A program made the translations under genes and the position numbers. Positions 1 to 64,000 of a stretch of DNA of 64,000 nt are shown one piece after another; the first letter of the stretch is position 1, and every line of letters begins with the position of its first letter. The stretch covers positions 1-64,000 of the forward strand of contig NZ_AXAC01000008.1 of assembly GCF_000472665.1 (NCBI RefSeq), written 5' to 3'. The notes below the pieces were generated by a model. That model searched no databases, had not been told where the DNA came from, and was given only the letters and a program-made list of their open reading frames with translations. Origin of the DNA: Acetobacterium malicum subsp. dehalogenans DSM 11527. GTDB lineage: Bacteria; Bacillota; Clostridia; Eubacteriales; Eubacteriaceae.

Positions 1-2
1 CA

Positions 3-278
3 ACCATTGTTTTTACCCGTTACATTCTCCTGGAATGGCTTCGCCGAAGCGAAAATGATGATAAAACCTTGTGCGAATTATTCTTCAGGCTTTGTGATGA
101 CATCCAGGATATGGTACTCTCAACCGCTCTTCAAAGTTTGATGAGCTTATTTGTTGAACAATTAAATTCGGTAGGCGCTAGAAAGTCTACACTGTTAAAA
201 AATCAACTCCAGCAATGGATTGACTCTCAGGCCTCTTTTATAAAGGCTTTGTTCGGTCAATTAAGCTGGGAAAGTTGA
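3..278 (+). CDS. IS4-type transposase, C-terminal part (cut by window edge)
   Basis: The reading frame is open from the first bases of the window to the TGA at 276-278, so only the last 91 residues are seen. The motif FTRYILLEW, followed by the block ELFFRLCDDIQD, is typical of the C-terminal end of DDE transposases of the IS4 group found in clostridia. The internal ATG at 69 is not a start. The catalytic residues lie outside the window, so activity cannot be judged. No terminal inverted repeat was recognised in the roughly 100 bases after the stop. The element marks the left side of the window as a site of past insertion. Family assignment is from memory of similar proteins. Confidence 0.7.
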   Translation, partial: TIVFTRYILLEWLRRSENDDKTLCELFFRLCDDIQDMVLSTALQSLMSLFVEQLNSVGARKSTLLKNQLQQWIDSQASFIKALFGQLSWES

Positions 279-396
279 GTTAATAATTGTTGCGCGCTAT
301 AGATCCAAATTCTTAAAAATGACTAATTAATATTTTAAACCGGATTCAAAGGGGTTTTCATTTAATAACCGACATTATATTGGGGAGGTAAAGAGA

Positions 397-645
397 ATGA
401 ACATTGAACAAGTGATCAAGAACCTGAAAAAAATTGATGGTTCCCGGGATATCTGGCGGGACATTATCAAAGCATTCGAGGGCTTTTCTTTTAATGGGGT
501 GACTGAAGTCGCTATTGAATCGCAAATGGATGATGAAATTGTCCAGGCTTTTATCGATACCGACGACTCGCCGGTGATCCAAATCGCGCTGGATCAGTGG
601 GCCGATGGCAGCTATGTGGTTATCGATGCGTCGCAGCTCCGTTGA
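397..645 (+). CDS. Small acidic protein of unknown function
   Basis: An 82-residue acidic protein beginning MNIEQVIKNLKK. A strong ribosome binding site (GGGGAGG) lies about 8 bases before the ATG, which supports translation. No membrane segment, signal peptide or cysteine motif is visible; the sequence reads as a small alpha/beta soluble domain with an acidic centre (MDDEIVQAFIDTDDS). It lies 60 bases upstream of the next unknown gene on the same strand and may share its transcript, which would end at the hairpin near 1251-1275. I do not recognise the family. Confidence 0.6.
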   Translation: MNIEQVIKNLKKIDGSRDIWRDIIKAFEGFSFNGVTEVAIESQMDDEIVQAFIDTDDSPVIQIALDQWADGSYVVIDASQLR

Positions 646-711
646 CCAACTTTTTTAAGCCATAAAAAACACGCTGGATGGAATCCTTATTTATAAGATG
701 AAAGGATTGTG

Positions 712-1212
712 ATGAAAAAAATAATCATCAACGACACCATGCAAAAAGGCTCTTATTATTTAAATGAAGCGATGGGTGCAAATTTTGATCCTGATTTTAC
801 ACCAGAGCTCTCACCCAAAGAGCTATTAGCTTTGGGTCTTTTCGGAGGCAAGTACATGACTGATTGTCGGTCCGAATTTCCGGAGGATTGGTTTGACCAT
901 GCCAAACTCTCGCCGACCCGAAAAGATATTTCTTTAAATTATTATCAGGTCGATGCCTCACAGCCGCTTAAAGTCTGGCAGGCCAATGGCTGGATCAATC
1001 CCATCGATCCCCGGGGCTGGTTTCAATGGTATTGCCGCTATTATTATGGTCGCAGAGTTCCTGACGAAGACCGTCGCCAGATCAAACGCTGGAAGGCGAT
1101 GGTGCGCCATATTGGTGCGATTAAAAAGAATTGCGACAATATGGATCAAAGCTGTCGCAAAAAACAGCGACAGGCCCTGCTGCACTGGGCCTATGACAGT
1201 CGCAAACTATAA
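712..1212 (+). CDS. Conserved hypothetical protein, Trp/Tyr-rich
   Basis: A protein of about 166 residues. The ATG at 712 is preferred over the GTG at 709 because AAAGGA at 701-706 is well spaced for it. The protein is rich in aromatics (RGWFQWYCRYYYGRR near residues 100-115) followed by a basic C-terminal half (DRRQIKRWKAMVRH) and three cysteines (C109, C143, C150 approximately). These features suggest a soluble, possibly nucleic-acid-binding protein, but I do not recognise a named domain and assign no function. It is followed by a convincing rho-independent terminator at 1251-1280. Confidence 0.6.
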   Translation: MKKIIINDTMQKGSYYLNEAMGANFDPDFTPELSPKELLALGLFGGKYMTDCRSEFPEDWFDHAKLSPTRKDISLNYYQVDASQPLKVWQANGWINPIDPRGWFQWYCRYYYGRRVPDEDRRQIKRWKAMVRHIGAIKKNCDNMDQSCRKKQRQALLHWAYDSRKL

Positions 1213-1250
1213 CCACCAAGACATCAGTCTAAAAGCCAATACGTTTAAAA

Positions 1251-1280
1251 AACCTCGAATCAAGTTGTCGAGGTTTTTTT
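1251..1280 (+). terminator. Rho-independent terminator
   Basis: AACCTCGA at 1251-1258 pairs with TCGAGGTT at 1268-1275 around a 9-base loop, and the stem runs into a T tract up to 1280. It ends the transcript of the two small plus-strand genes. Confidence 0.8.
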
Positions 1281-1307
1281 GCTGAAGCAATCGGATCAGA
1301 TTATTTC

Positions 1308-1862
1308 CTACTTATCATAAAGAATATTTTTGCGCAGGGTCTCGGCTTCTGGCGCGCCGACTAAAACCGTCACCAGTTCCAGGGCAAAATCGACGGCTTT
1401 GCCCGGGCCCCGGGAGGTGATCAGGTTGCCGTCCCGGACAACCGCGTCCGTTTGGTAGATTGCCTGGGGCAGATCCGCTTCAAAGCCGGGGTATGAGGTC
1501 ACTTTTTTACCTGCGATGATCCCAGCTTTGGCCAGAACGATAGGCCCGGCACAGATGGCTGCCACTAATTTTCCGGCGGCATTCATGTCGTTGACGATTT
1601 TGACAACCCGGGGATCGTCGCGCAGATTGGCGGCTCCGGGCATGCCACCAGGTATAACAACCGCGGCGTAGCCATCAAGGTTTAGCAGTTCATCAATATG
1701 TTTGTCCGCTTTGACCTCGATCTGATGACTGCCGGCAACCATCAGGCTGTCGCCGACGCTGACCATCTCCACCGTAATCGGCTTGACGCGTCTTAAATAA
1801 TCGACCACTGTTAAGGCTTCTACTTCCTCAAATCCCGGTGCTAAAAAAACAATTGTTTTCAT
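1308..1862 (-). CDS. DJ-1/PfpI family protein (class I glutamine amidotransferase-like)
   Basis: A 184-residue protein starting at the ATG at 1862, chosen because AAGGAGG stands 6-7 bases upstream; the longer open frame has no such signal. The nucleophile elbow AICAGP carries the conserved cysteine at about residue 104, and the conserved glutamate of the DJ-1 fold lies in FEEVE (residues 11-15). Length and the ending GAPEAETLRKNILYD match bacterial DJ-1/YajL-like proteins, whose members act as chaperones, deglycases or thiol stress proteins. The exact activity cannot be read from sequence. The gene lies downstream of glpK but is separated from it by a strong terminator, so it is probably transcribed from its own promoter in 1870-1970. 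Confidence 0.85.
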   Translation of the reverse strand: MKTIVFLAPGFEEVEALTVVDYLRRVKPITVEMVSVGDSLMVAGSHQIEVKADKHIDELLNLDGYAAVVIPGGMPGAANLRDDPRVVKIVNDMNAAGKLVAAICAGPIVLAKAGIIAGKKVTSYPGFEADLPQAIYQTDAVVRDGNLITSRGPGKAVDFALELVTVLVGAPEAETLRKNILYDK

Positions 1863-1973
1863 CTTTTTCCTCCTTATTACAAACGATTCACTGCTTGTTT
1901 CTCTCTCTATTTTAACAGAAATCAGACCATAGTTGGAGAGAATTATCAAACCGGCTGGCGTTAAAATAAAAAC

Positions 1974-2010
1974 CACGCTGGCAATGGTTTAATGCGCCAT
2001 TGCCAGCGTG
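1974..2010 (-). terminator. Terminator of the glp operon
   Basis: A perfect 14-bp stem (CACGCTGGCAATGG at 1974-1987 with CCATTGCCAGCGTG at 1997-2010). On the minus strand it is followed by TTTTTATTTT, and T residues also follow on the plus strand. It lies just after the glpK stop and separates glpK from the DJ-1 gene. Confidence 0.85.
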
Positions 2011-2066
2011 TCTTTTTTACTTGTATTTGCGATGTTGTGGGACCCGGTCACAGCGGTTTACCATTT

Positions 2067-3554
2067 TTATTTCAACCATCCCATCGATCGTTGCACGGCT
2101 TGATCCCAGAAGCCACACAATTCCTGACGTTTTTCGGCACTGATTTGCGGTTCAAAGCGCCGTTCAATTTTCCAGAACTCCGCAATTTCGGCAAAGCTGT
2201 CCCAATAGCCCACGGCCAGACCGGCGGCATAAACCGCCCCCAGGGTCGTCGTTTCGGTAATCACCGGGCGCTCAACGGGAATACCTAAAATATCCGCCTG
2301 AAACTGCAGCATGAAATCACTTTTGGCGCCACCGCCGTCTGCCCGTAGTTTGGTCAATTTAAAACCCGATTTCTTTTCCATCACATTAAAGGCATCTTTC
2401 ACCTGAAAAGCCATCGATTCCAGGGCCGCCCGGGCAATGTGATGCTTGGTCGTCCCCCGGGAAATCCCGATAATGGTGCCGCGGGCATAAGAATCAAAAT
2501 AGGGCGCTCCCAAGCCCACAAAAGCCGGCACAAAATAGACCCCAAGACTATCTTCCACCTGCAGTGCCAGTTCCTCGGCCTCTTTGGCATCGTTGATAAT
2601 TCCCAGACCATCCCGCAGCCATTGGATGACGGCGCCTGATACATCGGCCATGCCTTCCAGACCGTAATCGGTTCGTCCTTTGGCGCTCCATAAAACCGGT
2701 GAAAATAGACCGTCAGAAGGCGGCACATATTTATCGCCGGTATTCATCACCATAAACGATCCGGTACCATAGGTGTTTTTAGCCATCCCCTTTTCCAGAC
2801 AGCCCTGGCCAAATGCGGCGGCCTGCTGATCGCCTAAAATACCGGCCACCGGAATTTCGGCCCCAAAGAACACCGCCGGATCGGTCATGCCATACACCTC
2901 GCTGGAGGTTCGCAGCTCCGGCAGGATTTCCCGGGGGATCTGTAATTCATTCAGAATCCATTCATCATAAGCTAACGTTCTGGCGTTTTGCAGCAGCGTA
3001 ACCGAGGCGTTGGAGTAATCGGTCACATGAGCCCGGCCGCCAGTCAGCTTCCAAACCAGCCAGGTATCAATGGTGCCGTAAAGCAATTCACCGTTATCGA
3101 CGCCGGCTTTCACCTTAGGGTCATTGTCCATCAGCCAGCGAATTTTTGTGGCCGCATCATTGGGGACAATGATCATCCCGGTGCGATCAACAATCCCGGC
3201 CCCGTCTTTGGCTTCCAGGGCTTCGCAAATGTCCAGACTGCGGCGGTCCTGCCAGACAATCGCCCGACACACCGGTTGGCTGGTGGTTTTGTCCCAAAAC
3301 ACCGTGGTTTCCCGTTGATTGGTAATGCCGATGGCTTCAATCGCTTCCGGTTTGACGTTACCGTTTTTTAGCGCCTCCGCCACCATTTTTAGGGTCACTT
3401 CCCAAATTTCATTGGCATCATGCTCAACCCATCCGGATTGGGGAAAATGCTGGGTAAATTCCGAGTAAGCCTGGGAAATAATGTTCACAGCTTTATCAAA
3501 AATCATGACCTTGACGCCGGTGGTGCCTTCATCAATTCCTAAAATATACTTCAT
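2067..3554 (-). CDS. glpK: Glycerol kinase
   Basis: Phosphorylates glycerol with ATP to give sn-glycerol 3-phosphate in the cytoplasm. The protein has 495 residues, the normal length for the FGGY-family enzyme. The N-terminal phosphate-binding loop GIDEGTTGVK is at residues 6-15, GTGSFMV and GLEGMADVSGAVIQWLRD form the nucleotide-binding core, and the substrate region contains the expected NQRETT and IVWQDRR blocks. The start is supported by AAGGAG 8 bases upstream. It is the last gene of a four-gene operon that begins with glpP; 12 bases separate it from the amidohydrolase stop. No glpF or glpD is seen nearby, so glycerol uptake and G3P oxidation must be encoded elsewhere. Regulation by the leader hairpin upstream of glpP is likely. 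Confidence 0.97.
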   Translation of the reverse strand: MKYILGIDEGTTGVKVMIFDKAVNIISQAYSEFTQHFPQSGWVEHDANEIWEVTLKMVAEALKNGNVKPEAIEAIGITNQRETTVFWDKTTSQPVCRAIVWQDRRSLDICEALEAKDGAGIVDRTGMIIVPNDAATKIRWLMDNDPKVKAGVDNGELLYGTIDTWLVWKLTGGRAHVTDYSNASVTLLQNARTLAYDEWILNELQIPREILPELRTSSEVYGMTDPAVFFGAEIPVAGILGDQQAAAFGQGCLEKGMAKNTYGTGSFMVMNTGDKYVPPSDGLFSPVLWSAKGRTDYGLEGMADVSGAVIQWLRDGLGIINDAKEAEELALQVEDSLGVYFVPAFVGLGAPYFDSYARGTIIGISRGTTKHHIARAALESMAFQVKDAFNVMEKKSGFKLTKLRADGGGAKSDFMLQFQADILGIPVERPVITETTTLGAVYAAGLAVGYWDSFAEIAEFWKIERRFEPQISAEKRQELCGFWDQAVQRSMGWLK

Positions 3555-3566
3555 CGCGCTTCTCCT

Positions 3567-5105
3567 TTATTTTTTATAAACAATTTTGCCTTGATAAATG
3601 GTCATCACAACCCCAATATCCTTGATGGTTTCCGGTGCGACCGCCAGCGGATTTTGCTCCAGAACCGTGATATCGCCGGCTTTACCGGAGCTTAAACTGC
3701 CACGGAGCAGTTCTTCTTTGGCGGTGAAAGCCCCATCGATGGTAAACAGCCGCAGGGCCTCGCCGGGGCTGATGGCGTTCTGTGAATAGGGTGGATTGAC
3801 CGCCGCATGAATCCCCAGAACCGGATCGATGGGGGTCACATTGGAATCCGATCCGCCACTGACAACAAGCCCGGCATCGAGAAATTCACGAATCGGATAA
3901 GCCCGGTGATTTCGTTCTGCCCCAACCCGTTCTTCGTAAACGCTGTCGGGACCGCCGCGTAAATAGGTAAATGCCGGTTGGGTCGAAATTACCGCACCCA
4001 GCGCCGCCGCCCGTTTGATATCGCGGTCATCCGGGAAGCCAAAATGTTCAATCCGAAAGCGATGGTCATCAACCGGATATTTATTTAAAGCCCGTTCCAG
4101 ACAGTTTAACACCTGGGTGATGGCCCGTTGTCCAATGGCATGAAAACCGGTTTGCAGTCCCGCTCGATGGGCGGTTTCGATGTAATGAGTGATCCACTCA
4201 TCGGCATAGTAAAGTTCACCGAGCGCTTCGGGATCATCCGCATAGGGTTCCTTAAAAGCGGCGGTGCGAGAGCCAATGGAGCCATCCAGGAGGATATCGA
4301 TGCCAATAATTCTTAGCCCCTTGGCCACCACCTCCGGCACCGCGGTACTGCACCAGTGCAGCACCACATGGAGCGGCAAACTGTCGATGATTTCTAAAAA
4401 TACCGGGATGTCGGAATCGGAAGACAGATCGCCGCCTTCCATCGCGTGAATAGTGGTGACGCCCATTGCCACCGCCATTTTTGCGGTATGGCGAATGGCC
4501 GCTTCCCGCTGATCCCGGGTCAGCTTATCAAAAAAATATTTGCGGGCATGGCTGTTGGCATGACTGTGAAGCCGGCCATTTCGCTTTCCCGCCTGATCCC
4601 GGCCCAGGCCTTCTTCATTTTCTAAAAATCCCATCAATTCCATGGCAATGGTATTGACCTGGGTATAATGCAGGCCCCGGTCGACCAGATAAACGGGCCG
4701 GTCTCGGAAAACCTGATCCAATTCGCTGGCAGTGGGCGGTCTTTTCTCCCGTAACCGGGATTCATCCAGCCCATAGCCAAAGATCCATTCCTGTTCATTG
4801 GTACTCTTGTCGGCTGCCAGTTTTTCCAGCACTGCGGCAATCGATCGGCAGTCATACAGGTTGATGCCGATCGCCGCCAGGCCGGTACTCATCATATGCA
4901 CGTGACAATCATGAAGACCGGGCAAAAATGTTTGGCCGTTGAGATCAATAATCGCGGCCTGTTCGAACTCGGCCAGTTTTTTTATCGCCTCGCTGGTGCC
5001 GATTTTTTCAATGAACCCATTTTTAAGATAAATTCCCTGGCAAACTGGATGATCTTCATCCATGGTGATGCCAATTCCGTTAATGAGGGCAAGTTTTTCT
5101 TCCAT
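3567..5105 (-). CDS. YtcJ-like metal-dependent amidohydrolase
   Basis: A 512-residue amidohydrolase-family-3 protein. The ATG at 5105 follows AAGGAGG, so the longer open frame is not used. The metal-binding HVH motif is at residues 68-70 (after LPGLHDC), later metal or catalytic candidates are in HAIGQRA, RIEHFGF and GGSDSNV, and the C-terminal GDITVLEQNPL is the family signature that closes the beta-sandwich. Relatives hydrolyse N-acyl amino acids, formamides or cyclic ureas, but the YtcJ branch is mostly uncharacterised and the substrate cannot be named. Its place between an esterase and glycerol kinase in a GlpP-type operon suggests a substrate whose breakdown yields glycerol or a glycerol ester; that is inference. 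Confidence 0.88.
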   Translation of the reverse strand: MEEKLALINGIGITMDEDHPVCQGIYLKNGFIEKIGTSEAIKKLAEFEQAAIIDLNGQTFLPGLHDCHVHMMSTGLAAIGINLYDCRSIAAVLEKLAADKSTNEQEWIFGYGLDESRLREKRPPTASELDQVFRDRPVYLVDRGLHYTQVNTIAMELMGFLENEEGLGRDQAGKRNGRLHSHANSHARKYFFDKLTRDQREAAIRHTAKMAVAMGVTTIHAMEGGDLSSDSDIPVFLEIIDSLPLHVVLHWCSTAVPEVVAKGLRIIGIDILLDGSIGSRTAAFKEPYADDPEALGELYYADEWITHYIETAHRAGLQTGFHAIGQRAITQVLNCLERALNKYPVDDHRFRIEHFGFPDDRDIKRAAALGAVISTQPAFTYLRGGPDSVYEERVGAERNHRAYPIREFLDAGLVVSGGSDSNVTPIDPVLGIHAAVNPPYSQNAISPGEALRLFTIDGAFTAKEELLRGSLSSGKAGDITVLEQNPLAVAPETIKDIGVVMTIYQGKIVYKK

Positions 5106-5175
5106 TGCTGCCTCCTTCCTCATTCTGATCGATACTGATAAAAGTTCAGGCGGCTCGCGCCGCCTGGGTTTTCGC

Positions 5176-5823
5176 TTATGCCAAGATCTTTTTAACTTCA
5201 GCGGCGACGGCTTTACCCAACGCGGCGTGACTGTCCGCATCTAAATGAAGGCCGTCAATGGCACTGGCCTGGGCCACGGTTCCGGCATCAAAGAAGGGCA
5301 CGCCCCGGCTGGCGGCGACGCCTTGGTAGAATTCGGCCATCTCAATTGATTTTTCGCGGTTGCCGGCAAACATAAATTTGAAGATGCCATCTTCAATCGG
5401 TCCCAATGGCGGTGGCGCAATAAACAGCACCTTTGGTCCCGCCGGGCCAAACGCCCCGACCTGGGCCAGCGTTTTATCGAGAATCAGACTGGCGCCATTG
5501 GCAATATCCTGAGCGGTAACGGTATAACGGCATTTTAAGTCATTGGTGCCAATCATGATAATCACTAAATCCAGCGGCGCATGGCTATCCAACAGGGGAA
5601 TAATCTGTTGTTTGCCGCAGCGGTATTCTTCAATGGGATCGTCCCAAACCGTAGTCCGGCCGTTTAAGCCTTCCGGGATGACCTTGTAATCATCGCCTAA
5701 TTCGGCCTGGAGCACCCCAGCCCAGCGCACCTCATCCGGCCAGCGTTTAATCGCAGCCACTAAATCATTGGATGGGTCCCATCCCCAGGTGTTTGAATCG
5801 CCAAAAATCATCACGTTTTTCAT
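5176..5823 (-). CDS. SGNH/GDSL-family esterase or lipase
   Basis: A 215-residue cytoplasmic SGNH hydrolase (no signal peptide). The block I motif FGDSNTWG has the nucleophile serine at residue 10, block III is GTND at 92-95, and the C-terminal DGLHLD carries the catalytic Asp and His. This N-terminal form resembles the arylesterase/acyl-CoA thioesterase-like GDSL proteins of Gram-positive bacteria. The ATG at 5823 follows TGGAGG. It is the second gene of the operon, 47 bases after glpP and about 70 bases before the amidohydrolase. In this setting it may release acyl groups from a glycerol ester, feeding glycerol to glpK; the substrate is not shown by sequence. Confidence 0.88.
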   Translation of the reverse strand: MKNVMIFGDSNTWGWDPSNDLVAAIKRWPDEVRWAGVLQAELGDDYKVIPEGLNGRTTVWDDPIEEYRCGKQQIIPLLDSHAPLDLVIIMIGTNDLKCRYTVTAQDIANGASLILDKTLAQVGAFGPAGPKVLFIAPPPLGPIEDGIFKFMFAGNREKSIEMAEFYQGVAASRGVPFFDAGTVAQASAIDGLHLDADSHAALGKAVAAEVKKILA

Positions 5824-5870
5824 CAATTTTCCTCCATTTATATAATTTTTTTTGATACCATGTAAAGCTG

Positions 5871-6464
5871 TCAAGCCTGTTGATCCCAGAGTTCCAGATT
5901 GCTGGTGGCCACTGACGCGACGCCGATTTTTATCGCCCTGCTGACTTGTTCACTGGTTGTCATTAATCCCCCTAAGATGATGGGCACCCCGGTTTCACCT
6001 TTTATCTCCCGGATCAGCTGTTCCGGAATGGTGCCGGGCATCAGAATAACCACATCCGGGTGATGTTCTTTGATATTGATCAGGCCGGTTCGACAGGCAT
6101 CCGAATCGATGACGAAAAAACCGAATGCCGCCATCATGCCGGATTCCTTAATATATTTCACGCAGAGCGATTTCATCGTGATGACACAGTCGACCCCACA
6201 GTTCGCCATATACTGAATATCCATTTTATCCCGGGCTATTCCTTTAATCGAATCCTGATGGACCATCACCTTTTTTCCGGCCCGATGAATATGTCCCACC
6301 AGTTGCGGCAGGGTATTGATGTCCCCCAATTTGAGCATAATCCAATCCGCATCGGTTTTTTCGATGGCGTAAAGTAATTCTTTCCGTTGATGGACCGACG
6401 GAATAACCGCTTTGAATTTCAATTGTTGACAGCCATTGACTGACACGCCGTTTTTTATTTGCAT
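5871..6464 (-). CDS. glpP: Glycerol-3-phosphate-responsive antiterminator
   Basis: A 197-residue protein of the GlpP family, a TIM-barrel-like RNA-binding regulator that with glycerol 3-phosphate prevents premature termination in glp leaders. The blocks VILMPGTIPEQLI, PIILGGLMTTSEQV and VASVATSNLELW are characteristic of the family C-terminus. The ATG at 6464 is preferred because GGGAAGGG lies just upstream and the resulting length matches Bacillus GlpP (about 190); the longer frame runs into the leader hairpin. It is the first gene of the operon and sits directly behind a promoter and an attenuator, so it probably controls its own transcription as well as the downstream genes. Confidence 0.9.
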   Translation of the reverse strand: MQIKNGVSVNGCQQLKFKAVIPSVHQRKELLYAIEKTDADWIMLKLGDINTLPQLVGHIHRAGKKVMVHQDSIKGIARDKMDIQYMANCGVDCVITMKSLCVKYIKESGMMAAFGFFVIDSDACRTGLINIKEHHPDVVILMPGTIPEQLIREIKGETGVPIILGGLMTTSEQVSRAIKIGVASVATSNLELWDQQA

Positions 6465-6506
6465 CCTATTCCCTTCCCGTAACACCGCGGTGACTTTTTT
6501 AAACAT

Positions 6507-6582
6507 AAAAAAGTCCGCATCATACCGAGGACGCAAGCCAGAAATTTCCGGCTCGGTGCACCCTCAGTATCATACGGACATC
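6507..6582 (-). promoter_or_regulatory. Leader hairpin/attenuator of the glp operon
   Basis: In the 180-base leader before glpP, an 18-bp stem with one mismatch (6565-6582 with 6513-6530) ends in a run of T on the minus strand at 6507-6512, the form of an intrinsic terminator. The bases inside it form a second small hairpin, and ACCGAG inside the loop could pair with CTCGGT of the closing arm, giving a competing structure. A GlpP-dependent attenuator is the natural reading from the next gene. The pairing is seen; the regulation is inferred. Confidence 0.7.
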
Positions 6583-6648
6583 TCTTAAACTCTTGTCCCA
6601 TGTTTATTCTATTGTCATAAATTCGGTTGTAATGGTTTTCTTTTTCTA

Positions 6649-6677
6649 ATTCTATTCCTTTTTTACCGAGGTGTCAA
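6649..6677 (-). promoter_or_regulatory. Sigma-70-type promoter of the glp operon
   Basis: On the minus strand TTGACA (6677-6672) and TAGAAT (6654-6649) are separated by exactly 17 bases. Transcription would start near 6642 and include the attenuator hairpin. Confidence 0.8.
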
Positions 6678-6684
6678 GGGATAA

Positions 6685-6954
6685 AGAATCGTTAACAAAG
6701 AATTGATTCGCTTAAACCAGTATGAGCAGATTTCAATCTGCGGCAACGATCGCAGTGTCCATGTCTATGAGGGCATCGGGGCGCTGGCCGTAGCCGCCGG
6801 TCAAACCCTGACCATTAACCAGCATAACTATCAGGATTATCCGCTGGAACTTTCTTTTATTCACTAGGGGATCACCTTCTACCAGCTCAAATCAGCGGCG
6901 GCGGTGGCCGCTTTGGGCTGGGGGCGGATGCTTGATAAACGGAATACACGATAG
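6685..6954 (+). pseudogene. Decayed gene remnant
   Basis: An open frame without ATG runs from 6685 to a TAG at 6865-6867 and continues in the same frame to another TAG at 6952-6954. The translated text (for example RSVHVYEGIGALAVAAGQ) looks protein-like and matches the codon style of the neighbours, but there is no ribosome binding site and the frame overlaps the glp promoter. I do not recognise the ancestor. Its 3' end overlaps the first copy of the direct repeat that flanks the XRE-ImmA module, suggesting the module was gained at the end of this broken gene. Confidence 0.35.
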
Positions 6955-7014
6955 TTTTGAGGCGCGGGTGGCGGCGCAAAAAATAAAGAAACGCCCACGG
7001 GAGTGCGCGTTTCT
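6917..7014. repeat. Direct repeat copy 1, with embedded terminator
   Basis: About 98 bases that recur at 8296-8394 in the same orientation with roughly 80 percent identity by eye (shared blocks GGGCGGATGCTTGATAAA and GTGGCGGCGCAAAA). The last part folds into a hairpin (6988-6998 with 7003-7013, one mismatch) with a T-rich tract on the minus strand, so it also serves as terminator for the ImmA gene ending at 7034. Confidence 0.7.
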
Positions 7015-7033
7015 GGTTCTGAAAGTTATTTAA

Positions 7034-7768
7034 TTAGTCTTCAAAGATTCTTCTACCATCATAAATTTGCATCATCGTTTTAACAATTTCTGTGAAAAAT
7101 ACTTCCTTGAGTTGTTCATAATCATTGTTAAGGTCCACACATTGAAGGGCATCATAATAGCGTTCTTTGCTTTCATATTTCAAATAAACTGGTGGCAAAC
7201 CTTTGATTTTAAACAGCCAATTGAGGAATACTCTAGATATTCTCCCATTCCCATCATCAAAGCGATAGGCTAACGTAAATACACACGACTCAAAACTGAC
7301 GCCGAAGTGTAGCGATAATTTCAAGGCATCATCAAACGTTACCTTTCCATCAATTAAATATTTTTGGGCCTCAGCCTCAAAATAGCCTCTTGGCATTAAC
7401 AGCTCTGAAGCGAACTGATCGGCAAACTTTTCTTTCGCATCCTTATGTCCGCCAATCGGGCAAGCCTTATTCGAACGATCTTTAATATGATGACACAATT
7501 CGTGCGCAGCTGTAAAACGCTGTCGCGGAATCGGTCGATTACAATTGATACCAACAATGGGGATATCCTCTTGATTTAGTGGAGCAATATAAATCCCCTC
7601 AAGTTCTTTGAAGTCTCGAAATTGGTAAACAATACCATTCATAGACAATAACTTGAAGGGATCAATCGGAAATGTTATCTCATTTTCTTCCTGTAACCTG
7701 TCGATGATTCTTTTAGCTAATTGCTGCGGCGAATCTAAATATTCATCATATTTATAATCTCTCAGCAT
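7034..7768 (-). CDS. ImmA/IrrE-family metallo-endopeptidase
   Basis: A 244-residue protein with the zinc protease motif HELCH at residues 89-93 inside AAHELCHHIKD and a following conserved acidic region (EKFADQFASELLMP) that supplies the third ligand and the family signature. Family members such as ImmA of ICEBs1 cleave a cognate XRE repressor on a damage or mating signal, or act as antitoxin/toxin partners. The ATG follows the TAG of the upstream XRE gene without any gap, so the two are translationally coupled. The C-terminal 80 residues contain a second, unassigned domain. The target is most likely the XRE protein encoded next door. Confidence 0.88.
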   Translation of the reverse strand: MLRDYKYDEYLDSPQQLAKRIIDRLQEENEITFPIDPFKLLSMNGIVYQFRDFKELEGIYIAPLNQEDIPIVGINCNRPIPRQRFTAAHELCHHIKDRSNKACPIGGHKDAKEKFADQFASELLMPRGYFEAEAQKYLIDGKVTFDDALKLSLHFGVSFESCVFTLAYRFDDGNGRISRVFLNWLFKIKGLPPVYLKYESKERYYDALQCVDLNNDYEQLKEVFFTEIVKTMMQIYDGRRIFED

Positions 7769-8089
7769 CTAGATCCTTGACTCCTTAAACTTCCTTTTAA
7801 AATCAATCAGATTCATTATTTCTTTTTTATCATTGTCGGAAAGCGTTGAAAAAGCTCTGGCAAACATATTAACTTCAGCCTCTTCAGGTTTTGTTTCATG
7901 AAGGATTTCATCTACCGTTACACCGTAAATCCGAGCGAACATATCCAATTCATTGGCTAAAACATTACGTTCGCCACATTCTATTGCAGTAATGGTAGTT
8001 CGAGAAACCCCAATCTGTTTTGCAACATACTCTTGAGAAAGACCTAACGCCTTTCTGTAACCTTTCAATCTTTCAAAAATAGTTTTCAT
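7769..8089 (-). CDS. XRE-family transcriptional regulator paired with ImmA
   Basis: A 106-residue protein with an N-terminal lambda-repressor-like HTH (about residues 6-60; LSQEYVAKQIGVSRTTITAIE) and a short helical tail with KPEEAEVNMFARAF that may be the protease target or dimer region. The ATG at 8089 is used because AGGAG lies about 8 bases upstream; the longer frame has no such signal. It forms an operon with the ImmA protease, transcribed leftwards to the terminator in the direct repeat. It probably represses its own promoter in 8100-8200; no clear operator was identified. The pair resembles a small mobile or stress module rather than a full integrative element, since no integrase is present. 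Confidence 0.88.
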   Translation of the reverse strand: MKTIFERLKGYRKALGLSQEYVAKQIGVSRTTITAIECGERNVLANELDMFARIYGVTVDEILHETKPEEAEVNMFARAFSTLSDNDKKEIMNLIDFKRKFKESRI

Positions 8090-8295
8090 TTTACTCACTC
8101 CTCTTATAAATATTATACTGCCCTGCGCAAAAAAACACAATCTATTTCGTCAGGATTCCTGACATTATTAGTGTTAAGTAAATTCAAGTCTAATTTGTTT
8201 TTTAACATGAAACAATTAATATCTTACTGAGAGTATTTCTATTTCTTCCCATGAATTCTTAAATCAAATTGCGCAGTTGAGCACTTATCTCAACC

Positions 8296-8394
8296 GGCTG
8301 GGGGGCGGATGCTTGATAAATGGGGTTAACGGTGGTTTTGAGGCGTTAGTGGCGGCGCAAAATATAAAGAAACGCCCGTGGGAGGGGGCGTTTC
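8296..8394. repeat. Direct repeat copy 2, with embedded terminator
   Basis: Second copy of the repeat at 6917-7014. Its end forms a perfect 9-bp hairpin (GAAACGCCC at 8369-8377 with GGGCGTTTC at 8386-8394), again with A residues on its left side so that it could end leftward transcripts coming from the restriction-modification gene. Together the two copies bracket the XRE-ImmA pair. Confidence 0.7.
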
Positions 8395-8415
8395 AGGGGT
8401 GTTGATAAGCATACC

Positions 8416-8544
8416 GTACCGACCAATTGTTAATCTGTTGTATGCGCACAATTCGTACAGTTGCAATTAAGATTCGGCTAACCAAGTGTTTCTTTGCAAC
8501 TGTTCGCCTTGAGGCACACAACATGATATAACAATTGTCGGTAC
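8416..8544. repeat. 129-bp imperfect palindrome
   Basis: Two 51-base arms (8416-8466 and 8494-8544) are imperfect inverted repeats; the outermost 8 bases (GTACCGAC/GTCGGTAC) and innermost 8 bases (AGTTGCAA/TTGCAACT) pair perfectly. The 27-base centre contains GCTAACC, which can instead pair with GGTTAGC just outside the right arm (8547-8553), directly followed by TTTTTTT. No open frame of note is inside. It may be a structured RNA, a miniature transposable element or a terminator pair behind the restriction-modification gene. No target-site duplication was recognised. Confidence 0.6.
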
Positions 8545-8703
8545 TGGGTTAGCTTTTTTTATAATGCTGGTATGCCCTTAGATCAGAGGTTACGTATTAG
8601 TTATAACTGATCACTTTGGCTATTGGCTTCCAGCCCGGATCGTTTATTTTTAGCATTCAGTCATCATCTCAGCGACAGCCGGATCGCCCTGATCCGCCTG
8701 GGG

Positions 8704-11562
8704 CTAGCGGGTCATTTGATCAACTTCGGCAATGGCCGCGATTGTTTTGGCCTTTGGCCGCTTTGCGGTCTTCCCTGCCGCCTGGCCGGCTGCAGCGGCG
8801 CTGATTTTTTCCTGATACAGCCGCATCAATTCGGCGACACAGGCTGACTCGGTTAGTTTTTTATCAAAACCGTAGGCGTCCATCACGGCCCGGTCATTAA
8901 GCTGGTGGGCTTTGCGGAGTTCTGGTGGCATTACCGTTTCATCATAAAGGTCGGCAAAACTGCTGTCGGGGTACAAGGCCCGGGCATCGAGGATGGCCTG
9001 GGCAGTTTTTTCGATCATGGCTTTTTGTTTATCGGTGGGTTCCGGCCAGATAAAATTGTTGTAGACGATGTTAATCGAATAGCGGTAGTCACTTTTCAAA
9101 CGACCCGCTACCGTACGCATCCAGGCCATGTGAACATTGGAAGTGAGGATGCCAAAGTGGTAGAGGGTTGCTTCTGGCATAAGATTAGTCGCATCACCAC
9201 AAATACAAGACGGGTCCATAAAACCAATTGGTATGTAGCGTCTGTTTTCTGAAGAAACTTTAGGTATAACAATAAACTCTTTTTGTGGCATATTCTCAAC
9301 ATGAAAACGAGTTGGTTTCTCGGCTATCTTACGCGTACCTGCGCTTACACTGTTCAATCTAAACTCTTTGACAGCTTGCACTCTTTTCATGCATTCGGGC
9401 ATTTTCCTCAGCTCATTTGGCGGACAATCTCCCAGCCAGAGACAATACCTCGGTTTTTGATTGATGAATTCTCTTGACCCATACCATGGTTTAAACCATT
9501 TTTCAGACTGCGACTCTTTAGCGATAAATTCGTTTTTTTCTTCCTCTGAAAAAAGATAAAAGCCCCCATCAATCGGTTTATTCCCGATTCCGATTGATGG
9601 TACATTGCAAATGGGCATCGTTCGACTTTCCACAAAAGTATTCGGCGCATCCACTAGGTAGCCATTAATATTTGCCACCATTTGTATGTTACTTTCATTT
9701 AGGTAAATTCGTTTGATTGAACCATCTTGTATTTGACTAAATCCGATAATGACACAGTGAACCGCCGCTTTATCCTTTGCTTCACTTTCCCATTTAAATG
9801 AATGGTAGGCAAAGTCAATGTAAACATTATGACGTTCCATCAAATCTTTCCAGAGTATTGCTGGCTGTTCACCCTGGGTTATAGAATTTGTACTTACAAA
9901 CGCAACATGAATTGGATTGCTGTCAATGTATTTGGCTGCTTTTTTAAACCAAGCACTTACATAATCAAGATTGCCAACACCTTTTAATTTTTCAAAAATG
10001 TGTTCCATATCCACTTTCTGTTCAAGTGTCATCAACCGCGCCCCGGAAAACGGCGGATTCCCCATAATATAATCCAGGCTCGTTTTCGGCACCACGGTCT
10101 CCCAGTCCAGCCGCAGCGCGTTGCCTTCGACAATATTGGCGTAGGTTTTTAGCGGCAGAAAATCCAGATGCATATGGATAATGTCCTCGGTTTTCATCAT
10201 CATCTGAGATTCGGCAATCCATAGCGCCGTTTTGCCAACCGAAACGGCAAAATCATTGATCTCGATGCCATAAAACTGATTGATCGAGACCTTGATCGGG
10301 GTATGGGTGTCAGTGCCGATGCGGATCTGATCGCCCAGCAGCACCTTCATTACCTCGTTTTCCAGCTTTCGCAGGGCCAGGTAAGATTCGGTCAGGAAAT
10401 TTCCCGAGCCGCAGGCCGGGTCCAGAAAGGTCAGCTGCGACAGTTTGGTCTGAAATTCTTCCAGTTGGCGGTTGCGGGTTTTTTCGATTTGAACAGCTTT
10501 GATGGCCGCAAATTCGTCCTTGAGCTGATCCAGAAAGAGCGGATCGATGACCTTATGAATATTTTCGATGGAGGTGTAGTGCATCCCCCCGGAGCGTCGG
10601 GTGTCAGGATTTAAGGTGCTTTCGAAGACGGCCCCAAAAATAGTCGGGCTGATGGCACTCCAGTCAAAATCTTCGCTGGCATTTTGCAGCAAGAGATTGA
10701 CAATCGCTTCATTGAAATTGGGGATTTCGATGTTGGCTTCCGAAAACAAGCCGCCATTGACATAGGGAAAGGAAGCCAGGGTCGGTTCCAGATAGGGGTC
10801 CCGGTCGGCCGGTTGGGTATCCAGCACCTTAAACAAATCGATTAAAGCGCGGCGGACATCCTTGGGATCGTAATCCTTGAGATAGCTGTGAAATTTGCCA
10901 TGCTTGCCAAAAATATCGGCATCCTCGGCATACAAACAGAAGACCAGCCGGACGCACAGCATATTCAGACTTTTCAGACTGTCGGGATCATCGGGATGGA
11001 GGTACTGTTTGAGCAGCTCATCATAGAGTTGACCGACCAACTCACCGGCCTGGATCGAAATCTCCATTTCTTTTTTGATATGACTGTCGCCAGTATCGAC
11101 TAAAAATTCCAGCCGATAGGTTTCAGCGGGCAGATTTTCCAGTAAGATTTCTTCCGGTTCGCCGTTGGGCTTTTCCATATCATAGATCAGAAAGGCTTTG
11201 AAATTACAGGTGACAATCCAGCGCGGCCGTTTGGAGTAAGGCAGGTCGGCCGAGTATCGTTTAGCCTGCTGAAAGGGACTGAGCATGGTGCCGTCAGATT
11301 GTTTGATGGCCTTGCGAAGATCTTTATTAATGCCTTTTTGCTCAATTAAGACATGGGTTTCGGGGATAATCCCATCGATGAAACTGGTATGGTCCAGCAC
11401 CACCTGGTCTTCAAAGATAATAAACTGTTCCGGATTTTTAACCCCCAGAACATCTCGGAGCAACGAAATCCAGAACGGCTGGCTCTGACCTTTTTCGTAA
11501 CCCTGATCTTTCCAGATTTCGGCAAATTTTTTCGCCGCTGCGCGCTTCTCGGTATCTGTCAT
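8704..11562 (-). CDS. MmeI-like type IIL/IIG restriction-modification enzyme
   Basis: A 952-residue single-chain enzyme. The N-terminal region carries a D-x10-E-x-K nuclease motif (D63, E74, K76; FIDGIIPE then LIEQK). A helical linker follows; then come the adenine methyltransferase motif I DPACGSGNFL at 381-390 and the catalytic motif NPPF at 502-505. The C-terminal 350 residues would be the target-recognition domain. Members of this family methylate one strand and cut at a distance, requiring no partner subunit. Length fits MmeI (about 920). The start ATG has GAAAGGG upstream. No separate methylase or specificity gene is nearby, consistent with a self-contained system. Recognition sequence cannot be predicted. 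Confidence 0.88.
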   Translation of the reverse strand: MTDTEKRAAAKKFAEIWKDQGYEKGQSQPFWISLLRDVLGVKNPEQFIIFEDQVVLDHTSFIDGIIPETHVLIEQKGINKDLRKAIKQSDGTMLSPFQQAKRYSADLPYSKRPRWIVTCNFKAFLIYDMEKPNGEPEEILLENLPAETYRLEFLVDTGDSHIKKEMEISIQAGELVGQLYDELLKQYLHPDDPDSLKSLNMLCVRLVFCLYAEDADIFGKHGKFHSYLKDYDPKDVRRALIDLFKVLDTQPADRDPYLEPTLASFPYVNGGLFSEANIEIPNFNEAIVNLLLQNASEDFDWSAISPTIFGAVFESTLNPDTRRSGGMHYTSIENIHKVIDPLFLDQLKDEFAAIKAVQIEKTRNRQLEEFQTKLSQLTFLDPACGSGNFLTESYLALRKLENEVMKVLLGDQIRIGTDTHTPIKVSINQFYGIEINDFAVSVGKTALWIAESQMMMKTEDIIHMHLDFLPLKTYANIVEGNALRLDWETVVPKTSLDYIMGNPPFSGARLMTLEQKVDMEHIFEKLKGVGNLDYVSAWFKKAAKYIDSNPIHVAFVSTNSITQGEQPAILWKDLMERHNVYIDFAYHSFKWESEAKDKAAVHCVIIGFSQIQDGSIKRIYLNESNIQMVANINGYLVDAPNTFVESRTMPICNVPSIGIGNKPIDGGFYLFSEEEKNEFIAKESQSEKWFKPWYGSREFINQKPRYCLWLGDCPPNELRKMPECMKRVQAVKEFRLNSVSAGTRKIAEKPTRFHVENMPQKEFIVIPKVSSENRRYIPIGFMDPSCICGDATNLMPEATLYHFGILTSNVHMAWMRTVAGRLKSDYRYSINIVYNNFIWPEPTDKQKAMIEKTAQAILDARALYPDSSFADLYDETVMPPELRKAHQLNDRAVMDAYGFDKKLTESACVAELMRLYQEKISAAAAGQAAGKTAKRPKAKTIAAIAEVDQMTR

Positions 11563-11838
11563 ATTTATACCCTTTCAAAAGAAAATTATTTGCACATCAT
11601 TTTAGTAACATTCATTTACAAATTATTGTTTTAGTGATGTTTCTGATTCGACTTTTATTATAGTATATCACTTCTCTGAGAATAATAAAATTAGATTGTT
11701 TTTCTTATCTTTTTAGCAGCGCTTTTACTAACTTCAACTGTTGCAGTTACAATGCATACCAGCTTATCACCCGCGATTTATTCTTATCATTCGTAGCGGT
11801 TAGCATCACCGCTAGCTAATTAAGATCGCAAATATAAA
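11563..11838. other. Intergenic stretch with AT-rich promoter region
   Basis: This gap upstream of the restriction-modification gene is AT-rich and has no credible gene. A 7-bp hairpin (TAGCGGT at 11794-11800 with ACCGCTA at 11808-11814) is the only structure noticed apart from the terminator at 11839-11878. Confidence 0.5.
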
Positions 11839-11878
11839 AAGCAGCCAATCCTAAAGTCTCCTCTAAAATTGGCTGCTT
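11839..11878 (-). terminator. Rho-independent terminator
   Basis: AAGCAGCCAAT (11839-11849) pairs perfectly with ATTGGCTGCTT (11868-11878); on the minus strand the stem is followed by TTTTATATTT. It ends the toxin-antitoxin transcript coming from 12265. Confidence 0.75.
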
Positions 11879-11901
11879 ACAAGGGCAGGTTGTCACAACA
11901 G

Positions 11902-12006
11902 TTATTTCACCATCCAAACGCACCAAAACAATCCACCAAGGTAGAGGATCATATCACGAAGGTCGTTTTCGGCTGGCTCTGAGATTTCAATGCTATAAGT
12001 TACCAT
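11902..12006 (-). pseudogene. Truncated RelE/ParE-type toxin remnant
   Basis: Starting at the ATG at 12006, which overlaps the end of the antitoxin gene, the frame reads MVTYSIEISEPAENDLRDMI and then YLG, the standard N-terminus of a RelE/ParE toxin. It then runs into unrelated sequence and stops after 34 residues, where intact toxins have 90-105. The catalytic and C-terminal parts are missing, so a deletion has removed most of the toxin. Confidence 0.7.
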
Positions 12007-12265
12007 CGGTTATCTCTTGTCGCAAGTCCTGCATGACATCGCTAAGCGGTCGTGTTTTCCCCGCTTTGACGGCAGCGCGGCCTTCGTCAAGGGCGCGATA
12101 AAGTTCCAGCTTGCCGGTTAACATTTCATAAGCTTCGATGCTCATGACCGCCAAATCCCCCTGACCATTCTTGGTAATGAAGATCGGCTCCTCATGGTCG
12201 TGACAGAATTTCGATATTTCATTGTAATTATTGCGCAGCTCCGTGCTGGATTTAATATTAGGCAT
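11993..12265 (-). CDS. Phd/YefM-type antitoxin (toxin partner broken)
   Basis: A 90-residue antitoxin with the family N-terminus SSTELRNNYNEISKFC, the block EPIFITKNGQGDLAVMS and a basic-acidic C-terminal tail. Antitoxins of this family bind operator DNA with the N-terminal domain and wrap the toxin with the tail. Its downstream toxin is only a remnant (11902-12006). A 10-bp inverted repeat upstream (12284-12320) is a likely autoregulatory operator. It may persist as a solitary antitoxin that neutralises related toxins, such as that at 16610-16921, whose antitoxin is clearly paralogous (LRNHYNEIAKIC). Confidence 0.88.
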   Translation of the reverse strand: MPNIKSSTELRNNYNEISKFCHDHEEPIFITKNGQGDLAVMSIEAYEMLTGKLELYRALDEGRAAVKAGKTRPLSDVMQDLRQEITDGNL

Positions 12266-12283
12266 CTGAGTGGCCTCCCTTAC

Positions 12284-12320
12284 TAATCTAAAGATACTAT
12301 ACTAGAATTTCTTTAGATTA
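12284..12320. promoter_or_regulatory. Operator-like inverted repeat of the antitoxin gene
   Basis: TAATCTAAAG (12284-12293) and CTTTAGATTA (12311-12320) are perfect inverted repeats 17 bases apart, 20-55 bases upstream of the antitoxin start, where Phd-type proteins bind. Confidence 0.6.
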
Positions 12321-12362
12321 ACAATATCTGTTGCGTTCTTGTTCAGCTTCTATAAAAGAAAC

Positions 12363-12406
12363 GATGCTACCTGTTTTCCCAGAATCTGCATCGCTAGGGT
12401 AGCATC
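12363..12406 (-). terminator. Probable terminator of the Crp/Fnr gene
   Basis: GATGCTACC (12363-12371) pairs with GGTAGCATC (12398-12406), lying just after the stop at 12434; the minus-strand tail (GTTTCTTTTAT) is only moderately T-rich. Confidence 0.5.
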
Positions 12407-12433
12407 AGCTATTGGGTGCCTGACGCTACATCT

Positions 12434-13108
12434 TCAATTGGGACTGAAAAACGCCGATTTAATCGTAATGGTTTTAGCGTCATAATCCAGTAAACCCGCT
12501 TTTTTCATTTTGGCCAGTTCCCGGCTGAGGGAAGTTCGCTGCACTCCCAGCCGTTCCGCCAGTTCTTTTTTTGAGCAGCCTAAGGTGATCACCAGTGTTT
12601 TCTGCAACTGGTATTGATGACTGAGGTAATCGTTAATCCGCTGGCGAACTGTTTTTAAGGAAATCACCGTCAGCTTATCTGTCAGAATCATTGTCTTTTG
12701 AGAAATGGACTGCATCAGTCCCTTCAAAAAATCAGCATTTTTTTGGCAGAGGGCCACCACCAGCTCCCGGTCCAGCTGCATCAGTGTCACCTGGGTGGCC
12801 GCCACCACCGTCATTGGATAGCCGTTTTTGACTGCAAAGAGCAGATTTTCGCCGACGCTTTCCCCGACCCCAAAGACGTTGACAGTGAGCATATTGCCGT
12901 TTTCATCGAGATTCAAAACCGCCACCCGGCCCGAAAGAATCACGTCCATCCGATGACAGGGTTCATTTTTCAAATGGATTACCTGATCCTTGTGGAAGAA
13001 CTTGACCGTCGTTTCGGCCGAGCGGATTATTTCTGCCAGCTCAGCTTCACAAAAGCCATTAAAAAAATTAGCGCTGATCAATAATTGTAATAGATCATCA
13101 TTCTTCAT
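12434..13108 (-). CDS. Crp/Fnr-family transcriptional regulator
   Basis: A 224-residue regulator with an N-terminal cyclic-nucleotide-like sensor barrel (about residues 10-125; DVILSGRVAVLNLDENG) and a C-terminal winged HTH (about 150-215; CSKKELAERLGVQRTSLSRELAKM). The two N-terminal cysteines do not form the four-cysteine cluster of Fnr, so the signal is unknown. The ATG follows AAGGAGA. It is divergent from the cupin-polyferredoxin pair, with a perfect 18-bp palindrome between them, so it probably regulates that pair and itself. Confidence 0.88.
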   Translation of the reverse strand: MKNDDLLQLLISANFFNGFCEAELAEIIRSAETTVKFFHKDQVIHLKNEPCHRMDVILSGRVAVLNLDENGNMLTVNVFGVGESVGENLLFAVKNGYPMTVVAATQVTLMQLDRELVVALCQKNADFLKGLMQSISQKTMILTDKLTVISLKTVRQRINDYLSHQYQLQKTLVITLGCSKKELAERLGVQRTSLSRELAKMKKAGLLDYDAKTITIKSAFFSPN

Positions 13109-13121
13109 TTTTTATCTCCTT

Positions 13122-13139
13122 GTGTTACCATGGTAACAC
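13122..13139. promoter_or_regulatory. Crp/Fnr-type operator palindrome
   Basis: A perfect 18-bp palindrome GTGTTACCATGGTAACAC contains TGTTA-N6-TAACA, the spacing typical of Crp/Fnr-family sites. It lies in the 88-base region between the divergent regulator and cupin genes. Confidence 0.75.
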
Positions 13140-13196
13140 CTTTTCTTTTATTTATCGATTATACTAGATTATATCCATGACGAAAAGGAGATTACG

Positions 13197-13529
13197 ATGT
13201 TAGAAAAAATTTATGAATTTACCAATGGCAATGAAAAACAGATTGAAAAAATTATTGATGACCAGGCGGTGATGATCAACCACATGATTTTCCCGGAAGG
13301 CGAAGGCTTGAAGGAGCATTATTCCAATTCCAATGTTTATATGATCGTCATTAAGGGGGCGGTTACCTTGCAGCTGGATGATCAGGAACCACACCGTTAT
13401 GAAGCCGGACAGATCATCAATATTCCCTACCACATCAAAATGAATGTCAATAACCGTGATCCCGAAATTCTGGAAATTTTTGTGATCAAAGCCCCCGGTC
13501 CGACTTATTATCATCCGGACAAGCAATGA
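13197..13529 (+). CDS. Small cupin-domain protein
   Basis: A 110-residue single-domain cupin (core EGEGLKEHYSNSNVYMIVIKG to AGQIINIPYHIKM). Cupin motif 1 has one histidine (H40) and motif 2 ends with YHIKM, so a metal site is possible but not canonical. AAGGAG precedes the ATG. The stop overlaps the start of the polyferredoxin gene by 4 bases, indicating coupled translation. A clear paralogue is at 52264-52587, sharing the KQ.EKII and LQLDDQ blocks. Role unknown; co-control with a redox protein by a Crp/Fnr regulator suggests a sensor or small-ligand binding function. Confidence 0.85.
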   Translation: MLEKIYEFTNGNEKQIEKIIDDQAVMINHMIFPEGEGLKEHYSNSNVYMIVIKGAVTLQLDDQEPHRYEAGQIINIPYHIKMNVNNRDPEILEIFVIKAPGPTYYHPDKQ

Positions 13530-14137
13530 CAACAGTATGGCGTCGGGTCATCCAGCTGGCTTTTCTGGGCCTGTTTATAGCCTTGCTGGTGACCGGTAAG
13601 ATGCAGCTGTGGATGGGCCTTTTTGTGCTGGGGGTGCTGGCTTCTTTGGTCTGGAGCCGGCTTTACTGTGGCTGGATCTGTCCGATCAATACCGTGATGG
13701 AAGGGATCAGCTTTGTCAAAAAGAAAAGCCATTTAAAAAGTTTTAAGATTCCCCGCTGGCTGTCAAAACCCTGGCTCCGCCTGGTGATCCTGTTGCTATT
13801 TTTCCTGGTCTTTGTCTTTGTAATGATGACCGGTAAAAAACTGCCGATTCTGCCCCTGCTCTTTGCCGGCGGTGTCATCCTGACCCTTTTCTTTCCGGCC
13901 GAGTTGTGGCATCGCTTTTTATGTCCCTACGGGACGATCTTAAGTCTCTCCAGCATGAAAGCTCGCCACGCTATGGTCATCGACCCGGAAAAATGCAACA
14001 ATTGCGGGGCCTGTCAAAAAGCCTGTCCTGCGGGAGCCATCGAAAAACAGACGAAACATCAGATTCATCAGAGTGATTGCCTGGTTTGCCTGAAGTGTCA
14101 GGAAAGCTGCCACCAGAAAGCCATCCGCTATCAGTAA
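13526..14137 (+). CDS. Membrane-bound polyferredoxin (NapH/YccM-like)
   Basis: A 203-residue protein with about four transmembrane segments and the two signature loops YCGWICPIN (residues 48-56) and LCPYG, as in NapH/RdxA-type membrane ferredoxins, followed by a C-terminal domain with CNNCGACQKACP and CLVCLKCQESCH that binds two [4Fe-4S] clusters. Such proteins pass electrons between the membrane and soluble reductases. It overlaps the upstream cupin gene by 4 bases. No terminal reductase is adjacent, so its partner is unknown. Confidence 0.88.
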   Translation: MTTVWRRVIQLAFLGLFIALLVTGKMQLWMGLFVLGVLASLVWSRLYCGWICPINTVMEGISFVKKKSHLKSFKIPRWLSKPWLRLVILLLFFLVFVFVMMTGKKLPILPLLFAGGVILTLFFPAELWHRFLCPYGTILSLSSMKARHAMVIDPEKCNNCGACQKACPAGAIEKQTKHQIHQSDCLVCLKCQESCHQKAIRYQ

Positions 14138-14170
14138 GGCTTTAGCAAAACCGCCCCTCCCCATAAAAAA

Positions 14171-14202
14171 GAAACGCCATTCACTAAACTGAATGGCGTT
14201 TC
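14171..14202 (-). terminator. Bidirectional terminator between convergent genes
   Basis: GAAACGCCATTC (14171-14182) pairs perfectly with GAATGGCGTTTC (14191-14202). The minus-strand side continues into TTTTTTATGG, so it mainly serves the EamA gene. Confidence 0.8.
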
Positions 14203-14223
14203 TGGTAAAAGATTGATTGATAA

Positions 14224-15117
14224 TTAAATCTGCTCGTCGCCGACAAGTTCCGGCTGCTTCGCGGTTTTATAGTCCCCCAGGAAGGTGGCCCCTAATAACA
14301 GCACGGCTCCCAGCATCTGGACCCCGTTCATGGCTTCACCAAAAATCAAAAATGACGCCAGCAGCGCAGTGATCGGGTCGATATAGCTGAGGGTGGCGAT
14401 GCTCTGACCGTTAAGCCCTTTCATGCCGGTAAAGAAGAGAAAGAAGCCCAGTCCGGTATGCACCAGACCCAAGGCCATCACGGCCATCACCACCACCGGA
14501 GTGAGACCGGAAAAAGTGATGCCGCCGCTAAGATTAACATAGCAAAATAACACCACCGTGGCGATGGTCAGCTGTAGCAAGGTGGTGGCCATGCCGTTCA
14601 TGTTTTTAATGAACTTATTGGTCAGCATCAGGCTGGCATAACAGGCCGCCGCGGCAATCCCCCAGGCAATGCCCAGCAGATCATTCCCCGCGGTACCGCT
14701 CTGGCTGCTGCCTTTTAAGATCAGCAACATCCCGACCAGGGCTGCCGCCAGACAAATAACCTTGCGGGGAATGATTTTTTCCTGCAGCACCAATGGTGAC
14801 AGGGCAATGACAAAGACGGGTGCCATATAATAGCTCAGGGTGGCATTGGCAATGGTGGTGTGCTTAAAGGCTTCAAACAAAAAGATCCAATTGCCGGCCA
14901 GGACACCGCCTGAAAACACCAATGGAAAGAGGTTTTCGCGGACGCTGGAAAGCGCCATTTTCTCGCGCCGGATGAGGCTGATCAGCAGCAGAAAAAGACT
15001 GCCGATCAGGCCTCTGAGCATGGCGATTTCACTGGATTCCAGATTGATAAACCGCACAAAAATGCCGATGGTTCCGAAGATGACCATCGCCAGAATAAAC
15101 ATTAATTTTGATTTCAC
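14224..15117 (-). CDS. EamA/DMT-family transporter
   Basis: A 297-residue membrane protein with about ten hydrophobic helices arranged as two EamA repeats (residues 5-135 and 150-280), the form of drug/metabolite exporters such as RhaT/YdcZ-type permeases. The start is a GTG at 15117; an ATG five codons downstream would remove part of the first helix. No substrate can be inferred. The 5' region contains an 18-codon open frame with a strong ribosome binding site, a hairpin, and a promoter-like repeat shared with the neighbouring diguanylate cyclase gene, which suggests leader-based control. Confidence 0.85.
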   Translation of the reverse strand: MKSKLMFILAMVIFGTIGIFVRFINLESSEIAMLRGLIGSLFLLLISLIRREKMALSSVRENLFPLVFSGGVLAGNWIFLFEAFKHTTIANATLSYYMAPVFVIALSPLVLQEKIIPRKVICLAAALVGMLLILKGSSQSGTAGNDLLGIAWGIAAAACYASLMLTNKFIKNMNGMATTLLQLTIATVVLFCYVNLSGGITFSGLTPVVVMAVMALGLVHTGLGFFLFFTGMKGLNGQSIATLSYIDPITALLASFLIFGEAMNGVQMLGAVLLLGATFLGDYKTAKQPELVGDEQI

Positions 15118-15182
15118 GACTGTTCTCGCTTTCTATAAATACTTATGTCAAGTTGCATGATGCTAACAGCAATATTATAGCA

Positions 15183-15241
15183 ATCGCAGAATCAGCCATT
15201 GGAGAACATGTCTTTTTATGATCTCAAAGCTACTTCTGCGA
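15183..15241 (-). promoter_or_regulatory. Hairpin in the EamA leader
   Basis: ATCGCAGAA (15183-15191) and TTCTGCGAT (15233-15241) form a perfect 9-bp inverted repeat around 41 bases. The upstream arm overlaps the last codons of the short open frame at 15230-15286, an arrangement that would let translation change the fold. Confidence 0.4.
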
Positions 15242-15286
15242 TGAGACGGTTGGTGGTGATAGCGGTTTACCTGAGATTCTTCCCAT
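15230..15286 (-). CDS. Possible 18-residue leader peptide
   Basis: A short frame ATG to TAG reading MGRISGKPLSPPTVSSQK, preceded by a consensus AAGGAGG about 6 bases upstream. It sits between a promoter-like repeat (15319-15347) and the EamA gene. No run of a single amino acid typical of attenuation is present, although PP and Ser-rich stretches could slow ribosomes. The ribosome binding site is the only positive evidence. Confidence 0.35.
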   Translation of the reverse strand: MGRISGKPLSPPTVSSQK

Positions 15287-15318
15287 GTCGAGCCTCCTTG
15301 TTTTCTTAGTTATTGATT

Positions 15319-15354
15319 ATTTAACCCCATCTGGACGGGTCTGTCAAGAATAAC
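15319..15354 (-). promoter_or_regulatory. Promoter-like repeat, copy 1
   Basis: On the minus strand TTGACA (15347-15342) and TTAAAT (15324-15319) are 17 bases apart. The spacer (ACCCGTCCAGATGGGG) is nearly the same as in the copy before the diguanylate cyclase at 16526-16562, including AACCCC/GGGGTT arms. Confidence 0.55.
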
Positions 15355-15381
15355 TGTTTAGTTAAGGTGCATCTGGCCCAT

Positions 15382-16491
15382 TTAAGCGTCGGCGCGGCGG
15401 TTGTACTCGTCCAAATCAAGCGTGTCCCGATCCAGGGCCTCGTAACTGACCACCTGGTTGCGGCCGTTGCGCTTGGCGACAAAGAGGGCCTGGTCGGCTT
15501 TTTTGATCGTTTCGAAACAGTCGCCGCCCTCATAAATGGCCAACCCCAGCGAAATGGTGATCTTGCAGACGCCATTAACCGACTTTTCCACCGAGCTGCG
15601 GATCCGCTCCGCCACCAGGCTGGCCTGATTACGCTGACAGTCAAACAGAATCGCGACAAACTCTTCGCCACCCCAGCGAATCACCAGATCCGGCCCCCGC
15701 AAACTGTGGCGGATGCAGTCGGCGACAAACTGCAGAATCCGATCGCCTTCATCGTGTCCGTAGCTGTCATTAACCTGCTTAAAATGATCGACATCCATAA
15801 TTACAACGGCGATATCAGGACTCAAAAAAGACAGATCGTGGCCGGCCCCCATAATCTTATGGAGCTGGCGGCGGTTGAACACCTGGGTCAGAGGATCGTG
15901 GAACAGCGCAAATTCCAGTTTTCGTTGGGTGATATAATGATCATAATAAAACCCGGTGACGATCAGATCGACCAGGCCCAGAAGAATGATCACCTGAATG
16001 TTGAAGGATAGGATCACATCGAGATTGGTATAATGGTAGAGCTGATCAGCCAGCAGGATATTGCCGATCAGTCCCAGTTGGGCGACGATGGCGTATAGTG
16101 GCGGCGCACTGAAGGAGGCCAGCAACAGGATGAAGCTCATGATCAAAAAGCCTTCGTTAACATAGGATTGATCGGCCCCATAGGAACCAGCCCAGATGTT
16201 GCCCCAGATCATCGCATGAACCATCAGCAGTGAAACGACTGACATGATCCGGTAATTGCTGGTCTGGCGATAGACCAGCACCACCACCGCCAGGGGAATC
16301 ACCACCATGCTGCGGATCACCAGCAAGCGCCAGGTAAACTGCTCGTAAACCTGCCAGTCCGGTACCAGCAGACTAAAGAACATCAAGGCCGCGGCAAACA
16401 TGACGCCCAGATTAAAACGCCGGTAATAATCGTATTTGGCCTGGTAAAAATCCTCCTTGGCCTTGCCCTCAAGTCTTAAAAATGCCTCCAT
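15382..16491 (-). CDS. Membrane diguanylate cyclase (GGDEF)
   Basis: A 369-residue protein with about six transmembrane helices in the first 185 residues (no known sensor family) and a C-terminal GGDEF domain. The active site reads GGEEF, preceded five residues earlier by RGPD, an intact RxxD inhibitory site, so it should make cyclic di-GMP with product feedback. HDPLTQVFNRR starts the domain. GGGAGG stands before the ATG. A promoter-like repeat lies just upstream. Confidence 0.92.
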   Translation of the reverse strand: MEAFLRLEGKAKEDFYQAKYDYYRRFNLGVMFAAALMFFSLLVPDWQVYEQFTWRLLVIRSMVVIPLAVVVLVYRQTSNYRIMSVVSLLMVHAMIWGNIWAGSYGADQSYVNEGFLIMSFILLLASFSAPPLYAIVAQLGLIGNILLADQLYHYTNLDVILSFNIQVIILLGLVDLIVTGFYYDHYITQRKLEFALFHDPLTQVFNRRQLHKIMGAGHDLSFLSPDIAVVIMDVDHFKQVNDSYGHDEGDRILQFVADCIRHSLRGPDLVIRWGGEEFVAILFDCQRNQASLVAERIRSSVEKSVNGVCKITISLGLAIYEGGDCFETIKKADQALFVAKRNGRNQVVSYEALDRDTLDLDEYNRRADA

Positions 16492-16525
16492 CTGTCAAAC
16501 CTCCCGGATATTGTCGTTGTTTAAC

Positions 16526-16562
16526 ATTAAACCCCATCCGGGCCGGGTTTGTCAAGAAAAAC
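16526..16562 (-). promoter_or_regulatory. Promoter-like repeat, copy 2
   Basis: TTGACA (16555-16550) and TTTAAT (16531-16526) are 18 bases apart on the minus strand; the spacer shares the ACCCG..CC.GATGGGG core with copy 1. It lies 35-70 bases upstream of the diguanylate cyclase start. Confidence 0.55.
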
Positions 16563-16609
16563 AGCGGCGGCAAAAAAGCTCTGGGATGATAAATGCTAGT
16601 GTTGTATTG

Positions 16610-16921
16610 CTAGATCAAATTTAAATATGCTCTTCTGCTATCGACCACGGCATAAAGTATCACCAGCCGCTTATCTTCATTTACCTTGTAAAAAAGGATG
16701 TGCTTTTCAACAATTAAAACCCGATATCCCTGCATTTTCAAAATGCGATAGCGGGGACTGGTTCCGCTCAGCGGGAAATCTTCCAGAATCTTCACTGCTT
16801 TTTCAATTTTTTTAAGATAATCAAGCGCCGCATCAATTGCGTCGGCATCATCGGCGATGTAATTGATGATTTCATAAAGCTGATCGTTGAATTTATCCGT
16901 TCTGATAATCGCGTACTTCAT
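16610..16921 (-). CDS. RelE/ParE-family toxin
   Basis: A 103-residue toxin beginning MKYAIIRTDKF. The family core DDADAIDAALDYLKKIEKAV, LEDFPLSG, YRVLIVEKHILFYKV and the C-terminal YAVVDSRRAYLNLI are all present, so it looks intact. The ATG at 16921 has AGGAAAAAG upstream; a GTG at 16927 overlaps the antitoxin stop and is the alternative. RelE members cut mRNA in the ribosome and ParE members poison gyrase; which applies is not clear. It is translated behind its antitoxin. Confidence 0.88.
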   Translation of the reverse strand: MKYAIIRTDKFNDQLYEIINYIADDADAIDAALDYLKKIEKAVKILEDFPLSGTSPRYRILKMQGYRVLIVEKHILFYKVNEDKRLVILYAVVDSRRAYLNLI

Positions 16922-16923
16922 GA

Positions 16924-17196
16924 TCACTTTTTCCTGGCGAGCAGTGATTGGCGGATCCCTTCAAAGGTCTCTTCAACCGGAGCAACCCGCTGCTGCAAAA
17001 TATCCTCGTCCGCTTCGGCAAGAGTTCTCAGTAATTCAAGCTCCGACTCCATCTGATGGTAGGTCTGTAAATCGAGTACGGCTGTATCGCCCCGACCGTT
17101 GACCGTAATAAAAACCGGCTGTCTCGTTTCATGACAAATCTTAGCAATTTCATTGTAATGATTTCTTAAATCGGCTGATGGTCTGATAATTCCCAT
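16924..17196 (-). CDS. Phd/YefM-type antitoxin
   Basis: A 90-residue antitoxin (SADLRNHYNEIAKICHETRQPVF; GRGDTAVLDLQTY) paralogous to the one at 11993-12265. The C-terminal half is acidic then basic, as expected for the toxin-binding tail. It precedes the RelE/ParE toxin and overlaps or abuts it. A 14-bp inverted repeat with one mismatch at 17216-17246 lies 20 bases upstream and is the probable autoregulatory site. Confidence 0.88.
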   Translation of the reverse strand: MGIIRPSADLRNHYNEIAKICHETRQPVFITVNGRGDTAVLDLQTYHQMESELELLRTLAEADEDILQQRVAPVEETFEGIRQSLLARKK

Positions 17197-17215
17197 AATT
17201 AAACCTCCCGTATAT

Positions 17216-17246
17216 AATAGTCAAATTATATCATAATTAGACTATT
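17216..17246. promoter_or_regulatory. Operator-like inverted repeat of the toxin-antitoxin operon
   Basis: AATAGTCAAATTAT (17216-17229) and ATAATTAGACTATT (17233-17246) are inverted repeats with one mismatch and a 3-base centre, at the promoter of the antitoxin gene. Confidence 0.6.
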
Positions 17247-17275
17247 TATTCAATGGTATTGGTTACCTGAACCCG

Positions 17276-17935
17276 CTACACGGCATACTTCCCGATCCGA
17301 TTCTTAACCAGATCCGCCACTGCTTCCGTCGCTTCAAACAGGTCGTTGGCGTAGGCATCGGCTTTGATCCGGCTGGCATATTCAGCCGTCACCGGGGCGC
17401 CGCCGATGATCACCTTGACCTGGGCGCGCAGTCCCTGTTCCACCAGGGCATCGATCATATTGTCCAGCTCCGGCAGGGTGGTGGTCAGCAACGAGGATAA
17501 GGCCAGCACATCGGGTTTATGCATCCGGACGGCTGCAATAAAGGTTTCCGTCGGTACATCAATACCCAGATCAATAACCGTGTAACCGCTGCCCTGAAGC
17601 ATCATGATGACCAGGTTTTTGCCGATATCGTGGAGATCCCCGGCCACCGTGCCAATCGCCACAATCCCTTTGGAGGTGCCGGTTGAACGGGACAGCATCG
17701 GTTCCATCACATACATCGCTGCGTGGGCGGCCCGGGAGGCCATCAGCACATCGGTGACATAGATCTCGCCGTCAAACATTTTCTGACCGAGATCCTTAAA
17801 AGCCGGGTTAATCGCAGTCTGGATAATCTTATCAGTGCGGATACCATGATTCAGGGCTTCTTTGGTCTTATTCATGGCGATCTGGGTTTCCCCGTTTTCG
17901 ATGGCCTGCTGTAATTCGATTAATACTTTTTCCAT
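17276..17935 (-). CDS. Methyltransferase cognate corrinoid protein
   Basis: A 219-residue corrinoid protein. An N-terminal helical cap domain (residues 1-90) is followed by the B12-binding Rossmann domain with GDLHDIGKN (the D-x-H-x-x-G motif whose histidine coordinates cobalt), the SGYTVIDLGIDV block and GGAPVTAE. Such proteins carry a methyl group between a substrate methyltransferase and a second methyltransferase. The ATG at 17935 has AAGGTG upstream. It follows the PocR-AraC regulator by 10 bases and is likely its target, but no methyltransferase gene is in the same transcript, so its partners lie elsewhere. Confidence 0.92.
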   Translation of the reverse strand: MEKVLIELQQAIENGETQIAMNKTKEALNHGIRTDKIIQTAINPAFKDLGQKMFDGEIYVTDVLMASRAAHAAMYVMEPMLSRSTGTSKGIVAIGTVAGDLHDIGKNLVIMMLQGSGYTVIDLGIDVPTETFIAAVRMHKPDVLALSSLLTTTLPELDNMIDALVEQGLRAQVKVIIGGAPVTAEYASRIKADAYANDLFEATEAVADLVKNRIGKYAV

Positions 17936-17945
17936 ATTCAGCACC

Positions 17946-19250
17946 TTATCGTTTGTGAACTTTTCGAAACTGGGTCGGCGTGATCCCTTCAAATTTACGG
18001 AACACCTTGGTGAAATAGCCGGCATCCCCATAACCCACCTTTTCGGCAATGGCTTGAATCTGATAATGAGGATTAAGCAGCAGTTTCTTGGATTTTTCAA
18101 TCCGAACCTTTAACACATAATCCATGATCGGCAACCCCAGCTGCTCTTTGAAAATCCGGCCGGCATAACCGGGGCTGAGGCAGGCGGCATCGGCGATGGC
18201 CTCCACCGTCAGGTTGTCCGGGTAGTGATTTTCGATATAGTTGGTCATCAGGGCAATATTGGGGTTTTCCGGTTTGACTGCCGCCACCTCAAGCTGTTCC
18301 AGATAGGCATCCACGGCTTTGGACGTGATGACGGAGATGTTTTCTTGCGAAGTTGTCTGATAGATCTGGCCGATGGCGTGATCGTTGATTTGCAGAAACG
18401 GTGCCATCGCCGGCCCGATCCGATTGACCACCCGGGACAGCACCACCAGCAGCTCGGTCATTTTGGCCCGCATCGGCGCCAGATTCTGATGGGCTTCATA
18501 ACGCAGCCCGGAAATCAGCCCCTCCAGATAGGCTTTCGCTTTTTTGCGGTTTTGCTGCAGCTGAACGATGATTTCATCCTCATCAATCAGCGACCGGCTA
18601 TCGCTTTTGTCCGCTTGTTCTTCCCGGCTTTTGTGGTTTTCAATTTCCGCATGATAGAGCGTCCGCTGACGGGCAAACTCCCGGGACTGTTCAAAATTTT
18701 CCCAGCCGGCTTTCATAATATAGTTGGCAACTACATACAACAGGTAGGCCGAGGCCTGGACCTGATTGCCGGTAACAATGGCCAGCTCCCCGACTGCTTC
18801 AAACAATTCTTCAAAATCATCGGTGATTGCCTGGTTCATCTTCCTGAGTTCAATCCAGAAAAACTCCTCCGGCTCCCACATCAGCACCTGGCCGCAGATA
18901 ATCGTGCCGACATGCTCGCCATTTAAGACAATCGGCGCCGCCCACTCAATCAGACCTGAGGGACAGCGAAAAATATAGGGCTCGCCAAACAGTGCCGCCT
19001 GCTTGCCGGCCCGTTTGTAAGCCGCCTGACAGCGGTTCTTGCCGCCTTCCAGACTATAGATAATGCGGCAGAATTTACAGCATTTCTTAATCCCCTTGCG
19101 CGGAAAGATTGAGACCCCTTCGCCATCGACAATATTGGCCATCAGGCCGGTAGTAGTGGTAAAGGCGTCAAGAATTTCCTGGAGGGTTTTGATGTCGACC
19201 AGGTCGCTGAGGCGTTTTTGATTAGGCTTCCGGGTTTCGAATTGATTCAT
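17946..19250 (-). CDS. PocR-domain AraC-family regulator
   Basis: A 434-residue regulator. An N-terminal PocR ligand-binding domain (about residues 12-180) contains the cysteine-bearing stretch KKCCKFCRIIYS and the block FRCPSGLIEWAAPIVLNGEHVG; a helical linker follows; the last 100 residues form a double HTH of AraC type (NLTVEAIADAACLSPGYAGRIFKEQ and IQAIAEKVGYGDAGYFTKVFRKFEG). PocR domains sense small hydrocarbon or alcohol ligands, and this combination often controls corrinoid-dependent methyltransferase or diol-use genes. The adjacent corrinoid protein gene is the probable target. Confidence 0.9.
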   Translation of the reverse strand: MNQFETRKPNQKRLSDLVDIKTLQEILDAFTTTTGLMANIVDGEGVSIFPRKGIKKCCKFCRIIYSLEGGKNRCQAAYKRAGKQAALFGEPYIFRCPSGLIEWAAPIVLNGEHVGTIICGQVLMWEPEEFFWIELRKMNQAITDDFEELFEAVGELAIVTGNQVQASAYLLYVVANYIMKAGWENFEQSREFARQRTLYHAEIENHKSREEQADKSDSRSLIDEDEIIVQLQQNRKKAKAYLEGLISGLRYEAHQNLAPMRAKMTELLVVLSRVVNRIGPAMAPFLQINDHAIGQIYQTTSQENISVITSKAVDAYLEQLEVAAVKPENPNIALMTNYIENHYPDNLTVEAIADAACLSPGYAGRIFKEQLGLPIMDYVLKVRIEKSKKLLLNPHYQIQAIAEKVGYGDAGYFTKVFRKFEGITPTQFRKVHKR

Positions 19251-19352
19251 TGCTTCACCTGTTTAGTTTAATCTGTGATTTTTTATCAGTATAGCATGAT
19301 TTTTCTAAAAACAATATTAAATTAAAAACGTTGTTTTTTGTAAAGATGAAAA

Positions 19353-19381
19353 CAACACAGCGGGTTGGAAGCGCTGTGTTG
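19353..19381 (-). terminator. Terminator of the methyltransferase operon
   Basis: CAACACAGCG (19353-19362) pairs with CGCTGTGTTG (19372-19381); the minus-strand tail is GTTTTCATCTTTAC. It lies after the 68-residue gene. Confidence 0.65.
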
Positions 19382-19403
19382 CTGTCGTTTTTATGCGATT
19401 CGT

Positions 19404-19610
19404 TTATTTTTCTGGAGCCGTGTTTTTTTTCATATACATCAGCAGCCCGATAAAGCCACCCATAAAACCGCTGAGCAAACCACTGATGCCATTGCCGAGG
19501 GCGTTGGCCAGCACTGTTTCGGGAATTGGGATCAGTAACCAGTTCATCAGAAAACTCATGAACAGACCCATGACCCCACCGATTAGTCCGGTGACTACTG
19601 CTTTTTTCAT
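19404..19610 (-). CDS. Small glycine-zipper membrane protein
   Basis: A 68-residue protein with two hydrophobic helices rich in small residues (TGLIGGVMGLFMSFLMN and ISGLLSGFMGGFIGLLMY), the first and second halves reading like a helical hairpin. It has no clear ribosome binding site, but it follows the URO-D gene by 17 bases and precedes the operon terminator, so it may be translated by coupling. Resembles small DUF2798-like inner-membrane proteins. It could anchor or move substrate for the methyltransferase; that is a guess. Confidence 0.5.
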   Translation of the reverse strand: MKKAVVTGLIGGVMGLFMSFLMNWLLIPIPETVLANALGNGISGLLSGFMGGFIGLLMYMKKNTAPEK

Positions 19611-19627
19611 AAGTTTAACTCATTTTC

Positions 19628-20593
19628 TTAAAGCTTGTTTATTTCATTGAAAGCTTTTAGCATGGGTTCCAGACGGGGATCACCGACCAGTAATGAGTTT
19701 CCGTTTTCATTCATCAGCACCGGCATGAAGATGTAATTACCCTTCGGTCCGTATACTCTGACGCAGCGTTTGGCTTCTTCAATTAAATCTTCAATTGAGG
19801 CGCCAATATAACTGACCGGGCCGGAAGAGTCCCATCCGCCTTCAATAATCAGCTTTCCTTTATATCTATCCATTATCCCTTCGAGATCATTGCTTATTTG
19901 AGCTGAATGCCATATTTTAGCCCCCATTTCGACATAGTCACCGACAATTTCTTCGCATTTTCCGCAGGTATGTTGTGAGAAAATCACGCCTCTGGAGGTA
20001 ACTGCTTCAGCTATCCGTTGATGAGCTGGCTTAATGACTTCGCGATAAACCTTGGGTGACATAAACAGGCCGTTGGCCGTGGCTAAGTCATCAAAGTAGG
20101 TAATCACATCCGGTTGATAAGCGTCGATAATTCGATTATGGCAATCAATTCGGAAATCGGCAAAAGCCTCAAAAAATTCACGGCTTGCATCTGGATCTTC
20201 CACCAGCGAACAGAGTGTGTTCTCAAAGCCCATAAAGGCTGCCATTCGTTCGAACAAACCACAGGCACTAAAAACATTTATAACCATTTCATCTCGTTTT
20301 ACATCTGCTAGTTCCATTTTAGCAGCTTCTTCAATCCCCAGTGTATCAACATTTGGAAATTTAACATGATCCTTCCAGTCGGTAATGTCATTAAACATGA
20401 ACTTATTAGGTTCAGGAATTGATCCTTCTTTGGTTGCAATCCAATTGACACCATAGGCATCTAATCCCCCTTGAAAAGGACTGTCTATTATACTTGTTGC
20501 CATAACACAGGTTTTATAAACCTCCATTGAATTCGGGATAAACTCCGGTTTCTTTCCCTCGATCATCGCAAAAAAATTCTCTCTCTGATTCAT
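19628..20593 (-). CDS. URO-D-family methyltransferase (MT I-type)
   Basis: A 321-residue protein of the uroporphyrinogen-decarboxylase superfamily branch used as substrate:corrinoid methyltransferase, like MtvB of Moorella. The zinc-type motif H-x-C lies in SQHTCGKCEE (H208, C210, with C213 nearby), with the C-terminal DP.LEPMLKAFNE block. It would remove a methyl group, for example from a methoxy group, and load the corrinoid protein encoded just upstream. It follows that gene by 54 bases in a seven-gene operon also carrying MeTr. The substrate is not shown by sequence. Confidence 0.88.
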   Translation of the reverse strand: MNQRENFFAMIEGKKPEFIPNSMEVYKTCVMATSIIDSPFQGGLDAYGVNWIATKEGSIPEPNKFMFNDITDWKDHVKFPNVDTLGIEEAAKMELADVKRDEMVINVFSACGLFERMAAFMGFENTLCSLVEDPDASREFFEAFADFRIDCHNRIIDAYQPDVITYFDDLATANGLFMSPKVYREVIKPAHQRIAEAVTSRGVIFSQHTCGKCEEIVGDYVEMGAKIWHSAQISNDLEGIMDRYKGKLIIEGGWDSSGPVSYIGASIEDLIEEAKRCVRVYGPKGNYIFMPVLMNENGNSLLVGDPRLEPMLKAFNEINKL

Positions 20594-20647
20594 CTTGTAT
20601 CCTCCCCTTATTCTTGTTCTTTATTTTTTATTCTTAGCAATTAATTC

Positions 20648-21277
20648 TTACTTAACCAGTTCTTTAGCCTTAACCGCAGCCGATCCGGCATCAGCCGCAT
20701 AACCATCAGCCCCAATTTCCGCCGCAAACTCCGACGTTACCGGGGCGCCGCCAACGATTACTTTACACCCAGCTAATCCACTGGCTTTGATGGTCGCTAC
20801 CGCTTCTTTTAAAGCGGGCATGGTGGTGGTCAAAAGTCCCGAGCAGGCGATTAAGGTCACATTGTCATTTTCTCTGGCTGCTGCCACAAATTTTTCAGCC
20901 GGTACATCCACACCCAGATCCACCATCGTAAAACCGGCGCTTTCAATCATCATTGAGACCAGGTTTTTACCAATATCATGAAGATCCCCGGCGACCGTTC
21001 CGATGACGCAGGTTCCCAGTGAAGCGGCGTTGTCACCGGCCATCAAGGGCCGTAACACATCCACCCCTTTGGACATCGCCTTGGCGGCAATCAGCATTTC
21101 TGGTACGAAAATTTCGCCGGCTGAGAATTTATCCCCGACCACGCTCATTGAATCCACCATGGCCTGGAGAATTTCGACTGGCTGGCCACCAGCATCCAAC
21201 GCTTCCTGGACCGCTGCCCCGATCTTCTTGGACTTCCCTGCTTCCACCAATTGTTTGACTTCTGTAATTTTTGACAT
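20648..21277 (-). CDS. Corrinoid protein of the methyltransferase operon
   Basis: A 209-residue corrinoid protein with helical cap (residues 1-85) and B12-binding domain: GDLHDIGKN, MVDLGVDVPAEKF and GGAPVTSE. It is the methyl carrier between the URO-D methyltransferase downstream and the MeTr upstream. A GAGG-type site precedes the ATG. Sequence is closest in style to the corrinoid protein at 17276-17935 and more distant from that at 32263-32892, which has GGNPVT in place of GGAPVT. Confidence 0.94.
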   Translation of the reverse strand: MSKITEVKQLVEAGKSKKIGAAVQEALDAGGQPVEILQAMVDSMSVVGDKFSAGEIFVPEMLIAAKAMSKGVDVLRPLMAGDNAASLGTCVIGTVAGDLHDIGKNLVSMMIESAGFTMVDLGVDVPAEKFVAAARENDNVTLIACSGLLTTTMPALKEAVATIKASGLAGCKVIVGGAPVTSEFAAEIGADGYAADAGSAAVKAKELVK

Positions 21278-21342
21278 GTTTTCTTCCTCCTATTATAGTC
21301 GATTTTATATAAATGTGTGATTAACACGTTAACCCTAAACTG

Positions 21343-22149
21343 TTATTTTTTTACCGCGCCGTGAATTCCCTGGCGGTAAGCCCGGATATATTCGACGCAG
21401 TATTCGTCTTCCCCCATCAATGCCTCCGTGGCAAAGATGATCCCCATTAAATCCCGATCGGTGGGATCAAGGATGGCACTGTCCAGCCCGGCCATCATTG
21501 CCATAACGGTAAAGCCCATATTGACCGTTTTGCGGGCCGGCAGGTTAAAGGAAATGTTGCTGATCGCCCCGGTAACGTGGATGGTCGGGTATTGATTCTT
21601 AATCTCCCGGATCACCTCAGTCACCACCGCGATTCCCTCTTCCGAGGTGCAGAGCATTTCCACCAACGGGTCGATATGCAGTCGCGAGGGGTCAATCCCA
21701 AATGCTTTGGCTTTAGCCATAATATCGGTAAAGACATCCAACCGGTCAGTGGCGGTTTTGGGGATGCCCTTGTCACTGTTAAGCAGCGCCACACATTCCC
21801 AGCTGGTGTCGGCAATGGCCGCAAAGCCGACATCGACCTTGTTGCCTTCCATCGAAACCGAGTTAAAGAGCCCCGGTTTGTTACAGTAGCTCATGGCCGC
21901 AATGCAGGTCTGCTCGTTGGGGCTGTCCACTGCAATCGGGGTCTCGGTGACTTCCTGGACGATGTCAATCAGCCACTTCATCGTCTCCAGCTCGACGTTA
22001 TTCTCGACTGAGGCGCAGACATCGATATAGTCCACCCCGGCCGCCGTCTGAATCCGGGCCAGATGCTTAATATACTCGGCATCACGCGCCGCAATGGCTT
22101 TCGCCGTGGCGGGAATGGCGCCGTTGATTTTTTCTCCGATGATGATCAT
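21343..22149 (-). CDS. Methyltetrahydrofolate:corrinoid protein methyltransferase (copy A)
   Basis: A 268-residue TIM-barrel pterin-binding enzyme moving the methyl group between corrinoid protein and tetrahydrofolate (MT II). The catalytic and pterin-binding residues known from Moorella MeTr are at the expected positions: D75 (AVDSPN), N96 (LFNSVS), D160 (LHIDPL) and N198 (GAISNIS). The start at 22149 matches the two paralogues; the longer frame is rejected. It is 65 bases ahead of the corrinoid protein gene. It is the most diverged of the three copies in the window. Confidence 0.95.
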   Translation of the reverse strand: MIIIGEKINGAIPATAKAIAARDAEYIKHLARIQTAAGVDYIDVCASVENNVELETMKWLIDIVQEVTETPIAVDSPNEQTCIAAMSYCNKPGLFNSVSMEGNKVDVGFAAIADTSWECVALLNSDKGIPKTATDRLDVFTDIMAKAKAFGIDPSRLHIDPLVEMLCTSEEGIAVVTEVIREIKNQYPTIHVTGAISNISFNLPARKTVNMGFTVMAMMAGLDSAILDPTDRDLMGIIFATEALMGEDEYCVEYIRAYRQGIHGAVKK

Positions 22150-22180
22150 GCTTTGTTCTCCTAATTTCTCTTCATTATTT

Positions 22181-22492
22181 TTAATTTTCCTGCCCGGCCA
22201 GAAAGGGCTCCAATGCCTTAAGGGTTGCCTCGCTGACCGCCAGCAGGGCGGGACCCTCAGGTCCATCACCCCATTCAAAAACATAAAGGTCTTCGCTGGC
22301 GGTTTCGGCCGGGTGGTGATGGTGGTCATGGCAATTACAGCTTTCGCCATGAAGGTGATGGAGTCGCTGCTCCCTGGCCAATACATACTGCTTGTCACCA
22401 CAGCTGAAATGCTTCAACACATCCATTTTAAAATGGTTGCCGTGTTCATCGCTATAGATCCGACTTTCGACTGGCTGGTTTTTATCGGTCAT
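22181..22492 (-). CDS. Small His/Cys-rich protein, putative metal binding
   Basis: A 103-residue acidic protein with a striking metal-ligand cluster, HHLHGESCNCHDHHHH (about residues 44-60). The flanking halves resemble DUF1292-like small proteins (RIYSDEHGNHFKMDVL; EDLYVFEW). The ATG at 22492 overlaps the preceding gene by 11 bases. It comes between the CobW-like GTPase pair and MeTr. Zinc or cobalt storage or delivery to the URO-D methyltransferase or corrinoid system is plausible; it is inferred from composition and context. Confidence 0.8.
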   Translation of the reverse strand: MTDKNQPVESRIYSDEHGNHFKMDVLKHFSCGDKQYVLAREQRLHHLHGESCNCHDHHHHPAETASEDLYVFEWGDGPEGPALLAVSEATLKALEPFLAGQEN

Positions 22493-22922
22493 GGCTTTCT
22501 CCTTTTTTCTGGGCGCATTCCAGTTGCTCAAAAAGATCAATCAGCCGCGCTTCCAAATCATTCGGGGGAATAGCAAAAACGATCAGCGCAATACTGACTA
22601 AAACCCCATTGCTGCCGTCTGCGGCGGCTGGCTGCAGGCGACAACTTACCTGATCACCGGTTGTCGAGATCATCGCGGTCTGTCCCGTTGTTGCAAGAAA
22701 GCTTTTGAGATGACCAACAATCCCACCGCGCGCGGCAATCCATTGATTGATTGCCGCAAATTCTTCCTGGATGACGGTATTTAGGGCCCTAAAAGATTTC
22801 TCCTGAAACACTGTTTCCCCGGCCATGGCCACCGCTCCTTCATGCAAAGTGGTCACAATCTGATAGCTTTTGCGTTTGCTCAATTGCTCACTATTTCTGA
22901 TTTTGATCTTGTAGTCAGCCAT
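22482..22922 (-). CDS. Unknown protein linked to the CobW-like GTPase
   Basis: A 146-residue protein with no family I can name. It begins MADYKIKIRNSEQLSKRKS, is predicted as an alpha/beta fold without membrane segments, and has two cysteines. The start overlaps the end of the CobW-like gene by 8 bases and its end overlaps the His-rich gene by 11 bases, so all three are made together. The upstream GTPase lacks the usual CobW C-terminal domain; this protein could supply that role as a separate chain, which is a hypothesis. Confidence 0.75.
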   Translation of the reverse strand: MADYKIKIRNSEQLSKRKSYQIVTTLHEGAVAMAGETVFQEKSFRALNTVIQEEFAAINQWIAARGGIVGHLKSFLATTGQTAMISTTGDQVSCRLQPAAADGSNGVLVSIALIVFAIPPNDLEARLIDLFEQLECAQKKGESHDR

Positions 22923-23514
22923 TCTGGATCACCTTAAGCAGCCGTTCATCAATGGGTTTAATTCCACTGATCAGATAGATTGCCGCATCTGAATTCAGTT
23001 CCCAGAGGTCAGCTTCAACCTCCCGCAATACGGTTTCCTCCACCAGATCAGTTTTATTAATCAGAATCAGGTGGGCATCATTTAGCTGTCCTTCAATCAG
23101 ATTTGCCAGCGGCATCCGAATCCGCTGCCAGCGACTGGCGTCAACAAGGGTGACAATCTGGGCGGCAATCCCCAGGTTAGTAAACAGTGATTCGGCGATC
23201 TTATCGGGAAAGGCCACTCCGGTCGCTTCGATGATCAACCATTCCGGATCAACTTCACGTTTTATTTCCTGCACACCTGACAGCAAATCACTGTTAAGAC
23301 TGCAGCAGACGCATCCCGAGAAAATGTCCCGGACCGTATAGCCATTGCCCCGCAGCAACTTGTCGTCAATGCCGATCTGGCCGATTTCATTTTCAATGAT
23401 CGCCACCCGACTCTTTTGATTGCCGGAGGATTGCTGCACCAGATATTGGGCCAGCTGTAGCAGCACCGATGTTTTGCCGGATCCCAGAAAACCACCCAGT
23501 ATCAATATTTTCAA
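22915..23514 (-). CDS. CobW/UreG-type GTPase (short form)
   Basis: A G3E-family P-loop GTPase with Walker A GGFLGSGKTS (residues 7-16), the metal-binding C-x-C-C motif in GCVCCSL (C68, C70, C71), switch II IIEATGVAFP and base-recognition NKTD. A TTG start at 23514 is preferred: AGGAGG stands 8 bases upstream, while the ATG at 23547 has no site. This gives 199 residues, about half the usual CobW length; the C-terminal domain is missing. Relatives insert zinc, cobalt or nickel into enzymes. As first gene of the methyltransferase operon it may metallate the URO-D enzyme or serve corrinoid handling. Confidence 0.88.
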   Translation of the reverse strand: MKILILGGFLGSGKTSVLLQLAQYLVQQSSGNQKSRVAIIENEIGQIGIDDKLLRGNGYTVRDIFSGCVCCSLNSDLLSGVQEIKREVDPEWLIIEATGVAFPDKIAESLFTNLGIAAQIVTLVDASRWQRIRMPLANLIEGQLNDAHLILINKTDLVEETVLREVEADLWELNSDAAIYLISGIKPIDERLLKVIQNG

Positions 23515-23596
23515 AGCTTTCGCCTCCTGTTCCCATTTCTTTTGCATCGTTTATAATGTGTTATCGTATCAGCTCCTTCGTTTTTGTAATATCTGC

Positions 23597-23602
23597 ATTA
23601 TA
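23597..23602 (-). promoter_or_regulatory. Possible -10 element of the methyltransferase operon
   Basis: TATAAT on the minus strand about 85 bases upstream of the CobW-like start, in the AT-rich gap 23548-23755. No good -35 hexamer is seen 16-18 bases upstream, which would fit an activator-dependent promoter. Nothing else was noticed in this gap. Confidence 0.4.
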
Positions 23603-23755
23603 TCCGAATGAAAACGATGAAGATATGGACGAAATCACATCATTTTATGAAAATTCCCGCTTATTTTCCGAGACATCATCCTGCCATTTCGTCAAATAGT
23701 AAAATCCCGACATCGATTTAAGGTAAAATTGGATGATTCAGTCATCGCTGACAAA

Positions 23756-23790
23756 CAAAAAAGACCTGAATAAAATTCCAGATCTTTTTT
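23756..23790 (-). terminator. Terminator after the siroheme-reductase-like gene
   Basis: AAAAAGA and TCTTTTT arms with CTG/CAG inside (one mismatch) surround a short AT-rich loop; T runs follow on both strands. It separates the reductase-like gene from the methyltransferase operon. Confidence 0.7.
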
Positions 23791-23889
23791 GCTTTCTTTT
23801 GAAGATTTTATAATGTCTTTTTTTGCTGAGCCAACAGTCAACTACCAGGCATTGCTGATCAATTATTAAAAACTTGCCAACACCGCGTC

Positions 23890-24777
23890 TTAATCCCCCA
23901 ACAACATCGCTTCCACCGTTTTAAATCCCAACCGGGCGATGGTCTGGGCAAAACGCTCCCGGGGCAGCCCCTGCTGCTGATAAAAGAAGATGATTTTCTC
24001 GACCAGCTTCAAAACCTCTTCCGGATCGGTAAAAATCCGACGTAGTGGTTGACCGATGGCCACCTGCTTGCCCCAGCGGCCGCCAATCACAATCTGATAG
24101 CCGCTTGCTCCACCGCTGACCGCTTCAAACGGACATTTGCCAATACAGAGGCCGCAATTTCGGCAAATGTCCCGGTCGATCGCAATCACCCCGCTATCCA
24201 ACCGGGCCGCTGCCACCCCACAGGCCTTTATCACACCACAGTTTTTGCAATGCTTGCAGGCTTCGGGGTTGACCACCGGGACCCACTGACCGATGATCCC
24301 GAGATCGTTGAGATCCGGCTTCATGCAGTTGTTGGGGCAACCACCGACGGCGATTTTAAATTTATGGGGCAGAGCCAGATCCCTGTGCCCGACATAAAAA
24401 CGCTCATGGATTTCCCGGGACAACCCAAAGGTGTCGATCAACCCATATTGACAGGTACTGCCTTTACAGGCGGTGATCGGACGGACTTTGGCTCCGGTAC
24501 CCCCGGTTTCCAGTCCCACTTTCGCCAGATGGTTTCGGAAATGGTCAATCTGTTCAAAGGGGATTCCCTGACATTCGACGGTTAACCGGGTGGTCAGGGT
24601 CAAGGTGCCATTGCCATATTTTTCGGCGGCCTCTACCATACACCGCATTTGCTCAGCGCTAATTACTCCGTTTCGGGTAATCACCCGGCCCGAAAACGCA
24701 TCGGTTCCCTTATTGCTTAAAAACCCCAGGGCCTTAACTCTTTTTTCTTCTTCGTTGCTGATTGTCAGTGTTGCCAT
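23890..24777 (-). CDS. Small siroheme sulfite/nitrite reductase-like ferredoxin protein
   Basis: A 295-residue protein. The N-terminal part (residues 25-100) has the ferredoxin-like half-domain of nitrite/sulfite reductases, followed by cysteines for a siroheme-linked [4Fe-4S] cluster (C104, C109; C147, C151 in GGCPNNC). An inserted ferredoxin domain has two clusters (C174/177/180/186 and C205/208/211/215). It is single-copy in length, shorter than true dissimilatory reductases, like the small reductases of clostridia and methanogens whose substrate is often unknown. It is divergent from a LysR gene that probably controls it. Confidence 0.85.
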   Translation of the reverse strand: MATLTISNEEEKRVKALGFLSNKGTDAFSGRVITRNGVISAEQMRCMVEAAEKYGNGTLTLTTRLTVECQGIPFEQIDHFRNHLAKVGLETGGTGAKVRPITACKGSTCQYGLIDTFGLSREIHERFYVGHRDLALPHKFKIAVGGCPNNCMKPDLNDLGIIGQWVPVVNPEACKHCKNCGVIKACGVAAARLDSGVIAIDRDICRNCGLCIGKCPFEAVSGGASGYQIVIGGRWGKQVAIGQPLRRIFTDPEEVLKLVEKIIFFYQQQGLPRERFAQTIARLGFKTVEAMLLGD

Positions 24778-24870
24778 CTATTTTTCTCTTAAATAGGTCC
24801 TATCGTTAACTTTCTTAATATTTCATGTCCATGTGTTTTTAGTATAGCACTTGTTTTTCAATAATTAAAA

Positions 24871-24891
24871 TGATAATATTTTATATTATCA
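24871..24891. promoter_or_regulatory. LysR-type operator palindrome
   Basis: TGATAATA (24871-24878) and TATTATCA (24884-24891) are perfect inverted repeats around 5 bases, in the intergenic region between the divergent reductase-like and LysR genes; it fits the T-N11-A form of LysR sites. Confidence 0.6.
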
Positions 24892-24930
24892 ATAAGTTTT
24901 ACTTATGTTTCAAATCTACGTGGAGGTTCT

Positions 24931-25848
24931 ATGGATATTCGACATCTTAAAATTATGATTGCCGTGGCTGAATCCGGCTCCATGTCCGGGGCGGCGAAAA
25001 AGCTGTATATCACTCAGCCGGCAGTAAGCCAGGTGATTAAAGAACTGGAAAATCACTATGGCTGCCAGCTTTTTGAACGCCTGGGCAAAGGCATCTATAT
25101 TACCGAAGCCGGGAAACTGATGTGCAGCCAGGCCCGGATGGTGATCCGCCAGTTTGATACCCTGCAAGAAAACATGCAGCATATGCGCGCCCGGGAGGTA
25201 CTGAAAGTGGGCTCCACCATCACCGTGGGGGCCTGTATCATCCCCGGCTTGATGGCCGATTTTCAAGTCGCTCATCCCACCGTCGATCCCTATAACTTTG
25301 TCAATAATACCAAAATTATCAAAGCGCGGCTGCTCCAGTCTCAACTGGATATCGCCCTGGTGGAGGGCGCGGTCCAGCATCCCGATCTGGTGGTTGAACC
25401 GGTGATCCCGGATTATCTGGTGATCATCTGTAGCCCTCACCATCCGTTTGCGGGACGAACTTTTATCGACGCCCGGGAGCTGGAAAACGAAACCTTCGTG
25501 ATGCGCGAGGATGGCAGCGGCACCCGGGAATTATTTGAATCTTTTGCCCGGAACCGGGGCTTTCATGTAAAGATTGGCTGGGAGGTCACCGCGCCGGAAA
25601 TCATCAAAACCATTGTGCAAAAAAATAACGCCCTGGCCGCCATTTCCATCCGACTGGTGGAAGCGGAGCTGAACAACGGCAGCGTCTACGTGATCCGGCA
25701 CCCGGAAAACAGCTGGCACCGGAATTTTAATCTGGTCTATCACAAACATAAACAGATCACCGCCGGAATGCAGGGTTTTATGGAGCTGGCCCGCAAAATC
25801 GGCAGCCGGGAAATTCCCAGCTATCAGGCCTTTGGGATGCTCCGTTAA
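24931..25848 (+). CDS. LysR-family transcriptional regulator
   Basis: A 305-residue regulator with the N-terminal winged HTH (residues 1-60; SMSGAAKKLYITQPAVSQVIKELE) and a periplasmic-binding-like effector domain (about 90-295). The ligand is unknown; the architecture is like CysB/CysL-type regulators. GGAGG precedes the ATG. It is divergent from the siroheme-reductase-like gene, with a palindrome between them, so it most likely regulates that gene. Confidence 0.92.
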   Translation: MDIRHLKIMIAVAESGSMSGAAKKLYITQPAVSQVIKELENHYGCQLFERLGKGIYITEAGKLMCSQARMVIRQFDTLQENMQHMRAREVLKVGSTITVGACIIPGLMADFQVAHPTVDPYNFVNNTKIIKARLLQSQLDIALVEGAVQHPDLVVEPVIPDYLVIICSPHHPFAGRTFIDARELENETFVMREDGSGTRELFESFARNRGFHVKIGWEVTAPEIIKTIVQKNNALAAISIRLVEAELNNGSVYVIRHPENSWHRNFNLVYHKHKQITAGMQGFMELARKIGSREIPSYQAFGMLR

Positions 25849-26072
25849 GACCCGATCATGCCGACCGAATCGCGGTTATTATGCTATTGACGAACAAACA
25901 TCGGACGTTGATCATTGATACGATCTTTTTATTCCAGGAAAGACTGCCGCCAAACTTAAAACCCGGGTACTTAACCAACGCCACTTGCTCATCTGAGTTA
26001 TTTTTTTGGTGCGATCCTCTTCAGAACCTGTTAAAATGAAACCAGATTAATCTGATTAGTGAGGTGTGCCTG

Positions 26073-26759
26073 ATGAACCCTGATTTTGAACTCAACTTTC
26101 GACCGTTGTTCGCCCTGGCCCGGATTTTAACCCTGGTGATGCTGTTGCTGATCCCGCTGCAAATTGTGGTCTTTGTGATCGCTCCGCCGCCGGATACGGT
26201 CACCGGATATTTTGCTCTTTTTCAGCAGCAGCCCTTTTTAGGTCTGCTGAGCCTGGATTTTATTTACCTCTTCAACAATGCCATTCTGGTGATCATCTAT
26301 CTGGCCATCGCAGCGCTGCTGTTCCGGGAAAAACCGGTGCCGGTGCTGGTGGCCATCGTCCTCGGTCTGATCGGGATTGCCTGTTACTATCCTTCCAACC
26401 CGGCCTTTGAAATGCTGACCCTGAGTAATCTTTATGCCCAGACGCTGCCCCCGGACCAGCCGCTTTATCTGGCCGCCGGTGAAGCGGTGATGGCCGGCTA
26501 TACCGGCACGGCGTTTAATACTTACTACGTTCTTAACGCCATCGGTCTGTTGCTTTTTGCGGCTACGTTTCTTCGCAGCCCACGTTTTAAAAAATCGATT
26601 GGGTACTGGGGTCTGGCTTCCGGCATCCTGATGATCGTCCCTTCATCGGCGGGTCTGATCGGGATGATCTTTTCGCTTGCGTCGCTGATCCCCTGGATGA
26701 TTTTTATCGCCTTGCTGATGGGGGTTTTTAAACAAGCATCGGCTGATCCCGCGCTTTAA
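26073..26759 (+). CDS. DUF4386-like integral membrane protein
   Basis: A 228-residue protein with about six transmembrane helices, no signal peptide and few charged residues. The layout resembles the DUF4386 family of unknown function. ATG at 26073 is chosen over GTG at 26064 because GAGGTG lies 6-7 bases before it. It stands alone between the LysR gene and a PAS-GGDEF gene, all on the plus strand. No function can be assigned. Confidence 0.65.
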   Translation: MNPDFELNFRPLFALARILTLVMLLLIPLQIVVFVIAPPPDTVTGYFALFQQQPFLGLLSLDFIYLFNNAILVIIYLAIAALLFREKPVPVLVAIVLGLIGIACYYPSNPAFEMLTLSNLYAQTLPPDQPLYLAAGEAVMAGYTGTAFNTYYVLNAIGLLLFAATFLRSPRFKKSIGYWGLASGILMIVPSSAGLIGMIFSLASLIPWMIFIALLMGVFKQASADPAL

Positions 26760-26989
26760 TCCGCCCGGTCTTGACAAGGTAATGTTTCATATTGGCCGTG
26801 ATTCCCTGGCTGAGAGCCTTTCGCGTTTCTGCCTGCTTACATGCTATATCACCCGATTCCAAACATTTTACAACTCAAAATAAGGCCAATTTATCGCATG
26901 ATCGACCCGCAATTGGGTATAATCTTAATGACAAAACCCCATCTTATTCGTATTTATTCCATCAATGCCCGATGATTAAGGAGACGACT

Positions 26990-28090
26990 ATGTCAATAGA
27001 TGATAGCCCTGCGCTGATTGCTTATCTTAATGCCCTCCTGGACGATCAGAAAATACCCCTGCCGAACAGTTACGCGAACAACCCGGATTTTCTTGAACTG
27101 ATCAACAAGCTTGAGCAAATCCAGGTATTTTTCCGTGAAGTCAACAAGCCCAATAACCAGGGCGGATGCGATCTGGCTGAACTGATCGCCATAAAAAAAC
27201 AGCTCCAGGAAAGTGAAGAACGCCATCGCCTGCTGATTGAAAACGCCAGTGACATTATCACCACCGTCAGCCTTGAGGGAAAATTTACCTATGTCAGCCC
27301 CTCGGTGGAGCGAAAGACCGGCTACACGGTCGACGAGGTCCTCAATCATTACCGTGAAATCGGCTATTTTTTACCAGAGACACTCAAGGTCATGGATAAA
27401 ACCCTTGCCCTGATTAAACAGATGCTGGCTAAAGGTGAGCGCTTTGACTCGGTTCGTTACGAACAGATGCAGTATACCAAAGATGGCCGGATTTTTTGGA
27501 CCGATACAGTCCTCACTGGTGTTTATGATGAAAGCGGTCAGCTCAAAGAGCTGCTGGGGGTGTCCCGGGATATCACCGAGCAGGTGCGGCTCCGAGAGGA
27601 AATCATCCGGATTTCCCAAACCGACAAACTGACCCAGCTGTATAACCGTTCCCGGATCGAGGATCTCCTGGAGTATGAATACAGACGGGCCAATCGCTGT
27701 GATCAGCCCTTTGCGGTCATCTTTCTTGATGTGGATCATTTTAAGTGGGTCAATGATCATTTTGGCCATCAGGCCGGAGATCTTCTGCTTAACGAACTGT
27801 CGACGGTTCTGCTTGATAACATCCGCCAAACGGATCGGGTTGGCCGCTGGGGCGGCGAAGAGTTCTTTTTTATTCTACCGGATACCGATGCCGCCGGGGC
27901 CTTGTTTTTTGCCGAAAAAATCCGCTTGAAGATTGCCAAACACGAATTCACCAATCCGACCCATATCACCGCCAGTCTGGGCGTAGCCGTTTATCAGGGT
28001 TGCGGCACCATCAAAAACCTGATCGCCCGAGCCGATGATGCCATGTACGCCGCCAAGAAGGCCGGCCGCAACCAGGCACAGCTGGGCTAG
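26990..28090 (+). CDS. PAS-domain diguanylate cyclase
   Basis: A 366-residue soluble protein. Residues 75-200 form a PAS domain (RHRLLIENASDIITTVS; YTKDGRIFWTDTVLTGV; LLGVSRDITEQ), and the C-terminal 165 residues form a GGDEF domain with GGEEF as active site and an RQTD inhibitory site five residues ahead. It should be an active, feedback-inhibited cyclic di-GMP synthase responding to a PAS ligand or redox state. The ATG follows AAGGAG. The N-terminal 70 residues are helical and unassigned. Confidence 0.92.
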   Translation: MSIDDSPALIAYLNALLDDQKIPLPNSYANNPDFLELINKLEQIQVFFREVNKPNNQGGCDLAELIAIKKQLQESEERHRLLIENASDIITTVSLEGKFTYVSPSVERKTGYTVDEVLNHYREIGYFLPETLKVMDKTLALIKQMLAKGERFDSVRYEQMQYTKDGRIFWTDTVLTGVYDESGQLKELLGVSRDITEQVRLREEIIRISQTDKLTQLYNRSRIEDLLEYEYRRANRCDQPFAVIFLDVDHFKWVNDHFGHQAGDLLLNELSTVLLDNIRQTDRVGRWGGEEFFFILPDTDAAGALFFAEKIRLKIAKHEFTNPTHITASLGVAVYQGCGTIKNLIARADDAMYAAKKAGRNQAQLG

Positions 28091-28187
28091 ACAGATCGGT
28101 TCAAAATGGCCATCAACGCAACGGGATCTTCTTTTGTAAATGGCGGCTGTACCTGCGGTCTTGCGCCATTAACTTGCTAAACTAACG

Positions 28188-28994
28188 CTATTTCGCCGCC
28201 GGCCCAATCACCCCAGCCCGGTAGGCCTTACTGTACTTGCGGCAATGCTTATCCTGACCCAACAGGGCATAGGTGGCAAAGATGCTACCCATCATGTCCC
28301 GGTTCAGTGGGTCCAGGACCGCCGAGTCCATTCCCGCGGCAATGGCAAAGGCCATGGCGGTTTTGTTGAGCAACGGCCGCAGCGGCAAACCAAAGGAGAT
28401 ATTACTGATGGCACCGGTCACATGGATGGTCGGATAGAGGGCCTTGATCGCCCGGATCTCTGCCTCCAGATTCAGCAGCGAATTGTTTTCCGTCGACAGC
28501 GCCATCACACAGGGATCAATATGGATCCGATCCGGGGTGATACCAAATTTGTCCGCTTTTTCGACCATGCTCCCCGTGATTTTGAGCTTGGTTTCCAGGT
28601 CACAGGGAATCCCGTTGTTGTCACAGGTCAACCCCACCACCTCCCAGCTGTTGCCAGCCAGTAGCGGTAACAGCACCGCGCACTTGTCCCCTTCTTCTGA
28701 GATCGAGTTAAGCAGCCCTGGTTTATTGGCGTATTGAAACACCGCCTCAATCGCCCGGGGATTGGGACTATCGATACATAACGGCGTTTCTACCGCTTCC
28801 TGAACCACTTCGATCAGCCATTTCAAGGTTTCAATTTCCAGCTCCGGAGCGGTACTGGCGCAGACATCAATAAAATCCGCCCCCGCCGCCGCCTGTTTAA
28901 CCGCCCGGTCGGCAATGAAAGCCGCATCACGCTTCTCAATCGCCTCCTTAACCGACGGAATGCTGCCATTAATTTTTTCTCCGATTATAATCAT
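28188..28994 (-). CDS. Methyltetrahydrofolate:corrinoid protein methyltransferase (copy B)
   Basis: A 268-residue MeTr paralogue with D75 (CIDSPN), the LLNSIS asparagine, IHIDPC and GAISNISFGLP, so the active site is intact. It is much closer to copy C (31447-32253) than to copy A, suggesting a local duplication. It follows a large URO-D methyltransferase gene by 22 bases and forms a two-gene unit with it; no corrinoid protein gene is in this unit, so the carrier must come from another transcript, perhaps 32263-32892. Confidence 0.95.
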   Translation of the reverse strand: MIIIGEKINGSIPSVKEAIEKRDAAFIADRAVKQAAAGADFIDVCASTAPELEIETLKWLIEVVQEAVETPLCIDSPNPRAIEAVFQYANKPGLLNSISEEGDKCAVLLPLLAGNSWEVVGLTCDNNGIPCDLETKLKITGSMVEKADKFGITPDRIHIDPCVMALSTENNSLLNLEAEIRAIKALYPTIHVTGAISNISFGLPLRPLLNKTAMAFAIAAGMDSAVLDPLNRDMMGSIFATYALLGQDKHCRKYSKAYRAGVIGPAAK

Positions 28995-29016
28995 AATTGC
29001 TCCTTCTTGTTGTGTC

Positions 29017-30402
29017 TTAAATTAACAGGTTCATGTAAAAATCAAAGGTTTCATGGCTGAACCGCTCAAAATTGGCCCTAGCAAAATCCGGGGTCAGCGG
29101 ATAGCTTTGTTTGAATGTTTCCCAGTCAAACAAATATTGAGACTTGGGCTTGGGCACTAGGCGCTCATCATAGACAAAGCCTTCACTGTTCAGCGGCGTG
29201 CCAAAAGCGGCGCCGGGGTTTTCGTAAGCGGCATGGTCGCGGATATACTCAGTTAAGGCGGCCAGGGTTTCCAGATTCACTTCCTTCAGGGTCAGTGGAT
29301 TTTTGTCAAAGCCAAACAGATAACCACCGCCGGGGAGCATAATATCCAGGAAAGCCTTAGCGCGGTCGACAATCTGGGCCGGCGTATCGGTCTTCAGTGA
29401 GGCACTGGGGAATAAGCCGGTCAGCAGGAATTTTTTACCCAGCTTATCTTTGATGGTCTGCGGATCGCCATATTCAAAAGCCAGCTGACAACCAGCCGGA
29501 ATTTCTGACAGCAGGATATCCAGATAGCGGCTCCAATCGTGTTCACAGAACATATTGGGACGGGCGCCCACCGCGGCAAACTGTTGCAGCATCGTTTTAT
29601 AGGAAGGCAGATAGATCTCGACAAAATCCTTTTCCCGCATAAAGGTCGGCATATGCAATGGAATAAAGACCGATCCCTGGGGATCGATATTCCCCGGCAG
29701 ACCCCAATGATAGAGCAGTGGCATTACCGCCGCGGCGGCTTCCTGGAGCTGGGTTTTGTGACGACGGACATCCATGCTGATGCCGGAAAAGCTGCGCAAC
29801 TGATCGGCAATAAAATCCAGCGGGGCTTCGGTAAAATTAAAGGAACCCAAGGGACTACCGGGATAATAACCATGAGTCTGGATCAGCTCGAAAAAGGTCG
29901 GCAGAAAAGCCATTTCGTCATTCTGCAGCGCCAGCTTGCCCATCTGGATGGCTGTGGCCATCTTAATCGGATTTTGCGGATCAAGGTTTTTATGCTGCCG
30001 CGGGATGACAGTTTCGACCAGAAAATCAAAGGGTTTCTCAATCAATTGCGGATACTCGTCATCCATCATCCCGACCACCTCAGGATGCTGGACAAAGCCG
30101 CCATTGCCCATCACAAAAGACTGGGAGCCATAGAGCTGATACATCGACGGGGTCCGCGATAGCAGAAAATTGGCCGGTGCCACCAGACAGCTATCGGAAT
30201 AGATTTTAGCACACAACTCCCGGGCCGGATCGGCCAGCATTGCATAATTGAACTGAAAGTCAAACAGATTCTGACCACCATACTCGGCCACCAGATGCTG
30301 GGGCAGGGTCAGCCCGATCGGCATCCGCTCAGGAATCGTGTTGGAATAATAATCACTGTACAGTTTTCCCCGTTGCTGTTGTAAAGCTAAAACATCACTC
30401 AT
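29017..30402 (-). CDS. Large URO-D-superfamily methyltransferase
   Basis: A 461-residue protein with URO-D-like blocks in its second half: PLHMPTFMREKDF, CEHDWSRYLD, FEYGDPQTIK and PGGGYLFGFDK. These blocks are shared with the 387-residue protein at 33869-35032. The H-x-C zinc motif of the 321-residue enzyme is not seen; C-E-H in the FCEHDW block is a candidate site instead. Pairing with MeTr argues for a role as substrate:corrinoid methyltransferase. The ATG has AGGA upstream. The substrate is unknown; methoxylated aromatics or other methyl donors are options. Confidence 0.78.
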   Translation of the reverse strand: MSDVLALQQQRGKLYSDYYSNTIPERMPIGLTLPQHLVAEYGGQNLFDFQFNYAMLADPARELCAKIYSDSCLVAPANFLLSRTPSMYQLYGSQSFVMGNGGFVQHPEVVGMMDDEYPQLIEKPFDFLVETVIPRQHKNLDPQNPIKMATAIQMGKLALQNDEMAFLPTFFELIQTHGYYPGSPLGSFNFTEAPLDFIADQLRSFSGISMDVRRHKTQLQEAAAAVMPLLYHWGLPGNIDPQGSVFIPLHMPTFMREKDFVEIYLPSYKTMLQQFAAVGARPNMFCEHDWSRYLDILLSEIPAGCQLAFEYGDPQTIKDKLGKKFLLTGLFPSASLKTDTPAQIVDRAKAFLDIMLPGGGYLFGFDKNPLTLKEVNLETLAALTEYIRDHAAYENPGAAFGTPLNSEGFVYDERLVPKPKSQYLFDWETFKQSYPLTPDFARANFERFSHETFDFYMNLLI

Positions 30403-30512
30403 TTTTTTCCTCCATTATATTAGTTAGATTTTGAACAAAAGTAATTTTGCTACCAGGTTCCACGATCGACCGTTAAAGGTTTACATCGTTACCGACATGA
30501 TAACAAATTAAA

Positions 30513-30550
30513 AAGCGTCCTTCTGTCTCGTAAAAGACATTAGGACGCTT
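30513..30550 (-). terminator. Terminator after the Crp/Fnr gene
   Basis: AAGCGTCC (30513-30520) pairs with GGACGCTT (30543-30550), with an inner TGTCT/AGACA stem; the minus-strand tail is TTTTTAATTTG. It isolates the Crp/Fnr gene from the methyltransferase pair downstream. Confidence 0.8.
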
Positions 30551-30582
30551 ATTTTTGTAAATATTATTTATTTTAAGAAAGT

Positions 30583-31245
30583 TTAAATGTTTTCTGAGCA
30601 AAACTCCCGCAGTTTTTCCATGTTTATCACCATTATATGATTTCGCTGGGTATCGATGACCTTTTCTTCGCGTAATACCTTGAGATATTTGGCCACATTG
30701 GCCCGGTTCAGCCCCACAAATTCGGCAATCGCCTGCTGCGAAAAGGGAATCCGGCTATCATGATCATTGGTGTTTTTTAAATAGATGTAAAAGAAATTGC
30801 AGATCTTTTCCATCCCGGTGGAAAACAACTGGTTGGCCAATTCCTGACCATTCAGGGAAACCAGTTTAATATAGGCCCGATACATGGCGATGTTCAGGGC
30901 CGGATTGGTGTTGACATACCGCTCAAAGCCAACCCGGTTAAAAACATAGACTTCCAGATCAGTCACCGCGGTAAAAGCAAAGGATTGCATCATTTCAATC
31001 TCGCCGGGAAAATACAGCGGCGCCAGATAACCCTTGCCGTAAAATGACGAGGTTTTGACATTCCCGGATTCATGAATAAAAGACCCGGACATGGTCCCGC
31101 TGATGATGTAGTACATCTCATCCATCGGTTCGCCGAAGCCGTTGACCGGCTCATTTTTATGATAGCGCCGGACCGCACTTTTGATCTCGGCGAAATAATC
31201 TTCAAACGCCGAAAAATCATCGGCAAAATAATATTGCAGCTCCAT
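30583..31245 (-). CDS. Crp/Fnr-family transcriptional regulator
   Basis: A 220-residue regulator with N-terminal sensor barrel (about 20-125) and C-terminal winged HTH (FSQQAIAEFVGLNRANVAKYLKVLREE, about 165-195). It has no four-cysteine cluster, and the effector is unknown. AAAGGCAGG precedes the ATG. It lies between methyltransferase units and has its own terminator, so it may control these units. No matching site was confirmed near them. Confidence 0.88.
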   Translation of the reverse strand: MELQYYFADDFSAFEDYFAEIKSAVRRYHKNEPVNGFGEPMDEMYYIISGTMSGSFIHESGNVKTSSFYGKGYLAPLYFPGEIEMMQSFAFTAVTDLEVYVFNRVGFERYVNTNPALNIAMYRAYIKLVSLNGQELANQLFSTGMEKICNFFYIYLKNTNDHDSRIPFSQQAIAEFVGLNRANVAKYLKVLREEKVIDTQRNHIMVINMEKLREFCSENI

Positions 31246-31376
31246 CGCGCCTGCCTTTCCATTCGTGAAAGTCTCGTTAACACTGTTAGATGCCTTTTAG
31301 TATACCGAAAGAATCTGTTTTTTTCAATCAGTGTTATGACTTTTTTGGCACGCACTTCGAATTCAAGACAAAAAAA

Positions 31377-31416
31377 CACTCTTAGCAAGGGAAAATCACT
31401 TCCATTGCTAAGAGTG
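31377..31416 (-). terminator. Terminator of the corrinoid protein/MeTr unit
   Basis: CACTCTTAGCAA (31377-31388) pairs perfectly with TTGCTAAGAGTG (31405-31416), and the minus strand continues with TTTTTTTGTC. Confidence 0.85.
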
Positions 31417-31446
31417 TGGCACTTAAATTTTCACCAAAAGAGTTAT

Positions 31447-32253
31447 TTACTTAATTAACGTCCCGATCTGCCCAGCCCGATAAGCCTTACTGTATTTACG
31501 ACAATGTTTATCTTCCCCCATTAGCGCATAGGTCGCAAAGATGGTACCCATCATATCCCGATTCAACGGATCCATGACGGCAGAATCCATCCCGGCCTGG
31601 ATGGCAAAAGCCATGCATGTCTTGTTCAGCAATGCCCGTACCGGCAGACCAAAGGAAATATTACTGATGGCACCAGTCACATGGATGGTCGGGTAGAGTT
31701 CCTTTATTGCTTTGATTTCGGTAGCGAAATTAAGCAACGAGTTATTTTCAGTGGACAAAGCCATAACACAGGGATCGATGTGAATTCGGTCAGGAGTGAC
31801 ATTATACTTAGCCGCTTTTTCCACCATACTGCTGGTAATTACCAGCTTCGTCTCTAAATCACTGGCAATCCCGTTGTTGTCGCAGGTGAGTCCCACCACT
31901 TCCCAGGTATTGCCTTCCATTAACGGCAGCAGGATTTCGCATTTATCCCCTTCTTCGGAAATGGAATTGAGCATCCCCGGCTTGTTGGCATATTTAAATA
32001 CCGCTTCAATCACCCTGGGATTGGGACTGTCGATGCATAGCGGGGTATCGGTGGCATCCTGAACCACTGCCATCAGCCATTTTAGGGTTTCAACCTCGTA
32101 CTCCGGAGCGGTGCTGGCACAGACGTCGATAAAACTGGCCCCAGCTTCGGTCTGCTTGACCGCCCGGTCGGCAATAAATGCCGCATCCCGTTTTTCGATG
32201 GCTTCTTTGACGACTGGGATGGTGCCGTTAATTTTCTCTCCAATAATAATCAT
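31447..32253 (-). CDS. Methyltetrahydrofolate:corrinoid protein methyltransferase (copy C)
   Basis: A 268-residue MeTr with the same active-site residues as copies A and B (D75 in CIDSPN, IHIDPC, GAISNISFGLP). Most residues match copy B. It follows the corrinoid protein gene by 9 bases and ends before a strong terminator. It would transfer methyl groups from that corrinoid protein to tetrahydrofolate. Confidence 0.95.
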   Translation of the reverse strand: MIIIGEKINGTIPVVKEAIEKRDAAFIADRAVKQTEAGASFIDVCASTAPEYEVETLKWLMAVVQDATDTPLCIDSPNPRVIEAVFKYANKPGMLNSISEEGDKCEILLPLMEGNTWEVVGLTCDNNGIASDLETKLVITSSMVEKAAKYNVTPDRIHIDPCVMALSTENNSLLNFATEIKAIKELYPTIHVTGAISNISFGLPVRALLNKTCMAFAIQAGMDSAVMDPLNRDMMGTIFATYALMGEDKHCRKYSKAYRAGQIGTLIK

Positions 32254-32262
32254 AAATATCTC

Positions 32263-32892
32263 CTAGATCCAGTCTTGAGAAATTTTTACGCCTTCAGCCG
32301 CATTTGTAGTGAAGGCATCCGCACCCACATATGCACAGGCATCTTTGGTAACCGGATTGCCGCCGATAATAATTTTAGCATCCACGCCAGCTGCCTTTAG
32401 GGCATCGACAGTTTCTTTCATAGAGTCAATGGCCAGAGTTAAGACGCCACTCATGCCTATGATCTGCGGTTTAATTTCCTGTGCTTTGGCAACAAATTCT
32501 TCGATGGCCACATCAATCCCGATATCCACCACTTCAAAACCGGCTGCTTCGGACATGCTGCGGAAGATATTTTTCCCGATATCATGTAAATCGCCGTGAA
32601 CGGTTCCCAGTAAGATGGTGCCAATCACTGCTGAAGCGCCGCCGCCCAGCGCTGGTTTTAAGACGCCAATGGCTTCGGTTAAAAGTTCCCCAGCAAAAAT
32701 CAAATCACCGACAAAGTACTCGCCTTGTTCAAACAACTCCCCAACAATAGCCATTCCGCCCTGACAGGCCGCAACCGCTTCCAATGCATCCCCTTCGGAT
32801 GGGTTGGTAGCTGTGAATTCTCTCAGTAGGTCCATAACCTGATCTTCTTCCAAATCTCCCAGTGCCAGTGTTAATACTTTCAAATCTAACAT
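32263..32892 (-). CDS. Corrinoid protein (second type)
   Basis: A 209-residue methyl carrier with helical cap (1-88) and B12-binding domain: GDLHDIGKN with the cobalt-ligating histidine, VVDIGIDVAIEEF, and GGNPVTKD. It is distinct from the two other corrinoid proteins. AGGATAAT-type site precedes the ATG. It forms an operon with MeTr copy C; its substrate methyltransferase may be one of the two large URO-D proteins on either side (29017-30402 or 33869-35032), which lack corrinoid genes of their own. Confidence 0.93.
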   Translation of the reverse strand: MLDLKVLTLALGDLEEDQVMDLLREFTATNPSEGDALEAVAACQGGMAIVGELFEQGEYFVGDLIFAGELLTEAIGVLKPALGGGASAVIGTILLGTVHGDLHDIGKNIFRSMSEAAGFEVVDIGIDVAIEEFVAKAQEIKPQIIGMSGVLTLAIDSMKETVDALKAAGVDAKIIIGGNPVTKDACAYVGADAFTTNAAEGVKISQDWI

Positions 32893-33033
32893 TTTTATTA
32901 TCCTTTCTATTTTTGACAGTAATTGTTCATTTAAACCGTTTTTGTTTTGTTGTTTCTTTGCGATTTGTTATTTATTAATGCTATTTTCAATCAGAACAAA
33001 ACTTCAGTCTACGCTAAAAATAAATTAATTAGT

Positions 33034-33537
33034 TTATGACAACATTTTCTTATTCAAAAATGCTCCTGTTGTTGATATTGCGATACCAAGTAAAAATCCT
33101 CCCATCACTGAAAAAGCAATGTATAGTATATTTTGACCTCCCTGAGAAAAGACAAAAGCCAAGGTTGCAAATACCATGGGCGCTTTGTTAAACCATGACT
33201 TTTCAAGCAAAATGATATGAAAACCAACAACCATCAGCGTTACAAAAAACAGTACAACGCATGTTGATAGTGTTGGGCTTAAACCTAATCCGATCATCAG
33301 TCCTACTGCCGTTATACCTAGAAAGCCCCAAACTAAACCAGCTACAGTGCTGGCAGTATAATTTGGTAACAGTTTGATTTCAGCACCTTCACAAAAGTAC
33401 ACTGCCAGAGCTCCTAAAGAAATCCATAAATAGCCACCAGGTACGATTGTATTGAGTGGGGTAAATGAGTAAATCAAGCCGTAAATAGCTGCTAAAGCGG
33501 CCATGCAAATGGCCCAAGTCCACATGTATTTTTTCAT
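33034..33537 (-). CDS. DUF1097-like membrane protein
   Basis: A 167-residue protein with about five to six hydrophobic helices, resembling DUF1097 inner-membrane proteins. TGGAG precedes the ATG. It lies 140 bases upstream of the corrinoid protein gene on the same strand and may share its transcript. In such settings it could help take up the methylated substrate, but this is context only. Confidence 0.65.
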   Translation of the reverse strand: MKKYMWTWAICMAALAAIYGLIYSFTPLNTIVPGGYLWISLGALAVYFCEGAEIKLLPNYTASTVAGLVWGFLGITAVGLMIGLGLSPTLSTCVVLFFVTLMVVGFHIILLEKSWFNKAPMVFATLAFVFSQGGQNILYIAFSVMGGFLLGIAISTTGAFLNKKMLS

Positions 33538-33652
33538 TTTTTCTCCATTTCATTTTTAACTGATATTTAATGTAAGAAGACAGTATTGCTGAATTTCATT
33601 CATGTCGATATTTAGAGAAATTTCCTTTTAATGTTAAAATCAATTGTTGTAT

Positions 33653-33684
33653 CAAGGGACAAAATTGATCTATTTTATCCCTTG
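33653..33684 (-). terminator. Possible terminator of the TetR-controlled unit
   Basis: CAAGGGA-c-AAAAT (33653-33665) pairs with ATTTT-a-TCCCTTG (33672-33684) with one mismatch. No clear T run follows on the minus strand, so it may instead stabilise the message end. Confidence 0.4.
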
Positions 33685-33711
33685 TACTTATCAATCATCG
33701 TCAGCTCTATA

Positions 33712-33858
33712 TTAAGAAATTAAATAGATCGTAAAACCAAAGAGCATTTCCTCCAATGTTTGAAGGCTTTCACCTGCAAATAAAACTGCTTCTTCTGGGA
33801 TATCATATTTTTCCAATGTATTTACCAAATTTGTATAATATTCTGATTTGACTTCCAT
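33712..33858 (-). CDS. 48-residue protein downstream of URO-D methyltransferase
   Basis: A short gene starting at the ATG at 33858 with a consensus AGGAGG 6 bases upstream, 10 bases after the methyltransferase stop. The product is acidic and helical (SEYYTNLVNTLEKYDIPEE) with a hydrophobic end. No family is recognised. The strong ribosome binding site and operon position support a real small protein, perhaps a subunit or regulator of the methyltransferase. Confidence 0.6.
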   Translation of the reverse strand: MEVKSEYYTNLVNTLEKYDIPEEAVLFAGESLQTLEEMLFGFTIYLIS

Positions 33859-33868
33859 GTCTTTCCTC

Positions 33869-35032
33869 CTATTTGTATTGTCCATATTCATGAACAAAAT
33901 TGAATACAGCTTTTAAATTATCAGCATTGACATCATTTAATCTCAATATTGCCTTATCGAAACTAAAAATATAACCACCTCCTGGAGCAAAGATATCAAC
34001 GAGTTCTTTCGCTTTATCGATACATTGCTCTTCGGATCCGGATTTTAATAAGCCGATCGGATAAAGACCACTCACAACGTGTCGATCGCCAACTTTTTCT
34101 TTAATTGTCTTCGCATCACCATATTCAAAGACCATCAGTGTGCCTTTTGGTAATTCGTTCAGATAATCAAGATAGCGCATCCAATCCTGCTCGACAAATA
34201 AATTTGCTCCAACACCGGCATCGGCCATTCCCTGAATGTATGCGGAAAATGTCGGCAGATAAAATTTTAAAAAGTCTTTTTCACGCATATAGGGGGCCAT
34301 ATGCAAGGGGACAAAGGTTCGGTTATAACGATTTGATTTCGGAGTGATACCTGCTTTGAGACAAATCGGCAGCAACGCTTCACAGGCAGCAACAACCTTG
34401 TCAGGATAACGCCGGATATCTTTGCTGATTTCAGAAAAAGATCGTAACTGGTCAGAAAGCATATCCAACGGTTCAGCTGAAGCGGCAGAAGCCATAGTGT
34501 AAGTACTTCGACCATATTTTGATGCGATTTCTGTATAGCCATTTTCCAGTTGACCCATTGATGAAATGAACGTGAAAAACGCAAAAGCGAGGGTTTTACT
34601 GCCCAAAAATGACGGCTCATTCAGACCTTCATAAATTCGTGGTAAAATTGTATCCCATAAGGCTTTATACGGATCAGCAATAAGAGCATCATAATCTTCT
34701 ACTTCCATTCCCCGCACTTCTGGATGCTGCAAGAATCCATCTGCTCCCATTTTAAAATTTCTTGCTTTCAGGATGCTGTAAAGTTGTGGCAGCCGAAGGG
34801 TGATTCCTAAGACGGTATCTCCATTAAAATCACAGGTTGTTTTTTCAATTGCCTGTAATGTTTTTTCGATACTATATTGTTCTTTTTTTAAATCAAATCC
34901 GACATATTCCAGGCAGAAAGCGTTGTCAATATTTGTTAAAATCGGGACCCGCTTTGGTGTTTTACCATCGAATACATCTTCAAATAGAGAATTGATTTCG
35001 ACGGTTTGTTCTGATAAAAAAGATTCTTTCAT
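33869..35032 (-). CDS. URO-D-superfamily methyltransferase under TetR control
   Basis: A 387-residue paralogue of the protein at 29017-30402, sharing PLHMAPYMREKDF, VEQDWMRYLD, FEYGDAKTIKEKVG and PGGGYIFSFDK, but lacking about 70 N- and C-terminal residues. The residue matching histidine in EHDW is glutamine (EQDW), so the possible metal site differs. It is divergent from a TetR gene, with two operator-like repeats and a clean promoter between. AGGT precedes the ATG. A role in methyl transfer is inferred from the island; it could also be a decarboxylase-like relative with another activity. Confidence 0.75.
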   Translation of the reverse strand: MKESFLSEQTVEINSLFEDVFDGKTPKRVPILTNIDNAFCLEYVGFDLKKEQYSIEKTLQAIEKTTCDFNGDTVLGITLRLPQLYSILKARNFKMGADGFLQHPEVRGMEVEDYDALIADPYKALWDTILPRIYEGLNEPSFLGSKTLAFAFFTFISSMGQLENGYTEIASKYGRSTYTMASAASAEPLDMLSDQLRSFSEISKDIRRYPDKVVAACEALLPICLKAGITPKSNRYNRTFVPLHMAPYMREKDFLKFYLPTFSAYIQGMADAGVGANLFVEQDWMRYLDYLNELPKGTLMVFEYGDAKTIKEKVGDRHVVSGLYPIGLLKSGSEEQCIDKAKELVDIFAPGGGYIFSFDKAILRLNDVNADNLKAVFNFVHEYGQYK

Positions 35033-35049
35033 GTTACCTCCAAAATTAA

Positions 35050-35063
35050 CTGTTCGCGATCAG
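35050..35063. promoter_or_regulatory. TetR operator-like site 1
   Basis: CTGTTCGCGATCAG, an imperfect palindrome sharing its TCGCGATCAG core with the site at 35117-35130. It lies just after the likely transcription start of the methyltransferase gene. Confidence 0.65.
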
Positions 35064-35079
35064 TATTTAGTATGAGAAA

Positions 35080-35108
35080 AGAATAACACCTTTGAAATCG
35101 AAAGTCAA
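35080..35108 (-). promoter_or_regulatory. Promoter of the TetR-controlled methyltransferase
   Basis: On the minus strand TTGACT (35108-35103) and TATTCT (35085-35080) are 17 bases apart, placed exactly between the two operator-like sites. Confidence 0.75.
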
Positions 35109-35116
35109 TACATTTA

Positions 35117-35130
35117 TTGATCGCGATCAG
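35117..35130. promoter_or_regulatory. TetR operator-like site 2
   Basis: TTGATCGCGATCAG contains the perfect palindrome TGATCGCGATCA (35118-35129), adjacent to the -35 element and between the divergent genes. Confidence 0.7.
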
Positions 35131-35205
35131 TTATTTTAATTTGTGTTGAAATTTTCAACTATTTGTGATTAAATTATTTAAACTGATGCATTAGGAGATA
35201 GAACA

Positions 35206-35883
35206 TTGAAAAAAAAGACAAAGCAACTAATCTATGAAACTGCTAAAAGACTGTTTATTGAGAAAGGTTATGAAGTTGGAAGTCGTGAACTGGCAAAAGA
35301 AGCCGGTGTGAGCCAGTCTTTAATCCTTTATTATTTTGGAAGCAAACGAAATATTGGTATTCAAGTTTTAAAAGAAGATTATCAAATTCTGTCCACCTAT
35401 TTAAAATATATAGTCGATCCTAAAGAAAACCCGCTTTTATTTATATTAACGTTTACAAATATGAATTTACGATTACGTGAGAATGATCCCAAAATGGCCC
35501 GATTTATAACTGGAGTAATGAAAGAAGACTTGTTGGAACAGTCAATCTATGAAGGGAACCAACAAGAAGTATTTATTCCTTTAGTCACCGCAATGCCCGA
35601 TAATGGTTATAGCTTTGAAAAAAAATTCAAATTAGCAATCGGCTGTATATTTGGCGTTCAAAGATCACTTCAATGGAAAATTAATGATGGTTTAGATATA
35701 ACCTACGGTGAATCCTTTGATTATATTGTCAGAACATTTTTATTTGCCTTGCATTTGATTTACACTGAATCTGAAATACACAAATTAATCGAAACTTCAA
35801 ATCGTTTAGTCGATGATTTATTTACAAAGTATCCTAAGCTGTTAAATACCAACACCTATTTATTGAATGAAATAACTAACTAA
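35206..35883 (+). CDS. TetR-family transcriptional regulator
   Basis: A 225-residue regulator with N-terminal HTH (residues 3-50; AKRLFIEKGYEVGSRELAKEAGVSQ then SLILYYFGSKRNIG) and a ligand-binding C-terminal domain with no recognised family. It starts with TTG, with AGGAGA upstream. It probably represses the divergent methyltransferase gene through the two palindromes and lifts on binding the substrate. Base composition here is more AT-rich than the neighbouring operons, as in 33034-35032, hinting that this block was acquired together. Confidence 0.88.
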   Translation: MKKKTKQLIYETAKRLFIEKGYEVGSRELAKEAGVSQSLILYYFGSKRNIGIQVLKEDYQILSTYLKYIVDPKENPLLFILTFTNMNLRLRENDPKMARFITGVMKEDLLEQSIYEGNQQEVFIPLVTAMPDNGYSFEKKFKLAIGCIFGVQRSLQWKINDGLDITYGESFDYIVRTFLFALHLIYTESEIHKLIETSNRLVDDLFTKYPKLLNTNTYLLNEITN

Positions 35884-36156
35884 CTGTTGTTTCACAACCA
35901 GATTTCAGTTACCGAACCTTGTTCGCTCAATTTCTAGGGCAGATCCGAACCGGTCCCCATGGCAACAGCACCTAAAACTTCATCATTCAGGTGCAGGAAT
36001 CGGGACGTTGCCAATGCTATCCAGCTAATGAATGCTTTAGCTTTTGATACTGGATCAATTTTCGATCTAAATTATAGGAAAACATAAAAAAATGTACTAA
36101 ATTGTTAAGACTGGAATATTTAGGGAACGAATTCAAACAAATTGTTTAACTACAAA

Positions 36157-36182
36157 AAGCTACAGCTAAGGGGCTGTAGCCT
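36157..36182 (-). terminator. Hairpin terminator at the toxin remnants
   Basis: GCTACAGC (36159-36166) pairs with GCTGTAGC (36173-36180), extended by AAG/CTT; the minus strand continues with TTTTTGTAG. Confidence 0.65.
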
Positions 36183-36192
36183 TCTTTTCGCT

Positions 36193-36230
36193 AGATCAAA
36201 TTCAGAAATACTCCTCTATCATCGTTGCTC
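36193..36230 (-). pseudogene. C-terminal remnant of a RelE/ParE toxin
   Basis: On the minus strand the last codons read DDRGVFLNLI and then TAG, matching the end of the intact toxin at 16610-16921 (VDSRRAYLNLI, also TAG, with the same following bases). Nothing upstream continues the toxin, so only a scrap is left. Confidence 0.45.
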
Positions 36231-36278
36231 TTGTTCTTCCCCTAAATCGAATGCCTCATCTACAACTAGTTGCGCTTC

Positions 36279-36385
36279 CTAATTAATAATTTCCTGATAT
36301 TCAATCGTTTGTTCGCAAAATTCTTTCAGTTTTGGCAAATCTTTTTCGATGGTTCGCCACACAATTGAAACGTCGATATTTCCAA
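36279..36385 (-). pseudogene. C-terminal remnant of a HepT/DUF86 (HEPN) toxin
   Basis: The minus strand reads GNIDVSIVWRTIEKDLPKLK and then EFCEQTI up to a TAG at 36281-36279, the usual end of DUF86/HepT proteins. Upstream the frame breaks within a few codons and the HEPN R-x4-6-H motif is absent. The rest of the gap 35884-36565 shows no intact gene. Confidence 0.55.
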
Positions 36386-36565
36386 CTTTTCCTTGCGTCT
36401 ATCTCATACAACTGCTGATGTTTGTGCAAAGATAAACCAGACTTCCAGCTATGAGTAAATCCATCGTCTTTGAATAGTTAGTAATCTGCACCCACATCAA
36501 CGTCAATCCTGTTAACCATTACTTCAAAACGGTGACTTAGGTCACACTTTTAAAAATGAACTGAC

Positions 36566-37609
36566 TTAAAGATCATTATTGTCAGCTTTTACTGCGGTTT
36601 TATTGAGATACATTTTTTCATCGGCTTTTTCCAGCATCTGTGGGAGGGAGTCGCCTCCATATTCATATCCAGCTGCATATTGGATTTTCAGTTGGTCTGA
36701 CTTATGATTATACCGGATCGTCGCCAGCTCGATCTCCTTTAACAGCTGCTCGATTTGTTCCTCAGTATGCTTTTTGACAATCATAATAAATTCATCCCCA
36801 CCATAACGGCCAACAAACACGTTTTCATTGGTCAAATGATTTAAGATATCCGCAAAAGCCTTAATCAGAACATCTCCGGCACTATGACCGTAGCTGTCAT
36901 TGATACATTTCAGGTTGTTGAGATCAAACATCACCATACAATAAGGACCTTCATTTCGATCCATGGGGGTCCAGATCTGCTCTTCACAACTGAGTCGCCC
37001 GGGCAGCCCGGTTGGTTTATCATAATAAGCGGCGGTCGCCAGCTCTTTATTTTTTCTGAGCAGCTGGATTTCTGTCATCGCCTGCTGCAGCGCAATCACA
37101 ATTAACAGCCCCAATAGGATGACCATCACCAATTCCAGAGTGGTGAGAATTTTTGTTTTCTGTTCCAGATAGAATTCTGCTGTTCCGACCACGTCGTTGG
37201 CCATATTGAAATAGCTCTCACTCATCTGGATGACTTGCCCATGGTTGCCGGGATCGCCGCGATAGATCAGAATTTCGGCTTGCAAATCATCCCAATAATC
37301 ATCCAATTCTGAGAGCTTTTCAAGATAGGGAATGTCGGCCAGTTTGTCCAGATCGTACTGTCCTTGCCCGGTCTGGAGCTCATTGAGAATTCCGTCCAGA
37401 TATAGCATCAGATCATCCTTGGGGATGCCGTTGGTTTCCAGCTTGACCAGTCGCTGGGTGCCGCCACGGATAATCCCGGTATAGTTGATCACCCGTCCGG
37501 TTCCCTGGATAATGTCCACTAGCTGGAAAATATTAAACAGCACGATCCCTAAAATAACGACACAGACCAATTGTACAACTTTATATAGCAATTTTCGATT
37601 ACTATTCAT
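36566..37609 (-). CDS. Membrane diguanylate cyclase (GGDEF)
   Basis: A 347-residue protein with a transmembrane helix at residues 10-30, an extracytoplasmic helical sensor (about 31-155, resembling PilJ/NarX-type N-terminal domains: TGIIRGGTQRLVKLE), a second helix (about 158-178) and a GGDEF domain with an intact GGDEF active site. No RxxD inhibitory site is present five residues ahead. It should signal an outside stimulus through cyclic di-GMP. It stands alone. Confidence 0.9.
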   Translation of the reverse strand: MNSNRKLLYKVVQLVCVVILGIVLFNIFQLVDIIQGTGRVINYTGIIRGGTQRLVKLETNGIPKDDLMLYLDGILNELQTGQGQYDLDKLADIPYLEKLSELDDYWDDLQAEILIYRGDPGNHGQVIQMSESYFNMANDVVGTAEFYLEQKTKILTTLELVMVILLGLLIVIALQQAMTEIQLLRKNKELATAAYYDKPTGLPGRLSCEEQIWTPMDRNEGPYCMVMFDLNNLKCINDSYGHSAGDVLIKAFADILNHLTNENVFVGRYGGDEFIMIVKKHTEEQIEQLLKEIELATIRYNHKSDQLKIQYAAGYEYGGDSLPQMLEKADEKMYLNKTAVKADNNDL

Positions 37610-37710
37610 ACTTTTATTATCCTCAGTTTTTTATCTTTCATCGTATCTGTTTCTGGTTTATCTGTCAACTCTAATTTTGAATGTTGAAAGTAATGAAGCT
37701 AAACCTCTTA

Positions 37711-38193
37711 TTACTTCCGCCGCGCCACAATCCGCACAATCCGCGGCCGGTTATAGCGCTGGGCAATGATACAGGGCATGTTGATGGCCAGGGCATAGAT
37801 CAGCATATAAAGAATCACGATCGGTGGCGTAAAAAAGCCGAAGATCCAAAAGGGCAGAATCGCCAGCCAGTGAATCATTTCGGCCCGGCAGGATTCCAAC
37901 AGGTATTTGTCGAGATTATCTTTTTCAAAACTGACCAGCTTTTTCTTTTCAAAACCGCCCTTGACCAGCGAACCGCCATCGGGCAGGTATTTTTTCCAAC
38001 GCCGCACCCGGAACCACTTTTGATGGATCTCGCCATCTCTTTCCCAACGATGGGCCCGGTAAAACCAGGCGGCGTAGTCAAAAAAACGATCCGGCAAGCG
38101 GGTGCAGATCAGGGCCGCACCAACCATCAGCAACGGCCAGACAATAAAACACAGCAGAATGGTCAACACCTGAGGCAGAAAAATAATTTGCAT
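37711..38193 (-). CDS. CrtO-like acyltransferase (glycosyl-diaponeurosporenoate type)
   Basis: A 160-residue protein with two N-terminal and two C-terminal membrane segments around a basic central loop containing YRAHRWERDG, RVRRWKKYLPDGGSLVKGGFEKKKL and ESCRAEMIHW. This is the pattern of the staphyloxanthin acyltransferase CrtO, which esterifies the glucose of the carotenoid with a fatty acid. It is the last gene of the four-gene operon, 18 bases after the glycosyltransferase. No CrtM or intact CrtN homologue was noticed in the window, so the actual lipid acceptor is open. Confidence 0.75.
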   Translation of the reverse strand: MQIIFLPQVLTILLCFIVWPLLMVGAALICTRLPDRFFDYAAWFYRAHRWERDGEIHQKWFRVRRWKKYLPDGGSLVKGGFEKKKLVSFEKDNLDKYLLESCRAEMIHWLAILPFWIFGFFTPPIVILYMLIYALAINMPCIIAQRYNRPRIVRIVARRK

Positions 38194-38210
38194 GCGCTGC
38201 TCCTCTCTAC

Positions 38211-39377
38211 TTATTTATCCAGTCTAATTTCCCGGTCTTTCCAGATAACCGGGCGACCCAGTATTTTTTTTGCCAATGACCGTAAAAAAATCAGCAGATA
38301 AAAAAGCAGCAGCGGCGGATAAAAGACGATGCTGATCACTGAGAAGCTGCCGATATTCCGGGCGATGCGGTTCAGTTCCAGCACCCAGATGCCATAGCAG
38401 GCGGCCATTATCCCGGCCTCGAGCCACTGCTGCCCAACCAGATTAAGAACCAGATAAAACGGTGCCGAGGCCACTGCGGTGATCCAGAAAAAAACCAGGA
38501 CAATCACAAACAACGGCGTTTTCGCCACCCCGGCGGCCTGATTTTTGGTCCAGCCCTGGATCAGCTCCCGTAGCCCGCCGCGGTACATCCGATAAGACAC
38601 GTCGTGATCCCCCATAAACAAAGCAAAGGGAATTTCTTTTTCACGGAGTTTTTCACCCAGGGCAATATCATCGACGATGCTGTCTTTAATGGCGGTATGT
38701 CCGCCCACGGCCTGATAATCGGCCCGGCTGATTAAGATCACGGGGCCATAGAGACCGATCTGATAGGGATGCCTGCTTTTATGAATTTTTTGTTTTTGAG
38801 TTTTTTGCTCTTGTTTTTTTTGAGCACGCCCCACCGGCAAGCCCAGACCATTGGCCCCCATCTGGATGCAATTAAAAAACAGCGACAAGGCCTCGGTTTT
38901 GTTCTCAATCTGATGATAGGGCATCACCGAGATCACCCGACCATTATTTTGATGGGCCATTAACAGCTTGCCGATCCCGGTCGGACTCAGCCGTACATCG
39001 GCGTCCAGAAATAACAGCAGCGTCCCGGTGGCCGCTTCCCCGCCCTGCTGGCAGGCCCAGGACTTGCCCAGCCAGCCGGCTGGTCGCGGAGCTGAGGTAA
39101 TCAGCCGGGCCTCAGCTGCGTTGGCGATGCGGGCTGTTTGATCGGTGGAGCCGTCATCAACACAGATAATTTCGTGAATATCATGCGTCTGGTTTCTTAA
39201 ATCCCCCAGCAGCAAAGCCAGGTTTTGTTCTTCGTTCCGGGCCGGGATGATAATCGACAGCCGCGGTGTTTGGTTGCCCCGGTCTCGGGGATCACCTCGC
39301 TCCAGACCGGGAAAACGATAAAAAAGTATCCAACTGGCCGCCAGCCCCAGCACCATCATGGTCCCGACGATGATCAT
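38211..39377 (-). CDS. CrtQ-like family 2 glycosyltransferase
   Basis: A 388-residue membrane-bound GT2 enzyme. An N-terminal helix anchors the protein; the catalytic domain has SIIIPARNEEQNL, CVDDGSTDQT, the D-x-D motif in FLDADVRLS and the acceptor base region VDDIALGEKL; QxxRW is represented by MYRGGLRELIQGWTK. Three C-terminal helices follow. This matches 4,4'-diaponeurosporenoate glycosyltransferase (CrtQ) and relatives. Its ATG overlaps the preceding stop by 4 bases (ATGA), so it is translationally coupled to the interrupted desaturase-like gene. Confidence 0.82.
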   Translation of the reverse strand: MIIVGTMMVLGLAASWILFYRFPGLERGDPRDRGNQTPRLSIIIPARNEEQNLALLLGDLRNQTHDIHEIICVDDGSTDQTARIANAAEARLITSAPRPAGWLGKSWACQQGGEAATGTLLLFLDADVRLSPTGIGKLLMAHQNNGRVISVMPYHQIENKTEALSLFFNCIQMGANGLGLPVGRAQKKQEQKTQKQKIHKSRHPYQIGLYGPVILISRADYQAVGGHTAIKDSIVDDIALGEKLREKEIPFALFMGDHDVSYRMYRGGLRELIQGWTKNQAAGVAKTPLFVIVLVFFWITAVASAPFYLVLNLVGQQWLEAGIMAACYGIWVLELNRIARNIGSFSVISIVFYPPLLLFYLLIFLRSLAKKILGRPVIWKDREIRLDK

Positions 39378-41083
39378 CGTCGGCCCCCCGAATCATCACC
39401 GGACTGATCTGCACGACCCTGTTTTGCGAGCCGCTTGATCACCCCATCCGCCGCCAGCTTACCGGTCAGGATCGAGACCGGCAGTCCTGAGGGACTGAAG
39501 GTCCATTGCCCGGCCTGATAAATATGGAGTAGCGGGGTTTCAATGGTTTTGGCAATTTTTCGAAACTGGTTGACCGCCGGTAGTTTTCCGGCGGTCGCCT
39601 CGTCGCGAAAGGCCCAGCCGGTAATGGCTCCGTCAGAATTTCCAGTGAGCCGCTCAATCGTCAAGGGGGTGGAACTGAAGCGCTGTTCAACCTGTTCGGT
39701 CAAGCCGGGGAAAATGCTGTTCTCCAGCACCACCATCATCTGCTCTTCGCACAACGCTTTAAAGGCCGGATACCAGCCTGCTTCAGCGATGGCTTTGACC
39801 AGCCGGTAATCCATTAAGGTGCTGACAATCACCCCGGTTTTTCCGGCTGGAGCCAGGGTCGGATCCCGGAGCGCCGGGCAGGAAATCTCGTAGGTGGTCA
39901 GGGCCAGATATTCCCGGACCCAGGCTTCCAAAGCGGTCTGCTTTTCCGCCGCCGATCGGGCCGGATCCGCCAGCACCGCCTACCAGGGTTCTGACCGGAT
40001 GGCCGAAAGCCCGGCTTTGCTGGGGGTATAAAAACAATGGGGGCCGCAGCGCGGAGCAAAATAAGCCGGGTCCAGATTTACTCCCAGGTAGAGGGTCAAG
40101 ATCGAGTCCCCGCCACGGTTTTCGCGGATCTTTTGTTGCTGTTCCCGAACCTGCTGGCTGGGTTCCCAGCGTTCCCCGAAATCAACGGCGTGATAAAGGG
40201 CCTTCATATCGCCACACCAGATCAGTTCCCGATAGCCGAAGCGGCGGCCATCCCGAGTGGTCACCTGTCGGGCGTGGATATCGATCTGGCTGATCTCGGT
40301 GTTCAGAGCCAGCTCGCCCTGGTGGGCGACAATAAAATCACGCAGTGCGGTGACCAGCCGCCCGGTGCCACCGATGGGATAGCTGTAATCACTGTATAAA
40401 CCAAAATAACTAAGGGCAAAAAAAGCCGGCATCTTTTCAAAAAAGTGCTGGATAATGACATCGATCAGCGCCTGATTTTTGGTAAAGCGCCGCAAATAAT
40501 CCTCAATCGGTTCACTGAGTTTCTGGGCTTTGCGGATATTCACCTGGTATTTAAGCAACCACGGCAGCAGCGTTTTAAACAGATAGTCCTTGTCCCTGGT
40601 CAGATCCATAAACAGCGGGTTTTCAATGCCGTAAAGGACCTCCATATAACCGGTGACTTTACGGATTTCGCTGATAATGGCGGCAATTTCGGCTTGATTG
40701 TCGGGAAATTTCGCACTCAGCATGGCGGCATAAGCAGCCAGACTTTCCACTCCAGTTAAGGTCATCTGGGCATCTTCAATGCCGATCACTACCGGATTAT
40801 TAACAAACTCCAGCTCAATCCCCAGTTGCGCTAACATCGGAAAAACAATTCCCGAATTTTCAAAGGCCCGGATGCCGGCATCAAAGGTAAAGCCCTGGCG
40901 GCTGAAGCTCCCCACCAGGCCCCCGGCCTTTTCGCTTTTTTCACAGAGTAGGGTCGTATAACCGGCTTTGGCGGTATAGGCAGCGCTGGTCAAACCGGCA
41001 ATCCCGGCACCGACGACAATCACATCATAGTCGTTCCCGGCAGCCACCGTTCCGTTTGCAGCGTCTTTTTTAAAATCTTTCAT
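39374..41083 (-). pseudogene. FAD-dependent CrtN/CrtP-like desaturase/oxidase with in-frame TAG
   Basis: One continuous frame of 570 codons with a TAG at 39982-39980. Before it: a 20-residue leader, FAD-binding GAGIAGLTSA, LCEKSEKAGGLVGSF and the IGGTGRLVTAL block. After it, the same frame continues for 201 codons and closes with IYQAGQWTFSPSGLP, the normal C-terminus of phytoene desaturase-like enzymes. The start at 41083 follows GGAGGT. CAG to TAG would explain the break. A GTG four bases past the TAG could restart the second part. With the stop read as sense, it would be a CrtP/CrtN-like oxidoreductase acting on an isoprenoid or lipid. Confidence 0.8.
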
Positions 41084-41098
41084 CACAACCACCTCCAT

Positions 41099-42973
41099 CT
41101 AGCCCAGCAACCCATCGATCACCGCCTGGATCGCCACCGGCTTACCGTTTCTGGTGTTCTGAATGCAGCGGCTTTCGCAAAGGGCCAGATCCAACGGCGT
41201 TGTTTCAATCCTGATCTGGTGTTCAGCGCAATAGGCTTCCAGCCGTTTCCTGGCGCCGACCAGATTCCCCACCGTAACCCGGCGCATGATACCGCGGATA
41301 TCCAGATCCCGGCCCCGGGCTTGCATCCCAATCGAGCAATAGGGATGCTCACAGTATTCACAGCGGGAGGCCTTCTGCATCAGGATTCGGATTTCGGCCG
41401 GGACATCGGCATAGAGTTTTTCGGCGGTCACCGGTTTGTCAAGGATTCGTACCATCTTCTTGCGCTCTGGCTGATAGACATAGGGCCGCAGACCCCGTTT
41501 TTTGAGCACGGCATTGGCCGCCGAAATCCCCGATGTGGTCACGGTTGGCGTGCCAGTACCCATCACCGTCGATTCGCCGCAGCAAAACAGATTGTCCCAT
41601 TCGGTCCGGGTATGGAGCCGCTTGAACATATGCTGCCCCAGCATCTGTTTGGGACCGGCCACCGCCCCACCATTTTTATTGGTATAACGCTCGATCGTCC
41701 GGGGCGTGGCCAGTTCGACGTAACGGATTGCTTCGCCAAAGCCGGGAAAGCGGTTTTCCAGCACTGCGATCAGCCGGTCTTTTTCCAGCACTTTTCTGGC
41801 CAGATAATCGGCTTCCTCACCCTGTTGCCAGTTTTCAAAGCTGGGGCCGATGGCCAGCACCACATGGCTACTGGCATCACAGAGGGTCTGGTCATCAAGA
41901 CTGGAAATATAGACGGTAATCTCACTTTCGTCGAGACAGTCCGGATTGCCCACCAGCATTTCCACCGGCTCGCTGTCCGGCGGGATCACCGCTTTGTCGA
42001 CCTGGGCATAGAGCACCACACTGGGATAGGTAGGCACCTGTCGGGCTGCCCAGCGGGCCCGTTCCAGACTCAGATTGGGCCGATCGATGAGTTTGCCATA
42101 TAAATTCCAGACCGTTCCCGAATAGATCAGATCCCGGCCAAATAATTTTTCACCACTGCTCAGTTCCACCCCCACCGGCCGGCTATGCTCAAAAATAATC
42201 CGGGTCACTGCTTGTTCCAGCACCATCGTACCCTTATTTTCTTCAATCACCTGCTCCAGCTTGCCCGGCAGAAAAATGGTGGAACCGGCGGGATAATAGC
42301 TGCCACCGACATGGTTATCGACAAACATCACCGCGGCCAGCACCGCCGGAGCTTCTTCCAGCGTGGCATAGCAATAGGTGGAAGTGATCTTGTCAAAAAA
42401 TTTGAAAATTTCCGGATCACTGAAATAAGCCGCCAACAGACTGCGGGCACTTTTATTTAAATAACCCAGAAACCGGGCATAGGACAGCGGGTGTTTGATC
42501 AGACTTTTAAGGGCGCCCCGGGCTTCTGTTTCATCCGGGGTGGTATAATTGGGATTGGTTACCATCACATCGCCATACATTTTTTCCAGATCCCGGTAAA
42601 AACGCCGGATATTGGCTTGTTCCGAGGGGAACACCGTGCCCAGCTGCGCGGCGAAATCATCGATATCAGCCCCAAAGCGAATCACATGGCCCTTGAAATG
42701 CATGCAGTAAAGCAACTCATGTTTGACCACCTCAATCGGTTCCTCGAGACAATCAAAAACAAAGCGATGGGCGTTAAAGCCCTGATCACCAAAGCCGAAC
42801 AGCATCGCCGCCCCAATATCAAAGGTCACCCCATTGCGTTTAAACACCCCGCAGGAACCACCGGGATTATAGCTTTTTTCAACCACTGCCACCTTCAAAC
42901 CGCTTTTCGAAAGTAAACTCCCGGCCGTCAGACCAGCTAAGCCGCCACCAATAATAATCGCATCGTATTCCAT
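41099..42973 (-). CDS. FAD-dependent desaturase-like oxidoreductase with Cys-rich C-terminal domain
   Basis: A 624-residue protein. Residues 1-500 form a CrtI/CrtISO-like flavoprotein: GGGLAGLTAGSLLSK, VVEKSYNPGGSCG, a central helical domain, and CGESTVMGTGTPTVTTSG near the C-terminal FAD contact. The last 120 residues form an extra domain with CEYCEHPYCSIG, YCAEH and LCESRCI, seven cysteines that could bind an Fe-S cluster, as in GltD-type N-terminal domains but here C-terminal. GGGAAGAG precedes the ATG. It is the first gene of the operon; the next gene starts within 20 bases. Reaction unknown; a saturase, isomerase or desaturase of a polyisoprenoid is likely. Confidence 0.82.
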   Translation of the reverse strand: MEYDAIIIGGGLAGLTAGSLLSKSGLKVAVVEKSYNPGGSCGVFKRNGVTFDIGAAMLFGFGDQGFNAHRFVFDCLEEPIEVVKHELLYCMHFKGHVIRFGADIDDFAAQLGTVFPSEQANIRRFYRDLEKMYGDVMVTNPNYTTPDETEARGALKSLIKHPLSYARFLGYLNKSARSLLAAYFSDPEIFKFFDKITSTYCYATLEEAPAVLAAVMFVDNHVGGSYYPAGSTIFLPGKLEQVIEENKGTMVLEQAVTRIIFEHSRPVGVELSSGEKLFGRDLIYSGTVWNLYGKLIDRPNLSLERARWAARQVPTYPSVVLYAQVDKAVIPPDSEPVEMLVGNPDCLDESEITVYISSLDDQTLCDASSHVVLAIGPSFENWQQGEEADYLARKVLEKDRLIAVLENRFPGFGEAIRYVELATPRTIERYTNKNGGAVAGPKQMLGQHMFKRLHTRTEWDNLFCCGESTVMGTGTPTVTTSGISAANAVLKKRGLRPYVYQPERKKMVRILDKPVTAEKLYADVPAEIRILMQKASRCEYCEHPYCSIGMQARGRDLDIRGIMRRVTVGNLVGARKRLEAYCAEHQIRIETTPLDLALCESRCIQNTRNGKPVAIQAVIDGLLG

Positions 42974-43196
42974 AACTCTTCCCTCTTTGTGCTCGTTTTT
43001 TTGTTATTGTTATCTATTCATACCCCGAATCATTACAATTACGCCCGCAGCAGCGTGCAATTTTTTAGAGATTCTGATCAGCCTTTGTTTATTCTGGCCA
43101 TCAATAGGTATAATAAAACTACCAGAAGGCAAGCCGCTTGTTTAAGGTTTAGCCGTTACATCATCACTGCTCCCCAATTTATCACCGGAGGTAAAA

Positions 43197-44543
43197 ATGA
43201 TTTTATATGGACTCAATCCCCATCAAATGATCCCCACAGCCCAGGCCCTGCGGCAAAAAGGCAAAGCCGCCCGGTCCGTTGTCAGCTTTGTAAACCAAGG
43301 TACCTTTAATCCAGTTAACCGGGATGTCAATATGATGATCGACGAGCAAAACCGCACCCGGCTGCCCGAACTCATCGATCTACGGCGGGAACGGATGGCG
43401 GTATCGCCCTTCACCTTTTACCGCGGCACTGCCCTGATCATGGCCCATGACCTGGCTCAGCAGGCCATCACTGGGGCGCCGCTGGTAATCTGCGGCGATG
43501 CCCATATCAACAATTTCGGACTGTACGCCTCCCCCGAACGACGGCTGGTTTTTGACCTCAACGACTTCGACGAGGCCGCCCCCGGCCCCTGGGAATGGGA
43601 TTTGAAGCGCCTCGTCACCAGCATTATCCTTTGTGGCGAAGATCTGGGAATGACCGATGCTCAGGTCAAGGAAGCGGCCACCAAAGCCACTTTCCACTAT
43701 CGCTACGGCCTCCGCAAACTGCTGGAAACCAGCTCCATGCATCGCTTTTATAGTAGCATCGGCGAAGATGACATTCTCGATTCAGTGTCCAAAAAAAGCA
43801 GGAATGCCTATAAGAAAGTCATCAAAAAAGCCAAAAACCGCAACTCGCAACAGGTAATTTCAAAAATGACCCAAAACGACGCCTATGGCCGCCGGGTTTT
43901 TACTGAAAATCCACCGGTCCTCACCCATCTGGATGCCGGTCTGGCCGGCGAGGTTGAAGCCGCCTTTGAAGCCTATAGGCAAACCGTTCGCCCGGATATC
44001 GCGCTGCTATTATCCCAGCATCTTTTGACAGACGTGGCCCGGCGGGTTGTCGGCGTCGGCAGTGTCGGCACCCGCTGTTATCTGCTGGTGTTAACCTGTG
44101 AAAATGCCAGCCACCTGGTGCTCCAGATCAAAGAAGCCTCCCAATCGGTGGTGTCCCGCTATAACCCGATTGTCGGCTCCCCCCTGAGAAAGCTCACCCC
44201 CGAACAGAACAACGGCCTGCGTGTTATCACCTGTCAGCAGATTCTGCAGGCCTACTCGGATCCTTTTCTGGGACACTTTCAGGCCAACGGTCGGGATTTT
44301 TACGTCCGTCAATTCCGGGATATGAAGGGCTCCTTTGAAATGAATGAATTGACCAGTCAGGGCTTTCTTGATTACGTCGAAGGCTGTGGCCTGATGCTGG
44401 CCCGGGCTCACGCCCAAAGTCCCAACGCCAACTACGTGGCCGGCTACATGGGCAAGTCCACGGCCTTTGAAAAAGCCATCGTCAAGTGGTGCTATGGCTA
44501 TTCCCGCCAGGTTTACCGGGATTACGATAATTTTGTCAAGTAG
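43197..44543 (+). CDS. DUF2252 family protein
   Basis: A 448-residue protein with the DUF2252 signature: FYRGTALIMAHDL, CGDAHINNFGLYASPERRLVFD and FDEAAPGPWEWDLKRL, which resemble the catalytic loop of aminoglycoside-kinase-like folds (GDAHxxN, DFD). The C-terminal half ends with YVRQFRDMKGSFE and LARAHAQS. Function is unknown; a kinase-like activity is suggested by the fold motifs. GGAGG precedes the ATG. It is divergent from the FAD operon, with a 220-base region between them that holds no other gene. Confidence 0.88.
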   Translation: MILYGLNPHQMIPTAQALRQKGKAARSVVSFVNQGTFNPVNRDVNMMIDEQNRTRLPELIDLRRERMAVSPFTFYRGTALIMAHDLAQQAITGAPLVICGDAHINNFGLYASPERRLVFDLNDFDEAAPGPWEWDLKRLVTSIILCGEDLGMTDAQVKEAATKATFHYRYGLRKLLETSSMHRFYSSIGEDDILDSVSKKSRNAYKKVIKKAKNRNSQQVISKMTQNDAYGRRVFTENPPVLTHLDAGLAGEVEAAFEAYRQTVRPDIALLLSQHLLTDVARRVVGVGSVGTRCYLLVLTCENASHLVLQIKEASQSVVSRYNPIVGSPLRKLTPEQNNGLRVITCQQILQAYSDPFLGHFQANGRDFYVRQFRDMKGSFEMNELTSQGFLDYVEGCGLMLARAHAQSPNANYVAGYMGKSTAFEKAIVKWCYGYSRQVYRDYDNFVK

Positions 44544-44561
44544 CTAACGCTTATAAAAAAA

Positions 44562-44582
44562 AGCACCCGTTAAACAGGTGCT
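44562..44582 (-). terminator. Terminator of the ATP-grasp gene
   Basis: AGCACC (44562-44567) pairs with GGTGCT (44577-44582), and the minus strand continues with eight T residues. It lies between convergent genes. Confidence 0.7.
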
Positions 44583-44634
44583 GTGGTTATCGTTAAACTG
44601 TCGCTTATCTATTTCTAAACCGATCATTGACTGT

Positions 44635-45624
44635 TTAAAATCCCAGCAGATCCAGCACCTTGTCATCGACATGGCGGTTTTTGCCGACAAAGGGATAATT
44701 ATGGATATGCAGAGCTGGATTGAAGTTAAGTTCGATAATGCTGTAGTTTGTTGCATCGGGTTTTTTTTGAATATCCCGGATGATGATATCGGCGCCACAG
44801 ATCCGGGCACCGACTGCCTGGGCTGCTGCCACCGCAATAGCCTTGTAATCATCAATAATCTCGTCGGTAAAATCAAGACTGTCCCCACCAGTGCTAATAT
44901 TGGAGTTTTCCCGGAGAAAGACGGTTTCGTCATTCTCCGGAATGGTCTCGATGGATTTAGTCTGCTCACTGAGAAAAGCAATTTCAGTTTTTCCAAGCTG
45001 GATCTTTTCAAGAGGGGTAACATATCCCTTTCCCCGCAGCGGATCCTGGTTTTTTTCAGTCACCAACGCTTCAATGGTATGAACCCCATCCCCCACCACG
45101 TTGGCCGGAACCCGGTGGAGAATCCCCACTACCTCATCGCCGATTACTAGAAACCGATACTCTTTGCCAGGCACGAATTCTTCAATCAATACCGATGTAT
45201 CATGACTAAAAGCGTTGATTACCGCCGTCCGATAACAGTTTTCACACTGAAGATTTTTATGAATGACAATCCCCAGGCCAAAATTGGCGGATTTGGGCTT
45301 CACCACAATGTCTTTGCCCCGGAATTCTTCATAATGGGCCATCGCTTCAGCCGCCGATTTGACCTTGATCCCGGCCGGCACGTTGATGCCCTTCTCCCGC
45401 AGCACCAGCTTGGTGACTTCTTTATTTTCCATGATCAGCGGGGCGATATAGGTGTCGGCCGATGTCCGGGTGGCCTGTTTGACATATTCAATTTTATCGC
45501 CTTTTGTAAGCCGGATAAAATTATCCTCAAGATCCAGGATCTCAACCTCAATCCCTCTGTGCTCGGCCGCGTTAATCAGCATCGCCGTTGACAATTCCAA
45601 GCCGTTATGATTATTTATAAACAT
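44635..45624 (-). CDS. Stand-alone GshF-like ATP-grasp ligase
   Basis: A 329-residue ATP-grasp protein matching the C-terminal (glutathione-synthetase-like) half of the bifunctional GshF/GshAB: VVKPKSANFGLGI, IEEFVPGKEYRFLVIGD, the repeat of GDG-type substrate loop VVGDGVHTIEAL and the metal ligands ELNFNPALHIHNYP. The N-terminal glutamate-cysteine ligase half is absent. It may join an amino acid to a gamma-glutamyl or other peptide, or resemble cyanophycin-type ligases. The ATG at 45624 is chosen; a GTG at 45633 would add three residues. No partner ligase is nearby. Confidence 0.82.
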   Translation of the reverse strand: MFINNHNGLELSTAMLINAAEHRGIEVEILDLEDNFIRLTKGDKIEYVKQATRTSADTYIAPLIMENKEVTKLVLREKGINVPAGIKVKSAAEAMAHYEEFRGKDIVVKPKSANFGLGIVIHKNLQCENCYRTAVINAFSHDTSVLIEEFVPGKEYRFLVIGDEVVGILHRVPANVVGDGVHTIEALVTEKNQDPLRGKGYVTPLEKIQLGKTEIAFLSEQTKSIETIPENDETVFLRENSNISTGGDSLDFTDEIIDDYKAIAVAAAQAVGARICGADIIIRDIQKKPDATNYSIIELNFNPALHIHNYPFVGKNRHVDDKVLDLLGF

Positions 45625-45792
45625 CGTGCCCACTTTCTGAAAGAGATGCTGTTATATTCATCTTTTCCTGTTAATATCATTATTATCTCATAACTCTCTG
45701 TTTTTATTATAACGCTAATGGCAATATTTTTAAATATCCGATTGCGAGTAAAATTATCACCGCCGTTATCGTTGATGGACCTACAATTTATT

Positions 45793-47472
45793 TCAAAGTT
45801 CTAATAACATAAAGGTTAACTGCTGGCTAATGGCATCCAGTTCTTTGATTCGATCACCCAGTTGTTTTGAGGTATCTTCTTTATCGGTAATGACCCGATT
45901 GACCAGCTCGCTGAGTTCCTGTTTCAGTGTAGTCGATTCCCGCTCCAGCACCGCCTTAAAATCCCGGACGCTCTCGCGGATCTTGTACTGATAATTATAG
46001 ATCATGTTGTTGATATTGTGCTCCACGTCGGTCTGCATTTTGCTCAGATAACGGGTGTATATTTTTTTATTGGCGTAACCCCGGGGCATCAGGTAAACCA
46101 GATCATTCATGTCCACCAAAAATGCCGCCGGCTTCTGATTGACCTTGACATAGAAATCATCCCGAGAGGACAGGGTATGTACGGTAGTGTCAACCTGATA
46201 GTTAATACCGAAGAGTTCCGCCACCACTTTGCTCAAAAAGGCCTTCAGATCATCAATTTTCTGGTTGAGCAGCTCAACCAGATCTTCGTACCCCGACGAA
46301 AGGCTGGTTAGACCCCGCTCGCTGAGGTCATTGAGCTGGGCAGATAACTGGTTTTCCAGTAGCGTCATCAACACATTTTCCAGTTCTTTAGGTTTCGCCT
46401 CCCGATTCTTTTCATAAGCGGCGGCCATTGCCACTGTCAGTTTTTCCCGAATGCCGGCGGAACCGTCCTGTAACTCGGTCCGAATCTGCTCCAATAGCTC
46501 ATCAATATGGCGCAGCAGATAAAAGGTGGCATCTTTGGTAATCTGATCCAGACTGCCCAGCTTCTCTTCCAGTTCCCGGCGTTTTTCCTCCAGATTTTTA
46601 AGGGGCATGCCGTAAGCCCGGCGGTACAATTCCAGGTGGGAAAGGGCCACCCCCAGTACCTCCCGAAACTTGATTTGCACCGATTCGATAATGATCTGAT
46701 CGGCAGAAACTTTGATATCTTCTGATATTTTCGCAAATAACTCAGCCATCCCCACTTTGGTTTTGGCACTAATGGCAAAAAGTTCGATGGTATCGACGGC
46801 CATAATCTCACAGAGAATATCATGACAATAACCCAGATATGCTTCCAGATCCGCCGGGCTGATGGTGTCGATCTTATTAATCGCAAAGTAGAATTTGGCG
46901 GCGTAATTTCTGGCTTCAACTAAAAATTCCCGCTCGATTTCGTTAATTGGACTATCCACCGAGAGCATAAAAATAATCGCGTCGCTATCCTTCATAAAGG
47001 CATAGGCTTCATCGGTATTGTTCTGATGAATGGATCCCACCCCGGGGGTATCCACCAGTGTGATGCCGTCTTTGAGAAAATCATCGGGCAGAAACAGATT
47101 GACAAAGGAAACCCCCTTCTGGTTGTTGGGGTTCTGCTGTTCGGCAATATACCCCACCAGTTGTTCCAGTGCCACCGTCTGACTCTCCCCGGTTTTAAAA
47201 TGAACCTCAGCTAATTCTTCGCCATACGAAATTTTAGTGGCCACGGAGGTTACCGGAATGATCCCAACCGGCAACACCGCCGCTTCCAACACCCCATTGA
47301 TAAACGAAGTTTTCCCCCGCTTAAACTGACCAATCACCGAAATGACCAGCTCGCGGTTGGCAATTTTTGTTTTAAGATTTTCAATTTTCCTGATGTCCTC
47401 CTCGCATACCCCAGTTACCTGCAGCAAAGCTGTTACATCATTAATTGTTGTCATCATATTTTTTTTGATCAT
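45793..47472 (-). CDS. Bacterial dynamin-like GTPase
   Basis: A 559-residue protein with an N-terminal GTPase domain: P-loop GQFKRGKTSF (48-57), switch threonine region PVTSVAT, DTPGVGS, and NKID, followed by a long helical region rich in coiled-coil patterns (LEEKRRELEEKLG; LENQLSAQLNDLSERG). This is the dynamin/YeeA-like architecture used in membrane remodelling or stress tolerance. The ATG at 47472 follows AGAGGAATT. Bacterial dynamins often occur as adjacent pairs; here only one is present. Confidence 0.85.
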   Translation of the reverse strand: MIKKNMMTTINDVTALLQVTGVCEEDIRKIENLKTKIANRELVISVIGQFKRGKTSFINGVLEAAVLPVGIIPVTSVATKISYGEELAEVHFKTGESQTVALEQLVGYIAEQQNPNNQKGVSFVNLFLPDDFLKDGITLVDTPGVGSIHQNNTDEAYAFMKDSDAIIFMLSVDSPINEIEREFLVEARNYAAKFYFAINKIDTISPADLEAYLGYCHDILCEIMAVDTIELFAISAKTKVGMAELFAKISEDIKVSADQIIIESVQIKFREVLGVALSHLELYRRAYGMPLKNLEEKRRELEEKLGSLDQITKDATFYLLRHIDELLEQIRTELQDGSAGIREKLTVAMAAAYEKNREAKPKELENVLMTLLENQLSAQLNDLSERGLTSLSSGYEDLVELLNQKIDDLKAFLSKVVAELFGINYQVDTTVHTLSSRDDFYVKVNQKPAAFLVDMNDLVYLMPRGYANKKIYTRYLSKMQTDVEHNINNMIYNYQYKIRESVRDFKAVLERESTTLKQELSELVNRVITDKEDTSKQLGDRIKELDAISQQLTFMLLEL

Positions 47473-47742
47473 CCACAATTCCTCTCTGCATCGGGTCTTT
47501 TGACTGTAGCTAGTGTTCATCGTATGACTTTTGCACAAATCAAAAAAGCCGATGCTCCTGTATGATTAACAGAAGTCATCAGCGTGTCAGCATTTTGGCC
47601 GGAGCCAGGGCGAACTTCATCACCTGTTTTATTAGTTTAATCGATTCAGCCGAGAATTTCAATCGCTAATTATTATATTACCCAAATTTGACGGCAATTA
47701 TTCACAATTTAATTTTGATTTCGATTTCAGCCCCACCTTTTA

Positions 47743-47771
47743 TTGACACGATTATTGCCTCATGATAACAT
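47743..47771 (+). promoter_or_regulatory. Promoter of the crcB operon
   Basis: TTGACA (47743-47748) and TAACAT (47766-47771) are 17 bases apart, just upstream of the fluoride riboswitch. The rest of the gap 47473-47742 shows nothing notable. Confidence 0.8.
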
Positions 47772-47777
47772 TATTTC

Positions 47778-47854
47778 AAACAAGGTGATGGAGTTCACCT
47801 GAATTGCTTATCAGCTGATGACTCCTGCAGGATTTGTAATGCTGCAGGTTTTTT
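47778..47854 (+). promoter_or_regulatory. Fluoride riboswitch with terminator
   Basis: The aptamer core GGTGATGGAGTTCACC (47783-47798) and the downstream GCTGATGACTCCTGCAG match the crcB/fluoride motif, including the pseudoknot-forming segments. CCTGCAG (47824-47830) then pairs with CTGCAGG (47842-47848) and six T residues follow, giving an OFF terminator that fluoride binding would disrupt. It directly precedes the two crcB genes. Confidence 0.9.
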
Positions 47855-47935
47855 ATTGTCTGAAATAACCATACCTTACAATAAATAAAACCCTTCGTGT
47901 CAAACTATTTGTTCACTTGAGTCAGGAGGACTGTT

Positions 47936-48370
47936 ATGAAAAAATATTATTTTATCGCCGCTGGCGGCGCTGTTGGCGCGCTGCTGCGGTTCGAGCTCAA
48001 AAACGCTCCCACTCTTTTTCAATCGGCGGATCAGCTGATTAATCTGGCCTTGACCATTCTGGTGATCAACCTGATTGGTTGCCTGATTCTGGGGATGCTC
48101 AATGCCGTCTTCTCAAAAACTGAACGGATCAGCACCGATGTCAAGCTAGGCTTAACCGCTGGACTGGTGGGCGCCTTTACCACCTACTCAACCTTCTGCA
48201 AAGAAAGTCTGAATATTCTCGATGCCGGCTATCTGCGCTTTTTTTGTTACTATGTGGCAGCCTCGATTATCCTGGGAGTCGGTGCTGTTTACCTGGGCCA
48301 TCTGATCGGTCATCATATTTTGCATCCGGTTGGCAAAAATCTGGTCGCCCGCTTCAGCATCGATTATTAA
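47936..48370 (+). CDS. crcB: Fluoride channel subunit CrcB/Fluc (first copy)
   Basis: A 144-residue four-helix membrane protein with the CrcB/Fluc signature GAVGALLRFELKN near the N-terminus and GLVGAFTTYSTFCKE at about residues 75-90, which supplies the conserved phenylalanines and threonine/serine track of the fluoride pore. Together with the next gene it should form an antiparallel heterodimer that exports fluoride. AGGAGG stands before the ATG. The fluoride riboswitch and promoter upstream control both genes. Confidence 0.95.
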   Translation: MKKYYFIAAGGAVGALLRFELKNAPTLFQSADQLINLALTILVINLIGCLILGMLNAVFSKTERISTDVKLGLTAGLVGAFTTYSTFCKESLNILDAGYLRFFCYYVAASIILGVGAVYLGHLIGHHILHPVGKNLVARFSIDY

Positions 48371-48385
48371 AAAGGAAAACATCTC

Positions 48386-48751
48386 ATGGAAACTTTATGC
48401 GTCATTGTCGGCGGTGCTTTAGGTAGCACCACCCGCTATTATCTGGGCAAACGGTTTGCCTCCCGGCACCAGCACATTCCGGTCGGGACCTTTGTGATCA
48501 ACGTGTCTGGCGCCTTTCTTCTCGGTGTCGTCACCGGTTTTGATATTTCAGCCCTGCTTTACGGTTTATTTGCCGAAGGCTTTCTGGGGGCTTACACCAC
48601 CTTTTCCACCTTTATGTTTGAGGACTTTGTGCTGCTCCAGAATAATCGAATCCTCAGTGCCATTGTCTATGTACTGGCAACGCTGGTCTTGAGTTTTCTG
48701 GCTTTTTATGGCGGATTCCTGATTTCAGGCGCACTAATTATTGGGGTGTGA
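48386..48751 (+). CDS. crcB: Fluoride channel subunit CrcB/Fluc (second copy)
   Basis: A 121-residue four-helix protein with GALGSTTRYYLGKRF, the FVINVSGAFLLG helix and GFLGAYTTFSTFMFEDF. It is 15 bases after the first crcB, with AAAGGA upstream. Firmicutes often encode heterodimeric Fluc channels as two adjacent genes of unequal length, as here. Confidence 0.95.
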   Translation: METLCVIVGGALGSTTRYYLGKRFASRHQHIPVGTFVINVSGAFLLGVVTGFDISALLYGLFAEGFLGAYTTFSTFMFEDFVLLQNNRILSAIVYVLATLVLSFLAFYGGFLISGALIIGV

Positions 48752-48773
48752 CCATCACCGGACAGCACCGTTT

Positions 48774-51086
48774 TTATCGGTTTTTCTGCATGGAAAAATA
48801 ATATTCCTCAAAATCATCTGCCGCCAACGGACGGCTGAAAAAATAGCCCTGAATAAAATCGCAGCCGTATTTTTTTAAGAATTCCAGTTGTTCTCTGGTC
48901 TCGACACCCTCTGCCACAACCTGTATTCCCAAACCATGGATAATTGTAATCATCGATTCAGCGATCATTTGCTCCCGCTCATCCATGACCATATTGGAAA
49001 TCAGCGAGCGATCCAATTTAATAATGTCCAGGGGCAGATCCTTCATGCAACCGAAGGAAGAATAGCCGGTTCCAAAATCATCCAACGCCAGTTTGACGCC
49101 AATTCCTTTTAAATCATAAAAAACTTTGCGAAGTTCGTCGGTATCACGAATCAAAATGCTTTCGGTTATTTCCAGCTTGATGCTGGTGGGTTTGATACCC
49201 GCTGCGCGAATGCCGCTAACAACTGACCCGACCAGCTCGGTTCCGCGATTTTCAAATGACAATAGCGAAACGTTGATGCTGACGGTCATATCCATAATCC
49301 CCATCTTTTCCCATCGCCTGACCGTTTGGCAGGCTGCCCCGATGACCCAATCGGTGATTGGAATGATCAGTTTTGTTTTTTCAGCAATCGGAATAAAATC
49401 AAGCGGAGAAATCCGTCCCAGATAGGGATGTTCCCATCTGAGTAACGCTTCGGCGTGATTAATGACCTCGTTATGGATATCATAAATGGGCTGGTAATGA
49501 AGTTCAAACTCACCCTTTTCAAGGGCAATCTTCAAATCTTTTTCCAAAATTGCCTCCCTGGTTCGGGATTGATCCATTTCTGGAATATATCTGACAATTT
49601 TATTTTTTTCTTTTTTGGCCACATATAATGCGGTATCAGCATTTTTGACGGTCTGTTCCAAATCTTCTGTTTCCGAGCCCATTCCGATGCCAATGCTGGC
49701 GGTTAAATAGAAAAGCCGTTTGGCCACAATAAACTGAGTTGAAATTGTCTTCAACAGCCGTAATGCCAGGCCTTGAACCGACTGATAGTCACTGGACTCA
49801 ACAATAATGACAAACTCATCCCCGCCATATCGATAAACTAAACCATTACTATCAACACTTTTTAGAATTCTGGTTGCCATGTCCAGCAGAACATCATCAC
49901 CTTCCTGATGTCCCAAAGCATCATTGATCACCCGGAAATTATCGATATTGATGATAATCACTGACTTTTGCTGTTTATCGGTTTTCCCGTCCAGAAACTT
50001 CTGCCTCAGCGCTTTTCGGTTTAGCAAGCCAGTCAGCGGATCGTGGAAATCAATATAACGGATTTGTTCTTCTTTCATCTTTCGTTCATTAATATTTCGG
50101 CTCGAACTGACAATCTCGATCTCTCTTTGAGCATTATAACGAAATCGGGATGCGGTCTCAACCCAGATAGTTTCGCCATTTTTACACGGTTGCTGGATCT
50201 CATAGATATAGGTCTTGGGAACATCCGGTTCAGCGATAAATTCTTTTTTCCTTACGGATATTTCTTCCATAAATTTAGGGGCACTGTTAAAAGCCAATTT
50301 ATCAACAAAGTTCTCCATCATTGCTTCTTCTACTGTATACCCTCGCAGATCCCGAATGGATGGGCTAATATACACAAATTTTCCCAAATCCACATTGAAT
50401 ACCCAGATAACATCGGCCGTTGTATCAGCCAACAATCGATATTTTTCTTCACTGGCTGCCAGTGATGTCCTGGAATCCAGGATTTCCCGAGTCTGGTTTT
50501 CCAGACCATCATAAATCATATTGTATAAAAATACCAAAACGATAATAATGATCTGAGCAGTGATCGCATTGACCAGCCAGAAATTGCCGTACATTTCAAT
50601 GGGCAAACCTTCCAAAATACCAGCCAGGTGCATCAACGTCAAAACAGAGAAAATGACCAGATTAATCGCAAAAAAGACCTTATTCTGTCGCTTATTTAAT
50701 AAGGACACTGCCAGTACAAAGGAAAAGATTACACTGATCATCCCCGCACCCATGGGGCCCGTATAAATCAGCAAAACGATGCTGATCACGTAGATACTGA
50801 TGATGACAAGATACTTTCTCGTGTCAATCTTCAATTTCTTTTTACTGACCGCAAATACAATGATGGCAAAGATCGATGCCTCAATTATGGCAAGCAGCGT
50901 ATTTCCAGCAGTATAGAACAAATATGCGCCATAAATAAGGATTGGGCCACATAAAAAAACGAGCGAAAATGACAACAGTGAAAAGATTCTGTTTTTCCAG
51001 AATTCGATGCCGTTGCTATCACCATTTATATCAAATTCCCGGAATATCAGTGTCGCAAAAAAACTTCTTATTTTTTCTCTGTCCAT
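48774..51086 (-). CDS. Membrane PAS-GGDEF-EAL protein
   Basis: A 770-residue protein: about six transmembrane helices in the first 205 residues, a PAS domain (about 215-335; YRLLADTTADVIWVF to VSSSRNINERK), a GGDEF domain with intact GGDEF but no RxxD site, and a C-terminal EAL domain with EALLRWEHP, the metal-site DDFGTGYSS and EGVETREQ. The EAL part looks active, so the net effect may be cyclic di-GMP breakdown with GGDEF as a GTP sensor or a second activity. It stands alone. Confidence 0.93.
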   Translation of the reverse strand: MDREKIRSFFATLIFREFDINGDSNGIEFWKNRIFSLLSFSLVFLCGPILIYGAYLFYTAGNTLLAIIEASIFAIIVFAVSKKKLKIDTRKYLVIISIYVISIVLLIYTGPMGAGMISVIFSFVLAVSLLNKRQNKVFFAINLVIFSVLTLMHLAGILEGLPIEMYGNFWLVNAITAQIIIIVLVFLYNMIYDGLENQTREILDSRTSLAASEEKYRLLADTTADVIWVFNVDLGKFVYISPSIRDLRGYTVEEAMMENFVDKLAFNSAPKFMEEISVRKKEFIAEPDVPKTYIYEIQQPCKNGETIWVETASRFRYNAQREIEIVSSSRNINERKMKEEQIRYIDFHDPLTGLLNRKALRQKFLDGKTDKQQKSVIIINIDNFRVINDALGHQEGDDVLLDMATRILKSVDSNGLVYRYGGDEFVIIVESSDYQSVQGLALRLLKTISTQFIVAKRLFYLTASIGIGMGSETEDLEQTVKNADTALYVAKKEKNKIVRYIPEMDQSRTREAILEKDLKIALEKGEFELHYQPIYDIHNEVINHAEALLRWEHPYLGRISPLDFIPIAEKTKLIIPITDWVIGAACQTVRRWEKMGIMDMTVSINVSLLSFENRGTELVGSVVSGIRAAGIKPTSIKLEITESILIRDTDELRKVFYDLKGIGVKLALDDFGTGYSSFGCMKDLPLDIIKLDRSLISNMVMDEREQMIAESMITIIHGLGIQVVAEGVETREQLEFLKKYGCDFIQGYFFSRPLAADDFEEYYFSMQKNR

Positions 51087-51199
51087 CAGGGTTTATCCTT
51101 TTCGTTTAATCACGTTAAAAAATTTGTGTTCTAAAATAATAGGTGAATTATACCACGAAAGTATTTTTCATAATACTATTATTCATTTCATCTACTAAA

Positions 51200-51239
51200 A
51201 AAGACGTCGTTTGTATTTAACATAAACGACGCTTTTTTT
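51200..51239 (-). terminator. Bidirectional-looking terminator
   Basis: CGTCGTTT (51205-51212) pairs with AAACGACG (51224-51231), with T runs on both strands. It ends the dehydrogenase transcript coming from 52209. Confidence 0.8.
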
Positions 51240-51249
51240 ATTCGGTTAT

Positions 51250-52209
51250 TCAACCGTTCACTCTATTCCTGATGTCGCCACGACGAAAGTGGATCAGATT
51301 ATCCACAGCAATGTCCATCAGTCGCTGCCGGCTTTCGCGAGGGGCCCAGGAAATATGCGGCGTGATGATGATGTTTTTGGCCTGAAGCAACGGGTTGGTC
51401 AGTTTAATCGGCTCGGTGGAGACCACATCTACCGCTGCGCCCCCCACCTTGCCAATGTTGAGTGCATCACGTAAATCCTCTTCAACAATTAGCTGGCCCC
51501 GGGAATTATTGATAATCAGGACTCCGGTTTTCATCTTGGCAATATTTTTAGCATTGATGATCCCCCGGGTTTCGGCAAACAGCGGGCAATGGAGGACGAT
51601 CACATCGGCTGCTGCAAACAATTCGTCCTGGGTTACATATTGGCAACTTTCTGATTCCAGTTCCGGGTATTTATTGATGTCATTAGCCAGTACCTTCATT
51701 CCCAGAGCCTGGGCAATGTGTCCGGTGCGCTGGCCGATTTTTCCAAAGCCAATGATTCCCATGGTTTTTCCGCTCAGTTCAATCAACGGATAATTCCAGA
51801 AGCACCAGTCCGGGTTAATGGTCCAGTTACCAGAAAGCACCGACCCGGAATGATCACCAACCCGATGGCACAATTCCATTAACAACGCAATAGCAAACTG
51901 CGACACCGCATAGGTGCCATAGGTGGGAATATTGGTCACGGTAATGCCCCGTTCACTGGCAGCTGCCACATCCACCACATTATAGCCGGTAGCCAACACT
52001 CCTATGTATTTAATCTGTTGACAAGCAGCCAGCGTTCCTTTGCTGATCGGGGTTTTATTCGTAAAGACTATTTCCGCATCACCAATTCGCTGGCAAACCT
52101 CCGCTTCGGTGGTCCGGTCATAAACCGTTAGCTGCCCCAATTTTTCCAGACTGTCCCAGCTGAGATCGCCGGGATTTAATGTATATCCGTCTAAAACGAC
52201 TATTTTCAT
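51250..52209 (-). CDS. D-2-hydroxyacid dehydrogenase (glycerate dehydrogenase-like)
   Basis: A 319-residue NAD-dependent dehydrogenase. The nucleotide-binding loop GFGKIGQ lies at about 150-156, the catalytic arginine in INNSRGQL, the glutamate in STEPI and the histidine in TPHISWAP. The N-terminal part matches glycerate/hydroxypyruvate reductases. The ATG at 52209 has AGGTGA 6 bases upstream; a GTG at 52218 is less likely. It probably interconverts hydroxypyruvate and D-glycerate, or a related 2-hydroxy acid. A small cupin gene precedes it by 55 bases on the same strand. Confidence 0.88.
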   Translation of the reverse strand: MKIVVLDGYTLNPGDLSWDSLEKLGQLTVYDRTTEAEVCQRIGDAEIVFTNKTPISKGTLAACQQIKYIGVLATGYNVVDVAAASERGITVTNIPTYGTYAVSQFAIALLMELCHRVGDHSGSVLSGNWTINPDWCFWNYPLIELSGKTMGIIGFGKIGQRTGHIAQALGMKVLANDINKYPELESESCQYVTQDELFAAADVIVLHCPLFAETRGIINAKNIAKMKTGVLIINNSRGQLIVEEDLRDALNIGKVGGAAVDVVSTEPIKLTNPLLQAKNIIITPHISWAPRESRQRLMDIAVDNLIHFRRGDIRNRVNG

Positions 52210-52263
52210 TTCGGTCACCTGTTTCTGTACGATTTTATATGCTCACTTTTGTCATTTTCTTTT

Positions 52264-52587
52264 TTATTCGGGTAGTACATCCGGTGGTGGCGCCTTGATT
52301 AGGATCAGCTCCAAGGTCTCCGGGTTGAAGTTATTAAGATTCATTTTGGTATTTACCGGTATTTTTAAAACAGTGCCCGCCGGATAGGCATAATAATCCT
52401 GGTCATCCAGCTGCAGCGAGACAATCCCCCGCACCACTGTCATATAGACCACAGCGTTAGTATAATGCTCAGGGAAACCGTCACTCTGCTTAATAATCAC
52501 ATGCATATAATGAAGGTTTTCATCCAGAATAATCTTTTCAACCACCTTGTCATTTCCGCCCGTCAGTTTAAAAATCTGCTCAACCAT
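52264..52587 (-). CDS. Small cupin-domain protein (second paralogue)
   Basis: A 107-residue single-domain cupin, paralogous to 13197-13529 (same layout: IFKLTGGNDKVVEKII, HYTNAVVYMTVVRGIVSLQLDDQ, LKIPVNTKMNLNN). The histidine of motif 1 is kept (HYTN). AAGGAG precedes the ATG. It lies just upstream of the dehydrogenase gene and may be co-transcribed. The ligand is unknown; two copies in one window suggest a small family used in different operons. Confidence 0.85.
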   Translation of the reverse strand: MVEQIFKLTGGNDKVVEKIILDENLHYMHVIIKQSDGFPEHYTNAVVYMTVVRGIVSLQLDDQDYYAYPAGTVLKIPVNTKMNLNNFNPETLELILIKAPPPDVLPE

Positions 52588-52727
52588 TGTATTTCTCCTT
52601 TTCTGTTTGCTCCTGCAATCATTCTGACAATTCGATGTTAGTTTTATACCCTATTTTGATCAATTTAAAAGACCCTGGTCATTAATAACTTGTATTCGTT
52701 TAAGCGCTCTATTTTTTATGCATCACA

Positions 52728-52760
52728 ATAGAATCACCTATTGGTTGATTCTATCAACCA
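52728..52760. promoter_or_regulatory. Overlapping inverted repeats before the XRE gene
   Basis: ATAGAATCA (52728-52736) pairs with TGATTCTAT (52746-52754), and TGGTTGAT (52742-52749) pairs with ATCAACCA (52753-52760). The two palindromes overlap, 65 bases upstream of the XRE start, and may be alternative operators. Confidence 0.5.
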
Positions 52761-52824
52761 TAATCAACTGTAAATCCATTGTGCTTTTTTCTCAAAGGTT
52801 CTATAATCAGGGTGAGGTGATGAA

Positions 52825-53952
52825 ATGAAAGAACTTAACATTGGCAAAATAATTGTCGCCAAGCGTCGCGAAAAGGGCCTGACCCAGGAAGATCTGGCCG
52901 CTTATATCGGGGTTTCCAAGGCCTCGGTTTCTAAGTGGGAAACCGGCCAGAGCTACCCGGATATTACCTTACTGCCTCAGCTTAGCGCTTATTTTAATAT
53001 TAGTATCGATGATCTGATGGGTTATTCGCCCCAGCTGACGACGTCAGATATCAAAGCGCTGTATCATCGGTTGGCTAATGATTTTGCAACCAGACCGGTG
53101 GCCGAGGTGCTGGTCGAATGCGAAACCATCATTAAAAAATACTACTCCTGTTTTCCGCTGCTACTGCAGATGGCCGTACTTCTGGCCAACCATCATATGC
53201 TGGCAGCAGATCCGGAAAGCGACAAGACGATACTGGATCAGGCAGTCACGCTGTGCCAGCGAATCAGAGCCGAAAGCGATGACCGAATCCTGGCTCGGGA
53301 TGCCATCTCGGTTGAGGGTACCTGCTATCTGATGCTCAACCAGCCTACTCAGATCATGGAACTGCTAGGTGAAGCCGTCCACCCCTTCCCCACCGATACC
53401 GAAATGCTGGCCCAGGCTTATCAGATGGCCGGTAATCCGGATAAAGCCAAACAGGTGCTACAGATCAGCAGCTACCAACATTTGCTGTTTCTGGTTTCGA
53501 CGGCTTCCGCCTATCTGATGCTGAATGCCAAAGATCTTGGCCAGGTCGAAACGATTTTGACCCGCACCCTCGGGGTCGCCAAGCTTTATGATCTCGATGC
53601 CCTCCACCCCAATACCATGGCTCAAGTTTATCACGCCGCCGCCCAGGTCTACGCCATTCATCAGAATGCTGACACCACCCTGGCGTATTTGTCAAATTAT
53701 ACCCAGGTCTGCGTTTCTGATTTTTTTCCCTATGCCCTTCACGGCGATGACTATTTTGACGCCATTCAGCCCTGGTTTGAAACATTTGACCTGGGAGTTG
53801 GCCCGCCTCGCAGTGAAGAGGTCATCAAACAAAGCATGGTGGATGGCCTGGTAGCCAATCCCCTGTTTGACTTTCTAAAAGCAGACCACCGCTTTCAGGA
53901 TCTGGTTAGACAATTGGAAGCTCATTTAAACAACAAAGGAGACAATCAATGA
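52825..53952 (+). CDS. XRE-family regulator with helical-repeat sensor domain
   Basis: A 375-residue protein. The N-terminal HTH (residues 5-62; KGLTQEDLAAYIGVSKASVSKWETG) is followed by about 300 residues of helical repeats reminiscent of TPR (MLAQAYQMAGNPDKAKQVL; LMLNAKDLGQVETIL). The C-terminal repeats probably bind a partner or peptide. GAGGTG precedes the ATG. The stop overlaps the start of the CPBP protease gene by 4 bases, so the pair is made together. No cognate peptide gene was seen. Confidence 0.88.
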   Translation: MKELNIGKIIVAKRREKGLTQEDLAAYIGVSKASVSKWETGQSYPDITLLPQLSAYFNISIDDLMGYSPQLTTSDIKALYHRLANDFATRPVAEVLVECETIIKKYYSCFPLLLQMAVLLANHHMLAADPESDKTILDQAVTLCQRIRAESDDRILARDAISVEGTCYLMLNQPTQIMELLGEAVHPFPTDTEMLAQAYQMAGNPDKAKQVLQISSYQHLLFLVSTASAYLMLNAKDLGQVETILTRTLGVAKLYDLDALHPNTMAQVYHAAAQVYAIHQNADTTLAYLSNYTQVCVSDFFPYALHGDDYFDAIQPWFETFDLGVGPPRSEEVIKQSMVDGLVANPLFDFLKADHRFQDLVRQLEAHLNNKGDNQ

Positions 53953-54824
53953 AACGACTCGGAATATTTTTAGGATTAACTTTTTTTCTGACCTGGACCC
54001 TGGAATTCGCTTTAATGGCCAATGGAGGGTTGGCCAGCAGCTATAGCATTTTTGTGCTATCAGCGGTAATGCTGATGCCGGCTATTTCGGTGGTGGCAAC
54101 CCGGCTGATTACCAGGGAAGGATTTAAAGATTTTGGCCTCAAGCCCCATCTGAGAGGTAATGTCCGCTATTATCTGATCGCCTGGTTTGGGCCGGCCTTG
54201 CTGATTGCGTTGGGCGCACTGATCTATTTTCTGCTGTTCCCCGGTCAGTTTGACCCCACCATGAGTCAGATGGCCAGCCTCTATGTGGCTCAGGGTGTAT
54301 CCCTGCCAGAAGGTACGCTATTTACCATCTTTATTGCTCAGTTGCTACTTGGCATCTTCCTGGCCCCGCTGCTTAACATTATCACCACCTCCGGCGAAGA
54401 AATCGGCTGGCGCGGTTATCTGCTGCCCAAGCTGATGGAAAGCTACAGCCCCCGGGTTTCGATTATTATTACCGGGGTCATCTGGGGTTTGTGGCATGCG
54501 CCGATCATTGCTATGGGGCATAATTACGGCACCGGCTATTCCACCGCACCCTGGGGCGGGATTCTGGCGATGGTCGTCTTCTGTTTGTTTATTGGTTCCT
54601 TTTTCTCATTTCTGGCAATTCGCACCAAAAGCTTTTTGCCGGCTTCGATCGCCCATGGTTCCCTGAATGGCTTTGCCGCGATATCAATCTGGTTTACCCT
54701 GGGAACCCCCAGCCCCTTTCTCGGGCCCTCGCCCACCGGCGTCATCGGTGGCATCGGCTTAATTATCGTGGGTATCATCTGTTTTATTCTGATTGGAGCA
54801 AAAAAATCAGAATTGCCAAAATAA
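53949..54824 (+). CDS. CPBP-family intramembrane metalloprotease
   Basis: A 291-residue protein with about eight membrane helices and the CPBP (Abi) motifs: GEEIGWRGYLLP (E-E-x3-R), GLWHAP and the later H in ASIAHGSLNG. Family members include CAAX-type proteases and bacteriocin self-immunity proteins. It overlaps the XRE regulator by 4 bases and probably acts with it in a signal or immunity role. No bacteriocin precursor is evident nearby. Confidence 0.9.
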   Translation: MKRLGIFLGLTFFLTWTLEFALMANGGLASSYSIFVLSAVMLMPAISVVATRLITREGFKDFGLKPHLRGNVRYYLIAWFGPALLIALGALIYFLLFPGQFDPTMSQMASLYVAQGVSLPEGTLFTIFIAQLLLGIFLAPLLNIITTSGEEIGWRGYLLPKLMESYSPRVSIIITGVIWGLWHAPIIAMGHNYGTGYSTAPWGGILAMVVFCLFIGSFFSFLAIRTKSFLPASIAHGSLNGFAAISIWFTLGTPSPFLGPSPTGVIGGIGLIIVGIICFILIGAKKSELPK

Positions 54825-54989
54825 TTCATCAATTGGAAAGTCGCTTATTGTCATTTTTACAGGCAAACAACAAGCGATTCTGCAAATTTTCATCGATATT
54901 TCATTAATCCGTTACTAGTATCTTAAACAATACTAATACCACTATTAATTTAATTTCTTCTTATTATATATACGAATTCTAACGTAACA

Positions 54990-55024
54990 AAAACAGTTTA
55001 ATATCATAAAATTTAAACTGTTTT
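54990..55024. terminator. Bidirectional terminator-like hairpin
   Basis: AAAACAGTTTAA (54990-55001) pairs perfectly with TTAAACTGTTTT (55013-55024). It lies behind the protease gene and before the next promoter. Confidence 0.65.
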
Positions 55025-55045
55025 ACGGTAATTAATGATTTTAAG

Positions 55046-55074
55046 TTGACATAATCATATAGCTTTGATATAAT
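55046..55074 (+). promoter_or_regulatory. Consensus sigma-70 promoter
   Basis: TTGACA (55046-55051) and TATAAT (55069-55074) are exact consensus hexamers with a 17-base spacer, the best promoter in the window. A transcript would begin near 55081. Confidence 0.85.
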
Positions 55075-55080
55075 GTGATC

Positions 55081-55347
55081 AATAAAGTTGTGAAGTATGT
55101 ACTTTGAGTAGTTTTCTCGGTGAGCTTGTTTACGTGTTGAAAAACGTGGAAATATGTAAGCCGGGAGCTTAATAAATGAAATCTGTACAGAAAAACATTT
55201 TATGGAACTGGGGCTTGTGTAGGATCGTGAGGTCATACACTATACTATTGGGCAATTTTGTCATAAATGGTATATTGTGAGTTATTTTTATAGCGAAGCT
55301 GGGGCACTCTAACTCTGTATTTTCAGAGTTGGAGTGCCCTTTTTTTA
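55081..55347 (+). ncRNA. Candidate structured noncoding RNA of unknown family
   Basis: Between the consensus promoter and a very strong terminator (55302-55347) lie about 220 bases without a plausible open frame. One local helix is visible (CTCGG near 55116 and CCGGG near 55159, with GCTT/AAGC inside). The signatures of SRP RNA, RNase P RNA, tmRNA, T-box and common riboswitches were not found. A 6S-type RNA or a leader of the downstream amino-acid transporter, whose gene starts 135 bases after the terminator, are both possible. Confidence 0.5.
55302..55347 (+). terminator. Strong terminator of the candidate RNA
   Basis: GGGCACTC-TAACTCTG (55302-55317) pairs with CAGAGTT-GGAGTGCCC (55324-55339), with a 6-base loop and eight T residues. 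Confidence 0.88.
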
Positions 55348-55482
55348 TAGATTTTTCCTTTAAGATTTTGGATTTCTCTACGAACTCGGTATACATTGCT
55401 TTTCCTTGATTTTAATCACTCAATCGAGAAAGGATAATAATCAAGTTAATATAAATTTACTACTTACATTCAGGAGGAAAAA

Positions 55483-56274
55483 ATGAAAAAGAAAAAATTA
55501 GTGATAATGGTTTTAGGCGTGTTGCTGGCCGGTGTTTTAAGTGGCTGTTCCGGAGCATCCGCTGACGAAACCACCTATTCAAAGATTATGGTAAAGGGTG
55601 AGATGACCTTTGCGATGACTGGTGCCTATCCCCCCTTTAACTACATCGATGAAAATGGTGCTCTGGCCGGATTTGATATTGAAATCGCAAATGCCATCGC
55701 CGCAAAAATGGGGGTTACGGCCAAGCCCATCACCGTCGAATGGGACGGCATCATCGGCGGCCTGACTGGAAATCGCTTTGATATGATTATCGGCAGTATG
55801 GCAGTAACTGATGAACGCCTGAAACAGGTTAGCTTTAGTGATCCTTACTACTATGACGGGGCGCAGTTCTTTGCCAAAGCCGGTTCCGGTTTAAACAACA
55901 TCAGCGAACTGGAAAATGGCAAGGTCGGCGTTGTTACCGGTACCACCTTCCATGAATATTTAGACGGGATGACAAACATTGCCGAAATTCTTCAATTCCA
56001 GAGTGACGTCGATAACTTTAAAAGCGTCGATCAGGGCCGTTCCGATGGGCTGGTTACCAGCAAGGTCGTTGGTGCTCGCGCTCCGATCGATTATGGGGTC
56101 GCCATCGAGCCGGTCGGTGATCTGCTTTATACTGAAAATATCGCCATCGCGATCCGTCAGGATGATAAGGAGCTGCTGGAAGCTGTTAACAAGGCCCTGG
56201 CCGCCATCATTGCCGATGGTACCTATGCCGAAATCAGCAATCGCTGGTTTGGTATGAACATTCTTGAAAAATAA
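55483..56274 (+). CDS. Amino-acid ABC transporter substrate-binding lipoprotein
   Basis: A 263-residue type II binding protein of the polar amino-acid family (PAAT). The signal peptide ends in the lipobox LSGC with the lipidated cysteine at residue 22. Ligand-binding blocks FAMTGAYPPFNYIDENG, GFDIEIANAIA, NRFDMIIGSM and the hinge VGVVTGTT are typical of glutamine/arginine/cystine binders. AGGAGG precedes the ATG. Permease and ATPase genes follow on the same strand, with two hairpins in the 187-base gap, which may give the binding protein a higher dose. Confidence 0.94.
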   Translation: MKKKKLVIMVLGVLLAGVLSGCSGASADETTYSKIMVKGEMTFAMTGAYPPFNYIDENGALAGFDIEIANAIAAKMGVTAKPITVEWDGIIGGLTGNRFDMIIGSMAVTDERLKQVSFSDPYYYDGAQFFAKAGSGLNNISELENGKVGVVTGTTFHEYLDGMTNIAEILQFQSDVDNFKSVDQGRSDGLVTSKVVGARAPIDYGVAIEPVGDLLYTENIAIAIRQDDKELLEAVNKALAAIIADGTYAEISNRWFGMNILEK

Positions 56275-56284
56275 CAGTGATGCA

Positions 56285-56319
56285 TTCAGGCAGTCCGAAT
56301 CTTAACCGAACTGCCTGAA
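56285..56319 (+). repeat. Intra-operon hairpin 1
   Basis: TTCAGGCAGT (56285-56294) pairs perfectly with ACTGCCTGAA (56310-56319), just after the binding-protein stop. With no T run it may protect the upstream message end. Confidence 0.6.
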
Positions 56320-56370
56320 CCCATTTAAATCGGATCCGGGTGGATCTGAATGAAACCAAATCTAAAACTG

Positions 56371-56409
56371 TGACATCCGTGTCTTTTTATAGAGACGACA
56401 CGGATGTCA
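56371..56409 (+). terminator. Intra-operon hairpin 2, partial terminator
   Basis: TGACATCCGTGTC (56371-56383) pairs perfectly with GACACGGATGTCA (56397-56409), followed by TCATTTTA. It probably ends most transcripts after the binding-protein gene while letting some continue. Confidence 0.65.
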
Positions 56410-56461
56410 TCATTTTATGGTTATTTTAATTACTACTTATTCAAAAAACAGGAGGTATCCA

Positions 56462-57142
56462 ATGGATGCTATCATCAATAATAGTATCGAATTTTTTAAA
56501 ACCGTGGTGGAATTTGCGCCGAAGTTTATTCCCGGCGTTATATTAACCCTACAACTGGCGTTCTTTTCAATCATTCTGGGGATGATTATCGGTCTGGTGG
56601 TGGCCGTTTTAAAACTGACCAAATACAAGTGGCTTAAAAAAATCATGGACGTCTATATCACCATCGTTCGGGGGACCCCGCTCTTACTCCAATTGTATTT
56701 TATCTTTTATGGGCTCCCCAGCCTGGGGATTATGATTGACTCATTCCCCTCGGCGATCATTGCCCTGGCCCTGCATAACGGCGCCTACATCAGCGAAATC
56801 TTCCGGGGTTCCATCGAATCCATCGACTATGGCCAGCGGGAAGCTGCCCGGTCGCTGGGTATGACCAAATGGCAGGCAATGAAGCGAGTGGTGCTGCCCC
56901 AGGCGTTTAAGCGCTCTGTTCCGGCTTTGGGTAATCAGTTTATCATTGCCGTCAAGGACTCTTCCCTAGCCAGTGTAATCACGATCACCGAAACAATGCT
57001 GCTGGCCCGCCAGTTTGGCGCCGCCACCTTTAATGTCTTCCCGATTTATTTCACCGCCGGGGTATACTACCTGATTATAACCATGGGACTGACAAAAGTT
57101 CTCAGCATCGTTGAACAAAAGTTAAAAGTAAATGAGAGGTAA
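56462..57142 (+). CDS. Amino-acid ABC transporter permease
   Basis: A 226-residue membrane protein with five helices and the EAA loop EAARSLGMTKWQAMKRVVLP that contacts the ATPase; RGTPLLLQLYF is the PAAT permease signature. The ATG at 56462 follows GGAGG. It probably works as a homodimer with the binding protein upstream and the ATPase downstream. Confidence 0.95.
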   Translation: MDAIINNSIEFFKTVVEFAPKFIPGVILTLQLAFFSIILGMIIGLVVAVLKLTKYKWLKKIMDVYITIVRGTPLLLQLYFIFYGLPSLGIMIDSFPSAIIALALHNGAYISEIFRGSIESIDYGQREAARSLGMTKWQAMKRVVLPQAFKRSVPALGNQFIIAVKDSSLASVITITETMLLARQFGAATFNVFPIYFTAGVYYLIITMGLTKVLSIVEQKLKVNER

Positions 57143-57145
57143 ACA

Positions 57146-57871
57146 ATGAGCATGATCGAAATAAAAAATTTACACAAGTATTTTGGCGACCTGGAAGTGT
57201 TACGCGGCATCGATTTAACCGTTGACGAAAGTGAGGTCGTCTGTCTGATTGGTTCCAGTGGATCGGGAAAAAGCACCCTGCTGCGCTGTATCAATTTTCT
57301 GGAAGAGAAAAACGAGGGTGAAATCTATATTGATGGGCAATTGGTGACGGCCAAAGACATCAATCAAATCCGCCAGAAGGTCGGCATGGTTTTTCAGCGT
57401 TTTAACCTTTTCCCCCATATGACGGTGCTCCAAAATGTGATGGAAGGTCCCATCACGGTTAAAAAAATGGATCAAAAAAAAGCCCGGGAGCTGGCCATGG
57501 CATTGCTTGAAAAGGTTAATCTGCTGGATAAGGCCGACGAATACCCGGCCATGCTTTCCGGTGGACAGCAGCAGCGGGTAGCGATCGCCCGCTCTTTAGC
57601 GATGGAGCCGAAGGTGATTCTTTTTGACGAACCGACCTCAGCTCTCGATCCGGAGTTGGTCGGCGAGGTTTTGGGGGTCATGAATGACCTCGCTAAAGAA
57701 GGCCGAACGATGATTATTGTGACCCACGAAATGGGCTTTGCCAAGGAAGTAGCAGATCGGGTCATTTTTATTCATGAAGGTCAGATTGCTGAAGAAGGCA
57801 CTCCGGAAGATATTTTTGATCGCCCGGAAAATGAACGACTGCAGAACTTTCTGGGCCAAATTTTAGTCTAG
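57146..57871 (+). CDS. Amino-acid ABC transporter ATP-binding protein
   Basis: A 241-residue ATPase of the GlnQ type with Walker [10 protein letters not shown] (35-43), the Q-loop [10 protein letters not shown], signature [13 protein letters not shown] and Walker [15 protein letters not shown]. It starts 3 bases after the permease stop, with GAGAGG upstream. It powers import of a polar amino acid by the system encoded upstream. Confidence 0.96.
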
Positions 57872-57994
57872 GTTTCCTTTTTGCCAGGGTTCATCAGTCA
57901 ATTCTTCAAACCAATCTTTTTTGAACTTCTTGATATTAAGTGCTATACTGATAGCGACAGACATTTTTATCACGATCAAAAGAGGAGGAAATCA

Positions 57995-58348
57995 ATGAAG
58001 TTACTTGTTTATGTCTTAAGTCAGCCGGACAAACTGGATGCACTGCTGGCAGCCTTGGCGACCAAACGAATATGCGGAGCCACAGTTCTGGAAAGCCGGG
58101 GCATGGCCCGACACCTCAGCCATCTCCACGATGCAGATGAAATCCCCATTCTCAGTTCATTAAGGTCGTTTCTCAATCCGGAAGTGGCTCAAGGTAATGT
58201 AATTTTTGTCATTCTCGAAGATGAAAAAATAGGCCAGGTCGTCGAAGTGATTGAGTCCACAGTCGCCCATCTGGATGAACCGGATTCGGGTATTGTCTTC
58301 ACTATCCCCATCGATTTCGCGAAAGGTCTGTGTTCAATTGGAAGCTAA
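57995..58348 (+). CDS. PII-like small signalling protein
   Basis: A 117-residue protein reading like a PII/CutA-type ferredoxin fold: KLLVYVLSQPDKLDALLAAL, a central loop with GMARHLSHLHDADEIP, and VIFVILEDEKIGQVVEVIES. The ATG follows GAGGAGG. Its end overlaps the antiporter start by about 11 bases, so the two are coupled. PII-like proteins that pair with transporters bind nucleotides and gate them; that role for the CPA2 antiporter is inferred. The canonical T-loop tyrosine motif is not seen. Confidence 0.7.
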   Translation: MKLLVYVLSQPDKLDALLAALATKRICGATVLESRGMARHLSHLHDADEIPILSSLRSFLNPEVAQGNVIFVILEDEKIGQVVEVIESTVAHLDEPDSGIVFTIPIDFAKGLCSIGS

Positions 58349-59552
58349 ACTTATCATTGAAATAGCGATTATGTTGTTAGCCGGAATCCTGCTGGGACGA
58401 TTGGCCAAACAATTCAAAATGCCCAATGTCACCGGATACCTGTTTGCCGGACTTATTTTGGGACCTTCGTTTCTCAATCTCATCTCGATTGATATGGTCA
58501 ACGGTTTTGTGGTGATCTCAGATATTGCCCTGGGTTTCATCGCCTTTTCCATCGGTAGCCAGTTTGACCTCAACTATTTCCGAAAGGTCGGGATCGCTCC
58601 GATTGTGATTGCCACGGCAGAAGCGCTGATGGCGGTGATTCTGGTCACTCTGGTGCTGATACTTTTCGGTTTTGATCCCAAACTTGCGATCATGCTGGGC
58701 GCGATTGCCGCCGCCACCGCTCCGGCTCAAACCATTATGGTAATCAAGCAATATGATGCCAAAGGCCCTCTGACCTCGATGCTGATGAGCGTCGTCGCGA
58801 TTGATGACGCGATTGCTCTGATCGCCTTTGGTTTTGCGGCAACCATCGTCAACGCCATGAATTCAACCGTTGAAACAAGCCTGATCCTCTCGATTCTGGC
58901 CCCTTTTTATGAGGTCATTATTTCGTTTGTGCTGGGCGCCGCGGCGGGAATCCTGATGAAACTGTTTTTTCGGTTTTTCAAGAAACCCTCCAATCAAATC
59001 TGCATCGTCATTGCGATGATTCTACTGACCTACTGGGTCGCTGATTTGCTTCATGGTTCCCCATTACTGGCTTGCATGGCTCTGGGCGGTGTCCTGGTCA
59101 ACATTTACCGCGATCATATCGATGCCTTGATGAAAACCACCGATGCTTTTACTCCACCCATTTTCATGGTCTTTTTTGTCATCTCCGGGGCCGGATTTCA
59201 AGTTTCCGCCCTGCCTGCGATTGGACTGATCGGAATCATCTATGTGGTTGTCCGGGTTATCGGCAAAATGGCTGGGGCCTGGTTTGGTGGCAAAATCAGC
59301 CATCAGAACGAAAATATCTGCAAATATCTGGGACCAACCCTGATGCCCCAGGCCGGCGTCGCGCTAGGACTGGTGGTCGTTGCTGCTAAAATAGTTCCCC
59401 TTTATGCCGAACAGATCCAGGTCGTTATTTTATGTTCCACCTTCATTTATTCAGTGATCGGTCCGATTGCCGCCAAATATGCCCTGGTCAGAGCCGGCGA
59501 AATCACACTGCCCGAGACCAGACCGATATCCCCTAGCAAAATTCATTCCTAA
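58338..59552 (+). CDS. CPA2-family cation:proton antiporter
   Basis: A membrane protein of about 404 residues with 12-13 helices (GRLAKQFKMPNVTGYLFAGLILGP is the family N-terminus). The conserved unwound helices contain AATAPAQTIM and the ion-binding SVVAIDDAIALIAFG (adjacent Asp residues). It lacks the C-terminal TrkA domain of KefB-type proteins. The start is taken as TTG at 58338, which removes an unlikely N-terminal tail overlapping the PII-like gene; AAAGG lies upstream. It probably exchanges Na+ or K+ for protons, controlled by the PII-like protein. Confidence 0.88.
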   Translation: MEAKLIIEIAIMLLAGILLGRLAKQFKMPNVTGYLFAGLILGPSFLNLISIDMVNGFVVISDIALGFIAFSIGSQFDLNYFRKVGIAPIVIATAEALMAVILVTLVLILFGFDPKLAIMLGAIAAATAPAQTIMVIKQYDAKGPLTSMLMSVVAIDDAIALIAFGFAATIVNAMNSTVETSLILSILAPFYEVIISFVLGAAAGILMKLFFRFFKKPSNQICIVIAMILLTYWVADLLHGSPLLACMALGGVLVNIYRDHIDALMKTTDAFTPPIFMVFFVISGAGFQVSALPAIGLIGIIYVVVRVIGKMAGAWFGGKISHQNENICKYLGPTLMPQAGVALGLVVVAAKIVPLYAEQIQVVILCSTFIYSVIGPIAAKYALVRAGEITLPETRPISPSKIHS

Positions 59553-59557
59553 AACAG

Positions 59558-59598
59558 CAATGGCGATGCTTCCTTCTAAATAGGAAGTATCGCCATTG
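59558..59598. terminator. Terminator between convergent genes
   Basis: CAATGGCGATgCTTCCT (59558-59574) pairs with AGGAAGtATCGCCATTG (59582-59598) with one G-T wobble. It serves the antiporter and, in the other direction, the OpuC-type operon. Confidence 0.75.
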
Positions 59599-59645
59599 TT
59601 AATTTATTTCCAGTACCAGCGTGTTACTTAGACCTGACAGCCTTT

Positions 59646-60602
59646 TTAAAACTTCAATCGTGATAAACAGCTCAAATCAAAGGCGCCCACAACTCGGCCG
59701 GCAGCATCCCGGACGCCAATCTGATTGACGCCGTTTTCCAGACAGATCCGGATGCCGACAATCAGCGGATCATCGGCTCTGACCCACAGGGTCATCTCTT
59801 TTTCAGCGGCATTGCCGTTCGTGCTACAATTAAAGGGACAAACCACCTGTTCGATTTTGACAATGTTTAAATAAGATAAGAACCCCTTGTTACCGATAAA
59901 ATCATCGGCAAAATGGCTCTTGCTATGAAAGACAATCGCATCCCGGGAACCCACTTCCATGATTTCACCCTGATTCATCACCACGATTTTGGTCCCCAGC
60001 TTGATGGCTTCCTCGATGTCGTGGGTGACAAAGACAATGGTTTTATTGAGGGTTTGATAAATCCGAATAATCTCATCCTGAAGCACCCCCCGATTAATCT
60101 GGTCCACCGCGCCCAACGGCTCGTCCATTAAAATAATTTCCGGATCGGCCGCCAGGGCCCGGGCAATGCCGACCCGCTGCTTCTGGCCGCCGCTTAATTC
60201 GTTGGGATATTTAGGCAGATAATCTTCATCGAGACCGACCAGTTGGATTAACTCCCGGGCCCGTTGCTTTTTTACGGTTTCGCCGGCCTTTTGAATATCC
60301 AGGGCATAGGCAATATTTTTTTCAATAGACAAATGGGGAAACAGCCCCACCTGCTGGATGACGTAACCAATATTTCGCTTCAGGGTAATCGGATCCCACG
60401 CTTTGAGCTCTTTCCCCTTGATCCGGATTTCTCCGCTGTCTGGCTGAATCAGGCCGTTCATCATTTTTAACAGGGTCGTTTTACCGCAACCGGAAGGGCC
60501 AATCAGCACCACAAACTCGCCCTGTGAAACGGTCAGGCTCAAATTCCGGATAATTGGTTTCTTAGCTTCATACTGCTGGCTGACATCACGAAACTCGATC
60601 AT
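59646..60602 (-). CDS. Osmoprotectant (OpuC/ProV-type) ABC ATPase
   Basis: A 318-residue ATPase with Walker A GPSGCGKTT, Q-loop YVIQQVGLFPH, signature LSGGQKQRVGIAR and Walker B IILMDEPLGAVD. The C-terminal 90 residues contain a partial CBS-like segment (LWVRADDPLIVGIRICLENG), used by OpuCA proteins to sense ionic strength. It is the last gene of a three-gene operon and starts 4 bases after the binding-protein stop. Confidence 0.94.
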   Translation of the reverse strand: MIEFRDVSQQYEAKKPIIRNLSLTVSQGEFVVLIGPSGCGKTTLLKMMNGLIQPDSGEIRIKGKELKAWDPITLKRNIGYVIQQVGLFPHLSIEKNIAYALDIQKAGETVKKQRARELIQLVGLDEDYLPKYPNELSGGQKQRVGIARALAADPEIILMDEPLGAVDQINRGVLQDEIIRIYQTLNKTIVFVTHDIEEAIKLGTKIVVMNQGEIMEVGSRDAIVFHSKSHFADDFIGNKGFLSYLNIVKIEQVVCPFNCSTNGNAAEKEMTLWVRADDPLIVGIRICLENGVNQIGVRDAAGRVVGAFDLSCLSRLKF

Positions 60603-60606
60603 CGGA

Positions 60607-61491
60607 TTATAACAAGCCCTTGGCTTTCAGGAATTCAGCGGCAACGTCACCGGCATCCCGGTTTTCTTTTTCCACAAAATAATTCATCTGCTGCATTTCT
60701 TCGTCACTGATCTGCCCCGCCAGCTGATTAAGAATGGCTTCAAGTTCCGGGTATTTGTCGAGGGTTTCCTGACGGATCACGGTGGCGGCTTCATAGGCCG
60801 GGAAGAAGCCTTTATCGTCTTTTAGCACCTTTAAATCATATTCGGCCAGTAGTCCGTCCGTAGAAAAGTTATTGATCACATCGACCTGACCCTCGCCGAT
60901 GGCCTTGTATTTCAGACCGATGTCCAGTTCTTTGGTTTCCTTGAAATTAAAGCCATAGGCCATCACTAAACCGGGGTAACCGTCTTCCCGTTCATAAAAA
61001 TCATATTCCGAACCCAGTACCAGACCGGCACTTTGAGCCGCCAGATCTGAAAAAGTATTAATGCCCATACTATCAGCTTTGGTTTTATCCATCGCCAGGG
61101 CGTAGGTGTCATTAAAGCCATAGCGATCCAGCCAGACAAAATTGTATTTTTCCTGATACTGGCTTTTAACCCCTTCGTAAAGGGTTTGTGGATCAGTCAC
61201 CAGGTCATTTTTCAGGACAAACAGCCAGCCGGTACCGGTATATTCCGGGTACATGTCGATTTCTCCGGTTTCCATGGCTGGCTGAATATTGGAGGTTCCG
61301 CCGCCAATCCCCATCTTATACTCCACCTTGATATCAGAATTGGCTTCAATCAGCTGGCCCATCATTTCGGCGATGATATAGCTTTCGGCCATTGGTTTTG
61401 ACGCGATAACCACCTTCTTTTCCTCGGTTTGACAACCGGCCGCTAAAAATACCAGCACGACGATTAATGCTAAACTGCTCCACTTTTTCAT
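60607..61491 (-). CDS. Osmoprotectant ABC transporter binding lipoprotein
   Basis: A 294-residue binding protein with signal peptide and lipobox AAGC (cysteine near residue 20). VVIASKPMAESYIIAEMM, GGGTSNIQPAMETGEIDMYPEYTG and VINNFSTDGLLAEYDL are the usual OpuCC/OpuBC blocks for glycine betaine, choline or carnitine binding. Its start overlaps the permease stop by 4 bases (ATGA). Glycine betaine would also be a methyl donor for acetogens, but this is a generic family feature. Confidence 0.93.
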   Translation of the reverse strand: MKKWSSLALIVVLVFLAAGCQTEEKKVVIASKPMAESYIIAEMMGQLIEANSDIKVEYKMGIGGGTSNIQPAMETGEIDMYPEYTGTGWLFVLKNDLVTDPQTLYEGVKSQYQEKYNFVWLDRYGFNDTYALAMDKTKADSMGINTFSDLAAQSAGLVLGSEYDFYEREDGYPGLVMAYGFNFKETKELDIGLKYKAIGEGQVDVINNFSTDGLLAEYDLKVLKDDKGFFPAYEAATVIRQETLDKYPELEAILNQLAGQISDEEMQQMNYFVEKENRDAGDVAAEFLKAKGLL

Positions 61492-62129
61492 TTTGTCCTC
61501 CTTAATAATCTTTTTTCAATTACTCCTAATATACCATCGGCGACAAAGGCCAGCAAGGCCACCAGCAAACTGCCGGCCACCGTCATTTCATCAAAATTTG
61601 TGGTAATGCCCCGCCAGATCGCCACCCCCAAGCCACCAGCGCCGATAAAAGAAGCAATCCCGGCCAGCGCAATCGTCATGACCACCATGTTGCGGATCCC
61701 GGCGATAATCACCGGCAGCGCCAGCGGAAACTGGATCTTTGACAGCAACTGCCAGGGGGTACTGCCCATCCCCACCGCCGCCTCGAGAATCTGATCGTCC
61801 ACCTCGATCAGCCCGACATAGGTATTGCGGATCACCGGCAACAGTCCATAAATCACCAGGGCGATGATCGCGGTGGTATTGCCGATGCCGGTGATTGAAA
61901 CAAAAAAACCGAACATCGCTATTGAGGGAATGGTATAGAGCACGTTGGTCAGACCAATCACTACGCTGGCGGCTTTTTTTGATTTGGAAATCAGAATCCC
62001 GGTGGTAACCCCCACCACCGTAATGATCACAATCGCAATCAGACTCAGCATCAGATGTTGCAGCAGCAGTTCAATAAAAAAGTCGCTGCGGGTTTGCAGT
62101 AATTCGCCTAAATTTTTAATGAATTCCAT
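61488..62129 (-). CDS. Osmoprotectant ABC transporter permease
   Basis: A 213-residue membrane protein with five to six helices and the family loop GMGSTPWQLLSKIQFPLALP. Many OpuC systems have two permeases; only one is present here, so it probably works as a homodimer. It is first in the operon. Confidence 0.93.
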   Translation of the reverse strand: MEFIKNLGELLQTRSDFFIELLLQHLMLSLIAIVIITVVGVTTGILISKSKKAASVVIGLTNVLYTIPSIAMFGFFVSITGIGNTTAIIALVIYGLLPVIRNTYVGLIEVDDQILEAAVGMGSTPWQLLSKIQFPLALPVIIAGIRNMVVMTIALAGIASFIGAGGLGVAIWRGITTNFDEMTVAGSLLVALLAFVADGILGVIEKRLLRRTK

Positions 62130-62420
62130 CGATATTTCCGTCTCTTTCCAGTTATTTTCTCACTCCCGTTGAAGTTTAATTACTAGCTCTGAACAACCAG
62201 GCTATTAAAAAAACATGTTACTACGTTACCATTGATACCCTAAAAAACAAGATTCAAGCAACGCCGCGCTCAAAAGCTCTTTGTATCACAGCTTTATCGT
62301 CGTAATTTTTGGGGGGAATACCTCACAAAAGTTCTTATATTTTTATTTAAATATGAATATCTCCTCCTCATTTGGGTAGGCATCTAATAGGATTAAGATT
62401 CACACCCGAAAGGAGAACCA
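62130..62420. other. Divergent intergenic region
   Basis: AT-rich gap of 290 bases between the OpuC-type operon and the reductase pair. It should hold both promoters; no hairpin, repeat or open frame of note was seen. Confidence 0.5.
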
Positions 62421-62924
62421 ATGAAACTAATCATTCACGACTTAAACCAGAGTGAAGCTGATCGTTTATTCGGACAACATCCTGACGACGCAATCTTAAT
62501 TGGAAAAGATCAGGAAATTCACCAATGTGTTGGCTGTTTTGGCTGCTGGATTGAAACACCAGGGCTTTGCAAAATAAAAGATGACTTCAGCGATATTGGC
62601 AAACGGATGGCCCAGAGTGATGAGGTTGAAATCATCAGCCATTGCCTTTACGGCGGTTTCAGTCCCTTTGTCAAAAACGTGCTGGATCGCACCCTACCTT
62701 ATCATCAACCCTATTTCACAATCAGAGATGGTGAAATGCATCAGAAAGACCGATATAAAAATCATGTGAATCTATCCGTTCGGTTTTATGGTGAAGACAT
62801 CACCTTACCTGAAAAAACAACTGCTGAAAGGTTTGTGGAGTATAACGGGGTCGACCTCCACGCCCAGTCCCATACCGTAAGCTTTTACAAAAATCTGGAA
62901 GAAATGGAGGCTCAGCGACGATGA
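62421..62924 (+). CDS. Flavodoxin-fold reductase-like protein with Cys motif
   Basis: A 167-residue protein related to iron-sulfur flavoproteins and NAD(P)H-dependent FMN reductases. The compact motif CVGCFGCW (near residues 36-43) and a later GLCKIKDD recall the C-x2-C-x2-C cluster site of iron-sulfur flavoproteins; SHCLYGGFSPFVKNVLDR matches the flavin-binding loop. The N-terminal phosphate loop is short. AAAGGAG precedes the ATG. It overlaps the next gene by 4 bases. Confidence 0.78.
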   Translation: MKLIIHDLNQSEADRLFGQHPDDAILIGKDQEIHQCVGCFGCWIETPGLCKIKDDFSDIGKRMAQSDEVEIISHCLYGGFSPFVKNVLDRTLPYHQPYFTIRDGEMHQKDRYKNHVNLSVRFYGEDITLPEKTTAERFVEYNGVDLHAQSHTVSFYKNLEEMEAQRR

Positions 62925-63553
62925 AAATCGGATTAATCAACGGTAGTCCCAAGGCCATGGGCAGTACCTCGGAAGTGTTGCTTGATGAACTGAAGACACT
63001 GCTCCCGCCAGATCATGATCTGGTCAGTTTCGGCATCCATCATGCGATGCTGGGGGTCAACCAGTTAGAAGACATCGCCAGCTGCGATGTGCTGGTCTTT
63101 GCCTTACCGATGTATATGGGCGGTATTCCTTCTCATCTGCTGCATTGTTTGATTCAACTGGAAAAATCACTAACTGAATCTCCCCATGACATTACCGTTT
63201 ATACCATTGTTAACAATGGTCACTATGAAGGCAGCCAGAATGAGACCACCATCGCGATGATGAAAAACTGGACCCACCGGGCCCATCTCAAATGGGGTCA
63301 GGGCATCGGCATCGGGTCAGGTGTTATGATTGCCATGGCTAAAGATGTAGCCCTGGGACATGGATCAAAAAAAAATCTGGCCCATCCCTACAGTACCTTT
63401 GTCAATAACCTGCTTGACCGGGAATCCGGCGATAACCTCTACGTCAATCCTACCTATCCCCGTTTCGCATTAATACAGGGCGCCAATCACGGTTGGACCA
63501 AGCAGGGCAAGGCTCATGGATTACGAAAAAAAGATTTAACCATTGCTCCCTAA
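62921..63553 (+). CDS. NAD(P)H-dependent FMN reductase-like protein
   Basis: A 210-residue flavodoxin-fold protein. The FMN phosphate loop is NGSPKAMGSTSE (residues 7-18), and FALPMYMGGIPSHLLHCL forms the second flavin contact; VNNGHYEG the third. It overlaps the upstream gene by 4 bases, so the two may form a heteromer. Possible roles are electron transfer to quinones or other low-potential acceptors. A strong terminator follows. Confidence 0.8.
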   Translation: MKIGLINGSPKAMGSTSEVLLDELKTLLPPDHDLVSFGIHHAMLGVNQLEDIASCDVLVFALPMYMGGIPSHLLHCLIQLEKSLTESPHDITVYTIVNNGHYEGSQNETTIAMMKNWTHRAHLKWGQGIGIGSGVMIAMAKDVALGHGSKKNLAHPYSTFVNNLLDRESGDNLYVNPTYPRFALIQGANHGWTKQGKAHGLRKKDLTIAP

Positions 63554-63556
63554 AGT

Positions 63557-63586
63557 AAAAGGCCTCCACAAAAGTGGAGGCCTTTT
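63557..63586. terminator. Strong bidirectional terminator
   Basis: AAAAGGCCTCCAC (63557-63569) pairs perfectly with GTGGAGGCCTTTT (63574-63586), between convergent genes. Confidence 0.88.
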
Positions 63587-63607
63587 ATACTAATGCTCAT
63601 TTAGTAA

Positions 63608-64000
63608 TTATTTTAACGCTTCAAAGTCGACGGCACTCACTGGTCGATCGCAGTAATAGCCTTGTACTTCATCGCAGCCCTTTTTCTTAAGAAAAATGAG
63701 TTGCGCTTCCGTCTCCACCCCTTCAGCAATCACCCGCAGGCCCAACTTTTTCGCCAGGTTGATCATCACTGAAATAATCGATTCATCTTTGGGATTCACT
63801 CCGATTCCCCGGATAAAAGGCCGATCGATTTTAATGCTGTCAATCGGCAGATCTTTTAACCGACTCAGCGAAGAAAACTCGGTGCCAAAATCATCAATAC
63901 TGATACGCACACCCAGGGCTTTCAACTGGTGCAGGGTCTCGATCACATCCTGGGACTCCTCCATGGCAGTACTTTCGGTGATTTCCAGCTCCAGATATCG
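63608..64000 (-). CDS. EAL-domain protein, C-terminal part (cut by window edge)
   Basis: The frame is open to the window edge, so the 5' end is missing; 130 residues are seen. They carry EITESTAME, DDFGTEFSSLSRLKDLPID, IKIDRPFI and AEGVETEAQLIFLKKKGCDEVQGY, the second half of a cyclic di-GMP phosphodiesterase EAL domain. The metal-site DDFG is intact (DDFGTEF in place of the usual DDFGTGY). The usual start near 63964 is internal. Upstream domains are unknown. Confidence 0.9.
   Translation of the reverse strand, partial: RYLELEITESTAMEESQDVIETLHQLKALGVRISIDDFGTEFSSLSRLKDLPIDSIKIDRPFIRGIGVNPKDESIISVMINLAKKLGLRVIAEGVETEAQLIFLKKKGCDEVQGYYCDRPVSAVDFEALK

Follow-up and report, generated by a model that had tools for sequence, protein, structure and literature searches.

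A four-gene operon of Acetobacterium pairing two carotenoid-desaturase-fold flavoproteins with CrtQ- and CrtO-like enzymes: a candidate oxygen-independent route to a glycosylated, acylated membrane lipid

Gene content of the operon and an amber codon in G2

The window analyzed in this study is a 64,000-nucleotide stretch of the Acetobacterium malicum subsp. dehalogenans DSM 11527 genome (contig NZ_AXAC01000008.1, positions 1 to 64,000). On its minus strand, from 42973 to 37711, the genes G1-G2-GT-CrtO form a tight operon (Table 1), in which the stop codon of G1 adjoins the start of G2, G2 shares 4 bases with GT, and 17 bases lie between GT and CrtO. This confirmed, at these coordinates, the original prediction of two FAD desaturase-like proteins encoded with a GT2 glycosyltransferase and a PF18927 acyltransferase. 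GT showed ∼30% identity with Staphylococcus pasteuri CrtQ (E ∼1e-47) and the CrtO-like protein ∼31% identity with S. pasteuri CrtO, and the two are true homologs of the staphylococcal enzymes. Within the genus, dN/dS values of ∼0.07-0.29 indicated purifying selection on the operon genes, which supports the pathway proposed below. Among plasmid records no close relatives of G1 or G2 were found, every match being below 60% identity.

Table 1. Positions of the operon genes and their notable features in the window
Feature	Position	Strand	Basis
G1, 624-aa CrtISO/CrtI-like FAD flavoprotein with C-terminal Fe-S-type domain	41099..42973	-	PF01593, 75.5 bits
Fer4_20-like C-terminal domain of G1, residues 531-618	41120..41383	-	Fer4_20, 23.0 bits
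G2, CrtI-like FAD flavoprotein, 574 codons plus stop, one amber interruption	39374..41098	-	frame read through TAG
In-frame TAG of G2, codon 373	39980..39982	-	alignment of 15 relatives
GT2 glycosyltransferase, CrtQ-like, 388 aa	38211..39377	-	PF00535, 91.2 bits
CrtO-like acyltransferase, 160 aa	37711..38193	-	PF18927, 113.8 bits (cut-off 27.3)

Both flavoprotein genes proved real, but the second is interrupted by an in-frame TAG. None of 15 relatives carries a stop at this site or elsewhere in the aligned stretch of G2; 12 have an ordinary codon there (CAG, CAA, CCG, GCA, AAG, GAT or AAA) and three have a gap. Reading of the TAG as pyrrolysine was ruled out by these 12 ordinary codons and by a profile search that found no pyrrolysyl-tRNA synthetase over the cut-off in this genome, the best PylS match reaching 25.8 bits where the cut-off is 178.15. 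G2 is probably inactivated by the amber codon in this genome, and the operon may therefore not work here. Whether the operon of this genome is a decaying, functionless relic, which would be compatible with the proposed pathway for intact relatives, has to be weighed seriously, and we rate the chance of it only a little short of even. Besides the amber codon itself, decay is suggested by a large internal deletion in G1 of genome G011 and by the operon of G016, of which only remnants are left. Against it, the G1, GT and CrtO frames are open here, and relaxation of G2 is not evident (dN/dS 0.19 vs. G015), which leaves a recent stop, a suppressed one or an assembly error.

Family placement of the two flavoproteins

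In a tree that took in 118 of the 120 cluster flavoproteins, each of at least 470 aa, G1 and G2 formed two clades of their own, outside CrtI, CrtN, CrtP and CrtD. The best NCBIfam match of G1 was the carotenoid isomerase family TIGR02730, at 263.6 bits and below the cut-off of 586.9. The cut-off of the CrtI phytoene desaturase family TIGR02734 (238.1 bits) was passed by CrtP (329 bits) and by this genome's own CrtN (440 bits) and missed by G1 (116.9 bits) and by an intact G2 from an A. wieringae MAG (81.5 bits). Judged by tree and profile score, G1 and G2 are enzymes other than CrtN or CrtP. The likeness to the last steps of staphyloxanthin synthesis that had been predicted therefore holds for GT and CrtO and not for the flavoproteins, while the expectation of something other than CrtP chemistry gained support. 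G1 stands immediately before G2 in 27 of 47 G1-paired or basal loci, in line with joint action of the two. The archaeal label of L127 (a Micrarchaeota MAG) probably reflects mis-binning, since the tree places its proteins among those of Clostridia and of other bacteria.

Sequence comparison with solved structures placed carotenoid desaturases at the top for both G1 and G2. The AlphaFold model of G1 (pTM 0.82) had the carotenoid desaturase 4rep as its nearest solved fold (Z 23.1), tied with 3ka7 (22.9) and 3nrn (22.5), whereas for the model of an intact G2 relative (pTM 0.85) 4rep led at Z 29.0, with the next at 25.6. VIA-align returned only flavoprotein folds of the same type for both models, a result that for G1 bears on its flavoprotein part.

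The C-terminal domain of G1 is predicted to hold one [4Fe-4S] cluster on the basis of a matching ligand pattern. Residues C538, C541, C546 and C603 were invariant in 36 of 36 homologs and C599 was present in 19 of the 36; their assignment as cluster ligands follows dihydropyrimidine dehydrogenase (DPD). Fer4_20 (PF14691) was matched in 19 of 30 G1 homologs at E ≤0.01, and the domain aligned with 4ylf_B at E 5e-5 with a genus profile and at E 0.04 with the domain alone. Two results count against this part of the proposal, namely that the Fer4_20 score of the window G1 lies under the gathering cut-off of 25.8 bits, and that the best stretch of a wider G1 profile against 4ylf_B was the FAD part rather than the Fe-S part.

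Carotenoid synthase genes and light-related neighbors

CrtM and a clear CrtN had been predicted to be missing. Neither is in the window, but a search of the rest of the genome located both on contig 13, in a crtNM cluster that includes a PF14249 tocopherol-cyclase-like gene. An internal TGA suspected in this crtN was ruled out, the flagged codon being the terminal stop after 499 open codons. Across the genus, CrtO was found in 15 of 19 genomes, full-length G1 in 12 of 19, and a squalene/phytoene-type synthase (SQS_PSY) in 7 of 19. SQS_PSY was lacking in 8 of the 15 CrtO-bearing genomes, three of them single-contig assemblies. In five of the eight (G002, G004, G010, G017 and G018) all four reading frames are uninterrupted across the matched stretches, and one of these, the single-contig G010, is without CrtN as well; the sets of the other three are incomplete, with G1 partly deleted in G011, only remnants in G016 and no G1 in G014.

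The neighborhood survey that the prediction had called for detected similar gene sets in other anaerobes, which together with the genus counts for G1 and CrtO indicates that the gene set is more than chance. Eighty of 157 relatives were kept as loci, and 49 of these (48 genomes) entered the SQS_PSY scan, with a split into 33 and 15 genomes that follows the flavoprotein tree; the other 31 comprised 10 Acetobacterium loci, whose genomes are covered by the genus scans, and 21 further loci, some on short contigs. Outside the genus, SQS_PSY was found in only 3 of 33 genomes whose G2 is of this type, an absence that weighs less because most of the hosts are MAGs of unknown completeness, and CrtO in 21 of the 33, one copy being stop-broken. 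Since SQS_PSY is frequently absent from module-bearing genomes, the module would often occur without C30/C40 carotenoid synthesis.

Orthologous loci adjoin UV-endonuclease and heliorhodopsin genes. Of 47 G1-paired or basal loci, 12 had UvdE or heliorhodopsin at a distance of no more than 6 kb, compared with 1 of 34 SDR-type loci; both counts are lower bounds from mechanical ORFs. The ORF-based count missed a heliorhodopsin beside G1 in L159, which tblastn detected, and in the SDR-type locus L157 a heliorhodopsin lies more than 6 kb from G2. Within the genus, UvdE is directly upstream of G2-GT-CrtO in G014. Heliorhodopsin was found in 17 of the same 33 non-genus genomes vs. 9 of 396 Bacillota, two of the nine (G074 and G159) apparently being the same as G459 and G504, with identical contig coordinates. 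Of the 48 G2 genomes scanned, 24 carry a heliorhodopsin gene, and in 23 of those SQS_PSY was absent. A light-related role is, on the other hand, counted against by the lack of heliorhodopsin in all 14 Acetobacterium genomes scanned and by its presence in 7 of 15 genomes with an SDR-type G2, mostly without CrtO. The nearest literature to this gene set reports Znf-heliorhodopsins whose genes are flanked by phytoene desaturase, amino oxidase, SQS-PSY and UvdE genes (PMC8612252).

Proposed pathway and comparison with known systems

We put at about even chances that the operon makes, without need of oxygen and generally without dependence on a carotenoid synthase, a membrane lipid that is glycosylated, acylated and probably polyprenoid and has a light-related role. 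We infer the substrate, redox direction, product and role of this pathway as follows. G1 and G2 would work as a pair of FAD enzymes with the carotenoid-desaturase fold, one after the other, on a long isoprenoid substrate that is most likely a single polyprenyl chain. The one-cluster [4Fe-4S] domain of G1 would trade electrons with the ferredoxin or flavins of the anaerobe, a task for which aerobes rely on O2 or a quinone. The CrtQ-like GT would then glycosylate an oxygen function, and the CrtO-like enzyme would acylate the added sugar with a fatty acid, probably giving a membrane lipid that is conjugated and light-related.

Alternatively, the set might bring a C30 carotenoid made by CrtM and CrtN to its final form, a fatty-acid ester of a glucoside; CrtP would be replaced by the addition of water or another O2-free step, as in alkaliphilic heliobacteria, and the genomes lacking SQS_PSY would use an unrecognized synthase. 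This we consider unlikely. It is favored by the presence of crtN-crtM with the PF14249 gene in the same genome, by the homology of GT and CrtO to CrtQ and CrtO, and by the finding of CrtO in 7 of 7 CrtM-bearing genus genomes (p 0.25, not significant), a count that goes against the polyprenyl route; GT and CrtO could therefore act on a C30 carotenoid here. Heliobacteria, moreover, are reported to produce OH-diaponeurosporene glucoside esters with crtM not found (PMC7143216), so that the lack of SQS_PSY is not strict proof against a C30 product. Against this stand the eight CrtO-bearing genus genomes and the 30 of 33 others without SQS_PSY, and the assignment of G1 and G2 to neither CrtN nor CrtP. 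Quite unlikely, in our estimate, is action of the flavoproteins on a non-isoprenoid lipid (by fatty-acid desaturation, isomerization or saturation), with GT and CrtO making an ordinary glycolipid. Such chemistry would fit the broad amine-oxidase fold of both flavoproteins and the usual absence of SQS_PSY from the hosts, but carotenoid desaturases are the top solved neighbors of both by sequence, 4rep leads by fold for G2, and the GT/CrtO partners and light-linked neighbors suggest pigment-like chemistry. The frequent occurrence of the module without a squalene/phytoene-type synthase favors the predicted product, another polyisoprenoid or membrane lipid, with a polyisoprenoid as the putative substrate and a C30 carotenoid as a conceivable acceptor in this genome.

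If the polyprenyl route is correct, the CrtQ/CrtO glycosyl-acyl finishing step would be separable from carotenoid synthesis, and anaerobes of several phyla would be expected to have an isoprenoid (or similar) pathway that needs no oxygen and includes an Fe-S-linked enzyme of the desaturase fold. As a long shot, such anaerobes might form a retinoid- or carotenoid-like conjugated polyene from a single head-to-tail polyprenyl chain, without phytoene synthase or oxygen, through the G2 family and a G1 or SDR partner; in Acetobacterium the product would be a glycolipid that protects from light, and in relatives it may feed into heliorhodopsin or act together with it. The connection with UV repair and heliorhodopsin is relevant to the way in which anaerobes cope with light, and a polyene of this kind is a possible chromophore source for anaerobic heliorhodopsin carriers without phytoene synthase. 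Acetobacterium species are cultivated, and the pathway claim is directly testable. A literature search, judged from titles, abstract openings and parts of texts, returned no description of the four-gene set or of a similar Fe-S-fused desaturase.

Among known systems, the OH-diaponeurosporene glucoside esters of alkaliphilic heliobacteria likewise combine isoprenoid, sugar and fatty acid in anaerobes, and the genes for the last three steps are reported as not identified there (PMC7143216). No heliobacteria are named among the 80 loci kept of the 157 relatives. The staphyloxanthin crtOPQMN system, with the S. pasteuri plasmid cluster as reference, shares the CrtQ-like GT2 and the CrtO-like acyltransferase at ∼30% identity; it differs in that here two flavoproteins from other clades take the place of CrtP and CrtN, one of them bearing an Fe-S-type domain, that CrtM is unlinked to the operon and often missing from the genome, and that the hosts are anaerobic. 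The S. pasteuri cluster also includes a gene annotated TspO/MBR, and some G1/G2 loci adjoin what we take to be a TspO-like gene. With CrtISO (TIGR02730) and CrtI-type phytoene desaturase (TIGR02734; PDB 4dgk, 4rep), G1 and G2 have the FAD fold and overall architecture in common, but their scores are far below the cut-offs, they form deep separate clades, and G1 bears the extra domain. That domain shares the CxxCxxxxC...C pattern with the N-terminal Fe-S domain of GltD and DPD (Fer4_20; PDB 4ylf), whereas G1 keeps the ligand set of one cluster only and carries it C-terminally on a carotenoid-desaturase fold.

Layout of the operon and an amber codon in G2

Two genes for CrtI-like FAD flavoproteins (G1 and G2), a glycosyltransferase gene (GT) and a CrtO-type acyltransferase gene (CrtO) form the run G1-G2-GT-CrtO on the minus strand, from 42973 to 37711, with no space for further genes. 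The nearest named loci were mostly from Acetobacterium, a strictly anaerobic genus, and G1 showed 94% identity to an A. wieringae MAG protein. GT and CrtO were homologues of S. pasteuri CrtQ (~30% identity) and CrtO (~31% identity), in agreement with the original prediction. The tight four-gene operon also proposed there holds in that all four genes adjoin on one strand, but G2 is broken by an in-frame TAG within its single frame.

Features of the operon and its flank, with positions in the window
Feature	Position	Strand	Family match
G1	41099-42973	minus	Amino_oxidase/FAD fold (Pfam, NCBIfam)
G2	39374-41098	minus	Amino_oxidase/FAD fold (Pfam, NCBIfam)
In-frame TAG of G2	39980-39982
GT2 glycosyltransferase	38211-39377	minus	Glycos_transf_2 (Pfam)
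CrtO-type acyltransferase	37711-38193	minus	PF18927 CrtO, 113.8 bits, cut-off 27.3
DUF2252 protein	43197-44543	divergent to operon	427.5 bits

The G2 alignments of 15 relatives (13 of the same genus and two of the same family) contained no stop codon, and the position of the TAG was occupied by CAG, CAA, CCG, GCA, AAG, GAT or AAA in 12 of them and by a gap in three. The dN/dS of G2 against genome G015 was 0.19, no higher than the 0.26 between G015 and G007, and since it is not raised the TAG would be recent, an assembly error or suppressed. No pyrrolysyl-tRNA synthetase scored above cut-off in the source genome. Decay of the operon was also seen elsewhere in the genus, with a large deletion of G1 in genome G011 and only remnants kept in genome G016. 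The operon of the source genome is probably inactive, except if the TAG is an error or is bypassed by read-through.

The flavoprotein pair and the Fe-S-type domain of G1

A 129-row flavoprotein tree placed the references (CrtI, CrtN, CrtP and CrtD) and one other protein in a single clade (8 rows, aLRT 100), with separate clades for G1 (36 rows, aLRT 99) and G2 (82 rows, aLRT 100); since this was a quick, midpoint-rooted tree with long branches, the branching order among the three is unsure. The TIGR02734 cut-off (238.1) was passed by S. pasteuri CrtP (329 bits) and the genome's own CrtN (440), and failed by G1 (117 bits) and an intact G2 (81.5). The best named family of G1, carotenoid isomerase TIGR02730, was matched at 264 bits, below its cut-off of 587. 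Of the solved structures, the gamma-carotenoid desaturase 4rep came closest to the AlphaFold models (pTM 0.82 for G1 and 0.85 for G2, the latter of an A. wieringae MAG protein), at Z 29.0 and rmsd 3.9 over 447 residues for G2 and at Z 23.1 and rmsd 4.9 over 449 residues for G1, where it was tied with 3ka7 and 3nrn. Judged by their sequences, G1 and G2 are neither CrtN nor CrtP, and their place outside the reference clade and under the TIGR02734 cut-off supports the expectation of a chemistry other than that of CrtP.

Residues 531-618 of the window's G1 matched Fer4_20, the Fe-S domain of GltD/DPD type, weakly (23.0 bits, cut-off 25.8), and 19 of 30 G1 homologues matched it at E 0.01 or better. 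Cysteines C538, C541, C546 and C603 were invariant in all 36 G1 rows, and C599 was kept in 19. A G1 genus profile matched 4ylf_B across this domain (E 5e-5), as did the domain alone (E 0.04); for a wider G1 profile, the best stretch was the FAD part instead. In the domain-alone alignment the four cysteines corresponded to CxxCxxxxC and the last cysteine of CxxxC, presumably the complete ligand set of one of DPD's two clusters, whereas the ligands of the other cluster are not conserved in G1. This pattern suggests one [4Fe-4S] cluster adjoining the flavin. CrtI is described in PMC3382138 as able to use quinones without oxygen and, with reduced FAD, as an isomerase under anaerobic conditions; a built-in electron relay would therefore fit an anaerobic desaturase, saturase or isomerase.

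Distribution of the module and of carotenoid synthases

CrtM and a clear CrtN had been thought missing, which is true of the window only, as a genome search found an adjacent crtN-crtM pair on contig 13, its CrtM scoring 226.6 bits on SQS_PSY (the squalene/phytoene-type synthase family) and its CrtN 440.9 bits on TIGR02734. This locus (58811-63767 of contig 13) continues with genes for a small membrane protein without a Pfam match, for a DUF92 protein and for a tocopherol-cyclase-like protein of PF14249. The DUF92 gene is near crtM in all seven crtM-bearing Acetobacterium genomes, the PF14249 gene in six (the stretch of G001 ends before its place), and the small membrane protein is present over most of its length in five. 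As a speculation, the DUF92 and tocopherol-cyclase-like genes could supply an O2-free hydratase-like step.

Among 19 genomes of the genus, CrtO was found in 15, SQS_PSY in 7 and CrtN in 6. All seven CrtM-bearing genomes had CrtO (Fisher p 0.25, not significant), and SQS_PSY was absent from 8 of the 15 with CrtO. Five of these eight (G002, G004, G010, G017 and G018) had no interruption in any of the four frames along the matched stretches, with G1 ~12 kb from the rest of the set in G002 and no CrtN in the single-contig genome G010; of the others, G014 was without G1 and the sets of G011 and G016 were damaged.

A G2 profile search gave 157 relatives in named genomes, of which 80 were kept; G2 relatives span Bacillota, Chloroflexota, Spirochaetota, Thermotogota, Actinomycetota and others. 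The neighbourhood survey in anaerobes called for by the original prediction showed G1 directly upstream of G2 in 27 of 47 G1-paired or basal loci; 28 of the 47 had GT, and 23 had CrtO, no more than 6 kb away. The 33 genomes with such loci outside Acetobacterium, mostly MAGs of unknown completeness, had SQS_PSY in 3; CrtO was present in 21, with stops interrupting one of the copies. Among the six of them titled in their records as a strain or isolate culture (L116, L118, L122, L125, L133 and L142) only L142 had SQS_PSY. The 15 genomes with SDR-type G2, also mostly such MAGs, had SQS_PSY in 4 and CrtO in 2. This sparseness of SQS_PSY beside CrtO and G2 suggests that the module often operates without the enzyme starting C30/C40 carotenoids; a caveat is that heliobacteria are described in PMC7143216 as producing C30 carotenoids together with glucoside esters without any crtM having been identified.

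The SDR-type proteins, a sister clade of G2, come from anaerobes of several phyla (e.g., L129, L150, L173 and L182), and their loci, with a short-chain dehydrogenase in 29/34 and a SnoaL-like protein in 26/34, are possibly polyene or retinoid cassettes. A. bakii (L074, L075 and L137) retains G1 apart from GT-CrtO, its G2 falls in the SDR-type clade, and a TspO-like gene is nearby. Loci L193, L194, L195 and L197 have GT-CrtO pairs with no desaturase nearby, near a nitroreductase/methionine sulfoxide reductase fusion (by Pfam for the L197 copy) and a protein that we take to resemble rubredoxin. Consecutive GT-CrtO-UvdE genes without G1 or G2 occur at L187 and L188, whose GTs were the closest found to staphylococcal CrtQ (~38% identity).

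Light-related neighbours and the proposed product

UvdE, a UV-damage endonuclease, or heliorhodopsin was encoded within 6 kb of 12 of the 47 G1-paired or basal loci versus 1 of 34 SDR-type loci (Fisher p 0.006). A UvdE gene lies ~70 bases directly upstream of G2-GT-CrtO in Acetobacterium G014, heliorhodopsin adjoins G1 or G2 in several lineages, and a membrane protein presumably resembling TspO, without a Pfam match, was near 11 of the 47 loci. Genome-wide, heliorhodopsin was present in 17 of the 33 G1-paired or basal genomes and 7 of the 15 SDR-type genomes; against a background of 9/396 Bacillota above cut-off, the former gives Fisher p ~2e-15, without phylogenetic correction and with several phyla set against one, and the 10 carriers among the 19 of the 33 assigned to Bacillota from their record titles give p ~2e-10. 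CrtO was also present in four of the nine background heliorhodopsin genomes, and heliorhodopsin was seen close to G1 or G2 in only 6 of the 17 carriers. None of the 14 Acetobacterium genomes scanned had heliorhodopsin, so the product would serve no heliorhodopsin in this genus. Znf-heliorhodopsins adjoin carotenoid genes and UvdE according to PMC8612252, and thus the light link as such was already known; the present analysis extends it to anaerobes that carry this module but no SQS_PSY.

We propose that G1 and G2 would modify a polyprenyl chain, the cluster of G1 passing electrons between flavin and soluble pool, and that, going by homology, GT would attach a sugar and CrtO would attach a fatty acid. 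The product would be a membrane-anchored lipid, probably conjugated, for which the gene context points to a light-related role; in crtMN-bearing strains, a C30 carotenoid may also be finished by GT and CrtO. Taken as a whole, the observation behind the original prediction was confirmed in part, and its interpretation is partly supported. The finishing enzymes are the known part of this system, the flavoprotein pair with its Fe-S-type domain is new, and the distribution differs.
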